From positions 1-54,728 of the forward strand of contig JALZUS010000045.1 in assembly GCA_023299885.1 (NCBI GenBank): DNA of 54,728 bases, read 5' to 3'. Position numbers and translations under genes: made by a program. Below, in pieces: positions 1-54,728 of the stretch. This DNA comes from Bdellovibrionales bacterium. Its GTDB lineage: Bacteria > Bdellovibrionota > Bdellovibrionia > Bdellovibrionales > UBA1609. How positions within the stretch are numbered: position 1 is the first letter of the stretch; each line of letters begins with the position of its first letter. A model generated the notes under the pieces. It was not told where the DNA came from. It made no database searches and saw only the letters and a list, made by a program, of their open reading frames with translations.

Positions 1-1361
1 GAGTTATTAATAATTAAATTATTTTTATTGCTTAAATCAATCTCATTGAATGCACTATAGTTTACCTTGGCAGAGAAACTATAGTCTGAAAATAAAGGCT
101 TTATATAGTCTTTTATCGTAGACAGCCCTGTCTCCATAAAATTTTCTTTTTGAATTAACTCTACTGAATTTTTCCAACTATTTTTAAAGTTAGTTATAAA
201 GCCTATATGACTTTGAGTAAAACCATCATAACTATCAGAAGGATGCGCTTCAGTGTTATAGTATGGGTTGAAGAGCTTATTAACCATTACTTTTGCAAGA
301 GCCTTCAAACTGTTTAAGCTTAATTTTTCTGAAACAGCATTGAACTGGTGAGCCGCCTCTAACAAGGGGTCTATCTTATCCCACGGTATAGTTTTATTAC
401 TATAATTTTTTAAGCTATCATTTATAATTAAAATAAAAGACTCTATAACTTGATTGATCAGCTTAGTATTTAGCTTTCCTTTTTTAAACTCAGAAATAAC
501 TATCTGACCTGAAAGGTACGCTTTATATCCCTTAGCTATATTTTTTATAAAAGGAGACCATTGGCTTTTAGTAATTTTATTACCGCCAGACTCATTTAGC
601 ATAGCCTCTTTTAAGACCTTTATTAACTCAACAGATTTTTTAGCATTATCTAGTCTACTTTTTTTATCAGTATCATTATCCCACCCATAAAACTTCATAA
701 GTTCTAATACTAATGTTTCAATTTCGACTATTTCTATAGGCTGGCCAGAGTTCGGCAGCTTGCTGTAAAACTCATAACCTATAACATTTAAATCTTTTTC
801 GAGCTGATTAAAACCTTCAGATAAATCTTTATTATACCCCTTAAGCTTCATAGCTTTTTTACTAATCAAAGACATATGCGGGTTTAATTTTTGAAACGCA
901 ATCGAAATAAACTCAATCCAAGATTTTACCTCTATTAACTCTTCATTAGACAATGACTCTTTGTCACCGCCTACAAAAGAAACTTTTAAGCTCATCAAAG
1001 AGTCTACCAAAGCATCTGTAACCACCTTATCTTCTGTAAATATCACTCTTTGAAAAAAGTTTTTTAGCTCAGCTTTTTTATGAATTCTACTGGCTATACT
1101 CACTTTTTTATCTTCACCAGCTACATAGTTTCTGAAAACTTCCACTGTATTTAAAGCGCATTCATTAAAGCTTTTAATTTCTGCCTCAGAAAGTTGTCCA
1201 GAGTAATAATCTTCTGTCACTTTATCTATTTTTGAAAAACAATTCTTTTGGACACTAACAGGCTTAGCTTTTTCTACTGTGTCATTAATTTTTAATCCAC
1301 AAGAAACCAAGAGGACTAAAGGCATAATCAAACATAATATTGATTTAAATCTATAGAGCAT
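1..1361 (-). CDS. Exported lipoprotein of unknown function, C-terminus cut by window edge
   Basis: The frame is open from the ATG at 1361 to base 1, giving at least 453 residues with no stop, so the 3' end lies outside the window. The N-terminus is a lipoprotein signal: MLYR, a hydrophobic stretch, then the lipobox LLVSC with the acylated Cys at residue 21. The mature part is largely helical and charged, with recurring segments of the type LSxxEIxxF. Cys41 and Cys68 are spaced C-x26-C, exactly as Cys52 and Cys79 in the lipoprotein at 2863-4962, and the flanking residues align, so the two are paralogues. The start overlaps the upstream barrel gene by 11 nt, with GGAG 6 nt before the ATG inside the barrel gene, which implies translational coupling. 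I do not recognise a family; the function is unknown. Confidence 0.85.
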   Translation of the reverse strand, partial: MLYRFKSILCLIMPLVLLVSCGLKINDTVEKAKPVSVQKNCFSKIDKVTEDYYSGQLSEAEIKSFNECALNTVEVFRNYVAGEDKKVSIASRIHKKAELKNFFQRVIFTEDKVVTDALVDSLMSLKVSFVGGDKESLSNEELIEVKSWIEFISIAFQKLNPHMSLISKKAMKLKGYNKDLSEGFNQLEKDLNVIGYEFYSKLPNSGQPIEIVEIETLVLELMKFYGWDNDTDKKSRLDNAKKSVELIKVLKEAMLNESGGNKITKSQWSPFIKNIAKGYKAYLSGQIVISEFKKGKLNTKLINQVIESFILIINDSLKNYSNKTIPWDKIDPLLEAAHQFNAVSEKLSLNSLKALAKVMVNKLFNPYYNTEAHPSDSYDGFTQSHIGFITNFKNSWKNSVELIQKENFMETGLSTIKDYIKPLFSDYSFSAKVNYSAFNEIDLSNKNNLIINN

Positions 1362-2685
1362 AACGAACTCCAATCTCAAACAAATCATTATCACGAACAG
1401 GTGTGAAAAAAGCTTCATCACTTTCTCTATCAACGCCCACAACAACTAGTTTAATTGAAGCTTGCAACTTAGAATTTATATCTTTTGAAATATTTAAAGA
1501 GCCTAATCCACCCTTTTCAAGGAATGAATATAAGTAGCCCGCATTAACTTTAAAACTATCGGAAAATTTATGCTCTAAACTCAACTGCATTGCCTCAGTA
1601 TAGTAGTGTCGGTTTACATTCACTTCTACATCTAAAACTGCACCACTGACTAACGTAGGTTCATCTTCTAATTTTCCTAACTTAGCATTTAAATATGAGA
1701 TGCCTACAGTTGTAGCCTCACCCAATAAGACATCAACACCTAAACTCAATTGATCTCTATCTTCTAAATTAGCTTCAAAAAGCTTAGCCTCAAGCTTTGG
1801 CCTTTCCGGCCTTTCAATAATAAAATCGGCCCACAAGTTAAACTTAGGCTTGGTATAGGATAACTCTAAAACAGCTAACTTATGATAAGGCACTGAAATA
1901 CTCACCTCAGATAAAACATCAAAGCTACCTGAAACACTGCTGTCTAAAATGATATCCGCCGCCAAATGAAGCTGATTCATTGGCTTGTACGCTAGCAATG
2001 ATTTTAAAGACCATTGAGTACTTGGCCTAAAACCAGCATAAAAAATAGCCCCAGGGTTTAAAAGAAGCTCATCAATTTTTGGAGTTTCTAGATCATACTT
2101 AATTTCAGAGACTACGCCACCACCCACTTGAATTTCTGAAATCTGACCACCAAACCATCTATTGCTTGAGTAAAGGTCACCATTGTCTTCATTCACCTTG
2201 GGCCCTTGGTCAGGAAGATAAATAGGCAATAAACTTGCGCCTAAATAGAAGCTTTTATTAATATTATGCTTATAGTGAAAACCAAATAAACCTTGCCTTA
2301 CTGGAGCTAAGTAGTCTTTTCTATAGTAAGGGTTTACAAAACTTAAACTCCATACCTTCTCAAATTTAAAAGATTCGATGGCTTTTCTTCCAAACCACCA
2401 CTTATCAGACTTATCATTTGTTACATAAGCCTCAGGCAAAAAGACTTGAGAGGACTCAAGGTCATTAAGAGTAAGTTCTGCTCCTACATGATAATAGGAA
2501 CGATAACCTAAAAGCTCTGAGTTTTTTTTATAAGTAGAAATTAATGAGTAATACCAATCATCAAGGCCAGGCCTTTCTGTCTCCGTTAAAAAAGAAGTTA
2601 CTTTTGCTTCTAGACTTAGCTCGGCAAAAGCACCTATTGAGGCACTTAAACTCACTAAAAATAGAATAACTAAGCTTAACTTCAA
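1351..2685 (-). CDS. Outer-membrane beta-barrel protein, module 2 (unknown function)
   Basis: 444 residues. It starts at TTG with AAAGGGG just upstream. Residues 1-21 form a signal peptide ending in GAFA before ELS. The rest alternates polar and hydrophobic residues in amphipathic strands rich in Tyr, Trp and Phe, as in outer-membrane barrels. The last residues are IGVRYAL, a barrel-like end although the final residue is Leu rather than the usual Phe. It shares ordered landmarks with the barrel at 4952-6382: a GRK motif, GLxGxHY, a PxYxP segment, WF, and RPS followed by YKP. The two are therefore paralogues. It is followed by the lipoprotein at 1-1361 with an 11-nt overlap. The substrate or role is unknown; it could be a channel or a partner for the lipoprotein. 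Confidence 0.8.
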   Translation of the reverse strand: MKLSLVILFLVSLSASIGAFAELSLEAKVTSFLTETERPGLDDWYYSLISTYKKNSELLGYRSYYHVGAELTLNDLESSQVFLPEAYVTNDKSDKWWFGRKAIESFKFEKVWSLSFVNPYYRKDYLAPVRQGLFGFHYKHNINKSFYLGASLLPIYLPDQGPKVNEDNGDLYSSNRWFGGQISEIQVGGGVVSEIKYDLETPKIDELLLNPGAIFYAGFRPSTQWSLKSLLAYKPMNQLHLAADIILDSSVSGSFDVLSEVSISVPYHKLAVLELSYTKPKFNLWADFIIERPERPKLEAKLFEANLEDRDQLSLGVDVLLGEATTVGISYLNAKLGKLEDEPTLVSGAVLDVEVNVNRHYYTEAMQLSLEHKFSDSFKVNAGYLYSFLEKGGLGSLNISKDINSKLQASIKLVVVGVDRESDEAFFTPVRDNDLFEIGVRYAL

Positions 2686-2700
2686 ATTAACCCCTTTAGG

Positions 2701-2728
2701 ATATATAGATGGCTTCGTATCTATATAT
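2701..2728. promoter_or_regulatory. Perfect 10-bp inverted repeat upstream of module 2 barrel gene
   Basis: ATATATAGAT and ATCTATATAT are separated by 8 nt. The repeat lies 16-43 nt before the TTG start of the barrel at 2685. On the minus strand a TAATAT element (2730-2725) overlaps its edge, so the palindrome may be an operator over a promoter or a 5' leader hairpin. No regulator is identified. Confidence 0.45.
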
Positions 2729-2862
2729 TAACATTTGCAATTAGGGGTCCAAATAAGGAATTTGTGTATTGAATTAATCACAGGTTCAGATCGAAATCAG
2801 GACATTCCCATGTATTTTTTACACAGATACACAAGATTTAACCAGTGAAAAAAAAAGCTTAT

Positions 2863-4962
2863 TTAAGGCAATATAGCTTTAATTTTTGAGACTAAGTTTA
2901 TAAAATCTAAGCGGCTCACGGAAAGATTCCACTTATCATCTCTAACCTTCCAGTGCTCAAATCTCAATTTTGAAAGCTTATTGTCAGTAGGCAGCTCATT
3001 ATACTTTAAAATGTAAGTAGAGGTGGCTAGCAACGTCTCTTTAAGCTCTTGAGAGTCAGTACCTAATGCTACTGAAACAGCTGGCCACAAAGTATCAATA
3101 ACTGACAAAGTCTCTTTTGTATTTAAGAGACCGTCCCCGTCTTTATCTTGACCTATAACTAAAGACTCTATCACTTGAGAAACAAGGCTTCCTATAAGTA
3201 AATTTGTAGATGTAACCTCTTCTTCCAATTTTGAAAAAGGTGAAAGCATTACTGATAAGTCGTCTCTAACAGCTTTACTTTTTAATACAGTATCACTCCA
3301 TACAGGAATAACATCCCAAGCCATATCTGTACTTAAATAATCAAGCATACAATCTGTTTTTGGAAAGCACGAATCTCCTGCTTCTTTTTGCCAAACTCTT
3401 GATGTGGCTTGCGATGAAATTGCATAACTTAAAATATTAATCAGTTCGTATTTATGAAAAACGGCATCGGCCTTAGAGTTTGGTAAAAAACTATTTCCAA
3501 AGATAAAAAGTATCTGTGGTATAGACTTGTAAAGGCTTTCTGGAGCTCCAAGCTTCAAAGCTAAAGGCTTAAAGTCTTCAAATAATGACTGAAGCTCATC
3601 CCATGAAAGCTGCACTCCATCTTCACTATATGACTCCATCAATACAGAACTTAAAATATGAAATGTATTAAATTTAGAATAACTATTTGAGCTATCAGCC
3701 TTTATTGAATCTACGCTATTTCCTGGAAATACCAGTCTGCCATCATTGCTATGAAAGAGTGGCCATTGCATGCCTTCAACAAAGTTTTTCAAATCACCAC
3801 TCAAACCGCCAGAGCTTATTATTTGTTTCTGATTTTTTGACCAACTTAAATAATGACTCATAATAAACTCTAATGAATCTTCTGTGAAGTTGTTATTCTC
3901 GTTTTTAAAGACATTACGACTGATTACAACCCACGCCTCCATTAAATCCTTAGATGTTAAGTCTTGCGGTAAAAAACCTAATTGAGCTACTGACTCCATT
4001 GTTTCAGCAAGGTCTTCATCAGACCATAAATTATCTTTACTCAGCTTAAGACCCTCTTTGATTAAAGAGTGCAACTCATTAACAATCTCATCTAAAACTT
4101 CAAAGCCTTCTTTAGTATTTAAAGCATGATCTTTTTTTATGCGCTTCCACTTATACAATGAACCATAAACTTTAACAGCTATTTCAGTTATTCTTTGCCA
4201 ATCATTGGCCTCTATAAAGCTACCTTCTCCACCTAAAAATCTCTTTTTAATATTAAAAAGAACTGGGACAAAAGCTTCAGTTTTGAATGAACCTTTATTT
4301 AAAAATTCATTATCTATAAATCGAGCAAAAAGTTTTAAATCTTCTTGGCTATAACTCCCCCTAAATTCAGAAGTTAATGTAAGTATTGACTGCTCTAAAA
4401 CTTCTATAGACTGATTAGCACTTTCATTAGACATCTCACCTTTACTCTTTAAACTAAAAAGCTCTGGCAGCTCAGGAGAAAGCATTCCCATTGCTTTTGG
4501 GAAAGCCGTATTAATAATGTACCTAAAATGATTAAGCTCATCTTCACTAAATTGATTTCTTTTGTTGCCGAGCAAGACCTTTTTAAAATCTCTAAACTCT
4601 TTTTTATAGGCTTTTAAATTTATTTTAGAAGTAGATTTATCTAAAAATTTTTGAATAACATTAATAAGCCCGTCCATAGTTATAGACCTTGCATTGTCTA
4701 TATAGACATTAGCAATTGTATCAAAGCATCCCCAAAATTCGTTAATTTCAGAAACTTGCATTTTTCCATCAAAATACTTAGTAAAGGTTTCACCTAATCC
4801 AGTGATGCAAGTTAATTCATCAGAGGCTGTTCCCGCTTTACCGTTCTCCCCTTCAGCACCACTTTTTATTTTTATTTCTAAAATTTCTTTTTTTGATTCG
4901 TTCTCACCAGAACAACCTACAATTACAAAAGTAAGAACAATTAACATCGACCTAAAAAGCAT
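2863..4962 (-). CDS. Large lipoprotein with EF-hand-like loop, module 1 (unknown function)
   Basis: 699 residues. The signal ends in the lipobox VIVGC, with the acylated Cys at 17. Soon after (about residues 35-46) comes a short collagen-like run, GAEGENGKAG. The body is helical and contains repeated helix-loop-helix-like pieces such as FSEDELNHF. Residues 606-617 are a canonical EF-hand calcium loop, DKDGDGLLNTKE, with acidic residues at loop positions 1, 3, 5 and 12. Cys52 and Cys79 are spaced as in the paralogue at 1-1361. The ATG overlaps the stop of the barrel at 4952-6382 by 11 nt, with AGGAG 6 nt upstream. It is probably a surface or periplasmic calcium-binding lipoprotein working with the barrel. 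That role is inference, and I do not recognise the family. Confidence 0.85.
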   Translation of the reverse strand: MLFRSMLIVLTFVIVGCSGENESKKEILEIKIKSGAEGENGKAGTASDELTCITGLGETFTKYFDGKMQVSEINEFWGCFDTIANVYIDNARSITMDGLINVIQKFLDKSTSKINLKAYKKEFRDFKKVLLGNKRNQFSEDELNHFRYIINTAFPKAMGMLSPELPELFSLKSKGEMSNESANQSIEVLEQSILTLTSEFRGSYSQEDLKLFARFIDNEFLNKGSFKTEAFVPVLFNIKKRFLGGEGSFIEANDWQRITEIAVKVYGSLYKWKRIKKDHALNTKEGFEVLDEIVNELHSLIKEGLKLSKDNLWSDEDLAETMESVAQLGFLPQDLTSKDLMEAWVVISRNVFKNENNNFTEDSLEFIMSHYLSWSKNQKQIISSGGLSGDLKNFVEGMQWPLFHSNDGRLVFPGNSVDSIKADSSNSYSKFNTFHILSSVLMESYSEDGVQLSWDELQSLFEDFKPLALKLGAPESLYKSIPQILFIFGNSFLPNSKADAVFHKYELINILSYAISSQATSRVWQKEAGDSCFPKTDCMLDYLSTDMAWDVIPVWSDTVLKSKAVRDDLSVMLSPFSKLEEEVTSTNLLIGSLVSQVIESLVIGQDKDGDGLLNTKETLSVIDTLWPAVSVALGTDSQELKETLLATSTYILKYNELPTDNKLSKLRFEHWKVRDDKWNLSVSRLDFINLVSKIKAILP

Positions 4963-6382
4963 AAGAAACTCCTAAAGAGATTTGGTCACTGGATCTAAAA
5001 GAGCTCATAAAGCTTTTTTGAATATTCTCATCATCTACCAAACCAATTAAATCTATTTTTAAGTTGGCACTCCAGTTTTTATTAAAACGCATATCAATAA
5101 TATTACTAAAAACTAAACCTTTAAAGTCTAGGTCATAAACTAAAGACGACTTTGTAGAAAAATACTTATTTAATAATAAAGCTTGCGGAATAACTATCTC
5201 TGCCTTAAAAGCACTTTTAAATCTATAGTGGTTTCGAAAAAGAGACTTACCGGCAGAAGCTCTAGCACCACCATCTTCTTTATCGCCTCCGGATAAGTTC
5301 ATATAACCAATACTTAAATAGGAAGGCTTAGCATTATCATCCATAGCTAATTTTAACATAGCTGACACAACATGGCCTTCAGTAAGCCCCTTATATGTTA
5401 CTCCATCATTAAAATCCAAATCTCTATCGACAGCTTCATAGTTATAAGAGGTCCACAAAGACAATGACTTTGTTAAAGACACTCTAGATTCTAAGCTCAC
5501 TAAATGATGATAAAAAAGCTCTGGCAAGACTTCGACCTGCGCAGCCACTTCTCTTGACTCTACTACATCTGTATCGTCTCCATCTAAAATAATTCTATCT
5601 TCACCACTAATAATAAAGCTATCAAAATTTGTAAGTAGCCGGTGACTTGGCTTGTAAATATAAGCCGCTTGAACCCAATCATTAACTTTACCTAAACGAA
5701 AAGTTAAACCCGCTGACGGCCTTAGAATTACTCTTGAAAAGTTAGGCTTATTAATTTCAAAAAAGATAGGGTTTAAACCAAGCCCAGGTATATCGACTAG
5801 ATTAACTGGCGGATTAAACCATGGGTTTTTTGAGCTTATTACGCCATTCTTTAAAATAGAGCCTGCTGAAAATTCTGGAATATAAAAGGGAGACACAAAG
5901 AATAATGACTTTATATTTTCAGACCATACTTTATTATAATGATAACCAATCAGTCCGGCCTTATCTGGAGAAGCCTCTTCCCATACAAACCGAGGCTCCC
6001 AATGGCCATTATCCCAATAAGAATCTGACCAGCTCCACTCTTGAAGCTTTCTTCCTATAAAGACCTGGCTTTTATTTTTCTTTTTGGACAAATAAAATTC
6101 AGGAGCATTAATATAAAACTTTTTTTCAATCGGGCTAACAATAAGATTTGCGTCTGCGTTTGAAAACCAGCCGTTGCTCCAAGATTTATTTTGCTTAAAA
6201 CCAAAAGTAAAAAGCTCAAGGTGACTACTAGCCTCATCTCTAAAAAAATCTGTATTTGACCTTACAAACTGATAGTGGTCGTAACTAAAAGAATATTTAT
6301 TGTAATTAGGCTCGTTGGCCATCGCTTTGTTAAAACCAAAACTAACAACCAAATTTGCCAACAAAAGTAAAAACTTAAACAA
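4952..6382 (-). CDS. Outer-membrane beta-barrel protein, module 1 (unknown function)
   Basis: 476 residues from the TTG at 6382. I chose this start because GGGGGA lies 6 nt upstream and it gives a clean signal peptide (MFKFLLLLANLV... ending NKAMA, about residue 22). The frame stays open to a TTG at 6424, which would add 14 residues and spoil the signal. The mature protein has many alternating amphipathic strands and ends SLGVSYAF, a typical outer-membrane assembly signal with terminal Phe. It resembles the barrel at 1351-2685 in order and spacing of motifs. Its 3' end overlaps the lipoprotein gene at 2863-4962. It heads the double module and is unlike any family I can name, such as porins or TonB receptors. 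Confidence 0.8.
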   Translation of the reverse strand: MFKFLLLLANLVVSFGFNKAMANEPNYNKYSFSYDHYQFVRSNTDFFRDEASSHLELFTFGFKQNKSWSNGWFSNADANLIVSPIEKKFYINAPEFYLSKKKNKSQVFIGRKLQEWSWSDSYWDNGHWEPRFVWEEASPDKAGLIGYHYNKVWSENIKSLFFVSPFYIPEFSAGSILKNGVISSKNPWFNPPVNLVDIPGLGLNPIFFEINKPNFSRVILRPSAGLTFRLGKVNDWVQAAYIYKPSHRLLTNFDSFIISGEDRIILDGDDTDVVESREVAAQVEVLPELFYHHLVSLESRVSLTKSLSLWTSYNYEAVDRDLDFNDGVTYKGLTEGHVVSAMLKLAMDDNAKPSYLSIGYMNLSGGDKEDGGARASAGKSLFRNHYRFKSAFKAEIVIPQALLLNKYFSTKSSLVYDLDFKGLVFSNIIDMRFNKNWSANLKIDLIGLVDDENIQKSFMSSFRSSDQISLGVSYAF

Positions 6383-6457
6383 TGAGATTCCCCCGAGCTC
6401 TTTATCTAGACTAAATTCTAGCAAACTTTACTTGAAGGCTTTAACGCAGCGCTATAC

Positions 6458-7201
6458 TTAACCTAGAAAGGCTTTAATTTGTTCTATAACCCATTCTGGC
6501 TCATCCATAGGCATTTCATGACCTGCTGTAGGGTGAGAAATTACGGGCCAATCTGTGTGCCTTTGTATATCTCTATAGCATTGTGGGCTTACTAATTTGT
6601 CTTGCTCACTAGCTAAAAACAGTACTGGCTGCTGAGGAAGATTTTTAAGTTTGTAAATTGAAGCCGCAACAAGCTGCCTGATTACTGTTGAAACCTTAAA
6701 TGGTTTTGTCTTCCATAAGTTTTGCCAAGCTTTCGAAACCTTCTCATATTGTTCTGTATTGCTACTTACAATTTTGAGTATTGTTTCTTCTCGCCTTTTT
6801 GTAGACATAAAAAACATAGCTATAAAATCATAATAAACTTTATGACTAAGCCTATGATAAAAACGACTCCAGTTTGAAAAACTAGAGTTAACCATTATAA
6901 TTTTTTTTATTTTACCTGGCCTAATATGAGACCACTCTGCCGTTACCATTCCACCCAAAGAAAGTCCGACAATATAAGTTTCGTCACTGATCATGTTTTT
7001 CTTAGAAGCTTCAGTGTCCATAAACTCAGCTATTGCTTTTATAGATAATTGAGACTTTATATCGTAAAACTCCCCCGTACCCGGAAGGTCTATCGTGTGG
7101 ATTTTAAACTCAGGCATTGCAGTTGCTATTAATTTTGGAAATTCACCCCAATGGCGAGCATCTCTACCGAGCCCTCGTAATAATATAATACTTTTTCCCA
7201 T
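6458..7201 (-). CDS. Alpha/beta-hydrolase fold esterase-like protein
   Basis: 247 residues from the ATG at 7201. The frame extends 22 codons further upstream to 7267, but the fold begins with MGKSIILLRGLG, so the shorter form is preferred. The nucleophile elbow is GLSLGG (Ser81). A probable acid is in SEQDKLV and the catalytic His in AGHEMPM near the C-terminus. There is no signal peptide, so it is probably a cytosolic esterase or lipase-like enzyme related to pimeloyl-ACP methyl ester esterases. The sequence gives no substrate. The usual HG oxyanion motif is replaced by RGLGRD. It lies downstream of the nrd promoter region in the opposite direction and 75 nt before the barrel modules. Confidence 0.75.
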   Translation of the reverse strand: MGKSIILLRGLGRDARHWGEFPKLIATAMPEFKIHTIDLPGTGEFYDIKSQLSIKAIAEFMDTEASKKNMISDETYIVGLSLGGMVTAEWSHIRPGKIKKIIMVNSSFSNWSRFYHRLSHKVYYDFIAMFFMSTKRREETILKIVSSNTEQYEKVSKAWQNLWKTKPFKVSTVIRQLVAASIYKLKNLPQQPVLFLASEQDKLVSPQCYRDIQRHTDWPVISHPTAGHEMPMDEPEWVIEQIKAFLG

Positions 7202-7522
7202 ATCTAACTCTATTCTAACCACACAAAATAAAGAACTTATTTTTAAGCATTCGGATCTTTTTGTCATTTTTTACGCAGCCTATTCATTAATCAACGAGCG
7301 CTAACAAAGTGAGCATTTAAAAATGAAATCAAAGCTATTGGCAGGACTAAACTTTGACGTTTTAGACAAGACCAAATTCCATGCGTCGAGAAAAAAAATA
7401 TTTTTTTCACACAAAGCTTGTCCCATCATAGCTTTTTCAATTCTTACGCATCCTATTAAGGCCAAAAGCCTAGTTTTGCTGTTTGACAGAGGCCACATAG
7501 ACTGAATATCGTCTTCCTAAAG

Positions 7523-7538
7523 CAACTGATTGTAGTGT
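7523..7538. promoter_or_regulatory. NrdR-box-like site, distal
   Basis: CAACTGATTGTAGTGT is the weaker of two matches to the NrdR consensus (acaCwAtATaTwGtgt), good only in its right half (TAGTGT). The first base of the second site follows 31 nt after the first base of this one, about three helical turns. That is the typical arrangement of paired NrdR boxes before ribonucleotide reductase operons. Confidence 0.6.
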
Positions 7539-7553
7539 TTTTAAATAACCAGA

Positions 7554-7569
7554 CCACTATATTTAGTAT
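7554..7569. promoter_or_regulatory. NrdR-box-like site, proximal
   Basis: CCACTATATTTAGTAT matches the NrdR consensus at about 13 of 16 positions, including the CTATAT core. It contains TATATT, which could itself be the -10 element, so NrdR binding would block initiation. It lies 42 nt before the nrdA GTG. Confidence 0.7.
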
Positions 7570-7611
7570 TAATTTTAGAATTCACAAACTTTAGTATGTA
7601 TCGGGGGAAAA

Positions 7612-10056
7612 GTGCAGCAACAAGTTAATCAACAAACAGTATCAGGCGCCGAAAGTGTTAACTCTAACAATAGTAAACCTATGGCAGACCAAGCTGAGGG
7701 GCCAAAAATAATGCGTGTAAAAAAACGTAACGGAAAACTTGAGCCCGTTAATGTTAATAAAATCGTAAATGTTGTTTTAGCTTGCTCTAATGATCTTACT
7801 GAAGTGGACCCCATGAGAGTGGCTACTAAAGTTATTAGTGGCCTTTATGATGGTGCAACCACTGGTGAACTAGACCAACTTTGTATACAGACTGCCTCTA
7901 TGCTTATTAGTGAAGAACCTGAGTATTCAAAATTAGCTGCACGATTAATGAGCCGCTATATTGATGAAGAGGTTGCGTCTCAAGGCATTCAAAACTTTAT
8001 GGACTCTATTACTGCTGGATATAAAGCAGGCCTTATTTCTGAAGAAAAATATAACTTTGTTAAAGACAACAAAGAGCCTTTAAACATCATCATCGAAAAG
8101 ACAAGAACTAAGAAGTTTGAGTACTTTGGATTAAGAACAGTTTACGACCGCTATTTACTAAAAGACCCTATCTCTCGCATGGTAATTGAAACACCTCAGT
8201 ACTTCTTTTTACGTGTAGCTTGTGGTTTAGCTTATAGCTTTGAAGAAGCTAAAGAGTTTTATGACTTAGTTTCTAATCTTGATTATATGACAAGCTCACC
8301 TACTCTATTTAACTCAGCTACATTAAGACCTCAGCTGTCTTCTTGTTATTTATTAGACTCGCCTCCTGATAGCCTTACTGGCATTTATGATAAGTATAAA
8401 GATATCGCTATGCTTTCTAAGTTTGCTGGTGGAATTGGTGTGAGTTTTTCTAGAGTACGCTCTCGTGGCTCACTCATCCTTGGTACTAACGGGCACTCTA
8501 ATGGTTTAGTCCCTTGGCTAAAAACTTTAGATTCATCTGTTTCTGCTGTAAACCAAGGTGGCAGAAGAAAAGGCGCAGCCTGTGTTTACTTAGAAACTTG
8601 GCATGCAGACATCGAAGAATTTTTACAACTTAGAGACAATACAGGTGATGAAGCTCAAAGAACTCACAACTTAAATCTTTCTAACTGGGTCCCTGACCTT
8701 TTCATGAAACGTGTTGAAGCTGATGGTATGTGGTCTTTATTTGATCCTAAAAGAGTACCTCATTTTGTAGATACTTTTGGCCCTGAGTTTGAAAATTCTT
8801 ACTTAGAAGAAGAAGCTGCTGGTAACTTTGAAAAACAAGTTAAGGCTCGCGATCTTTACTCAAGAATGATGAAAACATTAGCTCAAACTGGCAATGGCTG
8901 GATGACTTTTAAAGATGCCTCTAACATGAAAGGCAACCAAACATTAAAGTCTGAAAATGTTATTCACTTATCTAATTTATGTACTGAAATTTTAGAAGTG
9001 ACTTCTGAAAAAGAGTCCGCTGTTTGTAACTTAGGTAGTGTAAATGCTGGAGCTCACTATAACCAAGCAACAAAAGAATTTGATTTTTCTAAGTTAGAAT
9101 CGACTGTAAAATCTGCTGTTAAGTACTTAGACCGTGTTGTTGATATTAACTTCTACCCTATTGCTTCATCTGAGCACTCTAATAGCCAGTGGAGACCAGT
9201 AGGTTTAGGACTTATGGGCCTACAAGATTTATTCTTTAAGATGGAAATTCCATTTGATAGCCCTAAAGCTCGTGAAATGTCTAAAAAAATCCAAGAAGAG
9301 ATCTATTTCCATGCTTTAACAACTTCATGTGAACTTGCAAAAGCCAATGGCGCTCATGATAAGTTTAAAGATACGAGAGCCGCAGAAGGTGAACTTCAGT
9401 TTGACCTATGGGCTAAAAGGTCTGAAGGCGGAGAAGTTAAAGATACAAAAAGATGGGATGCTTTACGTGCAGACATTAAAAAACATGGTTTAAGAAACTC
9501 ATTACTTATCGCGATAGCGCCTACAGCAACTATTGCTACTATTTGTGGTTGCTACGAAGCAATAGAACCACAAGTGAGTAACTTTTTTAAACGTGAAACA
9601 TTGTCTGGTGAATTTATTCAAATCAACAAATATCTTGTTAAAAAATTAAAGACGATGGGATTGTGGACAGATGCTATACGTAATAAAATTAAAGCATCAG
9701 AAGGCTCTATCCAGGGTATAGACGAAATCCCTGCAGACATTAAAGAGATTTACAGAACTGTGTGGGAAATTTCTCAAAAGTCATTAATAGAAATGGCTGC
9801 TGATCGTGGTCCTTTTATTGATCAAAGCCAATCTTTAAACCTTTTCCTTGAAAGCCCAACCATTGGTAAACTTTCGAGCATGTACATGTATGCTTGGAAA
9901 AATGGCATAAAGACAACTTATTACCTAAGATCACGCCCAGCGACTCGTATTACACAAGTAACCACAGTAAATAATGGTGAAAAGAAAAAATACACTGATG
10001 AAGAGGCTTTGGCTTGTTCTTTAGAAAACCCAGAAATCTGTGAGGCGTGCACATAA
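7612..10056 (+). CDS. nrdA: Class I ribonucleoside-diphosphate reductase, alpha subunit
   Basis: 814 residues from a GTG preceded by GGGGG. It reduces NDPs to dNDPs in the cytosol together with NrdB. An N-terminal ATP-cone begins near residue 36 (KRNGKLEPVN), the allosteric activity site. Active-site cysteines are in SSCYLL (about 225) and CNLGSVN (about 462). The radical site is NLCTEI, and PTATIA is near the C-terminal third. The tail ends CEACT, a CxxC pair serving as the thioredoxin-reducible swinging arm; the E. coli pair has wider spacing. The length is normal for the long class I form with an ATP cone. Two NrdR-like boxes lie upstream and nrdB follows after 58 nt. Confidence 0.97.
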   Translation: MQQQVNQQTVSGAESVNSNNSKPMADQAEGPKIMRVKKRNGKLEPVNVNKIVNVVLACSNDLTEVDPMRVATKVISGLYDGATTGELDQLCIQTASMLISEEPEYSKLAARLMSRYIDEEVASQGIQNFMDSITAGYKAGLISEEKYNFVKDNKEPLNIIIEKTRTKKFEYFGLRTVYDRYLLKDPISRMVIETPQYFFLRVACGLAYSFEEAKEFYDLVSNLDYMTSSPTLFNSATLRPQLSSCYLLDSPPDSLTGIYDKYKDIAMLSKFAGGIGVSFSRVRSRGSLILGTNGHSNGLVPWLKTLDSSVSAVNQGGRRKGAACVYLETWHADIEEFLQLRDNTGDEAQRTHNLNLSNWVPDLFMKRVEADGMWSLFDPKRVPHFVDTFGPEFENSYLEEEAAGNFEKQVKARDLYSRMMKTLAQTGNGWMTFKDASNMKGNQTLKSENVIHLSNLCTEILEVTSEKESAVCNLGSVNAGAHYNQATKEFDFSKLESTVKSAVKYLDRVVDINFYPIASSEHSNSQWRPVGLGLMGLQDLFFKMEIPFDSPKAREMSKKIQEEIYFHALTTSCELAKANGAHDKFKDTRAAEGELQFDLWAKRSEGGEVKDTKRWDALRADIKKHGLRNSLLIAIAPTATIATICGCYEAIEPQVSNFFKRETLSGEFIQINKYLVKKLKTMGLWTDAIRNKIKASEGSIQGIDEIPADIKEIYRTVWEISQKSLIEMAADRGPFIDQSQSLNLFLESPTIGKLSSMYMYAWKNGIKTTYYLRSRPATRITQVTTVNNGEKKKYTDEEALACSLENPEICEACT

Positions 10057-10114
10057 GCACGGCTTACAAAAAAATTGTAACCACAGACTATACTGCTCAA
10101 CCAGGAGAAACATA

Positions 10115-11113
10115 ATGTTATTAGAACCAGGATTTAATTTAACTTTAAGACCAATGAAATACCCAGCTTTTTTTGAAATGTACAAAAATGCAATAAAAAA
10201 CACATGGACTGTTGATGAAGTTGATTTCTCTACTGATGTGACTGACTTAAAGTCAAAACTTACAGAGAACGAAAGCTTTTTGATTCAACGCTTAGTTGCT
10301 TTTTTTGCTACCGGCGACTCTATTGTAGCTAACAATCTTGTACTTAACTTGTACAAACATATTAACTCTCCAGAGGCTAGACTTTACTTATCTCGCCAGC
10401 TTTATGAAGAAGCTTTGCATGTACAGTTTTACTTAACTCTATTAGACACTTACATCCCTGATGAAAAAGAACGTGCTAAAGCATTTTCTGCTATTGAAAA
10501 CATACCTTCTATTAAAAAGAAAGGCGACTTTTGCTTTAAGTGGATGGACTCTATTGATGACTTAGATAAGCTAGAAACAAAAGAAGACAGAAGAAAGTTT
10601 TTACTAAATCTTATTTGCTTTGCTACTTGCATTGAGGGCCTTTTCTTTTTTGCAGCATTTGCTTATGTTTACTACTTACGCTCTAAAGGCTTGCTACAAG
10701 GCCTTGCATCAGGCACAAATTGGGTTTTTAGAGATGAAAGTGCTCATATGGAGTTTGCCTTTGGCGTGATTGAAACTGTCCGCAAAGAAGAGCCTGACCT
10801 ATTTGATGGCCGCATGAAAGAAATGGTTAAAGTAATGCTAGCAGAAGCCATTGAGTGTGAGCTTGATTTTGCAAGTGAGTTTTTAGATCAAGGGATTGCC
10901 GGCATTAATACTAAAGATATGCGCACATACTTAGAATTTATTGCAGATCAAAGATTAAGCCGCCTAGGTATAGAAACAGTTTACGGCGCTAAGAACCCAT
11001 TTGATTTTATGGAGTTACAAGACACTCAAGAGCTAGCTAACTTTTTTGAGCGCAGAGTTTCTGCCTACCAAGTGGGAGTAACTGGTGAAGTTGCTTTTGA
11101 CGAAAGCTTTTAA
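10115..11113 (+). CDS. nrdB: Class I ribonucleoside-diphosphate reductase, beta subunit
   Basis: 332 residues from the ATG at 10115, chosen for the AGGAG at 10103-10107. The frame is open upstream but overlaps nrdA. It is a ferritin-like radical-generating subunit. Metal ligands are visible: Asp68, Glu99 and His102 (in EEALH), Glu174 (CIEG), Glu208 and His211 (DESAH). Tyr106 occupies the radical tyrosine position four residues after His102. This is a tyrosyl-radical enzyme rather than the class Ic type, which has Phe there. It is co-transcribed with nrdA and presumably shares NrdR control. Confidence 0.96.
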   Translation: MLLEPGFNLTLRPMKYPAFFEMYKNAIKNTWTVDEVDFSTDVTDLKSKLTENESFLIQRLVAFFATGDSIVANNLVLNLYKHINSPEARLYLSRQLYEEALHVQFYLTLLDTYIPDEKERAKAFSAIENIPSIKKKGDFCFKWMDSIDDLDKLETKEDRRKFLLNLICFATCIEGLFFFAAFAYVYYLRSKGLLQGLASGTNWVFRDESAHMEFAFGVIETVRKEEPDLFDGRMKEMVKVMLAEAIECELDFASEFLDQGIAGINTKDMRTYLEFIADQRLSRLGIETVYGAKNPFDFMELQDTQELANFFERRVSAYQVGVTGEVAFDESF

Positions 11114-11128
11114 GCTATAGATTTAAAA

Positions 11129-11905
11129 TTATAAACACACACATATTTGGTCAGCAGCTTGGCTAGAACAACTAAGCTGCTTTCCTGGAGCATAAACTTT
11201 GATAGTCTCAGGCTCTTCATCAATAAGCCTTACTTCTGCTCTTAAAGCATAGTCATCTTCTAAAATAAATTCTTTTTCCTCTTCTTTATATTCAAGGTCA
11301 TAATCTCCGCTTGCTGTATACATAGCTTCTTCAGCTTGATTATAACTGTCATATGTATGCTGTACAGGAAAGCCCACCTCATCATTTTCACTAGGCTCAG
11401 CAATCAACATTCTATATAAATTATTGGAAGTTAATAACTTTTCTAGTTTATACCAAACACGGCTCTCTTCTTTTTTAAAGTGGAATACTGATGAAAGTAT
11501 AATCTCTTGGTTTTGATTCGACTCTAAAAAAACATACAAGTCTTTATACAGTTCAAATTTTAATGCAGGATCATTAAAGCATTCAGCGATAGCCTCTTGG
11601 TCTGAAACTAAAAGGATTTTCGCATCCTCATTGATTATTTTTTTATCTTTTGAGCTCTCAATTTCTATTTTTTTTGGAAGTTCTTTCTTGGTCGCTACAG
11701 CTTTTTGCTTCTTAATTGGCTTTACTGAGTCGTCATAGGTTTGCAACACAGGCTTAGCTGTTGATGGATTAATTGGCGATTTATCAATTTTTTTACTGAT
11801 ATAAATAGCAGCCACAACACAAGAGGCTACAAACACTAGAGCTTTCTCAAAATCTCCTAGCTTAAATATATCTCTTGTTACTTTTTTTATATTACCCTGC
11901 TTCAT
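11129..11905 (-). CDS. Single-pass membrane protein of unknown function
   Basis: 258 residues. A hydrophobic segment at about residues 20-36 (ALVFVASCVVAAIYI) follows a short basic N-terminus, so the protein is probably anchored with its C-terminal part outside the cytosol. A Lys/Pro-rich linker follows to about residue 85, then an acidic domain and a Cys-rich tail ending ADQICVCL. It begins 10 nt after the stop of the gene at 11916-13391, so the two form an operon and may act together. I recognise no family. It converges on nrdB with 15 nt between the genes. Confidence 0.7.
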   Translation of the reverse strand: MKQGNIKKVTRDIFKLGDFEKALVFVASCVVAAIYISKKIDKSPINPSTAKPVLQTYDDSVKPIKKQKAVATKKELPKKIEIESSKDKKIINEDAKILLVSDQEAIAECFNDPALKFELYKDLYVFLESNQNQEIILSSVFHFKKEESRVWYKLEKLLTSNNLYRMLIAEPSENDEVGFPVQHTYDSYNQAEEAMYTASGDYDLEYKEEEKEFILEDDYALRAEVRLIDEEPETIKVYAPGKQLSCSSQAADQICVCL

Positions 11906-11915
11906 CTTATACTTT

Positions 11916-13391
11916 TCAGTGGACCGAGCTTAAATCTGGAGCCCATGTTTCGCCAAAGTTTGGACACTGGTTAGGTGTACTCATGATAAATCCCCATCGC
12001 TTTTCTAAACCATCGTTAGGACTATTAGAAAGCTGACCAGTTAGTAACCTTTGCTTATACTCTTCTAAAGAAATCTCATAGCCCTGCCCTAGTTCAAAAT
12101 CACAAAAATCTAAGTCTCCTACTCCTATCTGCTCAATAAATTTAATTTCTGCAACTAATGATTGGTTCCACAAAGGAAACAGTGTACTCACAATTTGTTT
12201 TTGTTTCTTTGTCATTGAATGATGCCTATTAATATTTTTAATATAGGCTCTTCTTATGGCAATTAGCCTTTCAAAATCTCCCTTATCACGGCCTGGTGTT
12301 GAAAAGTCTAAGTGATCTTTTTGATTCATGCATTGCTGACCTTCAGAGTTGATCTCATTTTTTTTATTAACACCTAACTCTACTGATTTGATTCTTTCAG
12401 AAATTCGCTCACAAATTCCACCTAAAAGCCTCTCAATTTTAGGCCCTAACTGCTCATCTAAAGAAGCCAACTTTTCTTCATAATAAGCACTATGCTCTAA
12501 TACTGGGACATCGAACTGCTCGTAACTCGCTTGTTTAATTTCATGCTCTGCTTTAAATAAGTCCTCAGGCCTTCTCAGCGCCCTGTAACCAGACTTTTGA
12601 GACAATGGCAGGCCTTCTACTGCGCCATACACATATGTGCCAGGACTCCAAGCCTGAAGAAGATTCATTTCAAGCAAGGGAAAGGATCTGGGCTTAGAAA
12701 TTGAGCTCTGCAGCATGAGAGGTGTTCCATAAGCAGTGACCTCTTTTATAAACCATGCATGATGATTACTATCACGAGCTAAACCAAATACACCAGGAAC
12801 CATAGCCTCTTTAGTTACAGCGACCGGGTAAGATTGGCTTTTCATGCTACCAGTACCGTAGCTAACATAAATAAGATTGATAAAAAGTCTTAACTTGTAA
12901 ACTTCTGCAAGCTCTGATGCCGTAAAATGCTTTTTTGCAATATCGTCGTAAAATTTAATTTCACCAGATTCAATAAAAGAAAAACCTTTTTTAGAAAAAT
13001 TAAAACCTTTAATAAATTTTATAAACGTATCTCTAGATTCAAATTGTGTTTTGTTAACTTTGTCGTAAAGAGTTGTTAGGTTGGTTAGCTTTTTTTTACT
13101 GCTATAAGAGCTTACTAGTTCAAAAGGTAATTTATTGTTGTAAGCAAAAATTGCGTGGACAGAGTAGACCGCATCAGCGCAGTCAGGTTTAAGTCCATAG
13201 TATGGATTTGGCTTCCCATCGAATACTTTATTACTGTAAAAATCTATACCTATATTTTTTTGAATCCAGTTTTGAAAGTGAACTTCATAAGTTTTGCCGT
13301 TAACCACATCTGTCCATTTATTTTTATTTTCCCAAACAGATGCATTTGAAAATAATGGCATTAATAATAATGCTATAACTATTAGCTTCAT
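11916..13391 (-). CDS. Secreted protein, possible papain/transglutaminase-fold enzyme
   Basis: 491 residues. The start is supported by GGGGGAG before the ATG. Residues 1-17 form a signal peptide ending SNA. Cys71 sits at the start of a predicted helix (PDCADAVYSVHAIFAY), and His210/His211 begin a strand (NHHAWFIKEV). This order, Cys on a helix and then His on a strand, is seen in NlpC/P60, transglutaminase-like and CHAP enzymes. I infer a possible cysteine hydrolase, but no family is recognised. The C-terminal half is helical and charged with several further cysteines. It is first in an operon with the membrane protein at 11129-11905. Confidence 0.65.
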   Translation of the reverse strand: MKLIVIALLLMPLFSNASVWENKNKWTDVVNGKTYEVHFQNWIQKNIGIDFYSNKVFDGKPNPYYGLKPDCADAVYSVHAIFAYNNKLPFELVSSYSSKKKLTNLTTLYDKVNKTQFESRDTFIKFIKGFNFSKKGFSFIESGEIKFYDDIAKKHFTASELAEVYKLRLFINLIYVSYGTGSMKSQSYPVAVTKEAMVPGVFGLARDSNHHAWFIKEVTAYGTPLMLQSSISKPRSFPLLEMNLLQAWSPGTYVYGAVEGLPLSQKSGYRALRRPEDLFKAEHEIKQASYEQFDVPVLEHSAYYEEKLASLDEQLGPKIERLLGGICERISERIKSVELGVNKKNEINSEGQQCMNQKDHLDFSTPGRDKGDFERLIAIRRAYIKNINRHHSMTKKQKQIVSTLFPLWNQSLVAEIKFIEQIGVGDLDFCDFELGQGYEISLEEYKQRLLTGQLSNSPNDGLEKRWGFIMSTPNQCPNFGETWAPDLSSVH

Positions 13392-13500
13392 AATTTCTCC
13401 CCCGAGAAGGGTTAAAAATACGAAAACTATTAAGTTTATTCAAAACATGAGCCCATAAGTCATAAATTGAATACCTATTATGCTTAAATAATGAGCTTAT

Positions 13501-14586
13501 TTAGCTGGAAACCTGACCCCAGCCACCTATTTTTTTGTTTTTTCTATTAGAAACAAAAGCAAGTAATGCAATACCAAAAACTAACTGCGCCAAACTTAAT
13601 ACTTGGCCTCTAGTTAAGCCTAAGAATTGATAGCCTATTTGCGCATCTGGCATTCTAAACTGTTCGCCTAAAATTCTCATTAATGCATAAGTCACACACC
13701 ATACAGATGCTACAACCCCTGGTTTTCTAGCTTTACGCCAAACCAAAATAAGAACCACAAAAACAAAAAGACCTTCGCCAAAAGCTTGGTAAAGTTGCGA
13801 TGGGTGCCTATCAAATAAAACTAATGATAAGGCCTGAGTAATTTCTTGATGCCCATCCGCTACCTTTTGTTTTATGAAGTCGACATAGACTCTAATATTA
13901 TACATTGAGTTTGTTGAAATCCACTGATTCCACTGAATGCTATCAGGATTAAGTTGTGTCCCACTAGGCAGCGTTAAGGGGCCAATGCCTTTAACCACCG
14001 AATATAAACTTTTGAGCGATTCAGAGTAGCCCTCAACACTCATCCAGCGGCTCATTTCTTCTGGAAACTTAAGAGGGTAAAAACATTTATTTTCACATAC
14101 GCGTCCGTAAAGCTCTCCATTAATGAAGTTTGCAATACGCCCATAAAAAATAGCAATCGCTCCGCCAAATGTCGCTAAATCTAAAATATGCAGCACTTTA
14201 ATTTTATACTTTCTAGCAAACAATACCGAAGCCACACCTAAGCCAATAATACCTCCATGGCTGGCCATACCACCCTTCCAAACAGCTAAGGCACTCCACA
14301 AAGGTACTTTGAGTGGGCCAAGAGAAACCCAGTCTAAAGAAAATAATAAATCAGGAGCATAAAAAACACAGTAACCCAGCCGCCCGCCAATCATTGTCCC
14401 AAAAGCAAGATAAGAGATAAGATCAGCTACTTTTTCTGTTGGTATTGGCGATAACTTATTTTTTGAAAGCCAGGTAATAATAATGTACCCAGTTAAAAAA
14501 CCAGCCAAATAAGATAGCCCATACCATCTTATTCCAAAGCTTTGAGAAAATTGAATTGCAAAAGGGCTCATATAGTGAACATTCAT
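13501..14586 (-). CDS. lgt: Prolipoprotein diacylglyceryl transferase with an extra loop
   Basis: 361 residues. This inner-membrane enzyme moves diacylglycerol from phosphatidylglycerol to the lipobox Cys of prolipoproteins, the first step for the lipoproteins in this window. Family motifs are clear: SHGGIIG, then RIANFINGELYGR, then RHPSQLYQ, with several membrane spans. The protein is longer than usual (about 260-290). The excess sits between ELYGR and RHPSQLY, where about 97 residues replace the roughly 40 expected; this segment includes a CENKC pair. No strong ribosome-binding site precedes the ATG at 14586. It is divergent from maf. Confidence 0.95.
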   Translation of the reverse strand: MNVHYMSPFAIQFSQSFGIRWYGLSYLAGFLTGYIIITWLSKNKLSPIPTEKVADLISYLAFGTMIGGRLGYCVFYAPDLLFSLDWVSLGPLKVPLWSALAVWKGGMASHGGIIGLGVASVLFARKYKIKVLHILDLATFGGAIAIFYGRIANFINGELYGRVCENKCFYPLKFPEEMSRWMSVEGYSESLKSLYSVVKGIGPLTLPSGTQLNPDSIQWNQWISTNSMYNIRVYVDFIKQKVADGHQEITQALSLVLFDRHPSQLYQAFGEGLFVFVVLILVWRKARKPGVVASVWCVTYALMRILGEQFRMPDAQIGYQFLGLTRGQVLSLAQLVFGIALLAFVSNRKNKKIGGWGQVSS

Positions 14587-14661
14587 ATTTAATATTCTGC
14601 CAGTCTCATTTTAAAAACACAACATCTATACTAGTTAGATAATCAGAGGCATACTGTTTTA

Positions 14662-15225
14662 ATGAAAAATATAATGCTGGCAAGCGCTTCAATTTACAGA
14701 AAACAACAACTTGAAAACATGGGCCTTATAGTTACAGCCATACCCTCTAGTATAGACGAAGATAAGGTTAAAAAATCTGAGCTTAGCCCACAAGAGGTTG
14801 CCGAAAAGCTTTCATTATTAAAAGCAAAAGATGTAGCAAAAAAACATCCTGATAAAATCATTATTGGAGGCGACCAGCTCATAGCCTTCAAAGGCACTAT
14901 TATTGGCAAAGCCGGGACTCCTGAAAAAGCCATAAAGCAGTTATTAAATTTTAGTGGCAGAACCCATGAAATCATTACTTCTATTGCTGTTCTTTATAAT
15001 GGCACAGAAAAAGTCATTACAGAGGTCAGTCAAATGACAATGAAAACTTTAAGTAGAGACGAGGCCCATAGATACATAGAGCAAGATAAGGCTTGGGATT
15101 GCGCTGGTTCTTATAAAATAGAACTGAATGGTAAAAACTTATTTTCAGATATCAAAACCAATGACTTTTCTTCTATACAAGGGATACCAGAAATTAAGCT
15201 TTCTCAATATTTAAAAAGTCTATAA
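14662..15225 (+). CDS. Maf-family nucleotide pyrophosphatase
   Basis: 187 residues. Maf/YceF enzymes hydrolyse non-canonical or modified nucleoside triphosphates. The N-terminus LASASIYRKQQLENMG matches the family substrate loop, followed by a conserved SSIDE. The catalytic acid is in GGDQL, and GKAG and SGRTHEIIT are typical. The motifs suit the YceF-like subgroup, but I cannot fix substrate specificity. GAGG lies 13 nt before the ATG, a weak site. The 3' end overlaps the convergent pilin gene by 6 nt. Confidence 0.9.
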   Translation: MKNIMLASASIYRKQQLENMGLIVTAIPSSIDEDKVKKSELSPQEVAEKLSLLKAKDVAKKHPDKIIIGGDQLIAFKGTIIGKAGTPEKAIKQLLNFSGRTHEIITSIAVLYNGTEKVITEVSQMTMKTLSRDEAHRYIEQDKAWDCAGSYKIELNGKNLFSDIKTNDFSSIQGIPEIKLSQYLKSL

Positions 15226-15810
15226 AGAGCCGTTAACAATATTTAATAATTCTTTTCTCTCATTGATGGTCCAAATATCAATGACATCATCAGTTGTAAC
15301 ATCTGTATCTGAACCTTCAAACAAATGAGCTGTGCCCACAGTGAAGATTGAGCTTGTAGATATAAAGCTATTCCTAACCGTTCCAATTTCAGCCAAAGTA
15401 GGAGTGCCATCATCCAAAGATAAGCTTTGGCACTTATCAGAAACCCCATTTGTAAAGCTTGTCCCACAAATAACATAAGTATCTGTATTTACATTTGGAG
15501 CAAAGCCTCCACTAGTATAACCTTGAACATTTCTCAACCCAGATGTTGTTGGGCTAATATAAGCTCTATATTTAACTAAACCTTTTGGCTCATAGCCAAT
15601 AGCCCATAAGTTAGGAAAGAAAGTTTTATTTTTAGCTTTAAAGACTTTTTGAGCTGTGTAAACAGAAACCAATTGATTTTTTGCCTCTACCTGCTGAGAT
15701 TTTTTTTTATATTTTTGATATTGAGGCACACTTATTGCTGCTAAAATTAACAGTATTGAAACCGTAACCATTAACTCTATAAGTGAAAAACCTTTTGCAT
15801 CATTTAACAT
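15220..15810 (-). CDS. Type IV pilin-like protein
   Basis: 196 residues with a class III signal: a short leader ending AKG, cleavage before FSLIELMV, and Glu at mature position 5. The hydrophobic alpha-1 helix (SILLILAAISVPQYQKY) matches PilA/PilE-type pilins or pseudopilins. The globular part has a Cys pair (in VICGTSF and DKCQSL) that could make the usual C-terminal disulfide loop. No assembly genes are adjacent, so whether this is the major pilin, a minor pilin or a type II secretion pseudopilin is open. It lies downstream of the HD-GYP gene on the same strand after 68 nt. Confidence 0.88.
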   Translation of the reverse strand: MLNDAKGFSLIELMVTVSILLILAAISVPQYQKYKKKSQQVEAKNQLVSVYTAQKVFKAKNKTFFPNLWAIGYEPKGLVKYRAYISPTTSGLRNVQGYTSGGFAPNVNTDTYVICGTSFTNGVSDKCQSLSLDDGTPTLAEIGTVRNSFISTSSIFTVGTAHLFEGSDTDVTTDDVIDIWTINERKELLNIVNGSL

Positions 15811-15854
15811 AATTTATTATCGCATTATTTAATAAAAATAGCATACCCTATCTC

Positions 15855-15893
15855 AAAACAAGCCAAGCTCTGGACTTATTAGCTGGCTTTTTT
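15855..15893 (-). terminator. Possible intrinsic terminator after the HD-GYP gene
   Basis: On the minus strand AAGCCAGC pairs with GCTTGGCTT (one bulge) across a 13-nt loop, followed by G and TTTT. The left arm overlaps the HD-GYP stop codon. The U-run is short, so termination may be partial with read-through into the pilin gene. Confidence 0.4.
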
Positions 15894-16553
15894 AATGACC
15901 TCTGAAATAAGCTGCTCTTGAGGCCTTAATTCTAATATATTTTCTTTTGAATTAAGGTCTTCATTTTTCCAGAATTCAAAAATTTCAATAAAAGTTTTAG
16001 CTAAATAAGGGTCAAATTGTGCTCCTGAATATTTTTTAATTTCATTAATGGCATACTCTTCTGTACGCGCTTCTTTATACGGTCTTGTATTAGTGATTGC
16101 ATCAAAGCAATCAACTATTGTAATAATACGAGCCGGCAAAGGTATAGCTTCTCCCGCCAATTGACTTGGGTAACCTTTTCCATCAAAGCGTTCATGATGA
16201 AACTTAACACCTGGAACTAAAAACCTAAAAAATGGTACTTTTAATAATGGCTCAATAACATCGCAGCTCATTTCAGCATGAGTTTTCATAACTACAAACT
16301 CTTCATCAGTTAGGCGGCCTGGCTTTAATAAAATTTGATCTGGTATACCCAGCTTACCTACATCATGCAGCAACCCACTGAACTCTAAAATGTCTTGATC
16401 ATGTTCAGAAAGGCCTAATGCCTTAGCAAAACGCCTAGCATTTTTACCCACTCTTACGCAGTGAAAAAAGGTATAAGGGTCTTTTAACTTTACAGTTTCT
16501 AGTATTGTCTTTACAGCTTCATTAGCCCAAACTGGTATTTCATTTGCTTTCAC
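15879..16553 (-). CDS. HD-GYP domain protein, probable cyclic-di-GMP phosphodiesterase
   Basis: 224 residues from a GTG, with GAGGAG about 10 nt upstream. Almost the whole protein is the HD-GYP domain. The metal-binding HD pair is at 63-64 (LLHDVGKLGIPD), a second His cluster is at 119-120, and the diagnostic GYP is at 127-129 (DGKGYP). The VDCFDAIT and RPYKEA motifs are also present. There is no receiver or sensor domain, so the activity is either constitutive or controlled by partners. The nearby pilin gene suggests a link to surface motility, but that is only context. Confidence 0.92.
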   Translation of the reverse strand: MKANEIPVWANEAVKTILETVKLKDPYTFFHCVRVGKNARRFAKALGLSEHDQDILEFSGLLHDVGKLGIPDQILLKPGRLTDEEFVVMKTHAEMSCDVIEPLLKVPFFRFLVPGVKFHHERFDGKGYPSQLAGEAIPLPARIITIVDCFDAITNTRPYKEARTEEYAINEIKKYSGAQFDPYLAKTFIEIFEFWKNEDLNSKENILELRPQEQLISEVIKKAS

Positions 16554-16682
16554 TCTAGATGTCTCCTCATTAGATAAGCCTGCAATAGAGCTCTGGCTTA
16601 CCTAATACTGGTCGGAGAACTAAAAAATAATTAAAGCCTAGTCTCAAATTGATACATTTTGGCCACAGAGTTTCGACACTAA

Positions 16683-19190
16683 TTATGATAAATAGGGCTT
16701 TAAATACTTACCCGTAATACTTTTTGTCGATTTTGCAAGTTTTTCTGGTGACCCTTGAGCAACAATAACCCCTCCGGCATCTCCACCTTCTGGCCCCATA
16801 TCAATCAAATAGTCACAGTTTTTAACAACATCTAGGTTATGCTCGATAACAAGAACAGTATTCCCCTGATCTGTAAGCTCATGAAGCAATTGAACTAATT
16901 TTTTCACGTCTGCAAAGTGTAACCCTGTTGTAGGCTCATCTAATATATAAAGCGCCTTGCCGTCTGATCTCTTGCTAAGCTCTTTACTCAACTTAACCCT
17001 TTGAGCTTCACCACCAGATAATGTTGTAGAGCTTTGACCTAATGTTAAATAACCTAATCCTACTTTTTGCAATGTTAACAGCTTTGCATAAACTCTTTTA
17101 TGGTTCTTAAAAAACTCTGCAGCCTCATCCACTGTCATTTTTAATACATCAGCTATAGATTTGTCTTTAAATTTTAAGCTTCTTGTTTGGCCAGTATAAC
17201 GCAAACCCATACAAGTATCGCACTCTACATAAACGTCAGCCATAAAGTTCATTTCAACTTTTTTTAACCCATAGCCTGTACACTCTTCGCAGCGGCCGCC
17301 CTTAACATTGAAACTAAAGTGGCCCGCCTTATAACCTCTGATTTTAGACTCAGGAAGTGAAGCATATAAATCACGTATTGCGGGGAAAAGCCCTACATAG
17401 GTGGCCGGAGTAGACCTCGGTGTTCTGCCAATAGGCTTTTGATTGATTTGAATAATTCTTTCTAAATGCTCTGTGCCTTTAAGCTCTTTAAAAGGGCTTA
17501 CTGATCTTTTTGATTTATAAAACTCTTTCATCAAAGCTTTATACAAAGTGTCTATAATGAGAGTGCTCTTGCCACTTCCAGAAACACCAGTCACACCACA
17601 AAGTAAACCCAATGGTATTTTTAAATCTACACTTTTAAGATTATTACCAGTAGCTCCCAGAATTTCTATAAATTCTTTGCGGCCTTTACGCCTCACAGCT
17701 GGAACCTCTACCTTTATTTTTTTTGATAAATATTGTCCTGTAATACTTTTTTTACTTTTCTTAACTTGAGCTAAAGTTCCTTCTGCTACTTTAGTGCCAC
17801 CTAAAGACCCCGCACCCGGGCCCAAATCAATAATATGATCTGCGGCGTTCATAGTGTCAGCATCATGCTCCACCAAAATAACTGTATTTCCTTTATCTCT
17901 TATCTCTTTTAAAATATCTAACAGACGGTCATGGTCCCTTGGGTGTAATCCTATACTGGGCTCATCAAGAACATAAAGTACACCCACTAAACTTGAACCC
18001 ACCTGCGTGGCCAAACGTATACGCTGAACTTCTCCGCCCGACAAAGTTCTTGTTTGACGGTCTAAAGACAAATAAGAAGTCCCTACTCGTTGCATATATT
18101 GAAGTCTGTTTTTAATTTGTTCTAATATTTTCTCTGCTACTATTTGGTACTTTTTCTCTAGTTTAATTTTAGATAAAGTCTTTATTAAAACATCAACACT
18201 TAACTTAGAAAGCTCAGTAATTGTTTTCCCATCTATCAAAACATTTCTTGGCAACTCCGAAAGCCTTGTACCCTCACATGTTTCGCAATCTTCAAATTCA
18301 TAATAAACTTCTTTATCTTCTTCAATTTCGTACTCTATAGACCCTAACCCATCACACTCTTTGCATGCGCCCCTAGGGTTATTAAAACTAAAATGCCTTG
18401 GGTCTAAATCTGGAAAACTAAAACCACATTCACCGCAGGCAGAATGTATCGAGTATAGTTTTGGAAGTTTTTTTTCAAACTGTATCACTACAGTTCCATT
18501 AGCTAGCATAAAACTTTGATTTAAACTTTCTGCTAACCTGTCTTTAAATTTACTGTCGACCTTAAGCCTATCAATAAGCAGATAAATTGTATGCCTTTTA
18601 TGTTTTTCAAGTTTTTTGGCCTTATCAAGCTCAATCCACTGCCCATCGACTAAAGCTTTTACATATCCTTTTTGTTGCCACTTCCTGAAATGTGCTAGGA
18701 ACTCGCCTTTTTGATCTTGCACAACAGGAGCTAATACATAAAATTTTTCGTTTTTTTTATGACTTAATACTTCTTCTAAAATTGTTTGTGGTTTTTGGCT
18801 AGACACAGGAGTTTTATGAATAGGACATACCGGCTGCCCAACACGAGCATACAAAAGCCTTAAGTAATCATAAATCTCTGTAACAGTCCCGACTGTAGAC
18901 CTTGGGTTTGTTAAAACTGTTTTTTGATCAATAGCTATAGAAGGAGAAAGGCCTGTCAGTAAATCTAAATCAGGCTTTTTCATTTGATGCATAAAGTTTC
19001 TAGCGTAAGCTGACAAACTTTCTACATAACGCCTTTGCCCTTCGGCATAAATAATATCAAAAGCTAGTGTAGACTTACCACTGCCGCTTAAGCCAGTAAC
19101 TACAGTGAGCTTATTTCTAGGCACCTTAACATCAATATTTTTTAAATTATTTTCTCGTGCGCCTTTTACTACAATACCTTCAAATGCCAT
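16683..19190 (-). CDS. uvrA: Excinuclease ABC subunit A lacking the insertion domain
   Basis: 835 residues. This ATPase recognises DNA damage and loads UvrB in nucleotide excision repair. Both ABC modules are complete: Walker A GLSGSGKS at 33-40 and GVSGSGKS in the second half, two LSGGE signatures, and VLDEPSIGLH and ILDEPTTGLH. The UvrB-binding region (about 119-250) is present with CPIH at 122. The first zinc module has Cys252, 255, 276 and 279. After DGLG at about 280-283, CETCEGTRL follows about 20 residues later; in E. coli-type UvrA roughly 100 residues (the insertion domain) lie there. That explains the shortness against about 940 residues. It is third in an operon, 12 nt after the fur-like gene. 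Confidence 0.95.
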   Translation of the reverse strand: MAFEGIVVKGARENNLKNIDVKVPRNKLTVVTGLSGSGKSTLAFDIIYAEGQRRYVESLSAYARNFMHQMKKPDLDLLTGLSPSIAIDQKTVLTNPRSTVGTVTEIYDYLRLLYARVGQPVCPIHKTPVSSQKPQTILEEVLSHKKNEKFYVLAPVVQDQKGEFLAHFRKWQQKGYVKALVDGQWIELDKAKKLEKHKRHTIYLLIDRLKVDSKFKDRLAESLNQSFMLANGTVVIQFEKKLPKLYSIHSACGECGFSFPDLDPRHFSFNNPRGACKECDGLGSIEYEIEEDKEVYYEFEDCETCEGTRLSELPRNVLIDGKTITELSKLSVDVLIKTLSKIKLEKKYQIVAEKILEQIKNRLQYMQRVGTSYLSLDRQTRTLSGGEVQRIRLATQVGSSLVGVLYVLDEPSIGLHPRDHDRLLDILKEIRDKGNTVILVEHDADTMNAADHIIDLGPGAGSLGGTKVAEGTLAQVKKSKKSITGQYLSKKIKVEVPAVRRKGRKEFIEILGATGNNLKSVDLKIPLGLLCGVTGVSGSGKSTLIIDTLYKALMKEFYKSKRSVSPFKELKGTEHLERIIQINQKPIGRTPRSTPATYVGLFPAIRDLYASLPESKIRGYKAGHFSFNVKGGRCEECTGYGLKKVEMNFMADVYVECDTCMGLRYTGQTRSLKFKDKSIADVLKMTVDEAAEFFKNHKRVYAKLLTLQKVGLGYLTLGQSSTTLSGGEAQRVKLSKELSKRSDGKALYILDEPTTGLHFADVKKLVQLLHELTDQGNTVLVIEHNLDVVKNCDYLIDMGPEGGDAGGVIVAQGSPEKLAKSTKSITGKYLKPYLS

Positions 19191-19202
19191 TCCGAGAATT
19201 TA

Positions 19203-19694
19203 TCATGAAGTGCATTTAGAACATAGCCCATAGAGCTCTAAAACATGGCTCGTTAGTTTAAAACCATGGTCATTTGCTACTTTAATTTGCAAAGCTTCAA
19301 TTTGCTCATTTTCAAACTCAACAAGTTTACCACATCCCACACAGGTTAAATGATCATGATGGTCACTAGAACTTAGCTCGTATCTAGCAGCCATACCGCC
19401 CATTCTCACTTCTGTGACCAGTTTTTTTTCAACCATTTTTCTTAAAAAACGATATACAGTGGCAAAACCGATTTCAGGATAACTTTTACTTACAATTTCA
19501 AAAACTTCTTGGGCTGTCACATGGACTCTACCAGACGATAAAGACTCTAAAATGGCAACTCTTTGATAAGTTACTTTTAAGCCAATTTTTCTAATGAGTT
19601 GCTTAATGTCATCTTGAGTGAGCTTGTCTCTTTTTAAAACTTCTTCTTCAAAGTTTTTAAGGCCTTTTGTTAATGATGGAACTTCTTTCTCCAT
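19203..19694 (-). CDS. Fur-family metal-responsive repressor (Fur or Zur type)
   Basis: 163 residues. An N-terminal extension of about 25 residues precedes the winged helix (KVTYQRVAILESL, GFATVYRFL). The dimer domain has the metal-rich DHHDHLTCVGCGK (Cys118, Cys121) and a second pair CSKC (Cys158, Cys161), which form the structural zinc site. The Fur, Zur and PerR subtypes cannot be separated by eye. Its start shares one base with the folE2 stop (TAATG). Because FolE2 is the zinc-independent GTP cyclohydrolase, Zur is a reasonable inference. uvrA follows immediately. Confidence 0.92.
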   Translation of the reverse strand: MEKEVPSLTKGLKNFEEEVLKRDKLTQDDIKQLIRKIGLKVTYQRVAILESLSSGRVHVTAQEVFEIVSKSYPEIGFATVYRFLRKMVEKKLVTEVRMGGMAARYELSSSDHHDHLTCVGCGKLVEFENEQIEALQIKVANDHGFKLTSHVLELYGLCSKCTS

Positions 19695-20623
19695 TATGCT
19701 TTCAGTCCGCCCGGCACACCTTTTATTACTGTACTAGTAGCATCATGAGCATGAAGGCTCTCGTAATGGTCAACGCGAACTCTATAGTCCATAATATCTT
19801 TTTCTTTTTCAAAAGCTGCTTTTAGTTTTCGTCCTGCGTCTTCACAAAACATAAGTTGAGTTCCATTCAGCCTAGCAAACTCTTGCTCATCAGCTCTCTT
19901 TACTAATGTTTGCACAGGTGTCCCTAGTGCTTTTTCAACTAACTCTATTAAACTTTCAAAGTTAATTTCAGGTATACTATTGCTCAACTGGACTGTGAAT
20001 TTAGCATCACTTCTTTGAGCATGAGGTGTAGCGTTTATAGACGACTCTTTTAAAAGCCAAGCCTTAAAAGATTCACTTGTCACAGGACCTTCATAGTTTT
20101 TTTCGAAATTCTCAGCAACTAACTGCCTTGCAAGCGCCGCCGAACAAGGGCAGGTACTTGAATATTTAACTGTAGAAGTAAAATAAATAAAAATATTATC
20201 TTTCTTTTTTTCAGCAATTATCCGAACAGGGTATTGTCTCCAGCCCCAGTCATCAGTAATTAGAGCTTTTCTTTTTAATGGAATTTTAAAGTTTAGCTCT
20301 AAATAACTAGAGTCGCTTAGGTCACCTTGAGAGCTATCAATTGTATTTAAAAAGTTTTTGATAAGATCTACAGAAAGCGGATTGTCAGTGAATAAATCAC
20401 GTGCAGACCTATAAATGCGTGACATATGAATGCCCTTAGCATCTGGATCTATAAGGTTAACGGTTGCAGTCAAAGACGAAGGCACAAAATAACTTTCACT
20501 ATTTACATTAAGCTTTAATGGCATTTCAATATTAGACATACCTACTTTATCAATAGGTAAACTAATATCAGAAGACTTTGTCTTAGAAATATCGGGTAAA
20601 TGAGAATCTTTCTCTGTTATCAT
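19694..20623 (-). CDS. folE2: GTP cyclohydrolase FolE2, first gene of the folE2-fur-uvrA operon
   Basis: 309 residues. FolE2 (GCYH-IB) makes 7,8-dihydroneopterin triphosphate from GTP for folate and related pathways without requiring zinc. Visible family landmarks are KGIHMSRI, TCPCSAALARQL (Cys158, Cys160), PHAQRSDAKF and FCEDAGRKL. The length is near the family norm of about 260-300, with an N-terminal extension of roughly 30 residues. No clear SD precedes the ATG. It is divergent from the metalloprotease gene; I did not find a convincing Zur or Fur box in the 184 nt between the two starts. Confidence 0.93.
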   Translation of the reverse strand: MITEKDSHLPDISKTKSSDISLPIDKVGMSNIEMPLKLNVNSESYFVPSSLTATVNLIDPDAKGIHMSRIYRSARDLFTDNPLSVDLIKNFLNTIDSSQGDLSDSSYLELNFKIPLKRKALITDDWGWRQYPVRIIAEKKKDNIFIYFTSTVKYSSTCPCSAALARQLVAENFEKNYEGPVTSESFKAWLLKESSINATPHAQRSDAKFTVQLSNSIPEINFESLIELVEKALGTPVQTLVKRADEQEFARLNGTQLMFCEDAGRKLKAAFEKEKDIMDYRVRVDHYESLHAHDATSTVIKGVPGGLKA

Positions 20624-20807
20624 TCTGATTTTTTAGCATAGGATCACTGCTAAGACTAGCGGCACAAGAAATAAATAATGAACAAAATATGCGCTCAAAT
20701 AGCACAGGATGGCCATGTAATTACTACAAGGTGCCATAGTTGAACCATTTCTTTGACTTTAAGCCTCTACTGCAACATCTTTGCATAGAAATGGGAGGAT
20801 CCAAACA

Positions 20808-23441
20808 ATGAACATATTTACAAAAGGCCTGCTTACGGCCACTACAGCAGTTTCCATGCTTTTTTCTAGTGCAACTTTTGCAGAAAAAAACATTGAAATT
20901 AAAAGCTTATTTAAGTCTACAAAGACACAGCTAGAGAGCTCTAAAGCATCTCAAATTAAGTTTAACAGCAATAATGCTTTAACTCAGAGTAACTTTATAA
21001 GCCTTACTAAAACTAAAAAAGAAAGCCATAACTTATTCATTAATGAAAAAGCACTTGAGCAAGAATTTTTATTAAGAGGCAACCTCATTACTCAACTTCC
21101 TCTCCCTAACTTCTCAAACTTAAAAACACGTGTAGTGACTTTTAAAAAAGTAAGCCCAACAAGAGTTGTTATGCTTGAGTCTGGAGAAGGACATAACGTA
21201 AGCACCGATTTAGCTAGTACATTTATACTTGCAGAATTTAACATAGAAAGTGAAACCGACGGATGGCTTGAGTTTGACTTCAACGAAGGCATGTCTGACT
21301 TATTAATAGCTGGTGACTGGTATGCTCAAGACTTTAATGGCCCTGGCTACCAGGACACATTTATGTCTATACCTACTAACATTTCTTATCTTGATAGTGT
21401 TGAAATGACTAATACTGAAATTGCCATCAGCCAATTCATTCAAGTGAACTCTGCACTACTTCCTCTTGTTGTTGGTATGGGCGGAACTTATCAAGTTAAA
21501 TACTTTTTAAGCCCTTATGCACCAAGTGAAGACTTTGTGCCTACACTATCTAAAGCCCATATGTTTAATCAAACAGGATATTTTGAAACAGCTCCTTACA
21601 ATACAAAAGCTGGAACTCCTGTAAGTTTTGCAACAAAGTTTAATATCAATAAAGATATTACTTTTGCCATATCTTCTAATACTCCAGCTGAATACAAAGA
21701 GGCTGTTAAGGATGGCATTCTTTACTTTAATAAAATCTTTAAAAAAGAAATCATTAAAGTTGTAGACGCTCCTGCCAATGTTACAGCACCTCACCCACAC
21801 TATAATATAGTTCAGTGGGCTGATTGGGACACTGCTGGATTTGCTTATGCTGACGCTCAGTCTGACCCTAGAACAGGTGAAATCTTAAATGCGCAAGTTT
21901 TCTTTACAAGTGTATTTGGTATAAGCGGCAAAGTAAGAGCTCGTAGAATTTTACAACGCTTAAAAGACAACAAAAAAACAACAGCTAATAAAAATAAGCT
22001 GGGCTTAAAAGGTTTTGTTAAGTCTTCTTTATGTGACCTTCACAGCCATGAAAGCAAACTTGAAGAGTCTTTAGAGGCTTTAGTTAATTCTGATGCAGAC
22101 GATGCTAAAATACTAAAAGCGTCTCAAGATTATATCCGCGAAGTTGTAGCCCATGAAATTGGACATACTTTAGGTATGAGACATAACTTTGCTGGCAATA
22201 TTGCATCAAACTTCTCTCTAGATAAAAGAGATGAAATTATTGAAAAGTATATGACTGAAGGTAAAACGCCAGAAGGTATTATCCCTTCTAGTTCAGTGAT
22301 GGAATACACTCGTTTTGAAGAAGCAGCTATGGTGGGCGACCTTATCGCTCAAGGTAAATCTTTTGCTTATGATGAGAAGCTCATTAAGAAGCTTTACTAT
22401 AACGAAGACACTGACCCTAAAAACGAAATTTTATTTTGCACAGATAGCCACAGAGGTGCTTTTGCAGACTGCCAAGTTTTTGATATTGGTAATTCTGTAA
22501 TTGAAGCCGCTAAATATGAAGAAGCTAAGGCTTTCAAAGGTTTAAATAAAACTTTAGTTGAGATTTATGTAAATGCTAAAGACCCAGCTTATGGCGCTGA
22601 TACTGTAAGAGTTGAAGACGTTACTTTATCTGCTGATGCTATTGCCGGCTCACTACTTAGAAACCGCGCTATGACTTTAGCAGCAACTCAAGAAGTTTTT
22701 CCATTACTAAGAATTACTCGACAGTTTAACGCTATTGACTCTACTAACACTGAAAAAGTTAAAAAAGCTCACTCAGATTATGCTGAAGCAGAACTTGCAG
22801 CTAATGGCGGACTCAGTGAATTATTAAAACGCCTTCCTGCAGATTGGGCTAAAACTCAAATGTCTGACCTAGAAGAACTTTTAGAGTCTGGAAGATATGA
22901 CAGCCTAGTTGGTCCTGGTGGAAATAAAGTTGAAATTACTGCAGACGATAAAAAACTTATTCTTAATAAGATGAAAGCTTTATATCCTCTAGTTCAGGAT
23001 TCTATTGAAAAACTAGCTTTAATTCAGCTTGCAGAGACAGGCACCGAGTGGAGCACAAGAACAATTGCTGAAGACATGATGACTGTTCTTTTAGATAACG
23101 CTCTTTACTACAACACAGAAGTAACAGGCGAAACTCTAACTGGTGTTCTTAAAGGCGCAAAAGATGCCAAAGGCGTTAGGCCAGAACTTTTAGTAGAGCT
23201 TCCTGAGTTTAAATATGAGACTCCTGTAAGAGCTGCAGCAGCAGGCTTAGCTTCTAAGTCTTCTAAAAAGTATTTCAGACTTAGCGACAAAGAAAAGAAA
23301 GCTATGAAAAAAGAGTACACTGGATTTTACAAAGGCATCTTTAAAGATAAAAAGCATTCTGACTTTAAGATTGATGATCAGTCTTATGATTTAGGCGAAT
23401 GGCTACATATTAATGGGTCTACTTTAGGCTTATTACTTTAG
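20808..23441 (+). CDS. Large secreted zinc metalloprotease (DUF4953/DUF5117-like metzincin)
   Basis: 877 residues from the ATG at 20808, chosen for the GGGAGG 10 nt upstream. A signal peptide runs to about residue 26 (SSATFA). The zinc site is HEIGHTLGMRH at residue 449 onward, fitting HExxHxxGxxH, and the following VMEYTRF fits the metzincin Met-turn. The upstream segment VQWADWD...GFAYADAQ resembles the DUF4953-type metalloproteases. The long C-terminal region after about 560 is mostly helical and unassigned. The role is inferred: an extracellular or periplasmic protease with no known target. It is monocistronic with a strong terminator after it. Confidence 0.88.
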   Translation: MNIFTKGLLTATTAVSMLFSSATFAEKNIEIKSLFKSTKTQLESSKASQIKFNSNNALTQSNFISLTKTKKESHNLFINEKALEQEFLLRGNLITQLPLPNFSNLKTRVVTFKKVSPTRVVMLESGEGHNVSTDLASTFILAEFNIESETDGWLEFDFNEGMSDLLIAGDWYAQDFNGPGYQDTFMSIPTNISYLDSVEMTNTEIAISQFIQVNSALLPLVVGMGGTYQVKYFLSPYAPSEDFVPTLSKAHMFNQTGYFETAPYNTKAGTPVSFATKFNINKDITFAISSNTPAEYKEAVKDGILYFNKIFKKEIIKVVDAPANVTAPHPHYNIVQWADWDTAGFAYADAQSDPRTGEILNAQVFFTSVFGISGKVRARRILQRLKDNKKTTANKNKLGLKGFVKSSLCDLHSHESKLEESLEALVNSDADDAKILKASQDYIREVVAHEIGHTLGMRHNFAGNIASNFSLDKRDEIIEKYMTEGKTPEGIIPSSSVMEYTRFEEAAMVGDLIAQGKSFAYDEKLIKKLYYNEDTDPKNEILFCTDSHRGAFADCQVFDIGNSVIEAAKYEEAKAFKGLNKTLVEIYVNAKDPAYGADTVRVEDVTLSADAIAGSLLRNRAMTLAATQEVFPLLRITRQFNAIDSTNTEKVKKAHSDYAEAELAANGGLSELLKRLPADWAKTQMSDLEELLESGRYDSLVGPGGNKVEITADDKKLILNKMKALYPLVQDSIEKLALIQLAETGTEWSTRTIAEDMMTVLLDNALYYNTEVTGETLTGVLKGAKDAKGVRPELLVELPEFKYETPVRAAAAGLASKSSKKYFRLSDKEKKAMKKEYTGFYKGIFKDKKHSDFKIDDQSYDLGEWLHINGSTLGLLL

Positions 23442-23462
23442 ATTTTTAAAATAGATTTTACT

Positions 23463-23495
23463 AAAAAGGCGTTGTGTTTACAGCGCCTTTTTTAT
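23463..23495. terminator. Bidirectional intrinsic terminator
   Basis: AAAAAGGCG pairs with CGCCTTTTT, extended by TGT/ACA around a short loop. A T-run lies on each strand. It separates the metalloprotease (+) from the convergent mscS gene (-). Confidence 0.85.
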
Positions 23496-23497
23496 TT

Positions 23498-24409
23498 TTA
23501 TACTGATGGGCCTATGAATGGCTTTGAGCTATCAAGCTCTTTCATATGGACATCCAACTGCGGAAACGCTATCTCAATTTTATTCTCGGCAAAAAGTTTA
23601 TTAATTTCATACCTTATATCACTGGCTACTTTTTTAACCTGAAATACATTTCCAACTCGCGTCCAAAAATAGAGTTCGAAATTTAAGCTACTATCTCCAA
23701 ACTCTGCAAATAAAATAACAGGCTCTGGATAATGAAGCACTTTTTTAACATTAACAGTTGCATCCATGAGTGTTTTTTTAACGAGGTCTGTATCTGAACC
23801 ATAAGCAACGCCCACACTTACTTTTTCACGAACAACATCATCTGAAAGAGTCCAATTTAAAACATTTTTTTCTAATAAATAACTATTTGGGACAACAAAG
23901 TGTGTATTATCCATAGACTTAATCATTGTGCTACGCCCACCGATGTGTTCGATAGTTCCCCTTAGGCCTTCTGATTGTACTTGTATGATATCACCAACCC
24001 TAACCGGTCGCTCTACCATTAAAATAATACCACTAATAAAGTTATTAACTATATTTTGTGAACCAAAACCAACCCCTAAAGCAAGTGCACCACCAAGAAC
24101 CGTGAATACAGTCACAGGGACATTAATAAGCCTTAAAATAAATAAGACTAAAATAATCAGTAAAAAATAAAAGCTGAGTGTCTGTAATGTGTGTTGAATA
24201 GATGTGTCTACATCAAGTCGGCTTAATACTTTATTGCCAAACTGCTTACTGAGCTTTTTACAAATAAAGTAGCCCACAACAAGTAACAAAATACCCGACA
24301 GTAATTTACCAAAAGTTAAGTCACTACCATCAATAGCAAAAATTTTAAGGTTCCATATACTTGGTAAGACTTCAAAAAAAGAGTTAAATACAGATTTTAT
24401 GGATTCCAT
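23498..24409 (-). CDS. MscS-family small mechanosensitive channel
   Basis: 303 residues, close to the MscS norm. There are three membrane spans: about 31-50, then about 72-92, then the pore-lining TM3 with a Gly/Ala-rich face (LGGALALGVGFGSQNIVNNFISG). The beta domain starts at VERPVRVGDII, with the conserved TIEHIGGRST and VPNS, and an alpha/beta cytoplasmic vestibule follows. It probably releases osmolytes on hypo-osmotic shock. The gene stands alone between a terminator and a small structured intergenic region. Confidence 0.94.
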   Translation of the reverse strand: MESIKSVFNSFFEVLPSIWNLKIFAIDGSDLTFGKLLSGILLLVVGYFICKKLSKQFGNKVLSRLDVDTSIQHTLQTLSFYFLLIILVLFILRLINVPVTVFTVLGGALALGVGFGSQNIVNNFISGIILMVERPVRVGDIIQVQSEGLRGTIEHIGGRSTMIKSMDNTHFVVPNSYLLEKNVLNWTLSDDVVREKVSVGVAYGSDTDLVKKTLMDATVNVKKVLHYPEPVILFAEFGDSSLNFELYFWTRVGNVFQVKKVASDIRYEINKLFAENKIEIAFPQLDVHMKELDSSKPFIGPSV

Positions 24410-24433
24410 GCATTTATGGTCTGCCTTGCACGA

Positions 24434-24471
24434 CTTTGGGTCAAGAATTTGACCTCAGACCTAACCCAAAG
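24434..24471. repeat. Competing inverted repeats between the TonB-receptor and mscS genes
   Basis: CTTTGGGT (24434-24441) can pair with ACCCAAAG (24464-24471), while GGTCAA (24439-24444) can pair with TTGACC (24449-24454). The two stems share bases and exclude each other. Neither has a T-run, so this is not a simple terminator. Confidence 0.4.
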
Positions 24472-24478
24472 CAGAGCT

Positions 24479-26164
24479 CTACCTTATAACAATACCTACA
24501 AATAACTGTAAGCCCGGCACAGTGTAACCATTAATGCTCTCAGTTTTATCATTCAAAATATTATTAAGCTTAATATAGGCTTTGTTTTGCTTCCATGATT
24601 TTTCTAAATAGAGGTCTAAATTTTTAATATCTTTAAGCTGTATAGACCTACTGAAATCATTAAGATCTATATCATATCTAGACCCTATATTTTTATAAAG
24701 CAAGCCAAGCTTCAAGGACCTACTCAATTGCGCTGATACAAAACTGCTTATAGTCCATCTTGGTCGCCTATTAAGCTTTTTGCCGGCCCCATCATTGGCT
24801 AGCAATATATAGTCTCCACTTAGGCCCAAAGATACACTTCTTAAATCTTTTTTAAGCTCTAGGCCTATACTTTCAATTTTTGCTTTTTTTATATTTTTAC
24901 TTCTAAAGGTGATACTATCAAAACTTATAAGCTCATCAATATCTTGCTTTTTGTAGTAAGCTTTAGCTGTGAGCCAATCAAAATAAGAAGACAGCCCTAT
25001 ATCTAAAGCATGGCTTAGCTCTTCATTGAGGCTTTCACTTCCAAACGTTGGGTCAAAAAGCTGGCTTAGTGTTGGCTTTTTTAAAGATCGATTAAAACTA
25101 ACCGACAACTCAAAAGGTTTAATTGTTTGCTGCAAAGAGACTGAGTAACCCCAACTCTCTGAAATTAAATTATCATAATCACCCCAACCGCTAAAACCTA
25201 TAGAACGGCTTTTACTCTTAAAGTTTTTAAGTAGTGCTAATCGGCTTGAGTAGTTTTTTTTATTATTTATTTTTTCTTGTTCAAAAAAAGAAGACAGGCT
25301 GTAATCAAAGCCATAAACAGGCCCAGCAAAAGACTGTTTAATATTAAAACTTTCAAATTTAGGAGTTATATCAAAACGAGAACCCCTATCTCTTCGTATA
25401 TTATAACCCACGGATGCATTTGTTTTTATAGACCCTAGTTTACTTTTTATATAGGCATTGTATTGCTGTTGATTAAGAACCCGGTCAGGGTTGTCGTTAA
25501 TGGCCCCACCCCCATCATCAATTTCATCATTCAAAATATTAGCTTTGAACCCGTACTTACTATTTACATCATAAGTAAAGTATAAACTTTTTTGCCCATC
25601 ATTTTCTACATCACGACCAGAAGCTGCAGAGATACCATCTTCAGTTTCTAGCTTAAAGTAGGCTCTTCTTTTTTTTATATTACTTTGCGCCTCTAAGGCT
25701 ACAAAACCATAGCTACCAGCTTCTACTCTTAAGTTATTAGCGCCTCTAGTTTCAATCTCTACAACAAAGGGGCTTCCTGTTTTAAAACTAGATAAAGCCG
25801 TATTTAATACCTTTATACTTTTAATACTATCTAGGCTTAAGCTATTAAAATTAAATGTTTTGTTAGGAGAACTACTGTCTTCTATTAAGACCCCATCCAC
25901 TATTACTGAGATATGATGTGAAAAGCCTCCTTGGAAACTTAACTTCAACCCACCATCATTATAAACATAAGACCCCGGAAGCTGCGACAAAGCCTGACTC
26001 CAAGATTTAAGGCCAAAAACAGCCTTCCCCTGGACATCAATTTTACTGCTATAAGAACTGCTGTCTCCATAGACATTTATTGCATCTAGAGACTCCGACC
26101 ACGCTACTTGCGATATAATCAGGCAAATAGACCAGAATAACATTAAAAATAACCCAGATTTCAT
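24479..26164 (-). CDS. Small TonB-dependent outer-membrane receptor
   Basis: 561 residues. A signal peptide runs to about residue 23 (VAWS), then LDAINVYGD, which may serve as a TonB box. A plug domain follows (LPGSYVYNDGGLKLSFQGG, then ISVIVDGVLIEDSS), and then amphipathic strands to the C-terminus. The repeated pattern of strands with Ser, Lys and Tyr and the late ELSHALDIGLSSYF segment fit BtuB/FepA-type barrels. It is shorter than most receptors (600-750), so the extracellular loops are short. The ligand is unknown; I see no cobalamin riboswitch or heme motif. It is divergent from the OmpA-like lipoprotein with only 62 nt between starts. Confidence 0.85.
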   Translation of the reverse strand: MKSGLFLMLFWSICLIISQVAWSESLDAINVYGDSSSYSSKIDVQGKAVFGLKSWSQALSQLPGSYVYNDGGLKLSFQGGFSHHISVIVDGVLIEDSSSPNKTFNFNSLSLDSIKSIKVLNTALSSFKTGSPFVVEIETRGANNLRVEAGSYGFVALEAQSNIKKRRAYFKLETEDGISAASGRDVENDGQKSLYFTYDVNSKYGFKANILNDEIDDGGGAINDNPDRVLNQQQYNAYIKSKLGSIKTNASVGYNIRRDRGSRFDITPKFESFNIKQSFAGPVYGFDYSLSSFFEQEKINNKKNYSSRLALLKNFKSKSRSIGFSGWGDYDNLISESWGYSVSLQQTIKPFELSVSFNRSLKKPTLSQLFDPTFGSESLNEELSHALDIGLSSYFDWLTAKAYYKKQDIDELISFDSITFRSKNIKKAKIESIGLELKKDLRSVSLGLSGDYILLANDGAGKKLNRRPRWTISSFVSAQLSRSLKLGLLYKNIGSRYDIDLNDFSRSIQLKDIKNLDLYLEKSWKQNKAYIKLNNILNDKTESINGYTVPGLQLFVGIVIR

Positions 26165-26226
26165 AAGGTTCTATATAGATCGTTAAGCCCTTATTTGCTA
26201 TTGTTACTGCATTCAAGGAGGAACTT

Positions 26227-26883
26227 ATGAAAATATTATTAATATTAGCTGTATCAGCTTCATTACTTGGCCTTACTGGTTGTGCAACAGTAAACAACGG
26301 ACCTAACGGCAATCAAAAAACACTTTTTGGTGCTGGTGTTGGTACTGCTGTAGGTGCTGGCATAGGAGCTATCATCGGACACCAATCTGGCAACAGAGGC
26401 AAAGGTGCACTTATAGGTGCTGCACTTGGTGGGTCATTAGGTGGCGTAGTTGGTCGCAGGATGGATAAGCAAGCAGCCGAACTAGCAGCTATTGCAGAAA
26501 CAAGAAGAACAGAGCAAGGAATTGTAACTAAACTTAAAGGTGACTTGTTATTTGGAAGCGGATCTTCAACTTTATCTGCCGAAGCACAATCTAACCTTTC
26601 TCAAATTTCTGGAATCATGAAAAAGTATCCAGAAAATATCGTAACTGTTATTGGCCACACAGATAGCCAAGGTTCAGATAACTTAAACATGAATTTGTCA
26701 GAGCAACGAGCTAAGTCAGTAAGAAACTATATGGCGACTCAAGGTATTGCACCAAATTCTCTTAACTTTGTAGGCATGGGCGAAAGCTCTCCAATAGCAG
26801 CTAACACTGATGCTAACGGACGCCAAATGAATAGAAGAGTTGAACTGAATATCACTGTAGACCCTACTAAGGTTCCACAATAG
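26227..26883 (+). CDS. OmpA-like peptidoglycan-binding lipoprotein with glycine zipper
   Basis: 218 residues behind a strong AAGGAGG. The lipobox LTGC places the acylated Cys at 19. Residues about 34-80 form a Gly-rich zipper (GAGVGTAVGAGIGAIIGH), probably membrane-inserted. The C-terminal OmpA domain carries GHTDSQGSDNLNMNLSEQRA and NRRVEL, the diaminopimelate-contacting motifs. It is probably an outer-membrane lipoprotein tethering to the cell wall, in the style of YiaD or Pal. It is a single-gene unit ending in a strong terminator. Confidence 0.94.
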   Translation: MKILLILAVSASLLGLTGCATVNNGPNGNQKTLFGAGVGTAVGAGIGAIIGHQSGNRGKGALIGAALGGSLGGVVGRRMDKQAAELAAIAETRRTEQGIVTKLKGDLLFGSGSSTLSAEAQSNLSQISGIMKKYPENIVTVIGHTDSQGSDNLNMNLSEQRAKSVRNYMATQGIAPNSLNFVGMGESSPIAANTDANGRQMNRRVELNITVDPTKVPQ

Positions 26884-26905
26884 ATTTTATTTCAGACTGC
26901 AAACT

Positions 26906-26935
26906 AAAAAGCGATCTCAAAGAGATCGCTTTTTT
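26906..26935 (+). terminator. Intrinsic terminator after the OmpA-like lipoprotein gene
   Basis: AAAAAGCGATCTC and GAGATCGCTTTTT form a perfect 13-bp stem with a 3-nt loop, followed by T-run. It should also work on the other strand, where it lies 47 nt past the dnaE stop. Confidence 0.9.
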
Positions 26936-26982
26936 TATGCCCACAAACCGCCTTGTTACTGACGCCCCAACAACTATTAGTT

Positions 26983-29900
26983 CTAAAACCTAAGGTCAAT
27001 AGCCTTATTATCACCCATTGTCTTATTTATTTTTTCTAATACAGCTTGGTTAATTTCGATCTTTTCTTCAGTCTCAAACAAGGCTTTCTTTTTCATATCA
27101 GGAAAATCATAATACAAAAATAGTGGTGTGCTCCCCTGATGATTTTCTACTAAATCTCTTAAAGGCTCTAGGTGTTTTTTGGTCTCTTCGGTCACTTTAA
27201 CATAGACGCCCTTAACTTTAGGCCACAAGGTGCTCATCGCCTGAATGCTTTCTACTATAATTTTATTTCTATCGCCGTCTTCTTTTTCAAGGCCACCTGT
27301 AACCACCAAACCTTGCTCTGACTTTAATAGTGTTTCATATTTAGCAAACCTATCTGGAAAAATAATAAGCTCAACACGACCACTTAAATCTTCAAGCTCA
27401 CCAAAAGCCATGCGCGTGCCTTTTTTAGTAATGATTTCTTTATAACTTGAAATCATTCCTACCAAGTTAACAGTCATTTTTTCTTCTTCTTGGCTAAGCT
27501 TCCCAATAGCTTTAGCTCCCCAAGAATGACAATACTTACTAATGCCTCTTAATGGGTGGTCACTCAGGTAAAAGCCTAATACATCTTTTTCATAAGCTAG
27601 GCGCATTGTTTTTGGCCATGACTCCATAGGCTGAAGCTTAACTTTCTCTTCTTCTTTTACATCTTCGCTCATACTAAAGAGACTGACTTGGCCTGCCTCT
27701 TTGTCGTTTCTTAACCTCTCAGCACCCTCTACAAAACGAGAGTAACCTTCAAAAAGTTGTGATCTATGATACCCAAAGCCATCAAAAGCCCCAGCTTTAA
27801 TTAAGCACTCAATTGTTTTTTTGTTTACTCTGCGTAAATCAACAGAATCAAAAAACTCTTCTAAAGTTTCAAATTTACCATTTTTAGTATTAGAGCGCGC
27901 TTCAATAATAGACTCTACCGCTGCTTGCCCAACACCTTTAATACCACCTAAAGAAAAATAGATTTCCTTACCATTAACACTAAATTTATAATCAGAATAA
28001 TTAATATGAGGAGTCTTTACTGTAATCCCATGTTTTTGCGCATCTTTTACATATTTAACAATTTTGTCTGTATCGGACATCTCTGTACTAAGAGTGGCTG
28101 CAAAAAATTCTACTGGATGATAATGCTTAAGATAAGCCGTATAAGCCGTTACAACACAATAAGCGGCAGCATGAGATTTATTAAAACCATACTTTGCAAA
28201 TTCGGCCATAAGGTCAAAAAGCTCTTCTGCTTTTTTAGGATTATGCTCATTCTCTTTAGCACCAGCTAAAAACCTAACTTTTTGCTCTTCCATCACCTCG
28301 GCAATTTTTTTACCCATCGCTCTACGTAATAAATCGGCTTCACCCAATGAGTAATTAGCAATTTTAGAGGCAATCAGCTGTACTTGCTCTTGATAAACAA
28401 CAATCCCGTAAGTTTCTTTTAATATATCTTCAAGCTCGGGGAAAATATACTTAACTGTTTCTTCACCCTTTTTACGCTTAAGGTAAGTGGGTATCATGTC
28501 CATTGGACCCGGACGATATAAGGCCGTAATAGCAACAATATCTTCAAAGCAGTTAGGCTGTGATTTTACAATAAAGCTTGAGATCCCCTCGCCCTCAAAC
28601 TGGAAAACACCAGCTGTATCGCCTTTACATAAAATATCGTAAATACCCTCATCAGAAAGACTGATGTCTTCTATATTAACGACTTCATTTTTATTTTGTT
28701 TAATTAATTTTACAGTATCGTTAATAAGCGTAAGTGTTTTTAAACCCAAAAAATCAAACTTAATAAGCCCAATTTTTTCAGCATGCTTCATATCATACTG
28801 AACTACGTTTTCATCTTCTGTCCCACGGTATAAAGGCGCATGATCTACAATAGACCCATCAGCAATAATAACGCCGGCAGCATGAATACCGGCATGCCTC
28901 ACTAAACCCTCTACTTTTTGCGCAAGATCCATAAGTGTCGCCACTTTTGGATCGGCCTCCATAAGGTCTGTAATACGGGGCTCTAATTCAAGTGCTTCTT
29001 TAAGGTTAATGCCTAGTTTGTCAGGAATAAGTTTTGAAACAACATCCACTTCGGCATAAACCATACCTAATACACGCCCAACATCACGAATAGCAGCTCT
29101 TGCCTGAAGCTTACCGTAAGTAATAATTTGCGCCACAGAGGCTTCACTGTATTTTTCAGTTACATACTGAATAACACGTCCGCGGTTTTCTTGGCAAAAA
29201 TCAATATCAAAATCGGGCATGGATATACGTTCTGGATTTAAGAAACGCTCAAAAATCAAACCATTACTAATTGGATCTAAATCTGTAATTTTTAAACAGT
29301 AAGCGACTAAGGACCCCGCACCAGAGCCACGGCCCGGTCCCACAGGTATGTCATTTTCTTTAGCCCAATTAATAAAGTCTTGTACAATTAAAAAGTAACC
29401 ATTAAAGCCCATGCCATCAATAACACCAAGCTCGTAATCTAATCGCTCTCTGTAGACTTTTAATTGATCTTTATCTATCTTAAGACCTAATTTTTTTAAA
29501 GATATAAGTCTTTCTTCTAAACCCTCTTCAGATAAAAAACGCATCTCATCTTTTGGAGTACGCCCAGCCTCGGATTCAAAAGAAGGTAGATGATAAATAG
29601 GGTTACCAGCATCATCTTCAATTTTAAATTCAATATTGCAATCATCTGCAATCTTAAGAGTATTTTCTATAGCCTCTGGGATATCCTTATAGAGGGCTGA
29701 CATCTGCTCTGTCGACTTAAAGTAATACTCCTGCGACCCTAGCTTGTACCTTGTGTCGTCATTTAAAGTCCTATTAGAACCAATACATAGTAAAACTTCT
29801 TGGGCAATTTGATCTTGAGGCTCTGAATAATAAATATCATTAGCTGCAACTAGCGGAACATTTAAACTTTTACTGGCTTCTACCAAGAAGTCATTATAAG

Positions 29901-30453
29901 CCTTAGTAGCTTTTGGATTAGCTCTACAAATTTCTAAGTAATAATTATCAGGATAAATCTTGCTAAACTCTTTTATGCGCTTAATAGCCTCTTCTTTACC
30001 TTGGTTTTCAAAAACCCACTGAATGTCATTAGCAACACCACCAGACAAAGCAATAATATCACTGGAGTAAGTTTTTAAAGTCTCCATATCAATACGAGGC
30101 TTATAGTAAAAACCCTCTTTAAACCCTGCAGTAGATATACGGCATAAGTTTTTATAACCTTGTGTATTTTTAGCTAACAGCACAATACGTGTATTTGGTT
30201 TTTTAACCCCATTCACTTCGTTTTTTTCAAAGCGACCATAAGGAGCAATAAAGGCTTCAATACCAACTATTGGCTTAATACCATATTTTTTAGCTGTAAA
30301 ATAAAATTCAACAGCACCAAACATATTGCCTAGGTCAGTATTGGCCAGCGCTGGCATACCATACTCTTTAGCCATTTCGCAGTTTTTAGAGAAGCGGCAA
30401 CTCGACTCTAGCAAGGAGTATTGTGAATGGGAATGTAAATGAACAAAGCTCAA
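26983..30453 (-). CDS. dnaE: DNA polymerase III alpha subunit
   Basis: 1156 residues, matching the E. coli-type DnaE length. The PHP domain is at the N-terminus (HLHSHSQYSLLE). The polymerase palm has PGRGSGAGSLVAYCL and the catalytic PDFDIDF near residue 412. The fingers and tandem HhH region follow (RRVNKKTIECLIKAGAFD), then an OB domain (VGMISSYKEI). Translation starts at TTG; its SD (GGGAG) is formed by the last codons of guaA, 6 nt past whose stop the gene begins. It is therefore translationally coupled and the last gene of the miaB-to-dnaE operon. Confidence 0.97.
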   Translation of the reverse strand: MSFVHLHSHSQYSLLESSCRFSKNCEMAKEYGMPALANTDLGNMFGAVEFYFTAKKYGIKPIVGIEAFIAPYGRFEKNEVNGVKKPNTRIVLLAKNTQGYKNLCRISTAGFKEGFYYKPRIDMETLKTYSSDIIALSGGVANDIQWVFENQGKEEAIKRIKEFSKIYPDNYYLEICRANPKATKAYNDFLVEASKSLNVPLVAANDIYYSEPQDQIAQEVLLCIGSNRTLNDDTRYKLGSQEYYFKSTEQMSALYKDIPEAIENTLKIADDCNIEFKIEDDAGNPIYHLPSFESEAGRTPKDEMRFLSEEGLEERLISLKKLGLKIDKDQLKVYRERLDYELGVIDGMGFNGYFLIVQDFINWAKENDIPVGPGRGSGAGSLVAYCLKITDLDPISNGLIFERFLNPERISMPDFDIDFCQENRGRVIQYVTEKYSEASVAQIITYGKLQARAAIRDVGRVLGMVYAEVDVVSKLIPDKLGINLKEALELEPRITDLMEADPKVATLMDLAQKVEGLVRHAGIHAAGVIIADGSIVDHAPLYRGTEDENVVQYDMKHAEKIGLIKFDFLGLKTLTLINDTVKLIKQNKNEVVNIEDISLSDEGIYDILCKGDTAGVFQFEGEGISSFIVKSQPNCFEDIVAITALYRPGPMDMIPTYLKRKKGEETVKYIFPELEDILKETYGIVVYQEQVQLIASKIANYSLGEADLLRRAMGKKIAEVMEEQKVRFLAGAKENEHNPKKAEELFDLMAEFAKYGFNKSHAAAYCVVTAYTAYLKHYHPVEFFAATLSTEMSDTDKIVKYVKDAQKHGITVKTPHINYSDYKFSVNGKEIYFSLGGIKGVGQAAVESIIEARSNTKNGKFETLEEFFDSVDLRRVNKKTIECLIKAGAFDGFGYHRSQLFEGYSRFVEGAERLRNDKEAGQVSLFSMSEDVKEEEKVKLQPMESWPKTMRLAYEKDVLGFYLSDHPLRGISKYCHSWGAKAIGKLSQEEEKMTVNLVGMISSYKEIITKKGTRMAFGELEDLSGRVELIIFPDRFAKYETLLKSEQGLVVTGGLEKEDGDRNKIIVESIQAMSTLWPKVKGVYVKVTEETKKHLEPLRDLVENHQGSTPLFLYYDFPDMKKKALFETEEKIEINQAVLEKINKTMGDNKAIDLRF

Positions 30454-30459
30454 TTTAAA

Positions 30460-31977
30460 TTACTCCCACTCAATAGTGCCTGGAGGCTTAGATGTAATAT
30501 CATAAACCACCCTGTTAACACCTGGGACTTCGTTAGTAATTTGGTTAGATACTTTAGATAAAAACGACTTATCAAAATCAAACCAATCCGCTGTCATTCC
30601 ATCTACAGAAGTAACAGCTCTTAAAGATAATACTTTTTCATAAGTTCTTTCATCGCCTTGCACGCCTACTGTCTGCACAGGCAGTAATACACAAAAAGCC
30701 TGCCATATCTGATTGTAAAGCTCTGCCTCTTTGAGACCATTAATATAAATAGCATCACAATCTTTTAATGTAGCTATATCTTTTTTTGTAATTTCGCCTA
30801 AGCAACGTATGGCAAGGCCAGGCCCTGGAAAAGGATGCCTCATTAAAAACTCTTCTGGTATTTCTAAACTTCTACCAATCTCTCTGACTTCATCTTTAAA
30901 AAGCTCTCTTAAAGGCTCTACCAATTTTAAATCTAAATCTTTAGGCAACCCGCCTACATTATGATGAGACTTTATTGTTACACTCTGCCCATTAGGAGAA
31001 ACACTTTCGATAACATCAGGATACAAAGTACCTTGAGCCAGCCAGTGAATGTCTCGGCCGTTGATAGCCTTTTTAAATACATCGATAAATTTATGGCCTA
31101 TAATTTTTCGCTTTTTTTCTGGATCAGAAACACCACTAAGTGCTGATAAAAACTCATCAGCCGCTTCAGCTACAGTAATATTAAGGTTCAAAGCTTTATA
31201 TATACCTTTTACTTCTTCAACTTCATTTTTACGCAAAAGACCAGTATCTACAAAAACACAGTTTACGTTTTCTGAACCCAAAGCTTTAGTCAAAAGAACT
31301 CCAACAACTGTAGAGTCTACGCCGCCACTTAAAGCACACAATACTTTTTCACCTTTAGGCACAAGATTTTTAACATTTTCTGTAAGCTCTGTTAAAATGT
31401 TTTCAGAGGTCCAATTTTTTTCAGCCGATGATAACTGGCAAAAATATGCGAGCAACTCACGACCATGCTCTGTATGAAAAACTTCTGGGTGAAACTGGTA
31501 GGCTAAACAATTGTCTTTTTGCATAGCTGCTGGATGATTATTTTCAGACTTTGCTAAAACTTTAAAGCCTTCTGGTACAGTTTTAATACTATCGCCATGG
31601 CTCATCCACACATTATGTGATGACGGTACGCCTGTAATTTTCGCTCTCCATGTAATAGAGCTTAAACCGTACTCTTTAGTTTCTGCCTTAATAACTTCGC
31701 CACCAAAAGCTTGCGCTATATGTTGCATGCCATAGCAAATACCCAGTACAGGAAATTTTTTACACAAACTAACTATATCTATTTTAGGAGCTTTTTCAGA
31801 GTTAACTGACTGCGGCCCTCCACTAAGGATAACCCCATAAGGCTTTAAAGCCTCTATTTCTTCAAAAGACTTATTGTAAGCAAAAATTTGACAGTAATAG
31901 TTTTGCTCACGCAGCTTACGTGCAATTAATTGCGTATACTGCGAGCCAAAATCTAAAATAACAAATCCGCGTTTCAT
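30460..31977 (-). CDS. guaA: GMP synthase (glutamine-hydrolysing)
   Basis: 505 residues. It converts XMP to GMP with ATP and glutamine. The N-terminal class I amidotransferase has ILDFGSQYTQLIAR, the nucleophile Cys81 in GICYGMQ and the His of QFHPEV. The ATP-pyrophosphatase domain has the P-loop LSGGVDST. The C-terminal dimerisation domain ends KPPGTIEWE, the family signature. The SD is GGGGA. It follows guaB by 27 nt, so the two steps from IMP to GMP are made together. Confidence 0.98.
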   Translation of the reverse strand: MKRGFVILDFGSQYTQLIARKLREQNYYCQIFAYNKSFEEIEALKPYGVILSGGPQSVNSEKAPKIDIVSLCKKFPVLGICYGMQHIAQAFGGEVIKAETKEYGLSSITWRAKITGVPSSHNVWMSHGDSIKTVPEGFKVLAKSENNHPAAMQKDNCLAYQFHPEVFHTEHGRELLAYFCQLSSAEKNWTSENILTELTENVKNLVPKGEKVLCALSGGVDSTVVGVLLTKALGSENVNCVFVDTGLLRKNEVEEVKGIYKALNLNITVAEAADEFLSALSGVSDPEKKRKIIGHKFIDVFKKAINGRDIHWLAQGTLYPDVIESVSPNGQSVTIKSHHNVGGLPKDLDLKLVEPLRELFKDEVREIGRSLEIPEEFLMRHPFPGPGLAIRCLGEITKKDIATLKDCDAIYINGLKEAELYNQIWQAFCVLLPVQTVGVQGDERTYEKVLSLRAVTSVDGMTADWFDFDKSFLSKVSNQITNEVPGVNRVVYDITSKPPGTIEWE

Positions 31978-32004
31978 ATAATCCCCATCCCAAAAACGAC
32001 TAGT

Positions 32005-33456
32005 TTACTTAAGCCTGTAATTTGGGGCTTCTTTAGTTATGTTTACATCATGCACATGAGACTCTCTTAGCCCTTGCGCACTTATTCTTACAAACTTTGC
32101 TTTTGCTTGTAGATCTTGAATATCTTTAGCACCCAAATACCCCATACCAGAACGTAAACCGCCCAATAGCTGGTGTAGTATTCCACTCACAGAGCCTTTA
32201 TATGGAACACGGCCTTCTATACCCTCAGGCACAAGCTTGTCGTAATCGTCTATATCATGCTGGCCATATCTATCTTTAGAACCTTGCTTCATAGCACCCA
32301 TGCTGCCCATACCACGATAAACTTTATAAGTACGACCCTGAAATAAAATAACTTCTCCAGGGCTTTCATCACAGCCTGCCAGCAAGTTGCCCACCATCAC
32401 GCAGTTAGCCCCTAGTGCTAAGATTTTTGTAATGTCTCCAGAAAATTTAATTCCACCGTCAGCAATAATAGTTTTACCTAATTTTTTAGCGGCTTCTGCA
32501 CACTTCATTACAGCCGACACCTGAGGCATTCCCACACCAGCAATTATTCTAGTAGTACAAATACTCCCTGGGCCAACACCCACCTTAACAACATCAGCAC
32601 CCGCTTTAATTAAAGCTTCGGTACCTTCTGCAGTTACTACATTGCCACCACAAACTATCACTTCTGGATATGTTTTATGAATATGCTGAACCATCTCCAA
32701 TACATTTTTAGAATGCCCATGAGCTGTATCTACTGTAATGACATCCACACCTGCTTTTACCAAAGCCTCTACTCGGTCTTTTGAAGTGTCATCAACACCA
32801 ACAGCTGCACCCACTAGCAAGCGACCTCTAGAATCTTTAGAAGCACTCGGGTAAGTGATAGCTTTTTCAATATCTTTAATTGTAATTAGGCCTTTTAAAA
32901 CACCTGCATCATCAACAACAGGTAGTTTTTCGATCCTGTGTTTTTGTAAAATCTGCTGAGCTCCAGCTAACGTAGTACCTACTGGCGCAGTTACTAAATT
33001 TTCTTTGGTCATTATGTTTTTGATAGGCTGGTTTACATTTTTTTCAAAACGTAAGTCTCTGTTTGTCAAAATACCTACAAGCTTACCATCTACAGTAATA
33101 GGAACTCCGCTAATACTGTATTTATGCATTACTTCTAAAGCATCAGCCACAAGCTCATCTGGACCCATTGTGATAGGGTCAGAAATCATTCCACTTTCAT
33201 ATTTTTTAACACGCTCAACTTCAAAAGCCTGTGCCTCTATAGACATGTTTTTATGAATAATGCCCAAGCCACCATTTTGCGCCATCACTCGAGCCACTTT
33301 GTTTTCGGTGACAGTGTCCATAGCCGCAGACATTATCGGGGCATTGAGTGTAACATTTTTTGCAAAAAAAGTTTTTGCGTTAATCTGTGAAGGAATCACC
33401 TCAGAGTATTGAGGAACCAATAAAATATCATCAAAGGTTAATGCTAAATCAATCAT
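32005..33456 (-). CDS. guaB: IMP dehydrogenase
   Basis: 483 residues. It oxidises IMP to XMP with NAD+, the committed step to GMP. The TIM barrel begins [15 protein letters not shown]. Two CBS domains (about 92-200) are inserted, sensing nucleotides. Cys300 in [10 protein letters not shown] is the catalytic nucleophile. The flap region contains MGSMGAM. The ATG overlaps the stop of the upstream gamma-carbonic-anhydrase-like gene by one base (TAATG), with AAGGA nearby. Confidence 0.98.
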
Positions 33457-33974
33457 TACTTGTTTCCTTTATCTTCATACCAAGACTTATACTTAATATA
33501 ATTATCAGCAGACTTATCTAAAAAATCTAATTCTTCTTGTTTAAGTGGCCTAATAACTTTTGCTGGGCGACCTAACATTAAATGGCCCGGAGGGCAGATT
33601 GTGTTTTCAGTCACCAAGGACCCAGCGCCAACAATAGAGTTTTCTCCAATATGAGCCATATCCATAATGATACTCCCCATACCTATTAAGCATTTATTAT
33701 CCACTCTACACCCGTGGAGAATAACTCCATGACCAATTGTCACTCTGTCACCTAAAACAGTAGCTGCTTTATTATAAGTGCCATGAATAATAGAACCGTC
33801 TTGGACGTTAGTTTCTTTGCCAATTGTTATGGGCATAACATCACCACGCAAAACGGACTTAAACCATATAGAGGAACCTTCTCCTATATGAACATCACCT
33901 ACGATGTCTGCAGAATCAGAAATATAAACATCATTTTCTATTGTGGGCATTTTACCACGTGCTTTTGTAATCAT
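33456..33974 (-). CDS. Gamma-carbonic-anhydrase-like left-handed beta-helix protein
   Basis: 172 residues. Hexapeptide repeats run through the whole protein, forming a left-handed beta helix (YrdA/PaaY/CaiE group). Histidines in SIIHGTYNK, TIGHGVILHGCRV and nearby fit the trimer-interface zinc site of gamma carbonic anhydrases. Activity cannot be decided by eye; several relatives are not active enzymes. The start is at 33974, 2 nt after the preceding stop, or possibly 8 codons later at MPTIEN. It is in the miaB-dnaE operon. Confidence 0.9.
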   Translation of the reverse strand: MITKARGKMPTIENDVYISDSADIVGDVHIGEGSSIWFKSVLRGDVMPITIGKETNVQDGSIIHGTYNKAATVLGDRVTIGHGVILHGCRVDNKCLIGMGSIIMDMAHIGENSIVGAGSLVTENTICPPGHLMLGRPAKVIRPLKQEELDFLDKSADNYIKYKSWYEDKGNK

Positions 33975-33976
33975 TG

Positions 33977-34558
33977 CTAATTTAAATAGATGGGTTCACC
34001 ATCATGCGATTCTGTCATTAAAGCCTCTTCTATGCTGGCTTCAGAAACTCTAGATCTTTCTATAAAATCTTGGTCACAATAAAATGGACAATCCCATTGT
34101 AAACAAAACGACAAAGACTCTTCAGCCCTGGCCTCTACAACCTTTACTTCTTCAGTGCCTTTAGAACCACCAGTAGACCCAAAATTTAAAGACAAATACT
34201 GATGCGGCCCTTTAATTTCTGAAAAATAGCAAGACTTTAGCTCCCAACCTAACTGGCCTAAGATATCTTTAGAAACTCTATGTGTAGAGTTGTCTTTTTG
34301 AGAATGCGCCTGAGAGATAGTTACTGCCGTATCTGTTTCAGACATCCATATAGGAAGTATTCTTTCGCCATCAACTTCTTTAAATAAAAACAAAGGTTTT
34401 TGCATAGCCCCTAAAGACAAACCATAAGGCTTTACTTCAATCCAGTCCGTGCGGTCTAATTGCGGCTTCTTAATTGTTTTTTTGTCTACTGATTTCTGAG
34501 TCAACGACTTAACTATCTCAGTAATTTTTTTATTTGATCGTTTCTTTACACTAGTCAT
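33977..34558 (-). CDS. Bifunctional nuclease (BFN, DUF151) domain protein
   Basis: 193 residues. A basic N-terminus of about 35 residues precedes a BFN/DUF151-like domain: LSLGAMQKPLFLF, ILPIWMSETDTAVTI, THRVSKDILGQLGWEL, then the ARAEESLSFCLQW and CPFYC region, which replaces the usual ARPSDAIALA block. Characterised relatives have nuclease or stress-linked roles, but the activity of this one is uncertain. Its ATG overlaps the miaB stop by 8 nt (ATGACTAG), giving coupling. Confidence 0.8.
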   Translation of the reverse strand: MTSVKKRSNKKITEIVKSLTQKSVDKKTIKKPQLDRTDWIEVKPYGLSLGAMQKPLFLFKEVDGERILPIWMSETDTAVTISQAHSQKDNSTHRVSKDILGQLGWELKSCYFSEIKGPHQYLSLNFGSTGGSKGTEEVKVVEARAEESLSFCLQWDCPFYCDQDFIERSRVSEASIEEALMTESHDGEPIYLN

Positions 34559-35894
34559 TCTGCAAATCTCCGTACAATGTCATAGGATTTGTTTTATTAA
34601 TTTTTACCGGGAATGTTTTGCCTATAAAGTTTTTTTCTCCAGCAAAGTGAACCACTTTGTTTTGAGTAGAGCGCCCTGTTGAAACACCTGTTTCTTCATT
34701 ATGCTCTTCCACTAATACCTGAAGCACTTTATCCATATAAGTTTTTGCCAGTGGCATAGCAATTTCTTTTTGAACTGCAAAAAGCCTTTGCAAGCGCTCA
34801 GACTTTTCATGCTCTGGTACTTGATCAGTAAACTTTGCCGCTTTTGTAAATGGCCTTGGGCTATAAGTAAAAGCATAAATACTTTCATACTTAACTTGTT
34901 CAAGCATTGTGTATGTGTCCATAAACTGTTCTTCAGTTTCACCTGGAAAGCCCACAATAATATCAGTTGAAAAAACAGCATGAGGTAAAATATTTTTAAT
35001 CATATTTATTTTTTGAAAATACTGCTCTCTGGTGTAGCCACGGTTCATACGTTCTAACACAGCTGAGTTCCCTGACTGCACAGGTAAGTGAATATATTCT
35101 GGTATTTTATCAGTATGTTCAGCCAACACTTCTACTAAATCTTCATTAAAGTCTTTTGGGTGGCATGTTGTATAACGGATACGCTCGATATCTGTATCTT
35201 TAGCTACAGTTTTTAGTAGCTTTGGAAAGTCAGATCCACAAGACGATAGATAAGAGTTTACGTTTTGCCCAACAAGGGTCACCTCTTTTACACCACGTTT
35301 TGTAAGCGAGTTAATGTCTGTTATTAATTCACTCATTGTACGGCTACGCTCGCGGCCCCTTGTAAAAGGAACCACACAAAAAGTGCAAAAGTTATCACAA
35401 CCTTTAGTGATATTAACAAAAGTAGAAACGCCAGGATTACGCACCAAAGTTTCTATTTGGTAAGGCTTTTGGTGCTCAAACTTAGCCGAAACAACCTTGC
35501 CTTCATCCGCCTCAACATCACTAATAATTTGCGGAAGTTTATCGATGGCATCTGTACCAAAAACAAAATCTAATAGCGGGATATCTTTAAGAAGTTTCTT
35601 TTTTTCTTGCTGGGCTACACAGCCACCAACACCAATCTTTAGTCCTGGGTTGTTTTGTTTAAGTTTACGGTAACGGCCCACTTCAGATCTTACTTTGTGG
35701 ACAGGCTTTTCTCTAACACTACAAGAATTAATAATTATTAATGATGCTTCTTCTGGAGTACTAACAGGAGAATAGTTAGCCATCTCTAATAAGCTAAACA
35801 TTCTTTCTGTATCATTCACATTCATCTGACAACCATAGGTTGTAATGAACACACCTTTATTCAAATTTACTGAAGAATCTTGATGACTTAGCAA
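34551..35894 (-). CDS. miaB: tRNA-2-methylthio-N6-dimethylallyladenosine synthase
   Basis: 447 residues. It methylthiolates i6A37 in tRNAs. The N-terminal MTTase domain has cysteines in TYGCQMN, NSCSVREK and GGCVAQQ for one 4Fe-4S cluster. The radical SAM motif is GCDNFCTFCVVPFTRGRERSR. A TRAM domain lies at the C-terminus (TGVSTGRSTQNKVVHF). The start is TTG at 35894 with AGGAG at 35908-35904; that SD sits inside a 7-bp hairpin. It is the first gene of the six-gene operon down to dnaE. Confidence 0.96.
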   Translation of the reverse strand: MLSHQDSSVNLNKGVFITTYGCQMNVNDTERMFSLLEMANYSPVSTPEEASLIIINSCSVREKPVHKVRSEVGRYRKLKQNNPGLKIGVGGCVAQQEKKKLLKDIPLLDFVFGTDAIDKLPQIISDVEADEGKVVSAKFEHQKPYQIETLVRNPGVSTFVNITKGCDNFCTFCVVPFTRGRERSRTMSELITDINSLTKRGVKEVTLVGQNVNSYLSSCGSDFPKLLKTVAKDTDIERIRYTTCHPKDFNEDLVEVLAEHTDKIPEYIHLPVQSGNSAVLERMNRGYTREQYFQKINMIKNILPHAVFSTDIIVGFPGETEEQFMDTYTMLEQVKYESIYAFTYSPRPFTKAAKFTDQVPEHEKSERLQRLFAVQKEIAMPLAKTYMDKVLQVLVEEHNEETGVSTGRSTQNKVVHFAGEKNFIGKTFPVKINKTNPMTLYGDLQND

Positions 35895-35901
35895 AATATC
35901 T

Positions 35902-35923
35902 AACTCCTATACGTTAAGGAGTT
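35902..35923 (-). promoter_or_regulatory. Hairpin sequestering the miaB ribosome-binding site
   Basis: On the minus strand AACTCCT and AGGAGTT form a perfect 7-bp stem with an 8-nt loop. The 3' arm is the SD of miaB, 9 nt before its TTG. A closed stem would block initiation. On the plus strand the same stem is followed by TTTTT, but no gene there ends into it. Confidence 0.6.
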
Positions 35924-36046
35924 TTTAACCAAATTTAGACCAAGAAACAAGCCAACAGCTAACCTATTTTTTGAACACATCCTCAGCTTTATCTTAGTTT
36001 GGCATTAAACAATTATTAGTGTAATTTGGGTTTGAGAAACTTAAAG

Positions 36047-36065
36047 TTGCCTTAAAATAAGGCAA
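36047..36065 (+). promoter_or_regulatory. Hairpin covering the ribosome-binding site of the gene at 36069
   Basis: TTGCCTTA and TAAGGCAA form a perfect 8-bp stem with a 3-nt AAA loop, ending 3 nt before the ATG. The 3' arm carries the only SD-like sequence (AAGG). If translation instead starts at the second ATG (36081), the SD would be GAGAG outside the stem. Confidence 0.55.
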
Positions 36066-36068
36066 GAA

Positions 36069-36611
36069 ATGAGAGCCAAAATGCCTTTAGAATCTAGAAC
36101 CAACAAAGCTTCAAAATCGACAAAACTCCCCGCTGAGTTCTCTAACCAGATTATAGAGGTCTTTAATGAGCATTTTAAAAAACAACTTCAAGGCCAGCCA
36201 GTATTAGTGGATTCATTGCTCACAGGTAACGAAGTCGTTGTCCGCGTAGGCTATAATCCAAAGGGTATGAAACTAAGGCAGCATAACTTTGAAGTCTCTT
36301 TAGACTACGATCAAAAGCCTGCCACTAACTTAGTGAGTAGCGTGCACTTAGCTATTGATGCTTTAGCTAATATTTTACAAGAGCATATCGAAAAGCCAGA
36401 TCAAGATTTTAGCCCTACATGGACAGCTATGACTTTAGAAAAAAGAGAGTTCTTCTATAGGTATACTGCTGAAAATTCAGATCTTGAAAAGCAAGCCAAT
36501 GACTTATTAGGCATTGATGACCAAGAGCCTTTAGTTAAAATTGATGACACTGTTGAAACTGAAGAGCAGCTTCAAGAAGCTTTAAGTAAACTTGGCCTTG
36601 ATGGAGAGTAA
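36069..36611 (+). CDS. Conserved-looking cytosolic protein of unknown function
   Basis: 180 residues, or 176 if the ATG at 36081 is used. There is no signal peptide or membrane span. A mixed alpha/beta N-terminal half (SNQIIEVFNEHFKKQL, then a strand-rich VVVRVGYNPKGMKLRQHNFEVSLDY) is followed by a helix and an acidic C-terminal tail (EEQLQEALSKLGLDGE). I do not recognise the family. It is a single-gene unit divergent from miaB and ends in a strong terminator. An SD-masking hairpin directly precedes it, suggesting translational control. Confidence 0.75.
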   Translation: MRAKMPLESRTNKASKSTKLPAEFSNQIIEVFNEHFKKQLQGQPVLVDSLLTGNEVVVRVGYNPKGMKLRQHNFEVSLDYDQKPATNLVSSVHLAIDALANILQEHIEKPDQDFSPTWTAMTLEKREFFYRYTAENSDLEKQANDLLGIDDQEPLVKIDDTVETEEQLQEALSKLGLDGE

Positions 36612-36630
36612 GCTTTCTAAAGTTTAAACA

Positions 36631-36659
36631 AAAAAAGCGACTTATAAAGTCGCTTTTTT
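36631..36659. terminator. Bidirectional intrinsic terminator
   Basis: AAAAAAGCGACTT pairs perfectly with AAGTCGCTTTTTT across a 3-nt loop, with T-runs on both strands. It lies between the convergent genes at 36069-36611 and 36684-37280. Confidence 0.9.
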
Positions 36660-36683
36660 ATTTTTTTTATTACTTAAGCATAT

Positions 36684-37280
36684 TTAGTAATTATTGCTTT
36701 TACCTTTACCCGCGTCAGTTACGCCACGGATCTCTTCGATAAAGTCATTATCGTCGCTGCTATAGTCGTCATCGTTTTCAGAAATAGACTCATCAATCTC
36801 AAGCTCTCTAATAATACCCATAAAGTCTTTTTGAGTTTTTAAATCTTTAGTTAAAGCCTCTAGGTGCTTATCTGGGTAACGAGCCGTAAGCTCTTCGATA
36901 TAACCCTCTAACTTACCTTCAGATAAAATCTTTTTACGGATTTGGATGTTTTTCCACATAAGCAGGTAATGGTACCTGCAATAGCTATCTACTATGGCAG
37001 CCTGGTCACAGTCTTGTACGCGACATAATCGATTACCATCTGCATCTGTTAAAAATTGATCTGCCGGAGCCGCAGCCTCTTGAGCCACTGCTTCTTCAGT
37101 TTTTTTAGAATCTTCAGCTACTATGGCTTTAGTTGCTGCTTTTTTAGACGCAGTTTTTTTTACTACTTTTTCAGAAGCTTTCTTTGCAACTTTTTTAGTC
37201 ACTTTCTTCTTAGAAACCTTCTCGGTAGTCTTTTTTGCTACTTTTTTAGACGCTATTTTCTTAGTTTTTTTCTTTGCCAT
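36684..37280 (-). CDS. Histone-H1-like tail fused to a small Cys/His domain
   Basis: 198 residues. Residues 1-52 are almost only Lys, Ala, Thr, Ser and Val in KKV/KKA repeats, like bacterial histone H1-type DNA-binding tails. After an Ala/Glu linker, Cys86, Cys91, Cys101 and His104 (CRVQDC, YCRYHY) make a compact probable zinc site, C-x4-C-x9-C-x2-H. A basic helical segment follows (WKNIQIRKKILSEGKLEGYIEEL), then a strongly acidic region and a short basic end. I infer a nucleoid or RNA-associated protein; the combination is not a family I can name. Single gene. Confidence 0.82.
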   Translation of the reverse strand: MAKKKTKKIASKKVAKKTTEKVSKKKVTKKVAKKASEKVVKKTASKKAATKAIVAEDSKKTEEAVAQEAAAPADQFLTDADGNRLCRVQDCDQAAIVDSYCRYHYLLMWKNIQIRKKILSEGKLEGYIEELTARYPDKHLEALTKDLKTQKDFMGIIRELEIDESISENDDDYSSDDNDFIEEIRGVTDAGKGKSNNY

Positions 37281-37440
37281 AGGATAATTACAATAGCCTT
37301 TTATTAAGGACCGTCAAGGCCATTGGGCATCATTAGTAGCTTTCATATTGCCCTGCGCTCACTAGACAATACCTTATTTTTTTTGAATGATTGCTGGTGA
37401 TATATCGATCACAAATATTGACCTCTTTATAGGAGAAATT

Positions 37441-38625
37441 ATGTCTACAAAAACATTTATTATAAGCGCACAAAGAACACCCATCGGAGCTTTTCTAGGA
37501 AGCCTATCTACAGTTAAAGCCGCTCAACTTGGAAGCACAGTTATTAAAGGCGCCCTAGAGTCAGCTAATATAAAAGCTGAAAACATTGATGAATGTATTA
37601 TGGGACAAGTTCTTACTTCTGGAGAAGGGCAAGCCCCAGCAAGACAAGCTGCTTTAGGCGCAGGCCTTCCTAACTCTGCACCCTGCATGACAATCAATAA
37701 AGTTTGCGGCTCTGGATTAAAAGCAGTAATGCTTGCAACTGATTCTATAAAATTAGGCCGCACACAAATCGCTGTAGCTGGTGGACAAGAAACAATGAGC
37801 TTAGCTCCGCATTTACTTCCGAAAACACGCTCTGGATACAAAATGGGTAACGTTAGCATGATCGACAGCATGGTGCATGATGGCCTTTGGGACCCTTACA
37901 ATAATTACCATATGGGTAGTGCCGCAGAAAAATGTGCAAGCAAATACAATTTCTCAAGAGAAGCACAAGATGAGTTTGCTAAAGAAAGTTATGAGTGGGC
38001 TCAAAAAGCTCAAGCCAATGGTCACTTTAAAAACGAGATTACTGCTGTTGAAGTTAAACAGAGAAAAGCGATAGTTACTGTCGATACAGACGACGAACCA
38101 GGAAAAGCTCGCTTTGATAAAATGACAACATTAAGACCTGCTTTTGACAAAGAAGGTACAATTACTGCAGCCAATGCCAGTAAGCTTAATGATGGTGCAA
38201 GCGCTATGGTTATTGCATCAGAAGAAGCTGTTAAAAAACATAATCTTAAACCACTAGTTGAGTTTGTTGACCAAGCTCATTTTGCCCAAGAGCCAGAATG
38301 GTTTACGACAGCACCTGTTGGCGCAATGAAGAAGCTATTAAAAAACAACAATCTAACAGCTAACGATATTGACCTTTGGGAAATTAACGAAGCCTTTAGT
38401 AATGTAACAATGGCTGCTATTAAAGACCTTGAAATTGATAGATCTAAGGTGAATGTACATGGCGGAGCTGTTGCTTTAGGTCACCCTATTGGCGGGAGTG
38501 GCGCAAGAATATTAACAACTCTTATTCATGCATTAAAAACTCATAAGAAAAAACTTGGCGTTGCCTCACTTTGCATTGGTGGCGGTGAAGCTGTTGCTGT
38601 TTTAGTTAAAAATACAGAGGTATAA
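37441..38625 (+). CDS. Acetyl-CoA acetyltransferase (thiolase II)
   Basis: 394 residues from the ATG at 37441, preceded by AGGAG; the frame is open further upstream but not used. It condenses or cleaves acetoacetyl-CoA. Acyl-accepting Cys89 is in [10 protein letters not shown], His348 in [10 protein letters not shown], and Cys378 in CIGGGEA: the complete catalytic set. The NEAFS motif is also present. It is the first of three genes with the CoA-transferase subunits, so the operon interconverts acetoacetate and acetyl-CoA. Confidence 0.96.
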
Positions 38626-38626
38626 T

Positions 38627-39322
38627 ATGTTATCAAAAGTTTATAACAATGCCGAAGAAGCTATACGTGGAATACAAAACGGAAGCACACTTGTATTGGG
38701 TGGCTTTGGTTTATGTGGCATTCCTGAAAACTCAATTAGCGCCTTACAAAAAAGTGGCGTCAATAACCTTACCTGCGTATCTAATAATGCAGGTGTCGAT
38801 GATTTTGGTTTAGGGCTATTACTGCAAACAAAACAAATTAAAAAAATGCTTTCAAGCTATGTTGGTGAAAATGATTTGTTTGAAAAGCAATATCTCTCTG
38901 GCGAGCTAGAGGTAGAACTTGTGCCTCAAGGCACACTAGCTGAGCGCATGAGAGCTGGAGGTGCTGGAATTCCAGCCTTTTATACTCCTACAGGTGTTGG
39001 CACATTAGTGGCTAAAGACAAAGAAACTAAAGAGTTTGACGGCAAAACTTATGTCTTAGAAAAAGCTATCATAGGCGATTACGCTTTTGTAAAAGCTTGG
39101 AAGGGCGACAAGTTTGGCAATCTTGTTTTTAGAAAAACAGCACGTAACTTTAACCCTGTGTGTGCTATGGCCGGTAAAATAACAATTGCAGAGGTCGAAG
39201 AGCTTGTTGAGATTGGCGAAATAGATCCTGACCACGTGCATACGCCTGGCGTTTTTGTACAAAGAATTTTTCAAGGCTCTAATTACGAGAAACGCATAGA
39301 GCAAAAAACTGTTAGCCAGTAA
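38627..39322 (+). CDS. scoA: 3-oxoacid CoA-transferase subunit A
   Basis: 231 residues. With subunit B it transfers CoA from succinyl-CoA to acetoacetate. Landmarks are [21 protein letters not shown] and [25 protein letters not shown], typical of subunit A of SCOT-type enzymes. Start: GAGG before the ATG; only 1 nt separates it from the thiolase stop. Substrate assignment to acetoacetate rests on the adjacent thiolase; a butyrate/acetoacetate (AtoD-like) enzyme is the alternative. Confidence 0.95.
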
Positions 39323-39347
39323 TCGATAAGTACAAAGGATATAAACA

Positions 39348-40007
39348 ATGGCTTTAGATAGAAATCAAATTGCACAAAGAATTTCACAAGAAGTAGAAGA
39401 CGGATTTGTTGTTAACTTAGGTATAGGCATCCCTACCCTTGTAGCTAACTTTATTCCTAAAGATAAATTTGTAATGCTTCAAAGCGAAAACGGATTACTC
39501 GGCATGGGACCTTTTCCATCAGAAGCAGGTATTGATGCAGACCTCATCAACGCAGGCAAGCAAACGATCACTACCGCAGCTGGCGCTAGTTTTTTTTCAT
39601 CTGCAGATAGCTTTGCCATGATTCGCGGTGGCCACGTTAATCTTTCCGTTTTAGGCGCGATGCAAGTCGACCAAAAAGGAAGCATTGCCAATTGGATGAT
39701 TCCTGGGAAAATGGTCAAAGGCATGGGTGGAGCCATGGACTTAGTAGCCGGAGCAAGACGAGTGATTGTCGCTATGACCCATACAGATAAAAAAGGAAAC
39801 CCTAAGCTTTTATCAGAATGCAACCTGCCTCTTACTGGCATTAATTGCGTTAACCGCATTGTTACTAATATGGCTGTAATGGAAGTCACAACAAAAGGCT
39901 TTGAGCTTATAGAGCTAGCTCCCGGAGTTACCGAGGCTGAAGTTATAGAAGCCACAGGCGCACAGGTCATCATTAGCTCCAAGCTTAAAGAAATTAGCTT
40001 TAGCTAG
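39348..40007 (+). CDS. scoB: 3-oxoacid CoA-transferase subunit B
   Basis: 219 residues. The catalytic Glu47 is in QSENGLLGMGP, and VNLGIGIPTLVANF and IRGGHVNLSVLGAMQVD are family motifs. AAGGA precedes the ATG, 25 nt after scoA. It forms the heteromeric CoA-transferase with the preceding gene. The operon ends here; the only structure downstream is a long imperfect hairpin at 40021-40098 without a clear U-run. Confidence 0.96.
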   Translation: MALDRNQIAQRISQEVEDGFVVNLGIGIPTLVANFIPKDKFVMLQSENGLLGMGPFPSEAGIDADLINAGKQTITTAAGASFFSSADSFAMIRGGHVNLSVLGAMQVDQKGSIANWMIPGKMVKGMGGAMDLVAGARRVIVAMTHTDKKGNPKLLSECNLPLTGINCVNRIVTNMAVMEVTTKGFELIELAPGVTEAEVIEATGAQVIISSKLKEISFS

Positions 40008-40020
40008 GCCTGCCCAAAAC

Positions 40021-40098
40021 AGCCTAATAACGCAATGTTTCGCAGCCAGCTGCCTGGTACCTTTTTGCGAAGCTCTGCGTTGCATTTAGTTAGGAGCT
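40021..40098. repeat. Long imperfect palindromic element after scoB
   Basis: Left AACGCA-4 nt-TTCGCA (40029-40044) mirrors right TGCGAA-4 nt-TGCGTT (40066-40081). The outer bases AGCCTAA and TTAGTTAGGAGCT can continue the stem with bulges. The 21-nt top carries CCAGCTGCCTGG and GGTACC, both palindromic. It looks like a REP/MITE-type or structured RNA element. No second copy is seen in this window. Confidence 0.5.
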
Positions 40099-40244
40099 AT
40101 TTTGTGCTAAAGAGATCCTCACAAAGTAAGGGTAATTTTTATAATTATAGCTAATACATGGTTTGCATAAATTACTATTAAACACTCATTTGTCTTAAAA
40201 CTTAGACTTGGTGCATCAAAAGCGGTAAAAGCTAAGTAACTACA

Positions 40245-41513
40245 ATGACATACGTACTTAAACGCTATTTTGAAAAATACTCTCTAAGCTCTTCAAGGAA
40301 GATCTACGCGCTTACGTTTTTCAGACTCTTTTTAGTTATTATCCCAGTCATCATCCCCTTCTTTGAGAGCCATGGCTTAGGCATGAAAGAGATTTTCCAG
40401 CTGCAGGTTGTTTTTGGATTAACAACTGCACTTCTTGAGGTTCCTTCTGGCTATCTAGCCGATATGTTTGGCCGCAAAAACGCTATTTGTGTTGGGACAT
40501 TTATTTGTGGCCTTTCCTTTAGTTTTTTAACTACAGCTCAAGGCTATTGGGATCTTTTCTTTTATGAAATTTTAGTAGGCATTAGTGTTAGCCTTATTTC
40601 AGGCGCCGACCTTTCAATACTTTATGATTCTTTAGTGGAATGCAGAAAAACAAGAAAAAAAGCTATTTCAAATTACATGTTTTCTTTTTCTGTCTCAGAA
40701 TCTCTAGCCTCTGTTATTGGTGGCTTCTTAGTTTTAAAGTCTTTTGATTTACTACTTACTGTGCAAGCCGTTGTAGGCTGGTTTCCATTTTTAGTTGCAC
40801 TCACTTTAAAAGAACCTGTTATTGAGCGCATGAGTAAGGGCTCACATATTGAAAACACCAAGTCAGTTTTTAAATATATTTTTAAAGGAGATAAAAGCCT
40901 TCTTATTATTTTTTCTAATAATATTATTTGGGGCCTAGCTACTTTTATCGCTGTTTGGACTATACAAAAACACTGGCAACTTTCAGAGGTGCCCTTAGCC
41001 TGGTTTGGAGTTATTTGGGCCGCTTACAATATTACAGTAGGCATTGTAGGGAAAATCACGCCATACCTAGAAACTAAGTTTGGTTCTGAAAAGCTTCTCT
41101 ATGCCATTGGCATACTACCTATTGTTGGTTTTTTAAGTTTAGGTTGGCTGCAAAATTATTATGGAGTTCTATTAGGTATTTGTTTTTCTGTATCACGCGG
41201 CCTTAATAGTGTTTTACTAAAAGATGCATTTAACTGGAGAATACCTGCAAAAATGAGAGCTACAGCTAACTCTATTCAAAGTTTAGTATTTAGATTAGGG
41301 TTTGCCATAGTAGGGCCCTTTGTAGGCATTGGATTAGACCAGTATGGCTTTAAATCTACATTTACATTGCTCGCGGCCATTTACTTTGGTGTTTTCTTAT
41401 ACTCTATGGTTCCATTTATTAAAGCTGTTAAAGCTAAGCGAATAAATAACGATAGGTATATAGAGCCGTCTCCTGTTTACGAGCCTCAAAAACAAAAATC
41501 AGCTTTACTTTAA
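40245..41513 (+). CDS. Major facilitator superfamily transporter
   Basis: 422 residues with about 12 hydrophobic spans in two halves. The MFS loop 2-3 motif is visible as GYLADMFGRKNAI (about residues 75-87), and TM1 carries RLFLVIIPVIIPFFESHGLG. It is similar in style to the drug/unknown-substrate MFS group, and nothing in the sequence defines the substrate. The ribosome-binding site is weak. The 3' end overlaps the convergent lipase-like gene by 9 nt. Confidence 0.88.
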   Translation: MTYVLKRYFEKYSLSSSRKIYALTFFRLFLVIIPVIIPFFESHGLGMKEIFQLQVVFGLTTALLEVPSGYLADMFGRKNAICVGTFICGLSFSFLTTAQGYWDLFFYEILVGISVSLISGADLSILYDSLVECRKTRKKAISNYMFSFSVSESLASVIGGFLVLKSFDLLLTVQAVVGWFPFLVALTLKEPVIERMSKGSHIENTKSVFKYIFKGDKSLLIIFSNNIIWGLATFIAVWTIQKHWQLSEVPLAWFGVIWAAYNITVGIVGKITPYLETKFGSEKLLYAIGILPIVGFLSLGWLQNYYGVLLGICFSVSRGLNSVLLKDAFNWRIPAKMRATANSIQSLVFRLGFAIVGPFVGIGLDQYGFKSTFTLLAAIYFGVFLYSMVPFIKAVKAKRINNDRYIEPSPVYEPQKQKSALL

Positions 41514-42251
41514 AAATTGACCTTGCTCCACAAAGTATAATGCATTTTTTATCACTAATTTATTTTTCATTATACTTGTGTGCCCGACCTTAACCTCTAG
41601 ATGGTCAAGCATACCTTCAAGCTTAGTGCTCTCTACAGCCACCTTACCGTCATGAGGCCTATCAAAAATATAATTAAACCAAGGGTCGCTAGATTTTGTA
41701 CCCGCTATTACACCCAGCCTTACTCCCTTAGGAAGAGGTCCTAACTGGTTTACAAAGCTATCTTCGTTTGTAGTAAGCAATTGTCCTGAACGCTTATTTA
41801 AAGACTTATACCAGCCTTTATCTTTAAACCTATCAGCTACTTCACTCCCATGGTTAGGCGGGCCTAGCATAACTATGCTATCTATTAGGCCTAGCTCATG
41901 CTGGGTCAGATAATACCTCACAGCAATGCCGCCTAATGAATGAGTTATGAAGTGAATTTTCTCTGCATTTATAGCTTTACAGTAATCAACACCAGATGTG
42001 ACAGCCTCAAGCATGCCCTTTTCACCTATCGTTGAATTATAACTTTTATTATGTGTAGCATAACCTTCTTTTTTAAAGGCCTTCTCAATCTTTTTCATAG
42101 CAGAAGCCGATCGGCCCATACCATGCAAAACAACAACACACTCTGACATATCAGCAACCCTATCTGCCTTTAAATTATCTGTTGCACATGAACTCACAAA
42201 ATAAGTAGAGACAAGAAATATAACAATTAAAACAGTGCTTAAGTTTTTCAT
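41505..42251 (-). CDS. Lipase-like alpha/beta hydrolase lipoprotein
   Basis: 248 residues. The lipobox FVSSC places the acylated Cys at about 22, so it is membrane-anchored outside the cytosol. The oxyanion HG is in VVLHGMGRSA. The nucleophile elbow reads THSLGG, so the usual first Gly is Thr, as in many lipases and PGAP1-like proteins. The acid is probably in DRPHDGKVAVES and the His in VGHTSIM. GPPNHGSEVAD after the elbow matches triacylglycerol-lipase/PGAP1-type families. The substrate is unknown. It is on the same strand as pyk but 72 nt downstream. Confidence 0.85.
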   Translation of the reverse strand: MKNLSTVLIVIFLVSTYFVSSCATDNLKADRVADMSECVVVLHGMGRSASAMKKIEKAFKKEGYATHNKSYNSTIGEKGMLEAVTSGVDYCKAINAEKIHFITHSLGGIAVRYYLTQHELGLIDSIVMLGPPNHGSEVADRFKDKGWYKSLNKRSGQLLTTNEDSFVNQLGPLPKGVRLGVIAGTKSSDPWFNYIFDRPHDGKVAVESTKLEGMLDHLEVKVGHTSIMKNKLVIKNALYFVEQGQFLK

Positions 42252-42323
42252 AACCTAATCACACTAAAGACTATCGCTTACAGCAATAGGCATAATATAA
42301 TTGTAAGAAAATTTAAGTTTTTA

Positions 42324-43817
42324 TCAGCTCTCTTTTTGTTGGATTTCTTTCTGATAGCGCAAAGGAAGCTCTGCGTTGGTTAGTTTCTTGATATTATCTG
42401 AACGCAGCTCGTAAACCCTCATAGAGTTTGTTGTTGCACCAGAGGCCACCGGAAGCCCTAAAGTCATAATTACTTTTTTGCCTGGCTCAACAATGCCGTA
42501 TTCTAGTAAAATATCCTCAACCTGTGCAAACACATCTTTAGCAGAGCTATAAGGCTTAATGGCAAAAGTTTTTATACCCCAAACGAGCTCTAGCCTGTTT
42601 AGCGTTTCCATAATATGAGTGATGGCAATAATTTTTGCTTTAGGTCGCAAACTTGAAATTAACGTGGCTGTCCTGCCAGAAGTTGATAAACATATAATAG
42701 CATCAGCATCTAACTTTAAAGCCGACAAACAAGCGCTTGCACTAATGCTTTCTGCTACACTTACAAATTTTTCATCTAAAGAAATATCATAATAGTAATC
42801 ATCATCCTTTTCGACTTCGACAACAATATCATGCATAGTACGAATACTTTTAAAAGGATGAGAGCCAGAAGCTGACTCTGCAGACAACATTAAAGCATCT
42901 GAACCATCAATCACAGCGTTAGCTACATCTGTGATTTCAGCACGTGTTGGCCTTGGGTTATCAATCATACTATCTAACATTTGAGTCGCAGTAATAACTG
43001 GTTTTTTAAACTCGTTAGCCATCATAATAATACGCTTTTGTACTAGTGGCAGTCTTGTTTGACCAATTTCAATAGCCAAATCTCCCCTAGCCACCATTAC
43101 ACCATCAGATAATGCAATAATTTCTTCTAGGTTATCTAAAGCCTCATTTTGCTCTATTTTTGCAATAATCTTTGCTTTACAGCCCTTGCTTTCAATAATG
43201 CGCCTAAGCTTAATAATATCCTCGCCACGTCTTACAAAACTTAAAGCAATATAATCAACATTATTAGCAATACCAAAATCTAAATCTTCTAAATCTTTTT
43301 TTGTTAAACATTCAACAGGCAAACTAACAAAAGGTAAGTTCATCCCTTTTCTGTTTTTTAGCGTTCCACCATTAATAACTTTGGCATAAACTTTTTGGCC
43401 CTCAACCTTAGACACTACAAGCTCCATAAGCCCATCATCTAAAAGGATACGCGTGCCTTCTTTGCAAGCCTTAGGAAGCTCTGAAAAATCTGAAGGGATT
43501 TCATTCCCTTTACCTATTGTAAACTCAGGAGAAATAACAACATCTTGGCCATTTGTTAGCTCCATAGAGTCATTTTCAAATTTACCAACACGTATTTTTG
43601 GTCCCTGCAAATCCTGCATAACAGTGACCGGCGCGCGAAGCTCTAACGATAGCTTACGTATGTTTTCTATAACAGATTTATGAGTAACATGGTCGCCATG
43701 AGAAAAGTTTAAACGAGCCACATTAAGGCCAGACTCAATACATTTTTTTAAGTTGTCATAACTACAAGTGGCAGGGCCAATAGTAGCTACAATTTTAGTA
43801 CGACGTTGTGATAACAA
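42324..43817 (-). CDS. pyk: Pyruvate kinase
   Basis: 497 residues. It forms pyruvate and ATP from PEP and ADP. TKIVATIGPA and LNVARLNFSHG open the barrel; the B-domain follows. The catalytic signature is IIAKIEQNEALDNL, then MVARGDLAIEI, QKRIIMMAN and ATQMLDSM. The C-terminal allosteric domain is present. Start is TTG with GGAGG at 43827-43823. That SD can pair with GCCTCCA further upstream, so translation may be controlled. argS lies 61 nt upstream on the same strand. Confidence 0.97.
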   Translation of the reverse strand: MLSQRRTKIVATIGPATCSYDNLKKCIESGLNVARLNFSHGDHVTHKSVIENIRKLSLELRAPVTVMQDLQGPKIRVGKFENDSMELTNGQDVVISPEFTIGKGNEIPSDFSELPKACKEGTRILLDDGLMELVVSKVEGQKVYAKVINGGTLKNRKGMNLPFVSLPVECLTKKDLEDLDFGIANNVDYIALSFVRRGEDIIKLRRIIESKGCKAKIIAKIEQNEALDNLEEIIALSDGVMVARGDLAIEIGQTRLPLVQKRIIMMANEFKKPVITATQMLDSMIDNPRPTRAEITDVANAVIDGSDALMLSAESASGSHPFKSIRTMHDIVVEVEKDDDYYYDISLDEKFVSVAESISASACLSALKLDADAIICLSTSGRTATLISSLRPKAKIIAITHIMETLNRLELVWGIKTFAIKPYSSAKDVFAQVEDILLEYGIVEPGKKVIMTLGLPVASGATTNSMRVYELRSDNIKKLTNAELPLRYQKEIQQKES

Positions 43818-43821
43818 AGAG

Positions 43822-43863
43822 GCCTCCAGAAGTTAAAGAACATTAAATACCAGTATTGGAGGC
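43822..43863 (-). promoter_or_regulatory. Possible SD-sequestering stem before pyk
   Basis: On the minus strand GCCTCCA (43863-43857) pairs perfectly with TGGAGGC (43828-43822), across a 28-nt loop. The 3' arm contains the GGAGG of pyk. No U-run follows, so this is more likely a translational element than a terminator for argS. Confidence 0.5.
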
Positions 43864-43878
43864 TTGTAAACTGCTTAA

Positions 43879-45591
43879 CTACATTGCTTCAGGAGATTCT
43901 ATATTTAAGATAGCAAGACCTTTTTCAATAACTTTTTGTGTCGACACAACTAACGCTAATCGGGACTGCTCTAGCTTATCTTCCTCACCTACAATTCTGC
44001 ATTTATGGTAAAAATGACCGAAGGCTTTGCAGACATCCAATAAGTAGTTTGCCACTACATGAGGCTTAAAGTTTTTATAAGCACTTTCTAAAACTTGCTC
44101 AAAAGAAAGCAGAGTTTTTATAAGCTCACGCTCTTCCACTGCTGCAAGCTCAACACCACCATCAAATAATGGGGCTTTACCCGATTTAGCTAGCACACTT
44201 CTACATCTTACTTGGCAGTACTGAACATAAGGACCACTGTCCCCTTCAAAGTTCATCACCTTATCCCAGTCAAAATCGATATCTTTTTGCCTATCATTCA
44301 TAAGATCATAAAATATAAGTGCACCAATACCCACTTGCTCTGCGATAACTTTTTTATTTTTTAAGTCTGGGTTTTTCTTGTTAATAATTTCTTGGGCAAT
44401 TGTTTGCGCCTTATCTAGCATTTCGTTTAACCTTATAAGCCTACCTTTTCTTGTAGACATCTGCCCATCAGCAAACCTGTAGCGGCCAAAAGAAATATGA
44501 TGACAATCTTTTACCCAATCATAACCCATTTTTTCAAGCACTTTAAAAACCTGTTGGAAGTGCAAAGTCTGCTCTGAGCCTACAACATATAAACTTTGAT
44601 CGGCCTTTAAGTCCTCTATACGGTCTAAAGCGCTTGCAACATCTCTTGTTGCGTAAAGTGAAGCACCATCTGCTTTCCTAATAAGACATGGAGGCATATT
44701 GTCAGACTCTAAGTTTACTATTTGCGCGCCTTCGCTCTCTTCTAGCAAACCTTTAGAGTTTATAAGCTCAACTGTATCCTTAAGCTTATCGTTATAAAAA
44801 GACTCTCCCCTAACTAAGTTGTGTTTTACTTTAAGCCTTTTTAAAGTTTTTTCGTATTCAGCCAAAGAAAGCTTTACAATCTTTTGCCAAAGCTTTTTTA
44901 TATCTTCATCGCCCTCTTCTAAACGCTTAAAAGTCTCAGCGCCAGCCTTTTCTATTTCTTTATTCGTTTCGGCCTCTTCATGAAACCTTATATAAAGCTT
45001 TAGTAACGACTCTATAGGCTCAGCCTCTAGCGGATACTCTGAGCCCCAGTTTTCAATAGCCCAAGCTAGTTTTCCAAACTGAGTACCCCAATCACCTATA
45101 TAGTTTAAAGCCACTAAATCATGACCCTGTGAAACAGCTAGGTTGCATATCGCCTGTCCCATTATCGTGGCCCTAAAATGGCCTATATGCATTGGCTTAG
45201 CTACATTAGGAGAACAGTAATCAACAACTACTCTTTTACCCGAAGACTTCGCCTCGCCTAATTGAGAGCTATTTACATGGTCAAATAATAATTTTTGCAG
45301 ACTTAAATTATCAAAAGTAAAATTAAGATAACCACCAGCTGCCTCAGCTTTACTCATTGGCGCTTGTAGAGTTTCATTAATACTATCAGCTAGAAGTTGT
45401 GAAATATCTTTTGGTGATTTTTTAAGCTCTTTTGCTAAAAAGAACACTGGCATAGCAACATGCCCCATCTCTACTTTTTTGGGACTTTCTAATAAGTCTA
45501 GTATTTTTATTTCATCTAGCTCTATATTAAATACAGACTTTAAAGTTTCGCATACTTTAGCTGCAGATATTTTTTTTATATGGTTAAGCAA
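43879..45591 (-). CDS. argS: Arginyl-tRNA synthetase
   Basis: 570 residues. It charges tRNA-Arg. The HIGH-like motif is KPMHIGHFRAT, preceded by VVDYCSPNVA. The KMSKS-equivalent is QMSTRKGRLI. The N-terminal Add1 domain and the C-terminal DALR anticodon domain are both recognisable; the end reads VIEKGLAILNIESPEAM. Start is TTG with GGAG upstream. It is divergent from the HU gene. Confidence 0.97.
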   Translation of the reverse strand: MLNHIKKISAAKVCETLKSVFNIELDEIKILDLLESPKKVEMGHVAMPVFFLAKELKKSPKDISQLLADSINETLQAPMSKAEAAGGYLNFTFDNLSLQKLLFDHVNSSQLGEAKSSGKRVVVDYCSPNVAKPMHIGHFRATIMGQAICNLAVSQGHDLVALNYIGDWGTQFGKLAWAIENWGSEYPLEAEPIESLLKLYIRFHEEAETNKEIEKAGAETFKRLEEGDEDIKKLWQKIVKLSLAEYEKTLKRLKVKHNLVRGESFYNDKLKDTVELINSKGLLEESEGAQIVNLESDNMPPCLIRKADGASLYATRDVASALDRIEDLKADQSLYVVGSEQTLHFQQVFKVLEKMGYDWVKDCHHISFGRYRFADGQMSTRKGRLIRLNEMLDKAQTIAQEIINKKNPDLKNKKVIAEQVGIGALIFYDLMNDRQKDIDFDWDKVMNFEGDSGPYVQYCQVRCRSVLAKSGKAPLFDGGVELAAVEERELIKTLLSFEQVLESAYKNFKPHVVANYLLDVCKAFGHFYHKCRIVGEEDKLEQSRLALVVSTQKVIEKGLAILNIESPEAM

Positions 45592-45779
45592 ATTTTACTC
45601 CAAAATTGTCAAGGCAAAAAAGACTCGAAAAGGATAATAAATCAAATTGTAAAACTTGACGAAACCCATGCTAAGCCTTAGTTTCTACAGCCTACATTAA
45701 ATTTTCTAAATGTAAAAGTTTAACTGATAATGTTTAAATGAAATTATTTAACTCTAATTTAAATGCTCCTGGAGGACCT

Positions 45780-46058
45780 GTGAATAAAGCTCAGTTTGTT
45801 GATAAAATATCTAAAAAAACTAAAACAACAAAAACTCAAACTGAAGCTATTTTAGATGCGGCTCTAGAACTTATTCAAAAGTCTGTTTCTAAAGGTGAAG
45901 AGGTTAAGATTGTAGGCTTTGGTACGTTTGATCGTGGCATCCGACAAGAACGCAAAGGTCGTAACCCTAAAACAGGCGCTGAACTTATTATTCCAAAATC
46001 TAAAGTCCCAAGGTTTAGACCCGGCAAAGACTTTAAGCAAAAAGTAAATACAAAGTAG
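45780..46058 (+). CDS. HU/IHF-family DNA-binding protein
   Basis: 92 residues from the GTG at 45780, chosen because GGAGG lies 4 nt upstream and the product then starts VNKAQFVDKI, the standard HU N-terminus. An in-frame ATG at 45738 would add 14 unrelated residues. The core GFGTF and the DNA-binding arm RKGRNPKTG are present, and PRFRPGKDFK ends the family domain. It is a nucleoid-associated protein that bends DNA. An HU homodimer is more likely than an IHF subunit on length and sequence. Confidence 0.95.
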   Translation: MNKAQFVDKISKKTKTTKTQTEAILDAALELIQKSVSKGEEVKIVGFGTFDRGIRQERKGRNPKTGAELIIPKSKVPRFRPGKDFKQKVNTK

Positions 46059-46060
46059 TA

Positions 46061-47545
46061 TTACTCTGCTGCACCTATCACTAATGAGTTTATTTTAGAC
46101 CTCATCTTGACTAGTCTATCCAGCAACTCAGAGACATCACTAGAATCAAATTTTTGAGAAAGTGCTAGCAGGTCTTTATAAGCCTTATTATTAATCATCC
46201 ATAAACCTGGGTGAACATACTGACTTCCTCTTTCAGACTTCCAATTCAATAGCGGTTTGGAGAGAGCAGAAACCAAACTTGGCCTCCACCCCTGAGTAAC
46301 TGTAAGCTTAAAATCGCCCTCATCTTCTTGATTAAAGTGCTTAACTAATTCTATTAAAGAAGCCTCCATTAAGGCTATATCATCGTATAAAATCTCTTTT
46401 TCATTTTGATGGTAAGCTGACATTTTTTTATTATGACTCCACAAATCAGCCAAATAACTTGCTGTTGGCTGTCCTAAAAAAAATGTTTGAGTTTTTACGT
46501 TATTGCCCGCCGCTACCTTTAGCCAATACTGACCTGGCTTTAAATTAAGATTATTTAACAAGATAAAACTTGTTTCCTCTAAACTCTTTTCATAAAAAAA
46601 GCTTTTTGTATTAAGGTTATAGCCAGGCACTGACCTTAACTCTAACTGAACTGGAATATCAGAAGTGATATTTAGACTTGCTGATTCTTTATCTAAATTT
46701 TTTGTCTCTAAAACTAGAAAACTGGCTTGTTGAGTGAGTTGACCGGCTTGTTTTTTAAGGCCCATGGACTGCTTATATTTTATAGAAACCCATTGCATAC
46801 CTACGACAGCTAAAAAAAGTGCACAGACGGCCAATATTAAAAACCTTCTGTAAGAGGGAGCGCTACCCCTAACAACTGGCTTGGGCCCATCCTTAAAAGT
46901 ATTTAACTTCAGATAAGGTTTTTCTTTCTTAAGTGGCTTTTCACTTTTACTTGTAGATAATGTATTGCCACTTCTGTGCTGAGGCTGCACTACTCTTTTA
47001 ATTAAATGCTCTTTAAGGTCTTGTTTAGTTAAATCTTCTGGTGGTTTAACTAAACTTATATTTTGTACGCCATACTCATTGACTATATCTGGCGATTCCA
47101 TCAAAAAGACTTCAGACAATACTTTTTTCTCATCCAATGTGCTTCTTGTTTTTTTAGCTTTTTGATCTTTTTTTGAAGTGAATTCAGATAAAGAGTAAAC
47201 CTGATACCATCTTTTAAAGCCTGTTTTCCAAATCCAATCAGAATACTTGATTTTACCATGCTTTATCATGACCTCAACTTGCAGATCTGTAAAAGGACCG
47301 TACTGAAGCCAATCCTTATTAATTTGTTTAAGTAAAACCCATTGATTGCCAACTTCAAACTCAAGAAGCTCTTGAGTGAACAACTCACTAAACTCTTCCC
47401 TGTCTGAAATTATAGACCAGTTACTTTCGGTTTCTCCCCTGACAAGCGCAATAAGGTCAATTTCTTTTGCATGAATCATATCTATAATAAGCTCGTGAGC
47501 ATAGGGCCCATGGGTCTCATCATTTTTAAGTAGATACCAATTCAT
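46061..47545 (-). CDS. Membrane protein with two N-terminal GYF_2 domains
   Basis: 494 residues. Two GYF_2 (DUF4339-type) domains lie at about 1-56 (WYLLKNDETHGPYAHEL) and 67-122 (WLQYGPFTDLQVEVMI, WIWKTGFKRWYQV); these usually bind proline-rich or other partner peptides. A basic linker follows. One membrane span is at 234-254 (FLILAVCALFLAVVGMQWVSI), leaving about 240 residues outside the cytosol. It begins just after the ChaN-like gene, with the SD GAGGG overlapping that gene's stop region, so the two form an operon. The function is unknown. It converges on the HU gene with 2 nt between them. Confidence 0.85.
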   Translation of the reverse strand: MNWYLLKNDETHGPYAHELIIDMIHAKEIDLIALVRGETESNWSIISDREEFSELFTQELLEFEVGNQWVLLKQINKDWLQYGPFTDLQVEVMIKHGKIKYSDWIWKTGFKRWYQVYSLSEFTSKKDQKAKKTRSTLDEKKVLSEVFLMESPDIVNEYGVQNISLVKPPEDLTKQDLKEHLIKRVVQPQHRSGNTLSTSKSEKPLKKEKPYLKLNTFKDGPKPVVRGSAPSYRRFLILAVCALFLAVVGMQWVSIKYKQSMGLKKQAGQLTQQASFLVLETKNLDKESASLNITSDIPVQLELRSVPGYNLNTKSFFYEKSLEETSFILLNNLNLKPGQYWLKVAAGNNVKTQTFFLGQPTASYLADLWSHNKKMSAYHQNEKEILYDDIALMEASLIELVKHFNQEDEGDFKLTVTQGWRPSLVSALSKPLLNWKSERGSQYVHPGLWMINNKAYKDLLALSQKFDSSDVSELLDRLVKMRSKINSLVIGAAE

Positions 47546-47549
47546 TTTT

Positions 47550-49187
47550 TTAACCCTCTGTACTTTTAGCCGCTTTATTTAGTAGTATTCTTTTGTTGAT
47601 CATCTTGATCATGTCAAAATAATAGCTTGTAAAATTATTATTACATATATCTTGCTTAAAAATAGCAAGAATTTCTTCAGAGCTTATACTTTTATCAGAA
47701 AAACAGGAGTAAAGGCGCTCACCAAGCATCTGACCAACAACTCTGGCTGCCAAAAAATAATCGCCTTTCTTTTTTGGCTTAAATTTTTTACGCCTCTCTC
47801 GCCCCTCATTAAGCCAAATCACTTCTGTAAGACGATAATCTAAAACTAAAAGAAGAGCCTCTCTACCTTCATTTTCTGGTCGCATTTGAGATAATCTCAG
47901 TCGAATCTCTTCTAATGACTCAGCCTTGCGGCGATGATTAACAATCTTACTAGCAAAAAAACCCAAAGCCTCTAAGTAGATATTTGCATAAAAATCATTA
48001 GGCATATCCCACAAAGGCTTGTTTCTGAGTGACAGTTTTGCCTGAAGATAATGTCCAGCAACTTCTGCTGCATGATTTACAGATGACCTTGATAAAAAAG
48101 AAACCGAGAGCTCAGGATAATGAAAGCTTTTTTCTACTTTAATAAAATAATCTAGGGCTTCTTTGTGCTGATCTAGGCCAGCCTCTTCAAAAACTTCCCA
48201 AAGTTCATCTTTGTCAGCTCCATAAACTGTAAGGTCATCGACCTCTTCCCATGGCAACTTTAACCCTATATCGGCAGCTACAAGCTCTACAAATCGAGCA
48301 ATAGTATCAGTATGGTCTACTATAATCTCCTCTTCATCTTCATCTAAATCAAAATCATAAGTTTCTTCCAAAAACATGAGGTAACTCTGCCATTTTACCC
48401 ACGGAGGTGACTCCATAATGCAGTAATAGTTCTCTTGAAAGCACATTACATCTACTTGTCCTTCTAAGTTTTTTTCAGCTAATTCAAAATAAAGCTCTTC
48501 TGAGTTTTGCAATACCACAAGTGGCGCTTGCCCCAGCCCCTCTTTGATTTTCTGAGGCAAATACGATGGTGACAAATGGAGCTCTCCAAATAAAACATAA
48601 ATTAAAGATTCAGGGTTTTCTGCACTCCATCTTTTTAGCGCATCAACAACTTTATACTCCCTATGGTCAAAAGAGTTTTCCTCACTTGGGTCTTTACTGT
48701 GATGATTAATAGCTTTTATTTGAATATTATTGTCGCGAGCGTATTTAAAAATCATCCTATAAGTAGGCCACGGAAAACCCCACTGCTCTTCCCATGAGGT
48801 TGTCTCTAAAAATTCTTTTTCAGAAAGCTTTCCATTTTGAAACTGATCTATAGCCTCTTGATCTTCAAAACCAAAACACTCAAGCGCAATAATAAGCGTA
48901 CGCCTTTTTAATATTTGTCGAATTAGCCTTAGATGTGATTTTTGTGACTGGGAGTAAGCATGAAAGTCAGCACCTAAAACTATAGAGGCCTGATTAATCT
49001 TTTGTATAAGTTTGTCACGAGACGAAGACTGCCACTCTTTAACAAATTGATTTTTGTATAAGTCCAAAGCCTGAGAAAGCTCTGGATCTAAATCTCCCAT
49101 CCTTTTGTTAACATGGGATTTAACTTCTTGAATCAGCTTTTTTCTAGAAAGAATCCATTCTTGCCTTAGCTGATCTTTTCTATCCAT
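47550..49187 (-). CDS. ChaN/TIKI-like domain protein (DUF399 type)
   Basis: 545 residues from the ATG at 49187, which has GGTGGGG upstream; an alternative ATG at 49232 lacks a good SD. The N-terminal half has the ChaN-type pattern: VLGADFHAYSQSQ, IIALECFGFEDQEAID, then IYVLFGELHLSP with the conserved acidic-His core. ChaN binds heme and related TIKI/PrgY proteins are hydrolases; neither activity is shown here. There is no signal peptide, so it is cytosolic. The C-terminal half is helical and unassigned. It is co-transcribed with the GYF_2 protein. Confidence 0.72.
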   Translation of the reverse strand: MDRKDQLRQEWILSRKKLIQEVKSHVNKRMGDLDPELSQALDLYKNQFVKEWQSSSRDKLIQKINQASIVLGADFHAYSQSQKSHLRLIRQILKRRTLIIALECFGFEDQEAIDQFQNGKLSEKEFLETTSWEEQWGFPWPTYRMIFKYARDNNIQIKAINHHSKDPSEENSFDHREYKVVDALKRWSAENPESLIYVLFGELHLSPSYLPQKIKEGLGQAPLVVLQNSEELYFELAEKNLEGQVDVMCFQENYYCIMESPPWVKWQSYLMFLEETYDFDLDEDEEEIIVDHTDTIARFVELVAADIGLKLPWEEVDDLTVYGADKDELWEVFEEAGLDQHKEALDYFIKVEKSFHYPELSVSFLSRSSVNHAAEVAGHYLQAKLSLRNKPLWDMPNDFYANIYLEALGFFASKIVNHRRKAESLEEIRLRLSQMRPENEGREALLLVLDYRLTEVIWLNEGRERRKKFKPKKKGDYFLAARVVGQMLGERLYSCFSDKSISSEEILAIFKQDICNNNFTSYYFDMIKMINKRILLNKAAKSTEG

Positions 49188-49295
49188 AAGCACCCCACCT
49201 ATTAAGGGTATTTGTTTTTTCAAGAATTGCATAGAAAGATATTATAAAACAGGATCTATGTGCTTATCTTGCAAGCACAACGCCTTTATTGATTG

Positions 49296-49324
49296 TTGTG
49301 AATTAAATAACATCCCTATATCAT
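49296..49324 (+). promoter_or_regulatory. Candidate sigma-70-type promoter for the VKOR-DsbA gene
   Basis: TTGTGA at 49296-49301 and TATCAT at 49319-49324 are spaced 17 nt, with the start codon 25 nt past the -10. The -10 matches 5 of 6 and the -35 4 of 6 consensus bases. Confidence 0.4.
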
Positions 49325-49349
49325 ATTTGTAATTAACAAGGATAAAATC

Positions 49350-50528
49350 ATGCTCAATAAACTAAGAACCATCTTACTCTTAAATATAGTCAGTGTCGGC
49401 ATTCATGCATATCTTGCCCTCAATCACTTTAAACTTAAATTTGCTGGAGGGTCTGAAGGCTCTGTATGCAATATAAACCAAAAATTTAACTGTGATGCAG
49501 TGGCTAGCTCAGCTTTTTCTGAGTTTTTAAATATACCATTATCTATTTGGGGACTAGGCACTCACCTTGTCTTAATTTTATTACTAATAGTTGTTGGTGC
49601 TGGGCTAAGCGTAAAAAAAGAAAGCCTTAATAAAAAAATAATATTTATACTTAGCTTAGGGATCGCATTAGCTTCAATTGTTATGGGATTTATTGCCTTT
49701 ACACAGCTTTCTGTTTATTGCCTGTTTTGCTTTGCACTCTATGCGCTAAGCTTTATTAATCTTTTTGTAGTTTATAAGTGGACTGGCAACAGCATAAAAG
49801 ACACAAGTATTGATACTCATTTTTTAAAAAACATTGCTGCCTGGGCTATCGCAATTCCTGTCCTTGCCTTTTTCACCAACCAATCTTTTGTGAACTCTTA
49901 CGGAGGTAAAGATGTTGAGAAGATGGCCATCTCTTCTTTAATGGACTGGCAGGCAAATCCATCTAAAGCCATTTCAACAGCCCCTTCTATTGCTTACGGA
50001 CCAGCACGTGCTGATGCCAAAATGACAATTACAGAATTCGCAGATTTCAGGTGCATACATTGCAAAAATGCAGCCCCAGTTTTGCATAACTTTGTAAAAT
50101 CAAGAACCGACACTCGCCTTGAGTTTTATAGCTTTCCTCTAGACGGCAACTGCAACCCAGGCGAAGGAATGAGCAAGGGGCCAGGGTTTTCCTGCCTACT
50201 GGCTTACTCTAATTATTGTGCTGGTAAGCAAAGTAAAGGCTGGCCTATGAATGATTATATGTTTAAAAATATGACGAGCCTAGGTCAACTCTCTATTGAA
50301 GAGCTCAAAGATAACCTTGTGAGCTACTCAAAATCTTTATCTTTAGACAGCAATAGCTTTACTACTTGCCTAGATAATGAAGGCACAAAGTCTGCTATTA
50401 TGTCTCAAGCCCAACAAGGTGTTGATATTGGCGTTCAAGGAACCCCTGCTATTTATATTAACAATAAGTATGTACCAGCAGGCCACAGTTTTAAAACATT
50501 AGAAAAAATTTGGAAGAGCTTAAGGTAA
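49350..50528 (+). CDS. VKOR-DsbA fusion for disulfide bond formation
   Basis: 392 residues. The N-terminal VKOR-type quinone oxidoreductase has Cys40 and Cys48 in the first loop and the CLFC centre (Cys124, Cys127) after TM3-4. A further span around 162-178 leads to a periplasmic DsbA-like thioredoxin domain with CIHC (Cys235, Cys238), the cis-Pro GTPAIY and two extra Cys in the helical insert. Such fusions carry electrons from substrate thiols to quinone and replace separate DsbA and DsbB. SD AAGGA. Single gene with a strong terminator. Confidence 0.93.
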   Translation: MLNKLRTILLLNIVSVGIHAYLALNHFKLKFAGGSEGSVCNINQKFNCDAVASSAFSEFLNIPLSIWGLGTHLVLILLLIVVGAGLSVKKESLNKKIIFILSLGIALASIVMGFIAFTQLSVYCLFCFALYALSFINLFVVYKWTGNSIKDTSIDTHFLKNIAAWAIAIPVLAFFTNQSFVNSYGGKDVEKMAISSLMDWQANPSKAISTAPSIAYGPARADAKMTITEFADFRCIHCKNAAPVLHNFVKSRTDTRLEFYSFPLDGNCNPGEGMSKGPGFSCLLAYSNYCAGKQSKGWPMNDYMFKNMTSLGQLSIEELKDNLVSYSKSLSLDSNSFTTCLDNEGTKSAIMSQAQQGVDIGVQGTPAIYINNKYVPAGHSFKTLEKIWKSLR

Positions 50529-50546
50529 AATCCAAGCCTCATTATA

Positions 50547-50598
50547 AAGACATTAAAAAAGCCAGCTCTAATAAAGAAGCTGGCTTTTTTAATGTCTT
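50547..50598. terminator. Very long bidirectional terminator between VKOR-DsbA and trxA
   Basis: A perfect 21-bp stem with a 10-nt loop; its core is GCCAGCT/AGCTGGC with A6/T6 tracts, extended by AAGACATT/AATGTCTT. It serves both convergent genes. Confidence 0.92.
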
Positions 50599-50613
50599 AA
50601 TACCTAGAAGTAA

Positions 50614-50937
50614 TTAAAGCTGGCCTTCTATAGCCGCTGCAATCTTTTCCTTAGGTAGGTTACCTACTAATTGATCTACCTCTTTACCATTTTTAAATAA
50701 GATAAGAGTTGGTATTCCTCTTACTCCAAATTTAGCTGGAGATTCAGGATTTTGATCAATATTGACCTTTAAAATTTTAACTTTATCACCAGCTTCGCCA
50801 GCTATCTCTTCTAGCTTAGGTGCTAAAGCCCTACACGGCCCACACCACTCAGCCCAAAAATCAACAAGTACTAACTCGTCTGACTCAAGAACTTTAGATT
50901 GGAAATCGTTATCAGTAATATTTTCTATAGTGCCCAT
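50614..50937 (-). CDS. trxA: Thioredoxin
   Basis: 107 residues, standard length. The active site WCGPC has Cys32 and Cys35, followed by the buried Asp region and the cis-Pro GIPTLILFKNG. It has no signal peptide, so is cytosolic; it likely reduces the NrdA C-terminal CxxC among others. SD AGGAG 6 nt upstream. Single gene. Confidence 0.97.
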   Translation of the reverse strand: MGTIENITDNDFQSKVLESDELVLVDFWAEWCGPCRALAPKLEEIAGEAGDKVKILKVNIDQNPESPAKFGVRGIPTLILFKNGKEVDQLVGNLPKEKIAAAIEGQL

Positions 50938-51130
50938 TCTTATACTCCTATTTTTTGTTCTTATTAAGGCTATCAGACTCTAAATACCTTTGCCAATAGT
51001 CTTAATAAAAAGAGCTCTAGCAAGCTCCTATAGCGTTCTAAATCTTACAGAGATGATTTCTGCTTAGATAGAAGGCTTAAAATTAGCTTGTGGCCACTTG
51101 AGATTTTTACGCCAGAGATTATGATTACAT

Positions 51131-52240
51131 GTGTTTAAAAATTGGCGCATTCAATCTTATATATTTTCAGAAATGATACCTACATTTTTGATTGGACTCT
51201 TTTCTTTACTTATTATTATTTTACTTTTTCAGTCTTTTTCGATGGTTGAAATTCTGATTTCAAACGGTGCTAATGTTACTGATATTCTCAAAGTTTTTGC
51301 TTATATCTCTTTAAGCTATCTACCCATACTTACGCCTACAACATTATTTTTTTCAGTCCTTTTAACCTATAACAGGCTTAACTCTGAGTCTGAAATTACT
51401 GCTTTTAAATCCTTAGGACTTAGCTTTTTACAACTTTCTGCACCTGCATTACTTTTAGGGTTAGCTGTTTCACTCTTTTCTTTACAAACTTCTTTTTACT
51501 TAGCTCCTTGGGGGCATAAAAAATTAGAATCTATGCTTTTAGACTTTAAAGAAAAAGGGCCTACTGTTGCTCTCAAAGAAAAGGTTTTTATTGAAGGTTT
51601 TTTTGACCTTGTTATTTATGCTAACGAATCTAATAAAAAAACAAACAAGCTTAAAGAGATCTTTATTTATCAAGACACTGAAGGCCTCCCTCCTGCCACT
51701 ATAGTTGCTAAAGAGGGAGAGATGATTACCAAGACGACAGCTTATGGCAAACAAGCATTGTTAAGGCTTAAAGAAGGCACAATACATAGACTTGAAAATA
51801 AAGCTCATACTAAAGCAAGCTTCAATACATTTGATGTCAGGCTGACTGATCCAGTTAAAAAACAGTCTTCTAAGAACAAAAGACATGTCATGAATCAAAC
51901 TGAGCTTAAAAATTATATCGAAGCCAATAAAACAAAAGTAACACCAAAAAGGCTCACTAAGCTTCATAATGAATACAACAGAAGGTGGTCTTCAGCCTTA
52001 GCAGCACTACTTTTTGCCCTTATTGGGGTGGCTTTTGGCTTAGGCGCAAAACAAAGAAGCGGCAAAGGACAAGGTTTATTTGTCGGAGTGATTATTACAC
52101 TCTCTTATTGGGTACTTTACGCTGGTCTGAGTAACCTTGCCTACAAAGGTCTTGATGTACTTTTTGTAGCATGGATACCTAATATTATTTTACTCATCAT
52201 AGGCGCTTATTTTTTTCAAAAATCGATTAAAGTAAGCTGA
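51131..52240 (+). CDS. LptF/LptG-family permease
   Basis: 369 residues, start GTG with a weak SD. It is a YjgP/YjgQ-type subunit of the LPS export ABC transporter (LptB2FG). The N-terminus IQSYIFSEMIPTFLIGLF, three early spans, a periplasmic beta-jellyroll middle (VALKEKVFIEGFFDLVIYA) and three C-terminal spans (SSALAALLFALIGVAFGLG) match the family. Only one paralogue is in the window; whether it is LptF or LptG is undecided. It converges on dprA. Confidence 0.9.
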   Translation: MFKNWRIQSYIFSEMIPTFLIGLFSLLIIILLFQSFSMVEILISNGANVTDILKVFAYISLSYLPILTPTTLFFSVLLTYNRLNSESEITAFKSLGLSFLQLSAPALLLGLAVSLFSLQTSFYLAPWGHKKLESMLLDFKEKGPTVALKEKVFIEGFFDLVIYANESNKKTNKLKEIFIYQDTEGLPPATIVAKEGEMITKTTAYGKQALLRLKEGTIHRLENKAHTKASFNTFDVRLTDPVKKQSSKNKRHVMNQTELKNYIEANKTKVTPKRLTKLHNEYNRRWSSALAALLFALIGVAFGLGAKQRSGKGQGLFVGVIITLSYWVLYAGLSNLAYKGLDVLFVAWIPNIILLIIGAYFFQKSIKVS

Positions 52241-52257
52241 ATCCAGCTACTTGCAAC

Positions 52258-53169
52258 TCACGACCAATACGTTTTTAAGTCATCAGCCGACCGCACCATT
52301 AGAGCACCATCATAAATAAGCTGTAAATTACCATCCATATTTTCACTCATCGGGAACCCCGGAAGCGCTAATACATCCTTACCCATTTCCATTGCATGTT
52401 TAGCCGTCATCATTGAGCCACTCCTAAGGGCTGCGCTCGCTACCAAAACAGATTTTGATAAACCAACAATCAACCGATTTCTTAAGTAAAAATGACTTTT
52501 ATAAATTTCTTCAAATGGAGAAAATAAGCTCACTATACTGCTGTTTGTTCTTGCGTAAAACTTTTCAAGGCGATTAATTTCTGAAGGATAAGGGTTTTGT
52601 AATCCTGTTGGCAAAAAACACATGGTTTGGCGACCTGACCTTAAAGCAATGGCATGAGCTTTTTGATCTACACCCCTTGCACCCCCACTAACAATTACTA
52701 ATTTGGGGTTGGCTTCGTAAAACTTTACAAACTCAGAATCGAGCCACTCGTAAACGGCTCCCATAGGCCTCCGGCTCCCCACTATAGCTAAGTTGTTTTC
52801 TGGCTTCTGCCAAAGACAAGGGCCCTTCCAAGTAATTAGCTTTGGACACCAATCATATGGCAATAATTGAGAAGGATAGTTTTTTAACCCTGGAGCAGCC
52901 CACTGAATATTATTTTTTTTAATATAAGCCCACTCAAGCTCAGCCATTTTCCACCAACTTTTTGGCCATGGCTTTATTTTTAATTTGCCTGATCTTTTAC
53001 ATTTATGAGTTATCGAAGACTCTTTCATTAGGCGCTCTGGGTCCTGTAAATCAACAAGCTTTTTTAATAAGTCGATGTAGCTCTGGTTACTCAAAGAGTA
53101 GTTACGCCAGTAAAGAGAGGCTATTAAAAATTGGAAGTAAGAAATATCTTCTGAATGTTTAAGTTGCAT
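52258..53169 (-). CDS. dprA: DNA processing protein A
   Basis: 303 residues. DprA binds incoming single-stranded DNA and loads RecA in natural transformation. The Rossmann core has IVGSRRP, VIVSGGARGVDQKAH, GLQNPYPSEI, RNRLIVGLSKSVLVASAALRSGSMMTAKHAMEMGK (with the conserved RNRLI, LRSGS and TAKHA pieces) and ALPGFP. The N-terminal part is shorter and unusual (SITHKCKRSGKLKIKPWPKS) rather than a normal HhH/SAM domain, and there is no C-terminal winged helix. It lies downstream of the LysM gene on the same strand. Confidence 0.93.
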   Translation of the reverse strand: MQLKHSEDISYFQFLIASLYWRNYSLSNQSYIDLLKKLVDLQDPERLMKESSITHKCKRSGKLKIKPWPKSWWKMAELEWAYIKKNNIQWAAPGLKNYPSQLLPYDWCPKLITWKGPCLWQKPENNLAIVGSRRPMGAVYEWLDSEFVKFYEANPKLVIVSGGARGVDQKAHAIALRSGRQTMCFLPTGLQNPYPSEINRLEKFYARTNSSIVSLFSPFEEIYKSHFYLRNRLIVGLSKSVLVASAALRSGSMMTAKHAMEMGKDVLALPGFPMSENMDGNLQLIYDGALMVRSADDLKTYWS

Positions 53170-53203
53170 AAAGCTTATCTATGCAACTCAATTCACTCAC
53201 CTA

Positions 53204-53243
53204 ATAAACATAAGTTTATAAAGAAAGAACCCTCTTTATAAAC
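53204..53243. promoter_or_regulatory. Three-arm inverted repeat between the LysM gene and dprA
   Basis: GTTTATAAAGA (53214-53224) pairs perfectly over 11 bp with TCTTTATAAAC (53233-53243); alternatively its first six bases pair with ATAAAC (53204-53209). The stems exclude each other. There is no good U-run on the minus strand, so it may be an attenuator, an RNA processing site or a weak terminator. Confidence 0.4.
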
Positions 53244-53254
53244 CGGATTTAATT

Positions 53255-54728
53255 CTACTGAATCCCTATGTAGTCGCCTGTCGAAACACCATCTTTTGCG
53301 TCTAAAATAACAGCTGTAGCTACGTTAGCTTCTACATCAATAATCTTTACTTTTGCAGTGGGCGTATCAAAGCTTTTAAATTGAGCTAAATTTTTTGAAT
53401 AGACTGGGTAAGTCTGATTAACTGAAAAACCATTATTTGCCCCACCACTAATAAAAACTACTGAGTTGAGACCATAGAGATGCCTTGATTTACTGTACTC
53501 AGCGCCTATAAGTCGACCTTTTGCAGTCCCAGTAAGACCAGAATCTTCTAAGCTGTACCTTGGAAATTCTTTTTTAACTACATAAGAGGACAGACTAATT
53601 GGTGAACTTGATTTTTCTACTATAGCTCTAAAGTACTCAAGCTTTGGGTCTATTTTTTTTGATTTTGGATAAACCTGTTTAACGACTTGTATCTGTCCAG
53701 AAGTTCTAAACTGATACGATTTTACCTTCAATGATTTTGGCATACTCAGTCGACCTCTGTTTTCAACAACAGTTAATCTATCATTCACAGAAACTGTCCC
53801 AGGCTTAACACCTATAAATAGATATTGAAACACTGACGCCATTTTAGCATCCTGTTCTATTTTAACAATGCGACCAATATCATTAGGAGAATCTTGGCTT
53901 ATATAACTATGTAAATCAGACATAGCCCTCAAGCCTTTATTGTTAAATTTAATCGCCTTTCCTTTAAACGCTGTGAAATTAGATGACAATGAGCTTTCCC
54001 ACTTAGGGAAACTGTCCGGTATAGTTGTTGGCTTAGCAAAAAGTGATCTTGATTTCTTTTTGCTATTAGTAATAATTTTATCAGAATTTACATTGCCAGC
54101 TGTAAACAATGGAACTCCATTAGAGTCGCCTAATATAAAATTAATATTTTGCCCAGGATAAATTAAATGCGGGTTACGAATATCAGAGTTTACTGACCAA
54201 ATCTTTGTCCAAAAATGTGGGTCTCCAAAAAATGTGCTACTCAACTCCCAAAGCGTATCACCCCTTTGAACAACATAAGTTTCTTTCTCGCCTATCAACT
54301 GAGCCCATTGACCCGCATCTACTGGCACTAAGTTTTTATACCTTTTATGCAATCGCTGCTCGTAGGTATCATTAGGGTTATCATAGCTTCTATTGTTAGC
54401 TACAGGACTTGGTGAAGCTTCAAAAAAGCTATCATTTGCCCCTATATTTTGTGATGACCCTGCATTATTAAAAGAGTCACGAGGATTAGTAAGCGGCTCA
54501 TCGTCAAACATATCTGATAAGCTAATATCCACCTCGTCATTACTTGCATTATAAGTTGAGTAATCATCAGCAATAGCTTCTGGCGTTTCTACAACTTCAA
54601 CTGGAGACGGAATAACAACAACAGGAGCAACCACTGGCGCCTCAGCAACGGGAGGAACTACAGGAATTACAGGCTCTTCAGCCACTAGCTCCTCTTCTTC
54701 TGGCTCTTCAAATACTGGCTCTTCAAAT
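53255..54728 (-). CDS. LysM-domain protein, N-terminus cut by window edge
   Basis: The frame is open to the window end, so the true start is beyond 54728; a GTG at 54685 is internal to an acidic Pro/Glu/Val run (FEEPVFEEPEEEEL...) and not a credible start. At least 490 residues are visible. A low-complexity Pro/Val/Ala N-terminal part is followed by an acidic linker, then a LysM peptidoglycan-binding domain (YVVQRGDTLWELSSTFFGD ... NPHLIYPGQNINF). About 270 residues of strand-rich C-terminal domain follow. It is probably an envelope protein attached to the cell wall; dprA lies 85 nt downstream. Confidence 0.9.
   Translation of the reverse strand, partial: FEEPVFEEPEEEELVAEEPVIPVVPPVAEAPVVAPVVVIPSPVEVVETPEAIADDYSTYNASNDEVDISLSDMFDDEPLTNPRDSFNNAGSSQNIGANDSFFEASPSPVANNRSYDNPNDTYEQRLHKRYKNLVPVDAGQWAQLIGEKETYVVQRGDTLWELSSTFFGDPHFWTKIWSVNSDIRNPHLIYPGQNINFILGDSNGVPLFTAGNVNSDKIITNSKKKSRSLFAKPTTIPDSFPKWESSLSSNFTAFKGKAIKFNNKGLRAMSDLHSYISQDSPNDIGRIVKIEQDAKMASVFQYLFIGVKPGTVSVNDRLTVVENRGRLSMPKSLKVKSYQFRTSGQIQVVKQVYPKSKKIDPKLEYFRAIVEKSSSPISLSSYVVKKEFPRYSLEDSGLTGTAKGRLIGAEYSKSRHLYGLNSVVFISGGANNGFSVNQTYPVYSKNLAQFKSFDTPTAKVKIIDVEANVATAVILDAKDGVSTGDYIGIQ

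Follow-up and report, generated by a model that had tools for sequence, protein, structure and literature searches.

Two paralogous gene pairs lie at the start of the window, the 54,728-nucleotide stretch of DNA that was analysed, and each is proposed to encode a translationally coupled outer-membrane complex. In this complex a channel and a helical lipoprotein, the latter probably able to bind calcium, would be obligate partners, a reading held at a probability of roughly 0.58. As judged by the sequence searches run, the barrel and the lipoprotein are two new protein families. Approximately 78% of the sampled Bdellovibrionota genomes keep the pair, often twice, and neither protein is named in the family databases searched. 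Such conservation across a phylum noted for its bacterial predators suggests that the pair likely matters for the envelope or the way of life of these organisms. A description of the pair was not found in the literature searched, the coverage of which lay mostly outside subscription journals.

The window is contig C45 (genome G000, 1.84 Mb, 92% complete), and its first base lies inside the lipoprotein B gene. Both gene pairs were confirmed by translation and inspection of positions 1-7200, with all four genes on the minus strand. The features are:

4952..6382, minus strand: barrel A, 476 aa from a TTG at 6382, the better start (the longest ORF reaches 6424); signal peptide at the N-terminus, C-terminus ...ISLGVSYAF followed by the stop
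5807..6070, minus strand: most conserved stretch of barrel A, residues 105-192
4952..4972, minus strand: dual-coded junction A, with GGAG at 4969-4972, the lipoprotein A ATG at 4960-4962, the barrel A stop and the overlap at 4952-4962
2863..4962, minus strand: lipoprotein A, 699 aa, with lipobox Cys17, C52-x26-C79, a Cys pair C532/C538 and approximately 11 EF-hand-like helix-loop-helix units
3112..3147, minus strand: canonical EF-hand loop DKDGDGLLNTKE of lipoprotein A, residues 606-617
1351..2685, minus strand: barrel B, 444 aa, TTG start, the paralogue of barrel A
1351..1371, minus strand: dual-coded junction B, with GGAG at 1368-1371, the lipoprotein B ATG at 1359-1361, the barrel B stop and the overlap at 1351-1361
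3..1361, minus strand: lipoprotein B, N-terminal 453 codons only
6458..7267, minus strand: alpha/beta hydrolase (cluster c3), directly upstream of barrel A

Lipoprotein B is incomplete in the window because the window begins at a contig end. The remaining 401 C-terminal codons, with the EF loop DLDQNGIIDKKE, were located at the end of contig C85 (L225:5869-7074, minus strand). The two contigs, C45 and C85, are apparently neighbours, with the gene for lipoprotein B leaving one and finishing on the other.

The overlaps of pairs A and B are each exactly 11 nt (ATGCTTTTTAG and ATGCTCTATAG), and GGAG is found 6 nt before the ATG in both, as originally described. Of 112 distinct barrels with complete sequence, 89 place the lipoprotein start at exactly -11 (86 ATG, 2 TTG and 1 GTG), and the sharing of this start rules out a chance 11-nt overlap. 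Among the other overlapping co-directional neighbours of the same loci, overlap length peaks at 4 nt (51 cases), with 11 nt occurring in 6. The junction follows the pattern ...GGx nnn nnn TAT GTn TTT TAA. Frame 1 encodes the C-terminal G-x-x-Y-V/A-F-stop signal of the barrel, while frame 2 supplies the Shine-Dalgarno (SD) sequence, the ATG and the first lipoprotein codons (M-x-F-K/N/R). One short stretch in this way codes for the barrel assembly signal as well as the ribosome-binding site and start codon of the next gene, and the overlap measures 11 nt because the C-terminal signal doubles as the start site of the second frame. This explanation is absent from the original prediction, as are the EF-hand character of the lipoprotein, the co-occurrence across the phylum and the great age of the duplication.

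The uncoupled pairs serve as natural controls for this dual-coded junction. An SD-like motif is present upstream in 83 of the 89 coupled barrels, compared with 6 of the 23 uncoupled. The penultimate barrel residue is V, A, G, D or E in all 89 coupled barrels, because the ATG demands it, and in 4 of the 23 uncoupled barrels, the other 19 having I, L, M, Q, S or R. As the uncoupled barrels drift, the overlap is evidently maintained and constrains the barrel protein. From the anatomy of the junction we infer that the barrel and the lipoprotein are translationally coupled. A 1:1 complex would be the natural inference from such a linked, coupled pair. Overlapping genes that run in one direction are reported to code frequently for the subunits of a heteromeric complex (PMC10666635).

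Barrels A and B are homologous (23% identity over 394 aa, E 2e-16), which bears out the likeness noted in the original prediction. Its statement that neither partner belongs to a known family was also borne out, as no Pfam or NCBIfam family fits; for the barrels, no fitting Pfam, NCBIfam or PDB sequence family was found (Pfam scan of 40 relatives). The family ranges from 440 to 600 aa in length. Barrel A shows the hallmarks of an outer-membrane beta-barrel, with a signal peptide, a predicted barrel fold and an aromatic signal at the C-terminus, and the final residue is F in 94 of the 112 distinct barrels. The barrel A model (pLDDT 88.5, pTM 0.85) is beta throughout once past the signal peptide, with strands beginning straight after it at residue 27. 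It contains approximately 20-21 strand segments, without a consistent alternation from which orientation could be read by strand parity. The best fold matches come from porins and from AlgE and Occ channels; ranked by query TM-score, AlgE comes first (TMq 0.48). The barrel is therefore predicted to be a porin/AlgE-size channel, its function as a channel resting on this fold class.

Residues 105-192 of barrel A, comprising two long loops and their adjoining strands, have a column entropy of 1.96 bits versus 2.47 elsewhere. The family consensus of this stretch is GRKxxxWSxxDxxWxxGxWxPxF...GLxGxF...SPxFxPxxGP...SxNPWFxxP, and residues G110, L144, G146 and P169 are invariant. It may form a constriction of the lumen or the face that binds the partner.

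Direct comparison of lipoproteins A and B gave a marginal match (E 0.013), and they are assigned to one family because each matches many others in a set of 66 proteins. Both start with ML(F/Y)R and contain a lipobox Cys and the C-x26-C spacing; the shared start and spacing had been predicted originally. Cys17 of the lipobox and both C-x26-C cysteines do not vary across 33 aligned relatives. The lipoprotein A model (pLDDT 83.3, pTM 0.81) is all-alpha after a disordered tether behind the lipobox (residues 16-47, pLDDT <50), and has approximately 11 sites with a short strand between two helices in the style of an EF-hand. A few divergent partners read from -11 are without a clear lipobox (L097 and L099, from G029 and G014), which suggests secreted, not lipidated, versions.

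EF-hands are the only coherent profile matches for the lipoproteins, NCBIfam giving isolated matches in single members. Pfam EF-hand families match 6-7 of 33 members (best E 3.7e-5), and the top PDB profile matches are EF-hand proteins (E 1e-3). By itself, lipoprotein A had Rota_NS26 (E 0.11) and RSIGE (E 0.16) as its sole Pfam/NCBIfam matches, and both were rejected as chance level. Its highest-probability structure matches are the calpain-3 penta-EF-hand domain (prob 0.99, TMt 0.62) and hippocalcin (0.98), with poor E-values; the structure search gave no whole-length PDB fold match for it (best E 0.013). A loose calcium-loop match was found in 32 of 61 lipoproteins versus 1.7 in shuffles, and in 30 of the 61 the loop falls at one shared alignment position. 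Approximately half of the lipoproteins are without a recognisable calcium loop. Lipoproteins A and B both keep a canonical one, a 12-residue DxDxDG...E loop flanked by helices in the model. This loop, in about half of the members, and the repeated helix-loop-helix units with short strands are shared with the EF-hand superfamily (calpain-3 penta-EF-hand, hippocalcin, CBP40). Unlike that superfamily, the present family combines approximately 11 units, most of them degenerate, in a single bacterial lipoprotein that is anchored in the membrane. The EF-hand-like sequence and predicted fold indicate that the lipoprotein probably binds calcium.

Barrels were present in 47 of the 59 related genomes searched. 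Across 291 Bdellovibrionota genomes, the barrel profile matches 230 and the lipoprotein profile 229; both genes are found in 227, the barrel only in 3, the lipoprotein only in 2 and neither in 59. The five one-gene exceptions are mostly incomplete genomes or marginal matches. The co-occurrence has a Fisher p of 2e-55, a figure that ignores kinship, and it recurs over many genera (115 of 163 positive for the barrel, 114 of 163 for the lipoprotein). Relatives do occur as adjacent pairs, as the original prediction requires, the barrels coupled at -11 being examples. Among the named carriers are the cultured Bdellovibrio sp. qaytius, with the locus at about 1411628-1415306 of CP025734.1, and many MAGs of Bdellovibrionales, Oligoflexia and Bacteriovoracaceae. 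A pattern scan across named genomes, using a pattern from an alignment of eight relatives since the 40-relative alignment was too diverse, returned 24 confirmed matches with titles all fitting Bdellovibrionota or the broader 'Deltaproteobacteria'. The same type of scan with the window barrel alone gave no matches.

The two genes overlap in most genomes. They are head to head in most of the f18 genomes examined, lipoprotein first in G040 and on separate contigs in f10. That the pair persists when unlinked or rearranged argues for function, not mere linkage. In the f10 genomes (L226, L227, L228 and L229), one barrel occurs together with one to three lipoprotein genes not linked to it, and a strict 1:1 ratio is therefore not universal. 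Both pairs are kept even in genomes of 1.2-1.3 Mb (G017 and G030), which suggests a core, not accessory, role.

Tree distances of the barrels and the lipoproteins correlate with an r of 0.80 (maximum of 0.22 in 2000 permutations). When partners were swapped within the 23 genomes with two complete pairs, r was at most 0.71 in 5000 trials versus the real value of 0.85. As the swaps never reach the real value, the pairs were duplicated as units and kept. This partner fidelity supports physical contact, short of proof, and partly reflects duplication as a unit. The tandem duplication of the original prediction stands in part, as the two paralogous pairs are real and their origin is ancient, not recent. 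In the barrel tree, the A-type barrels of f1 genomes form their own clade (support 0.97), and barrel B of the window is found on a long, poorly placed branch. A recent tandem duplication is ruled out by the f1 clade and the 23% identity of the barrel copies.

The alpha/beta hydrolase adjoins the module in 16 sampled genomes, and with an M14-type carboxypeptidase it often precedes the barrel. Beyond lipoprotein B, contig C85 encodes FabMG, KdtA and a family-9 glycosyltransferase (GT9). GT9 is located beside the module in f1, f8 and f10 genomes, at loci which include L071, L083, L225 and L226, often with the KDO transferase (KdtA) in f1 and f8. The LPS-core, hydrolase and carboxypeptidase neighbours fit an envelope role but may reflect plain synteny.

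In the proposed mechanism, the porin/AlgE-size barrel channel and the large lipoprotein, anchored in the same membrane, would form one two-part machine. The EF-hand-like helical repeats would form a rigid scaffold that docks on the barrel and is probably stabilised by calcium. A ribosome finishing the barrel would restart at the ATG within the barrel's own C-terminal signal, so that both proteins would be made together in a fixed ratio. The paralogous pairs, anciently duplicated as units, would probably differ in substrates or roles, and substrate would presumably pass through the barrel. A bolder version, considered rather unlikely, is that the EF-hand-repeat lipoprotein responds to calcium and either gates a dedicated barrel or guides what passes through it, as a phylum-defining complex of predatory bacteria. 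If true, this would be a calcium-controlled outer-membrane machine of a kind not described before.

The pair follows the plan of the barrel-lipoprotein systems Slam, SusCD and AlgE-AlgK but lacks the defining features tested for each. The Slams (type XI secretion) of Neisseria and other Proteobacteria combine a TPR N-terminal domain with a 14-stranded DUF560 barrel and a cargo that contains an 8-stranded barrel, and about half of them adjoin lipoprotein genes (PMC5449769). It is unlikely that the present barrel is similarly a dedicated translocon which exports the adjacent lipoprotein to the cell surface. An outer-membrane barrel gene does lie beside its cognate lipoprotein gene, as in about half of Slams, and the disordered tether behind the lipobox also favours display. 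The barrels, however, contain neither TPR nor DUF560 (no TPR Pfam family in 40 barrel relatives, and no DUF560 at E 0.1 in the 40), and the partner is all-alpha and EF-hand-like, not an 8-stranded barrel. The Slam-type membership raised in the original prediction is ruled out on these grounds, while a Slam-like way of working is possible. The SusC/SusD systems for nutrient uptake in Bacteroidota pair a TonB-dependent receptor containing a plug with a large alpha-helical lipoprotein, encoded in one operon. A similar uptake or sensing device, in which a surface lipoprotein captures a ligand and hands it to the barrel, is quite improbable. The barrel and large helical lipoprotein in one operon match the SusCD plan, as does the presence of several paralogous pairs, and two such pairs per genome would suit two ligands. 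SusC, however, has a plug and is approximately twice the size of the present barrels, which measure 440-600 aa and have neither a TonB plug nor receptor domains (searches of the barrel relatives gave no match to a plug or to TonB_dep_Rec). The EF-hand-like lipoproteins had no SusD match in 33 members, and no search run showed the two kinds of lipoprotein to be related. SusCD membership is ruled out by the plugless 476-aa barrel and the absence of a SusD match.

Similarly poor odds are given to export in the manner of AlgE and AlgK, the alginate exporters of Pseudomonas for which an AlgKX structure is on record (PMC9734138), with a channel and a periplasmic helical lipoprotein serving a polysaccharide or lipid-linked product. 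The AlgE-size fold, with AlgE among the closest matches, and the helical-repeat lipoprotein partner are in keeping with this, as are the LPS-core genes (GT9, KdtA) beside the module in f1, f8 and f10. Against it, there is no sequence-family match (Pfam, PDB), the repeats are EF-hand-like, not TPR, and no AlgK-like TPR was found. No exopolysaccharide genes were seen beside the present pair, nor a synthase among the neighbour clusters examined, where only LPS-core glycosyltransferases recur; these neighbours vary by family and may be chance synteny. PopA, the major outer-membrane protein of Bdellovibrio bacteriovorus, is described as a pentamer that traps lipid in a central chamber (PMC12228718). 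It is likewise a beta protein of the outer membrane and comes from the same group of bacteria, but the present barrel has no sequence match to any PDB chain, and a coupled lipoprotein is not mentioned for PopA in the part of that report consulted. Gene overlap and linked inheritance can also last without physical contact, and compact bacterial operons contain many overlapping genes, as the 51 other 4-nt overlaps of the same loci illustrate. It is nevertheless very unlikely that these are co-inherited outer-membrane proteins needing balanced expression without touching, given their near-perfect co-occurrence even where the two genes lie apart or in another arrangement.

In f1 and f8 genomes, another and unrelated barrel-lipoprotein pair lies close to the module (L071:12594-17109; also L062, L085 and L243). 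Neither representative scanned had a Pfam match. The genes of this pair overlap by 14 nt through the same kind of dual coding as in the main pair, with TAT-G in the barrel C-terminal ...LETxY... yielding the ATG.
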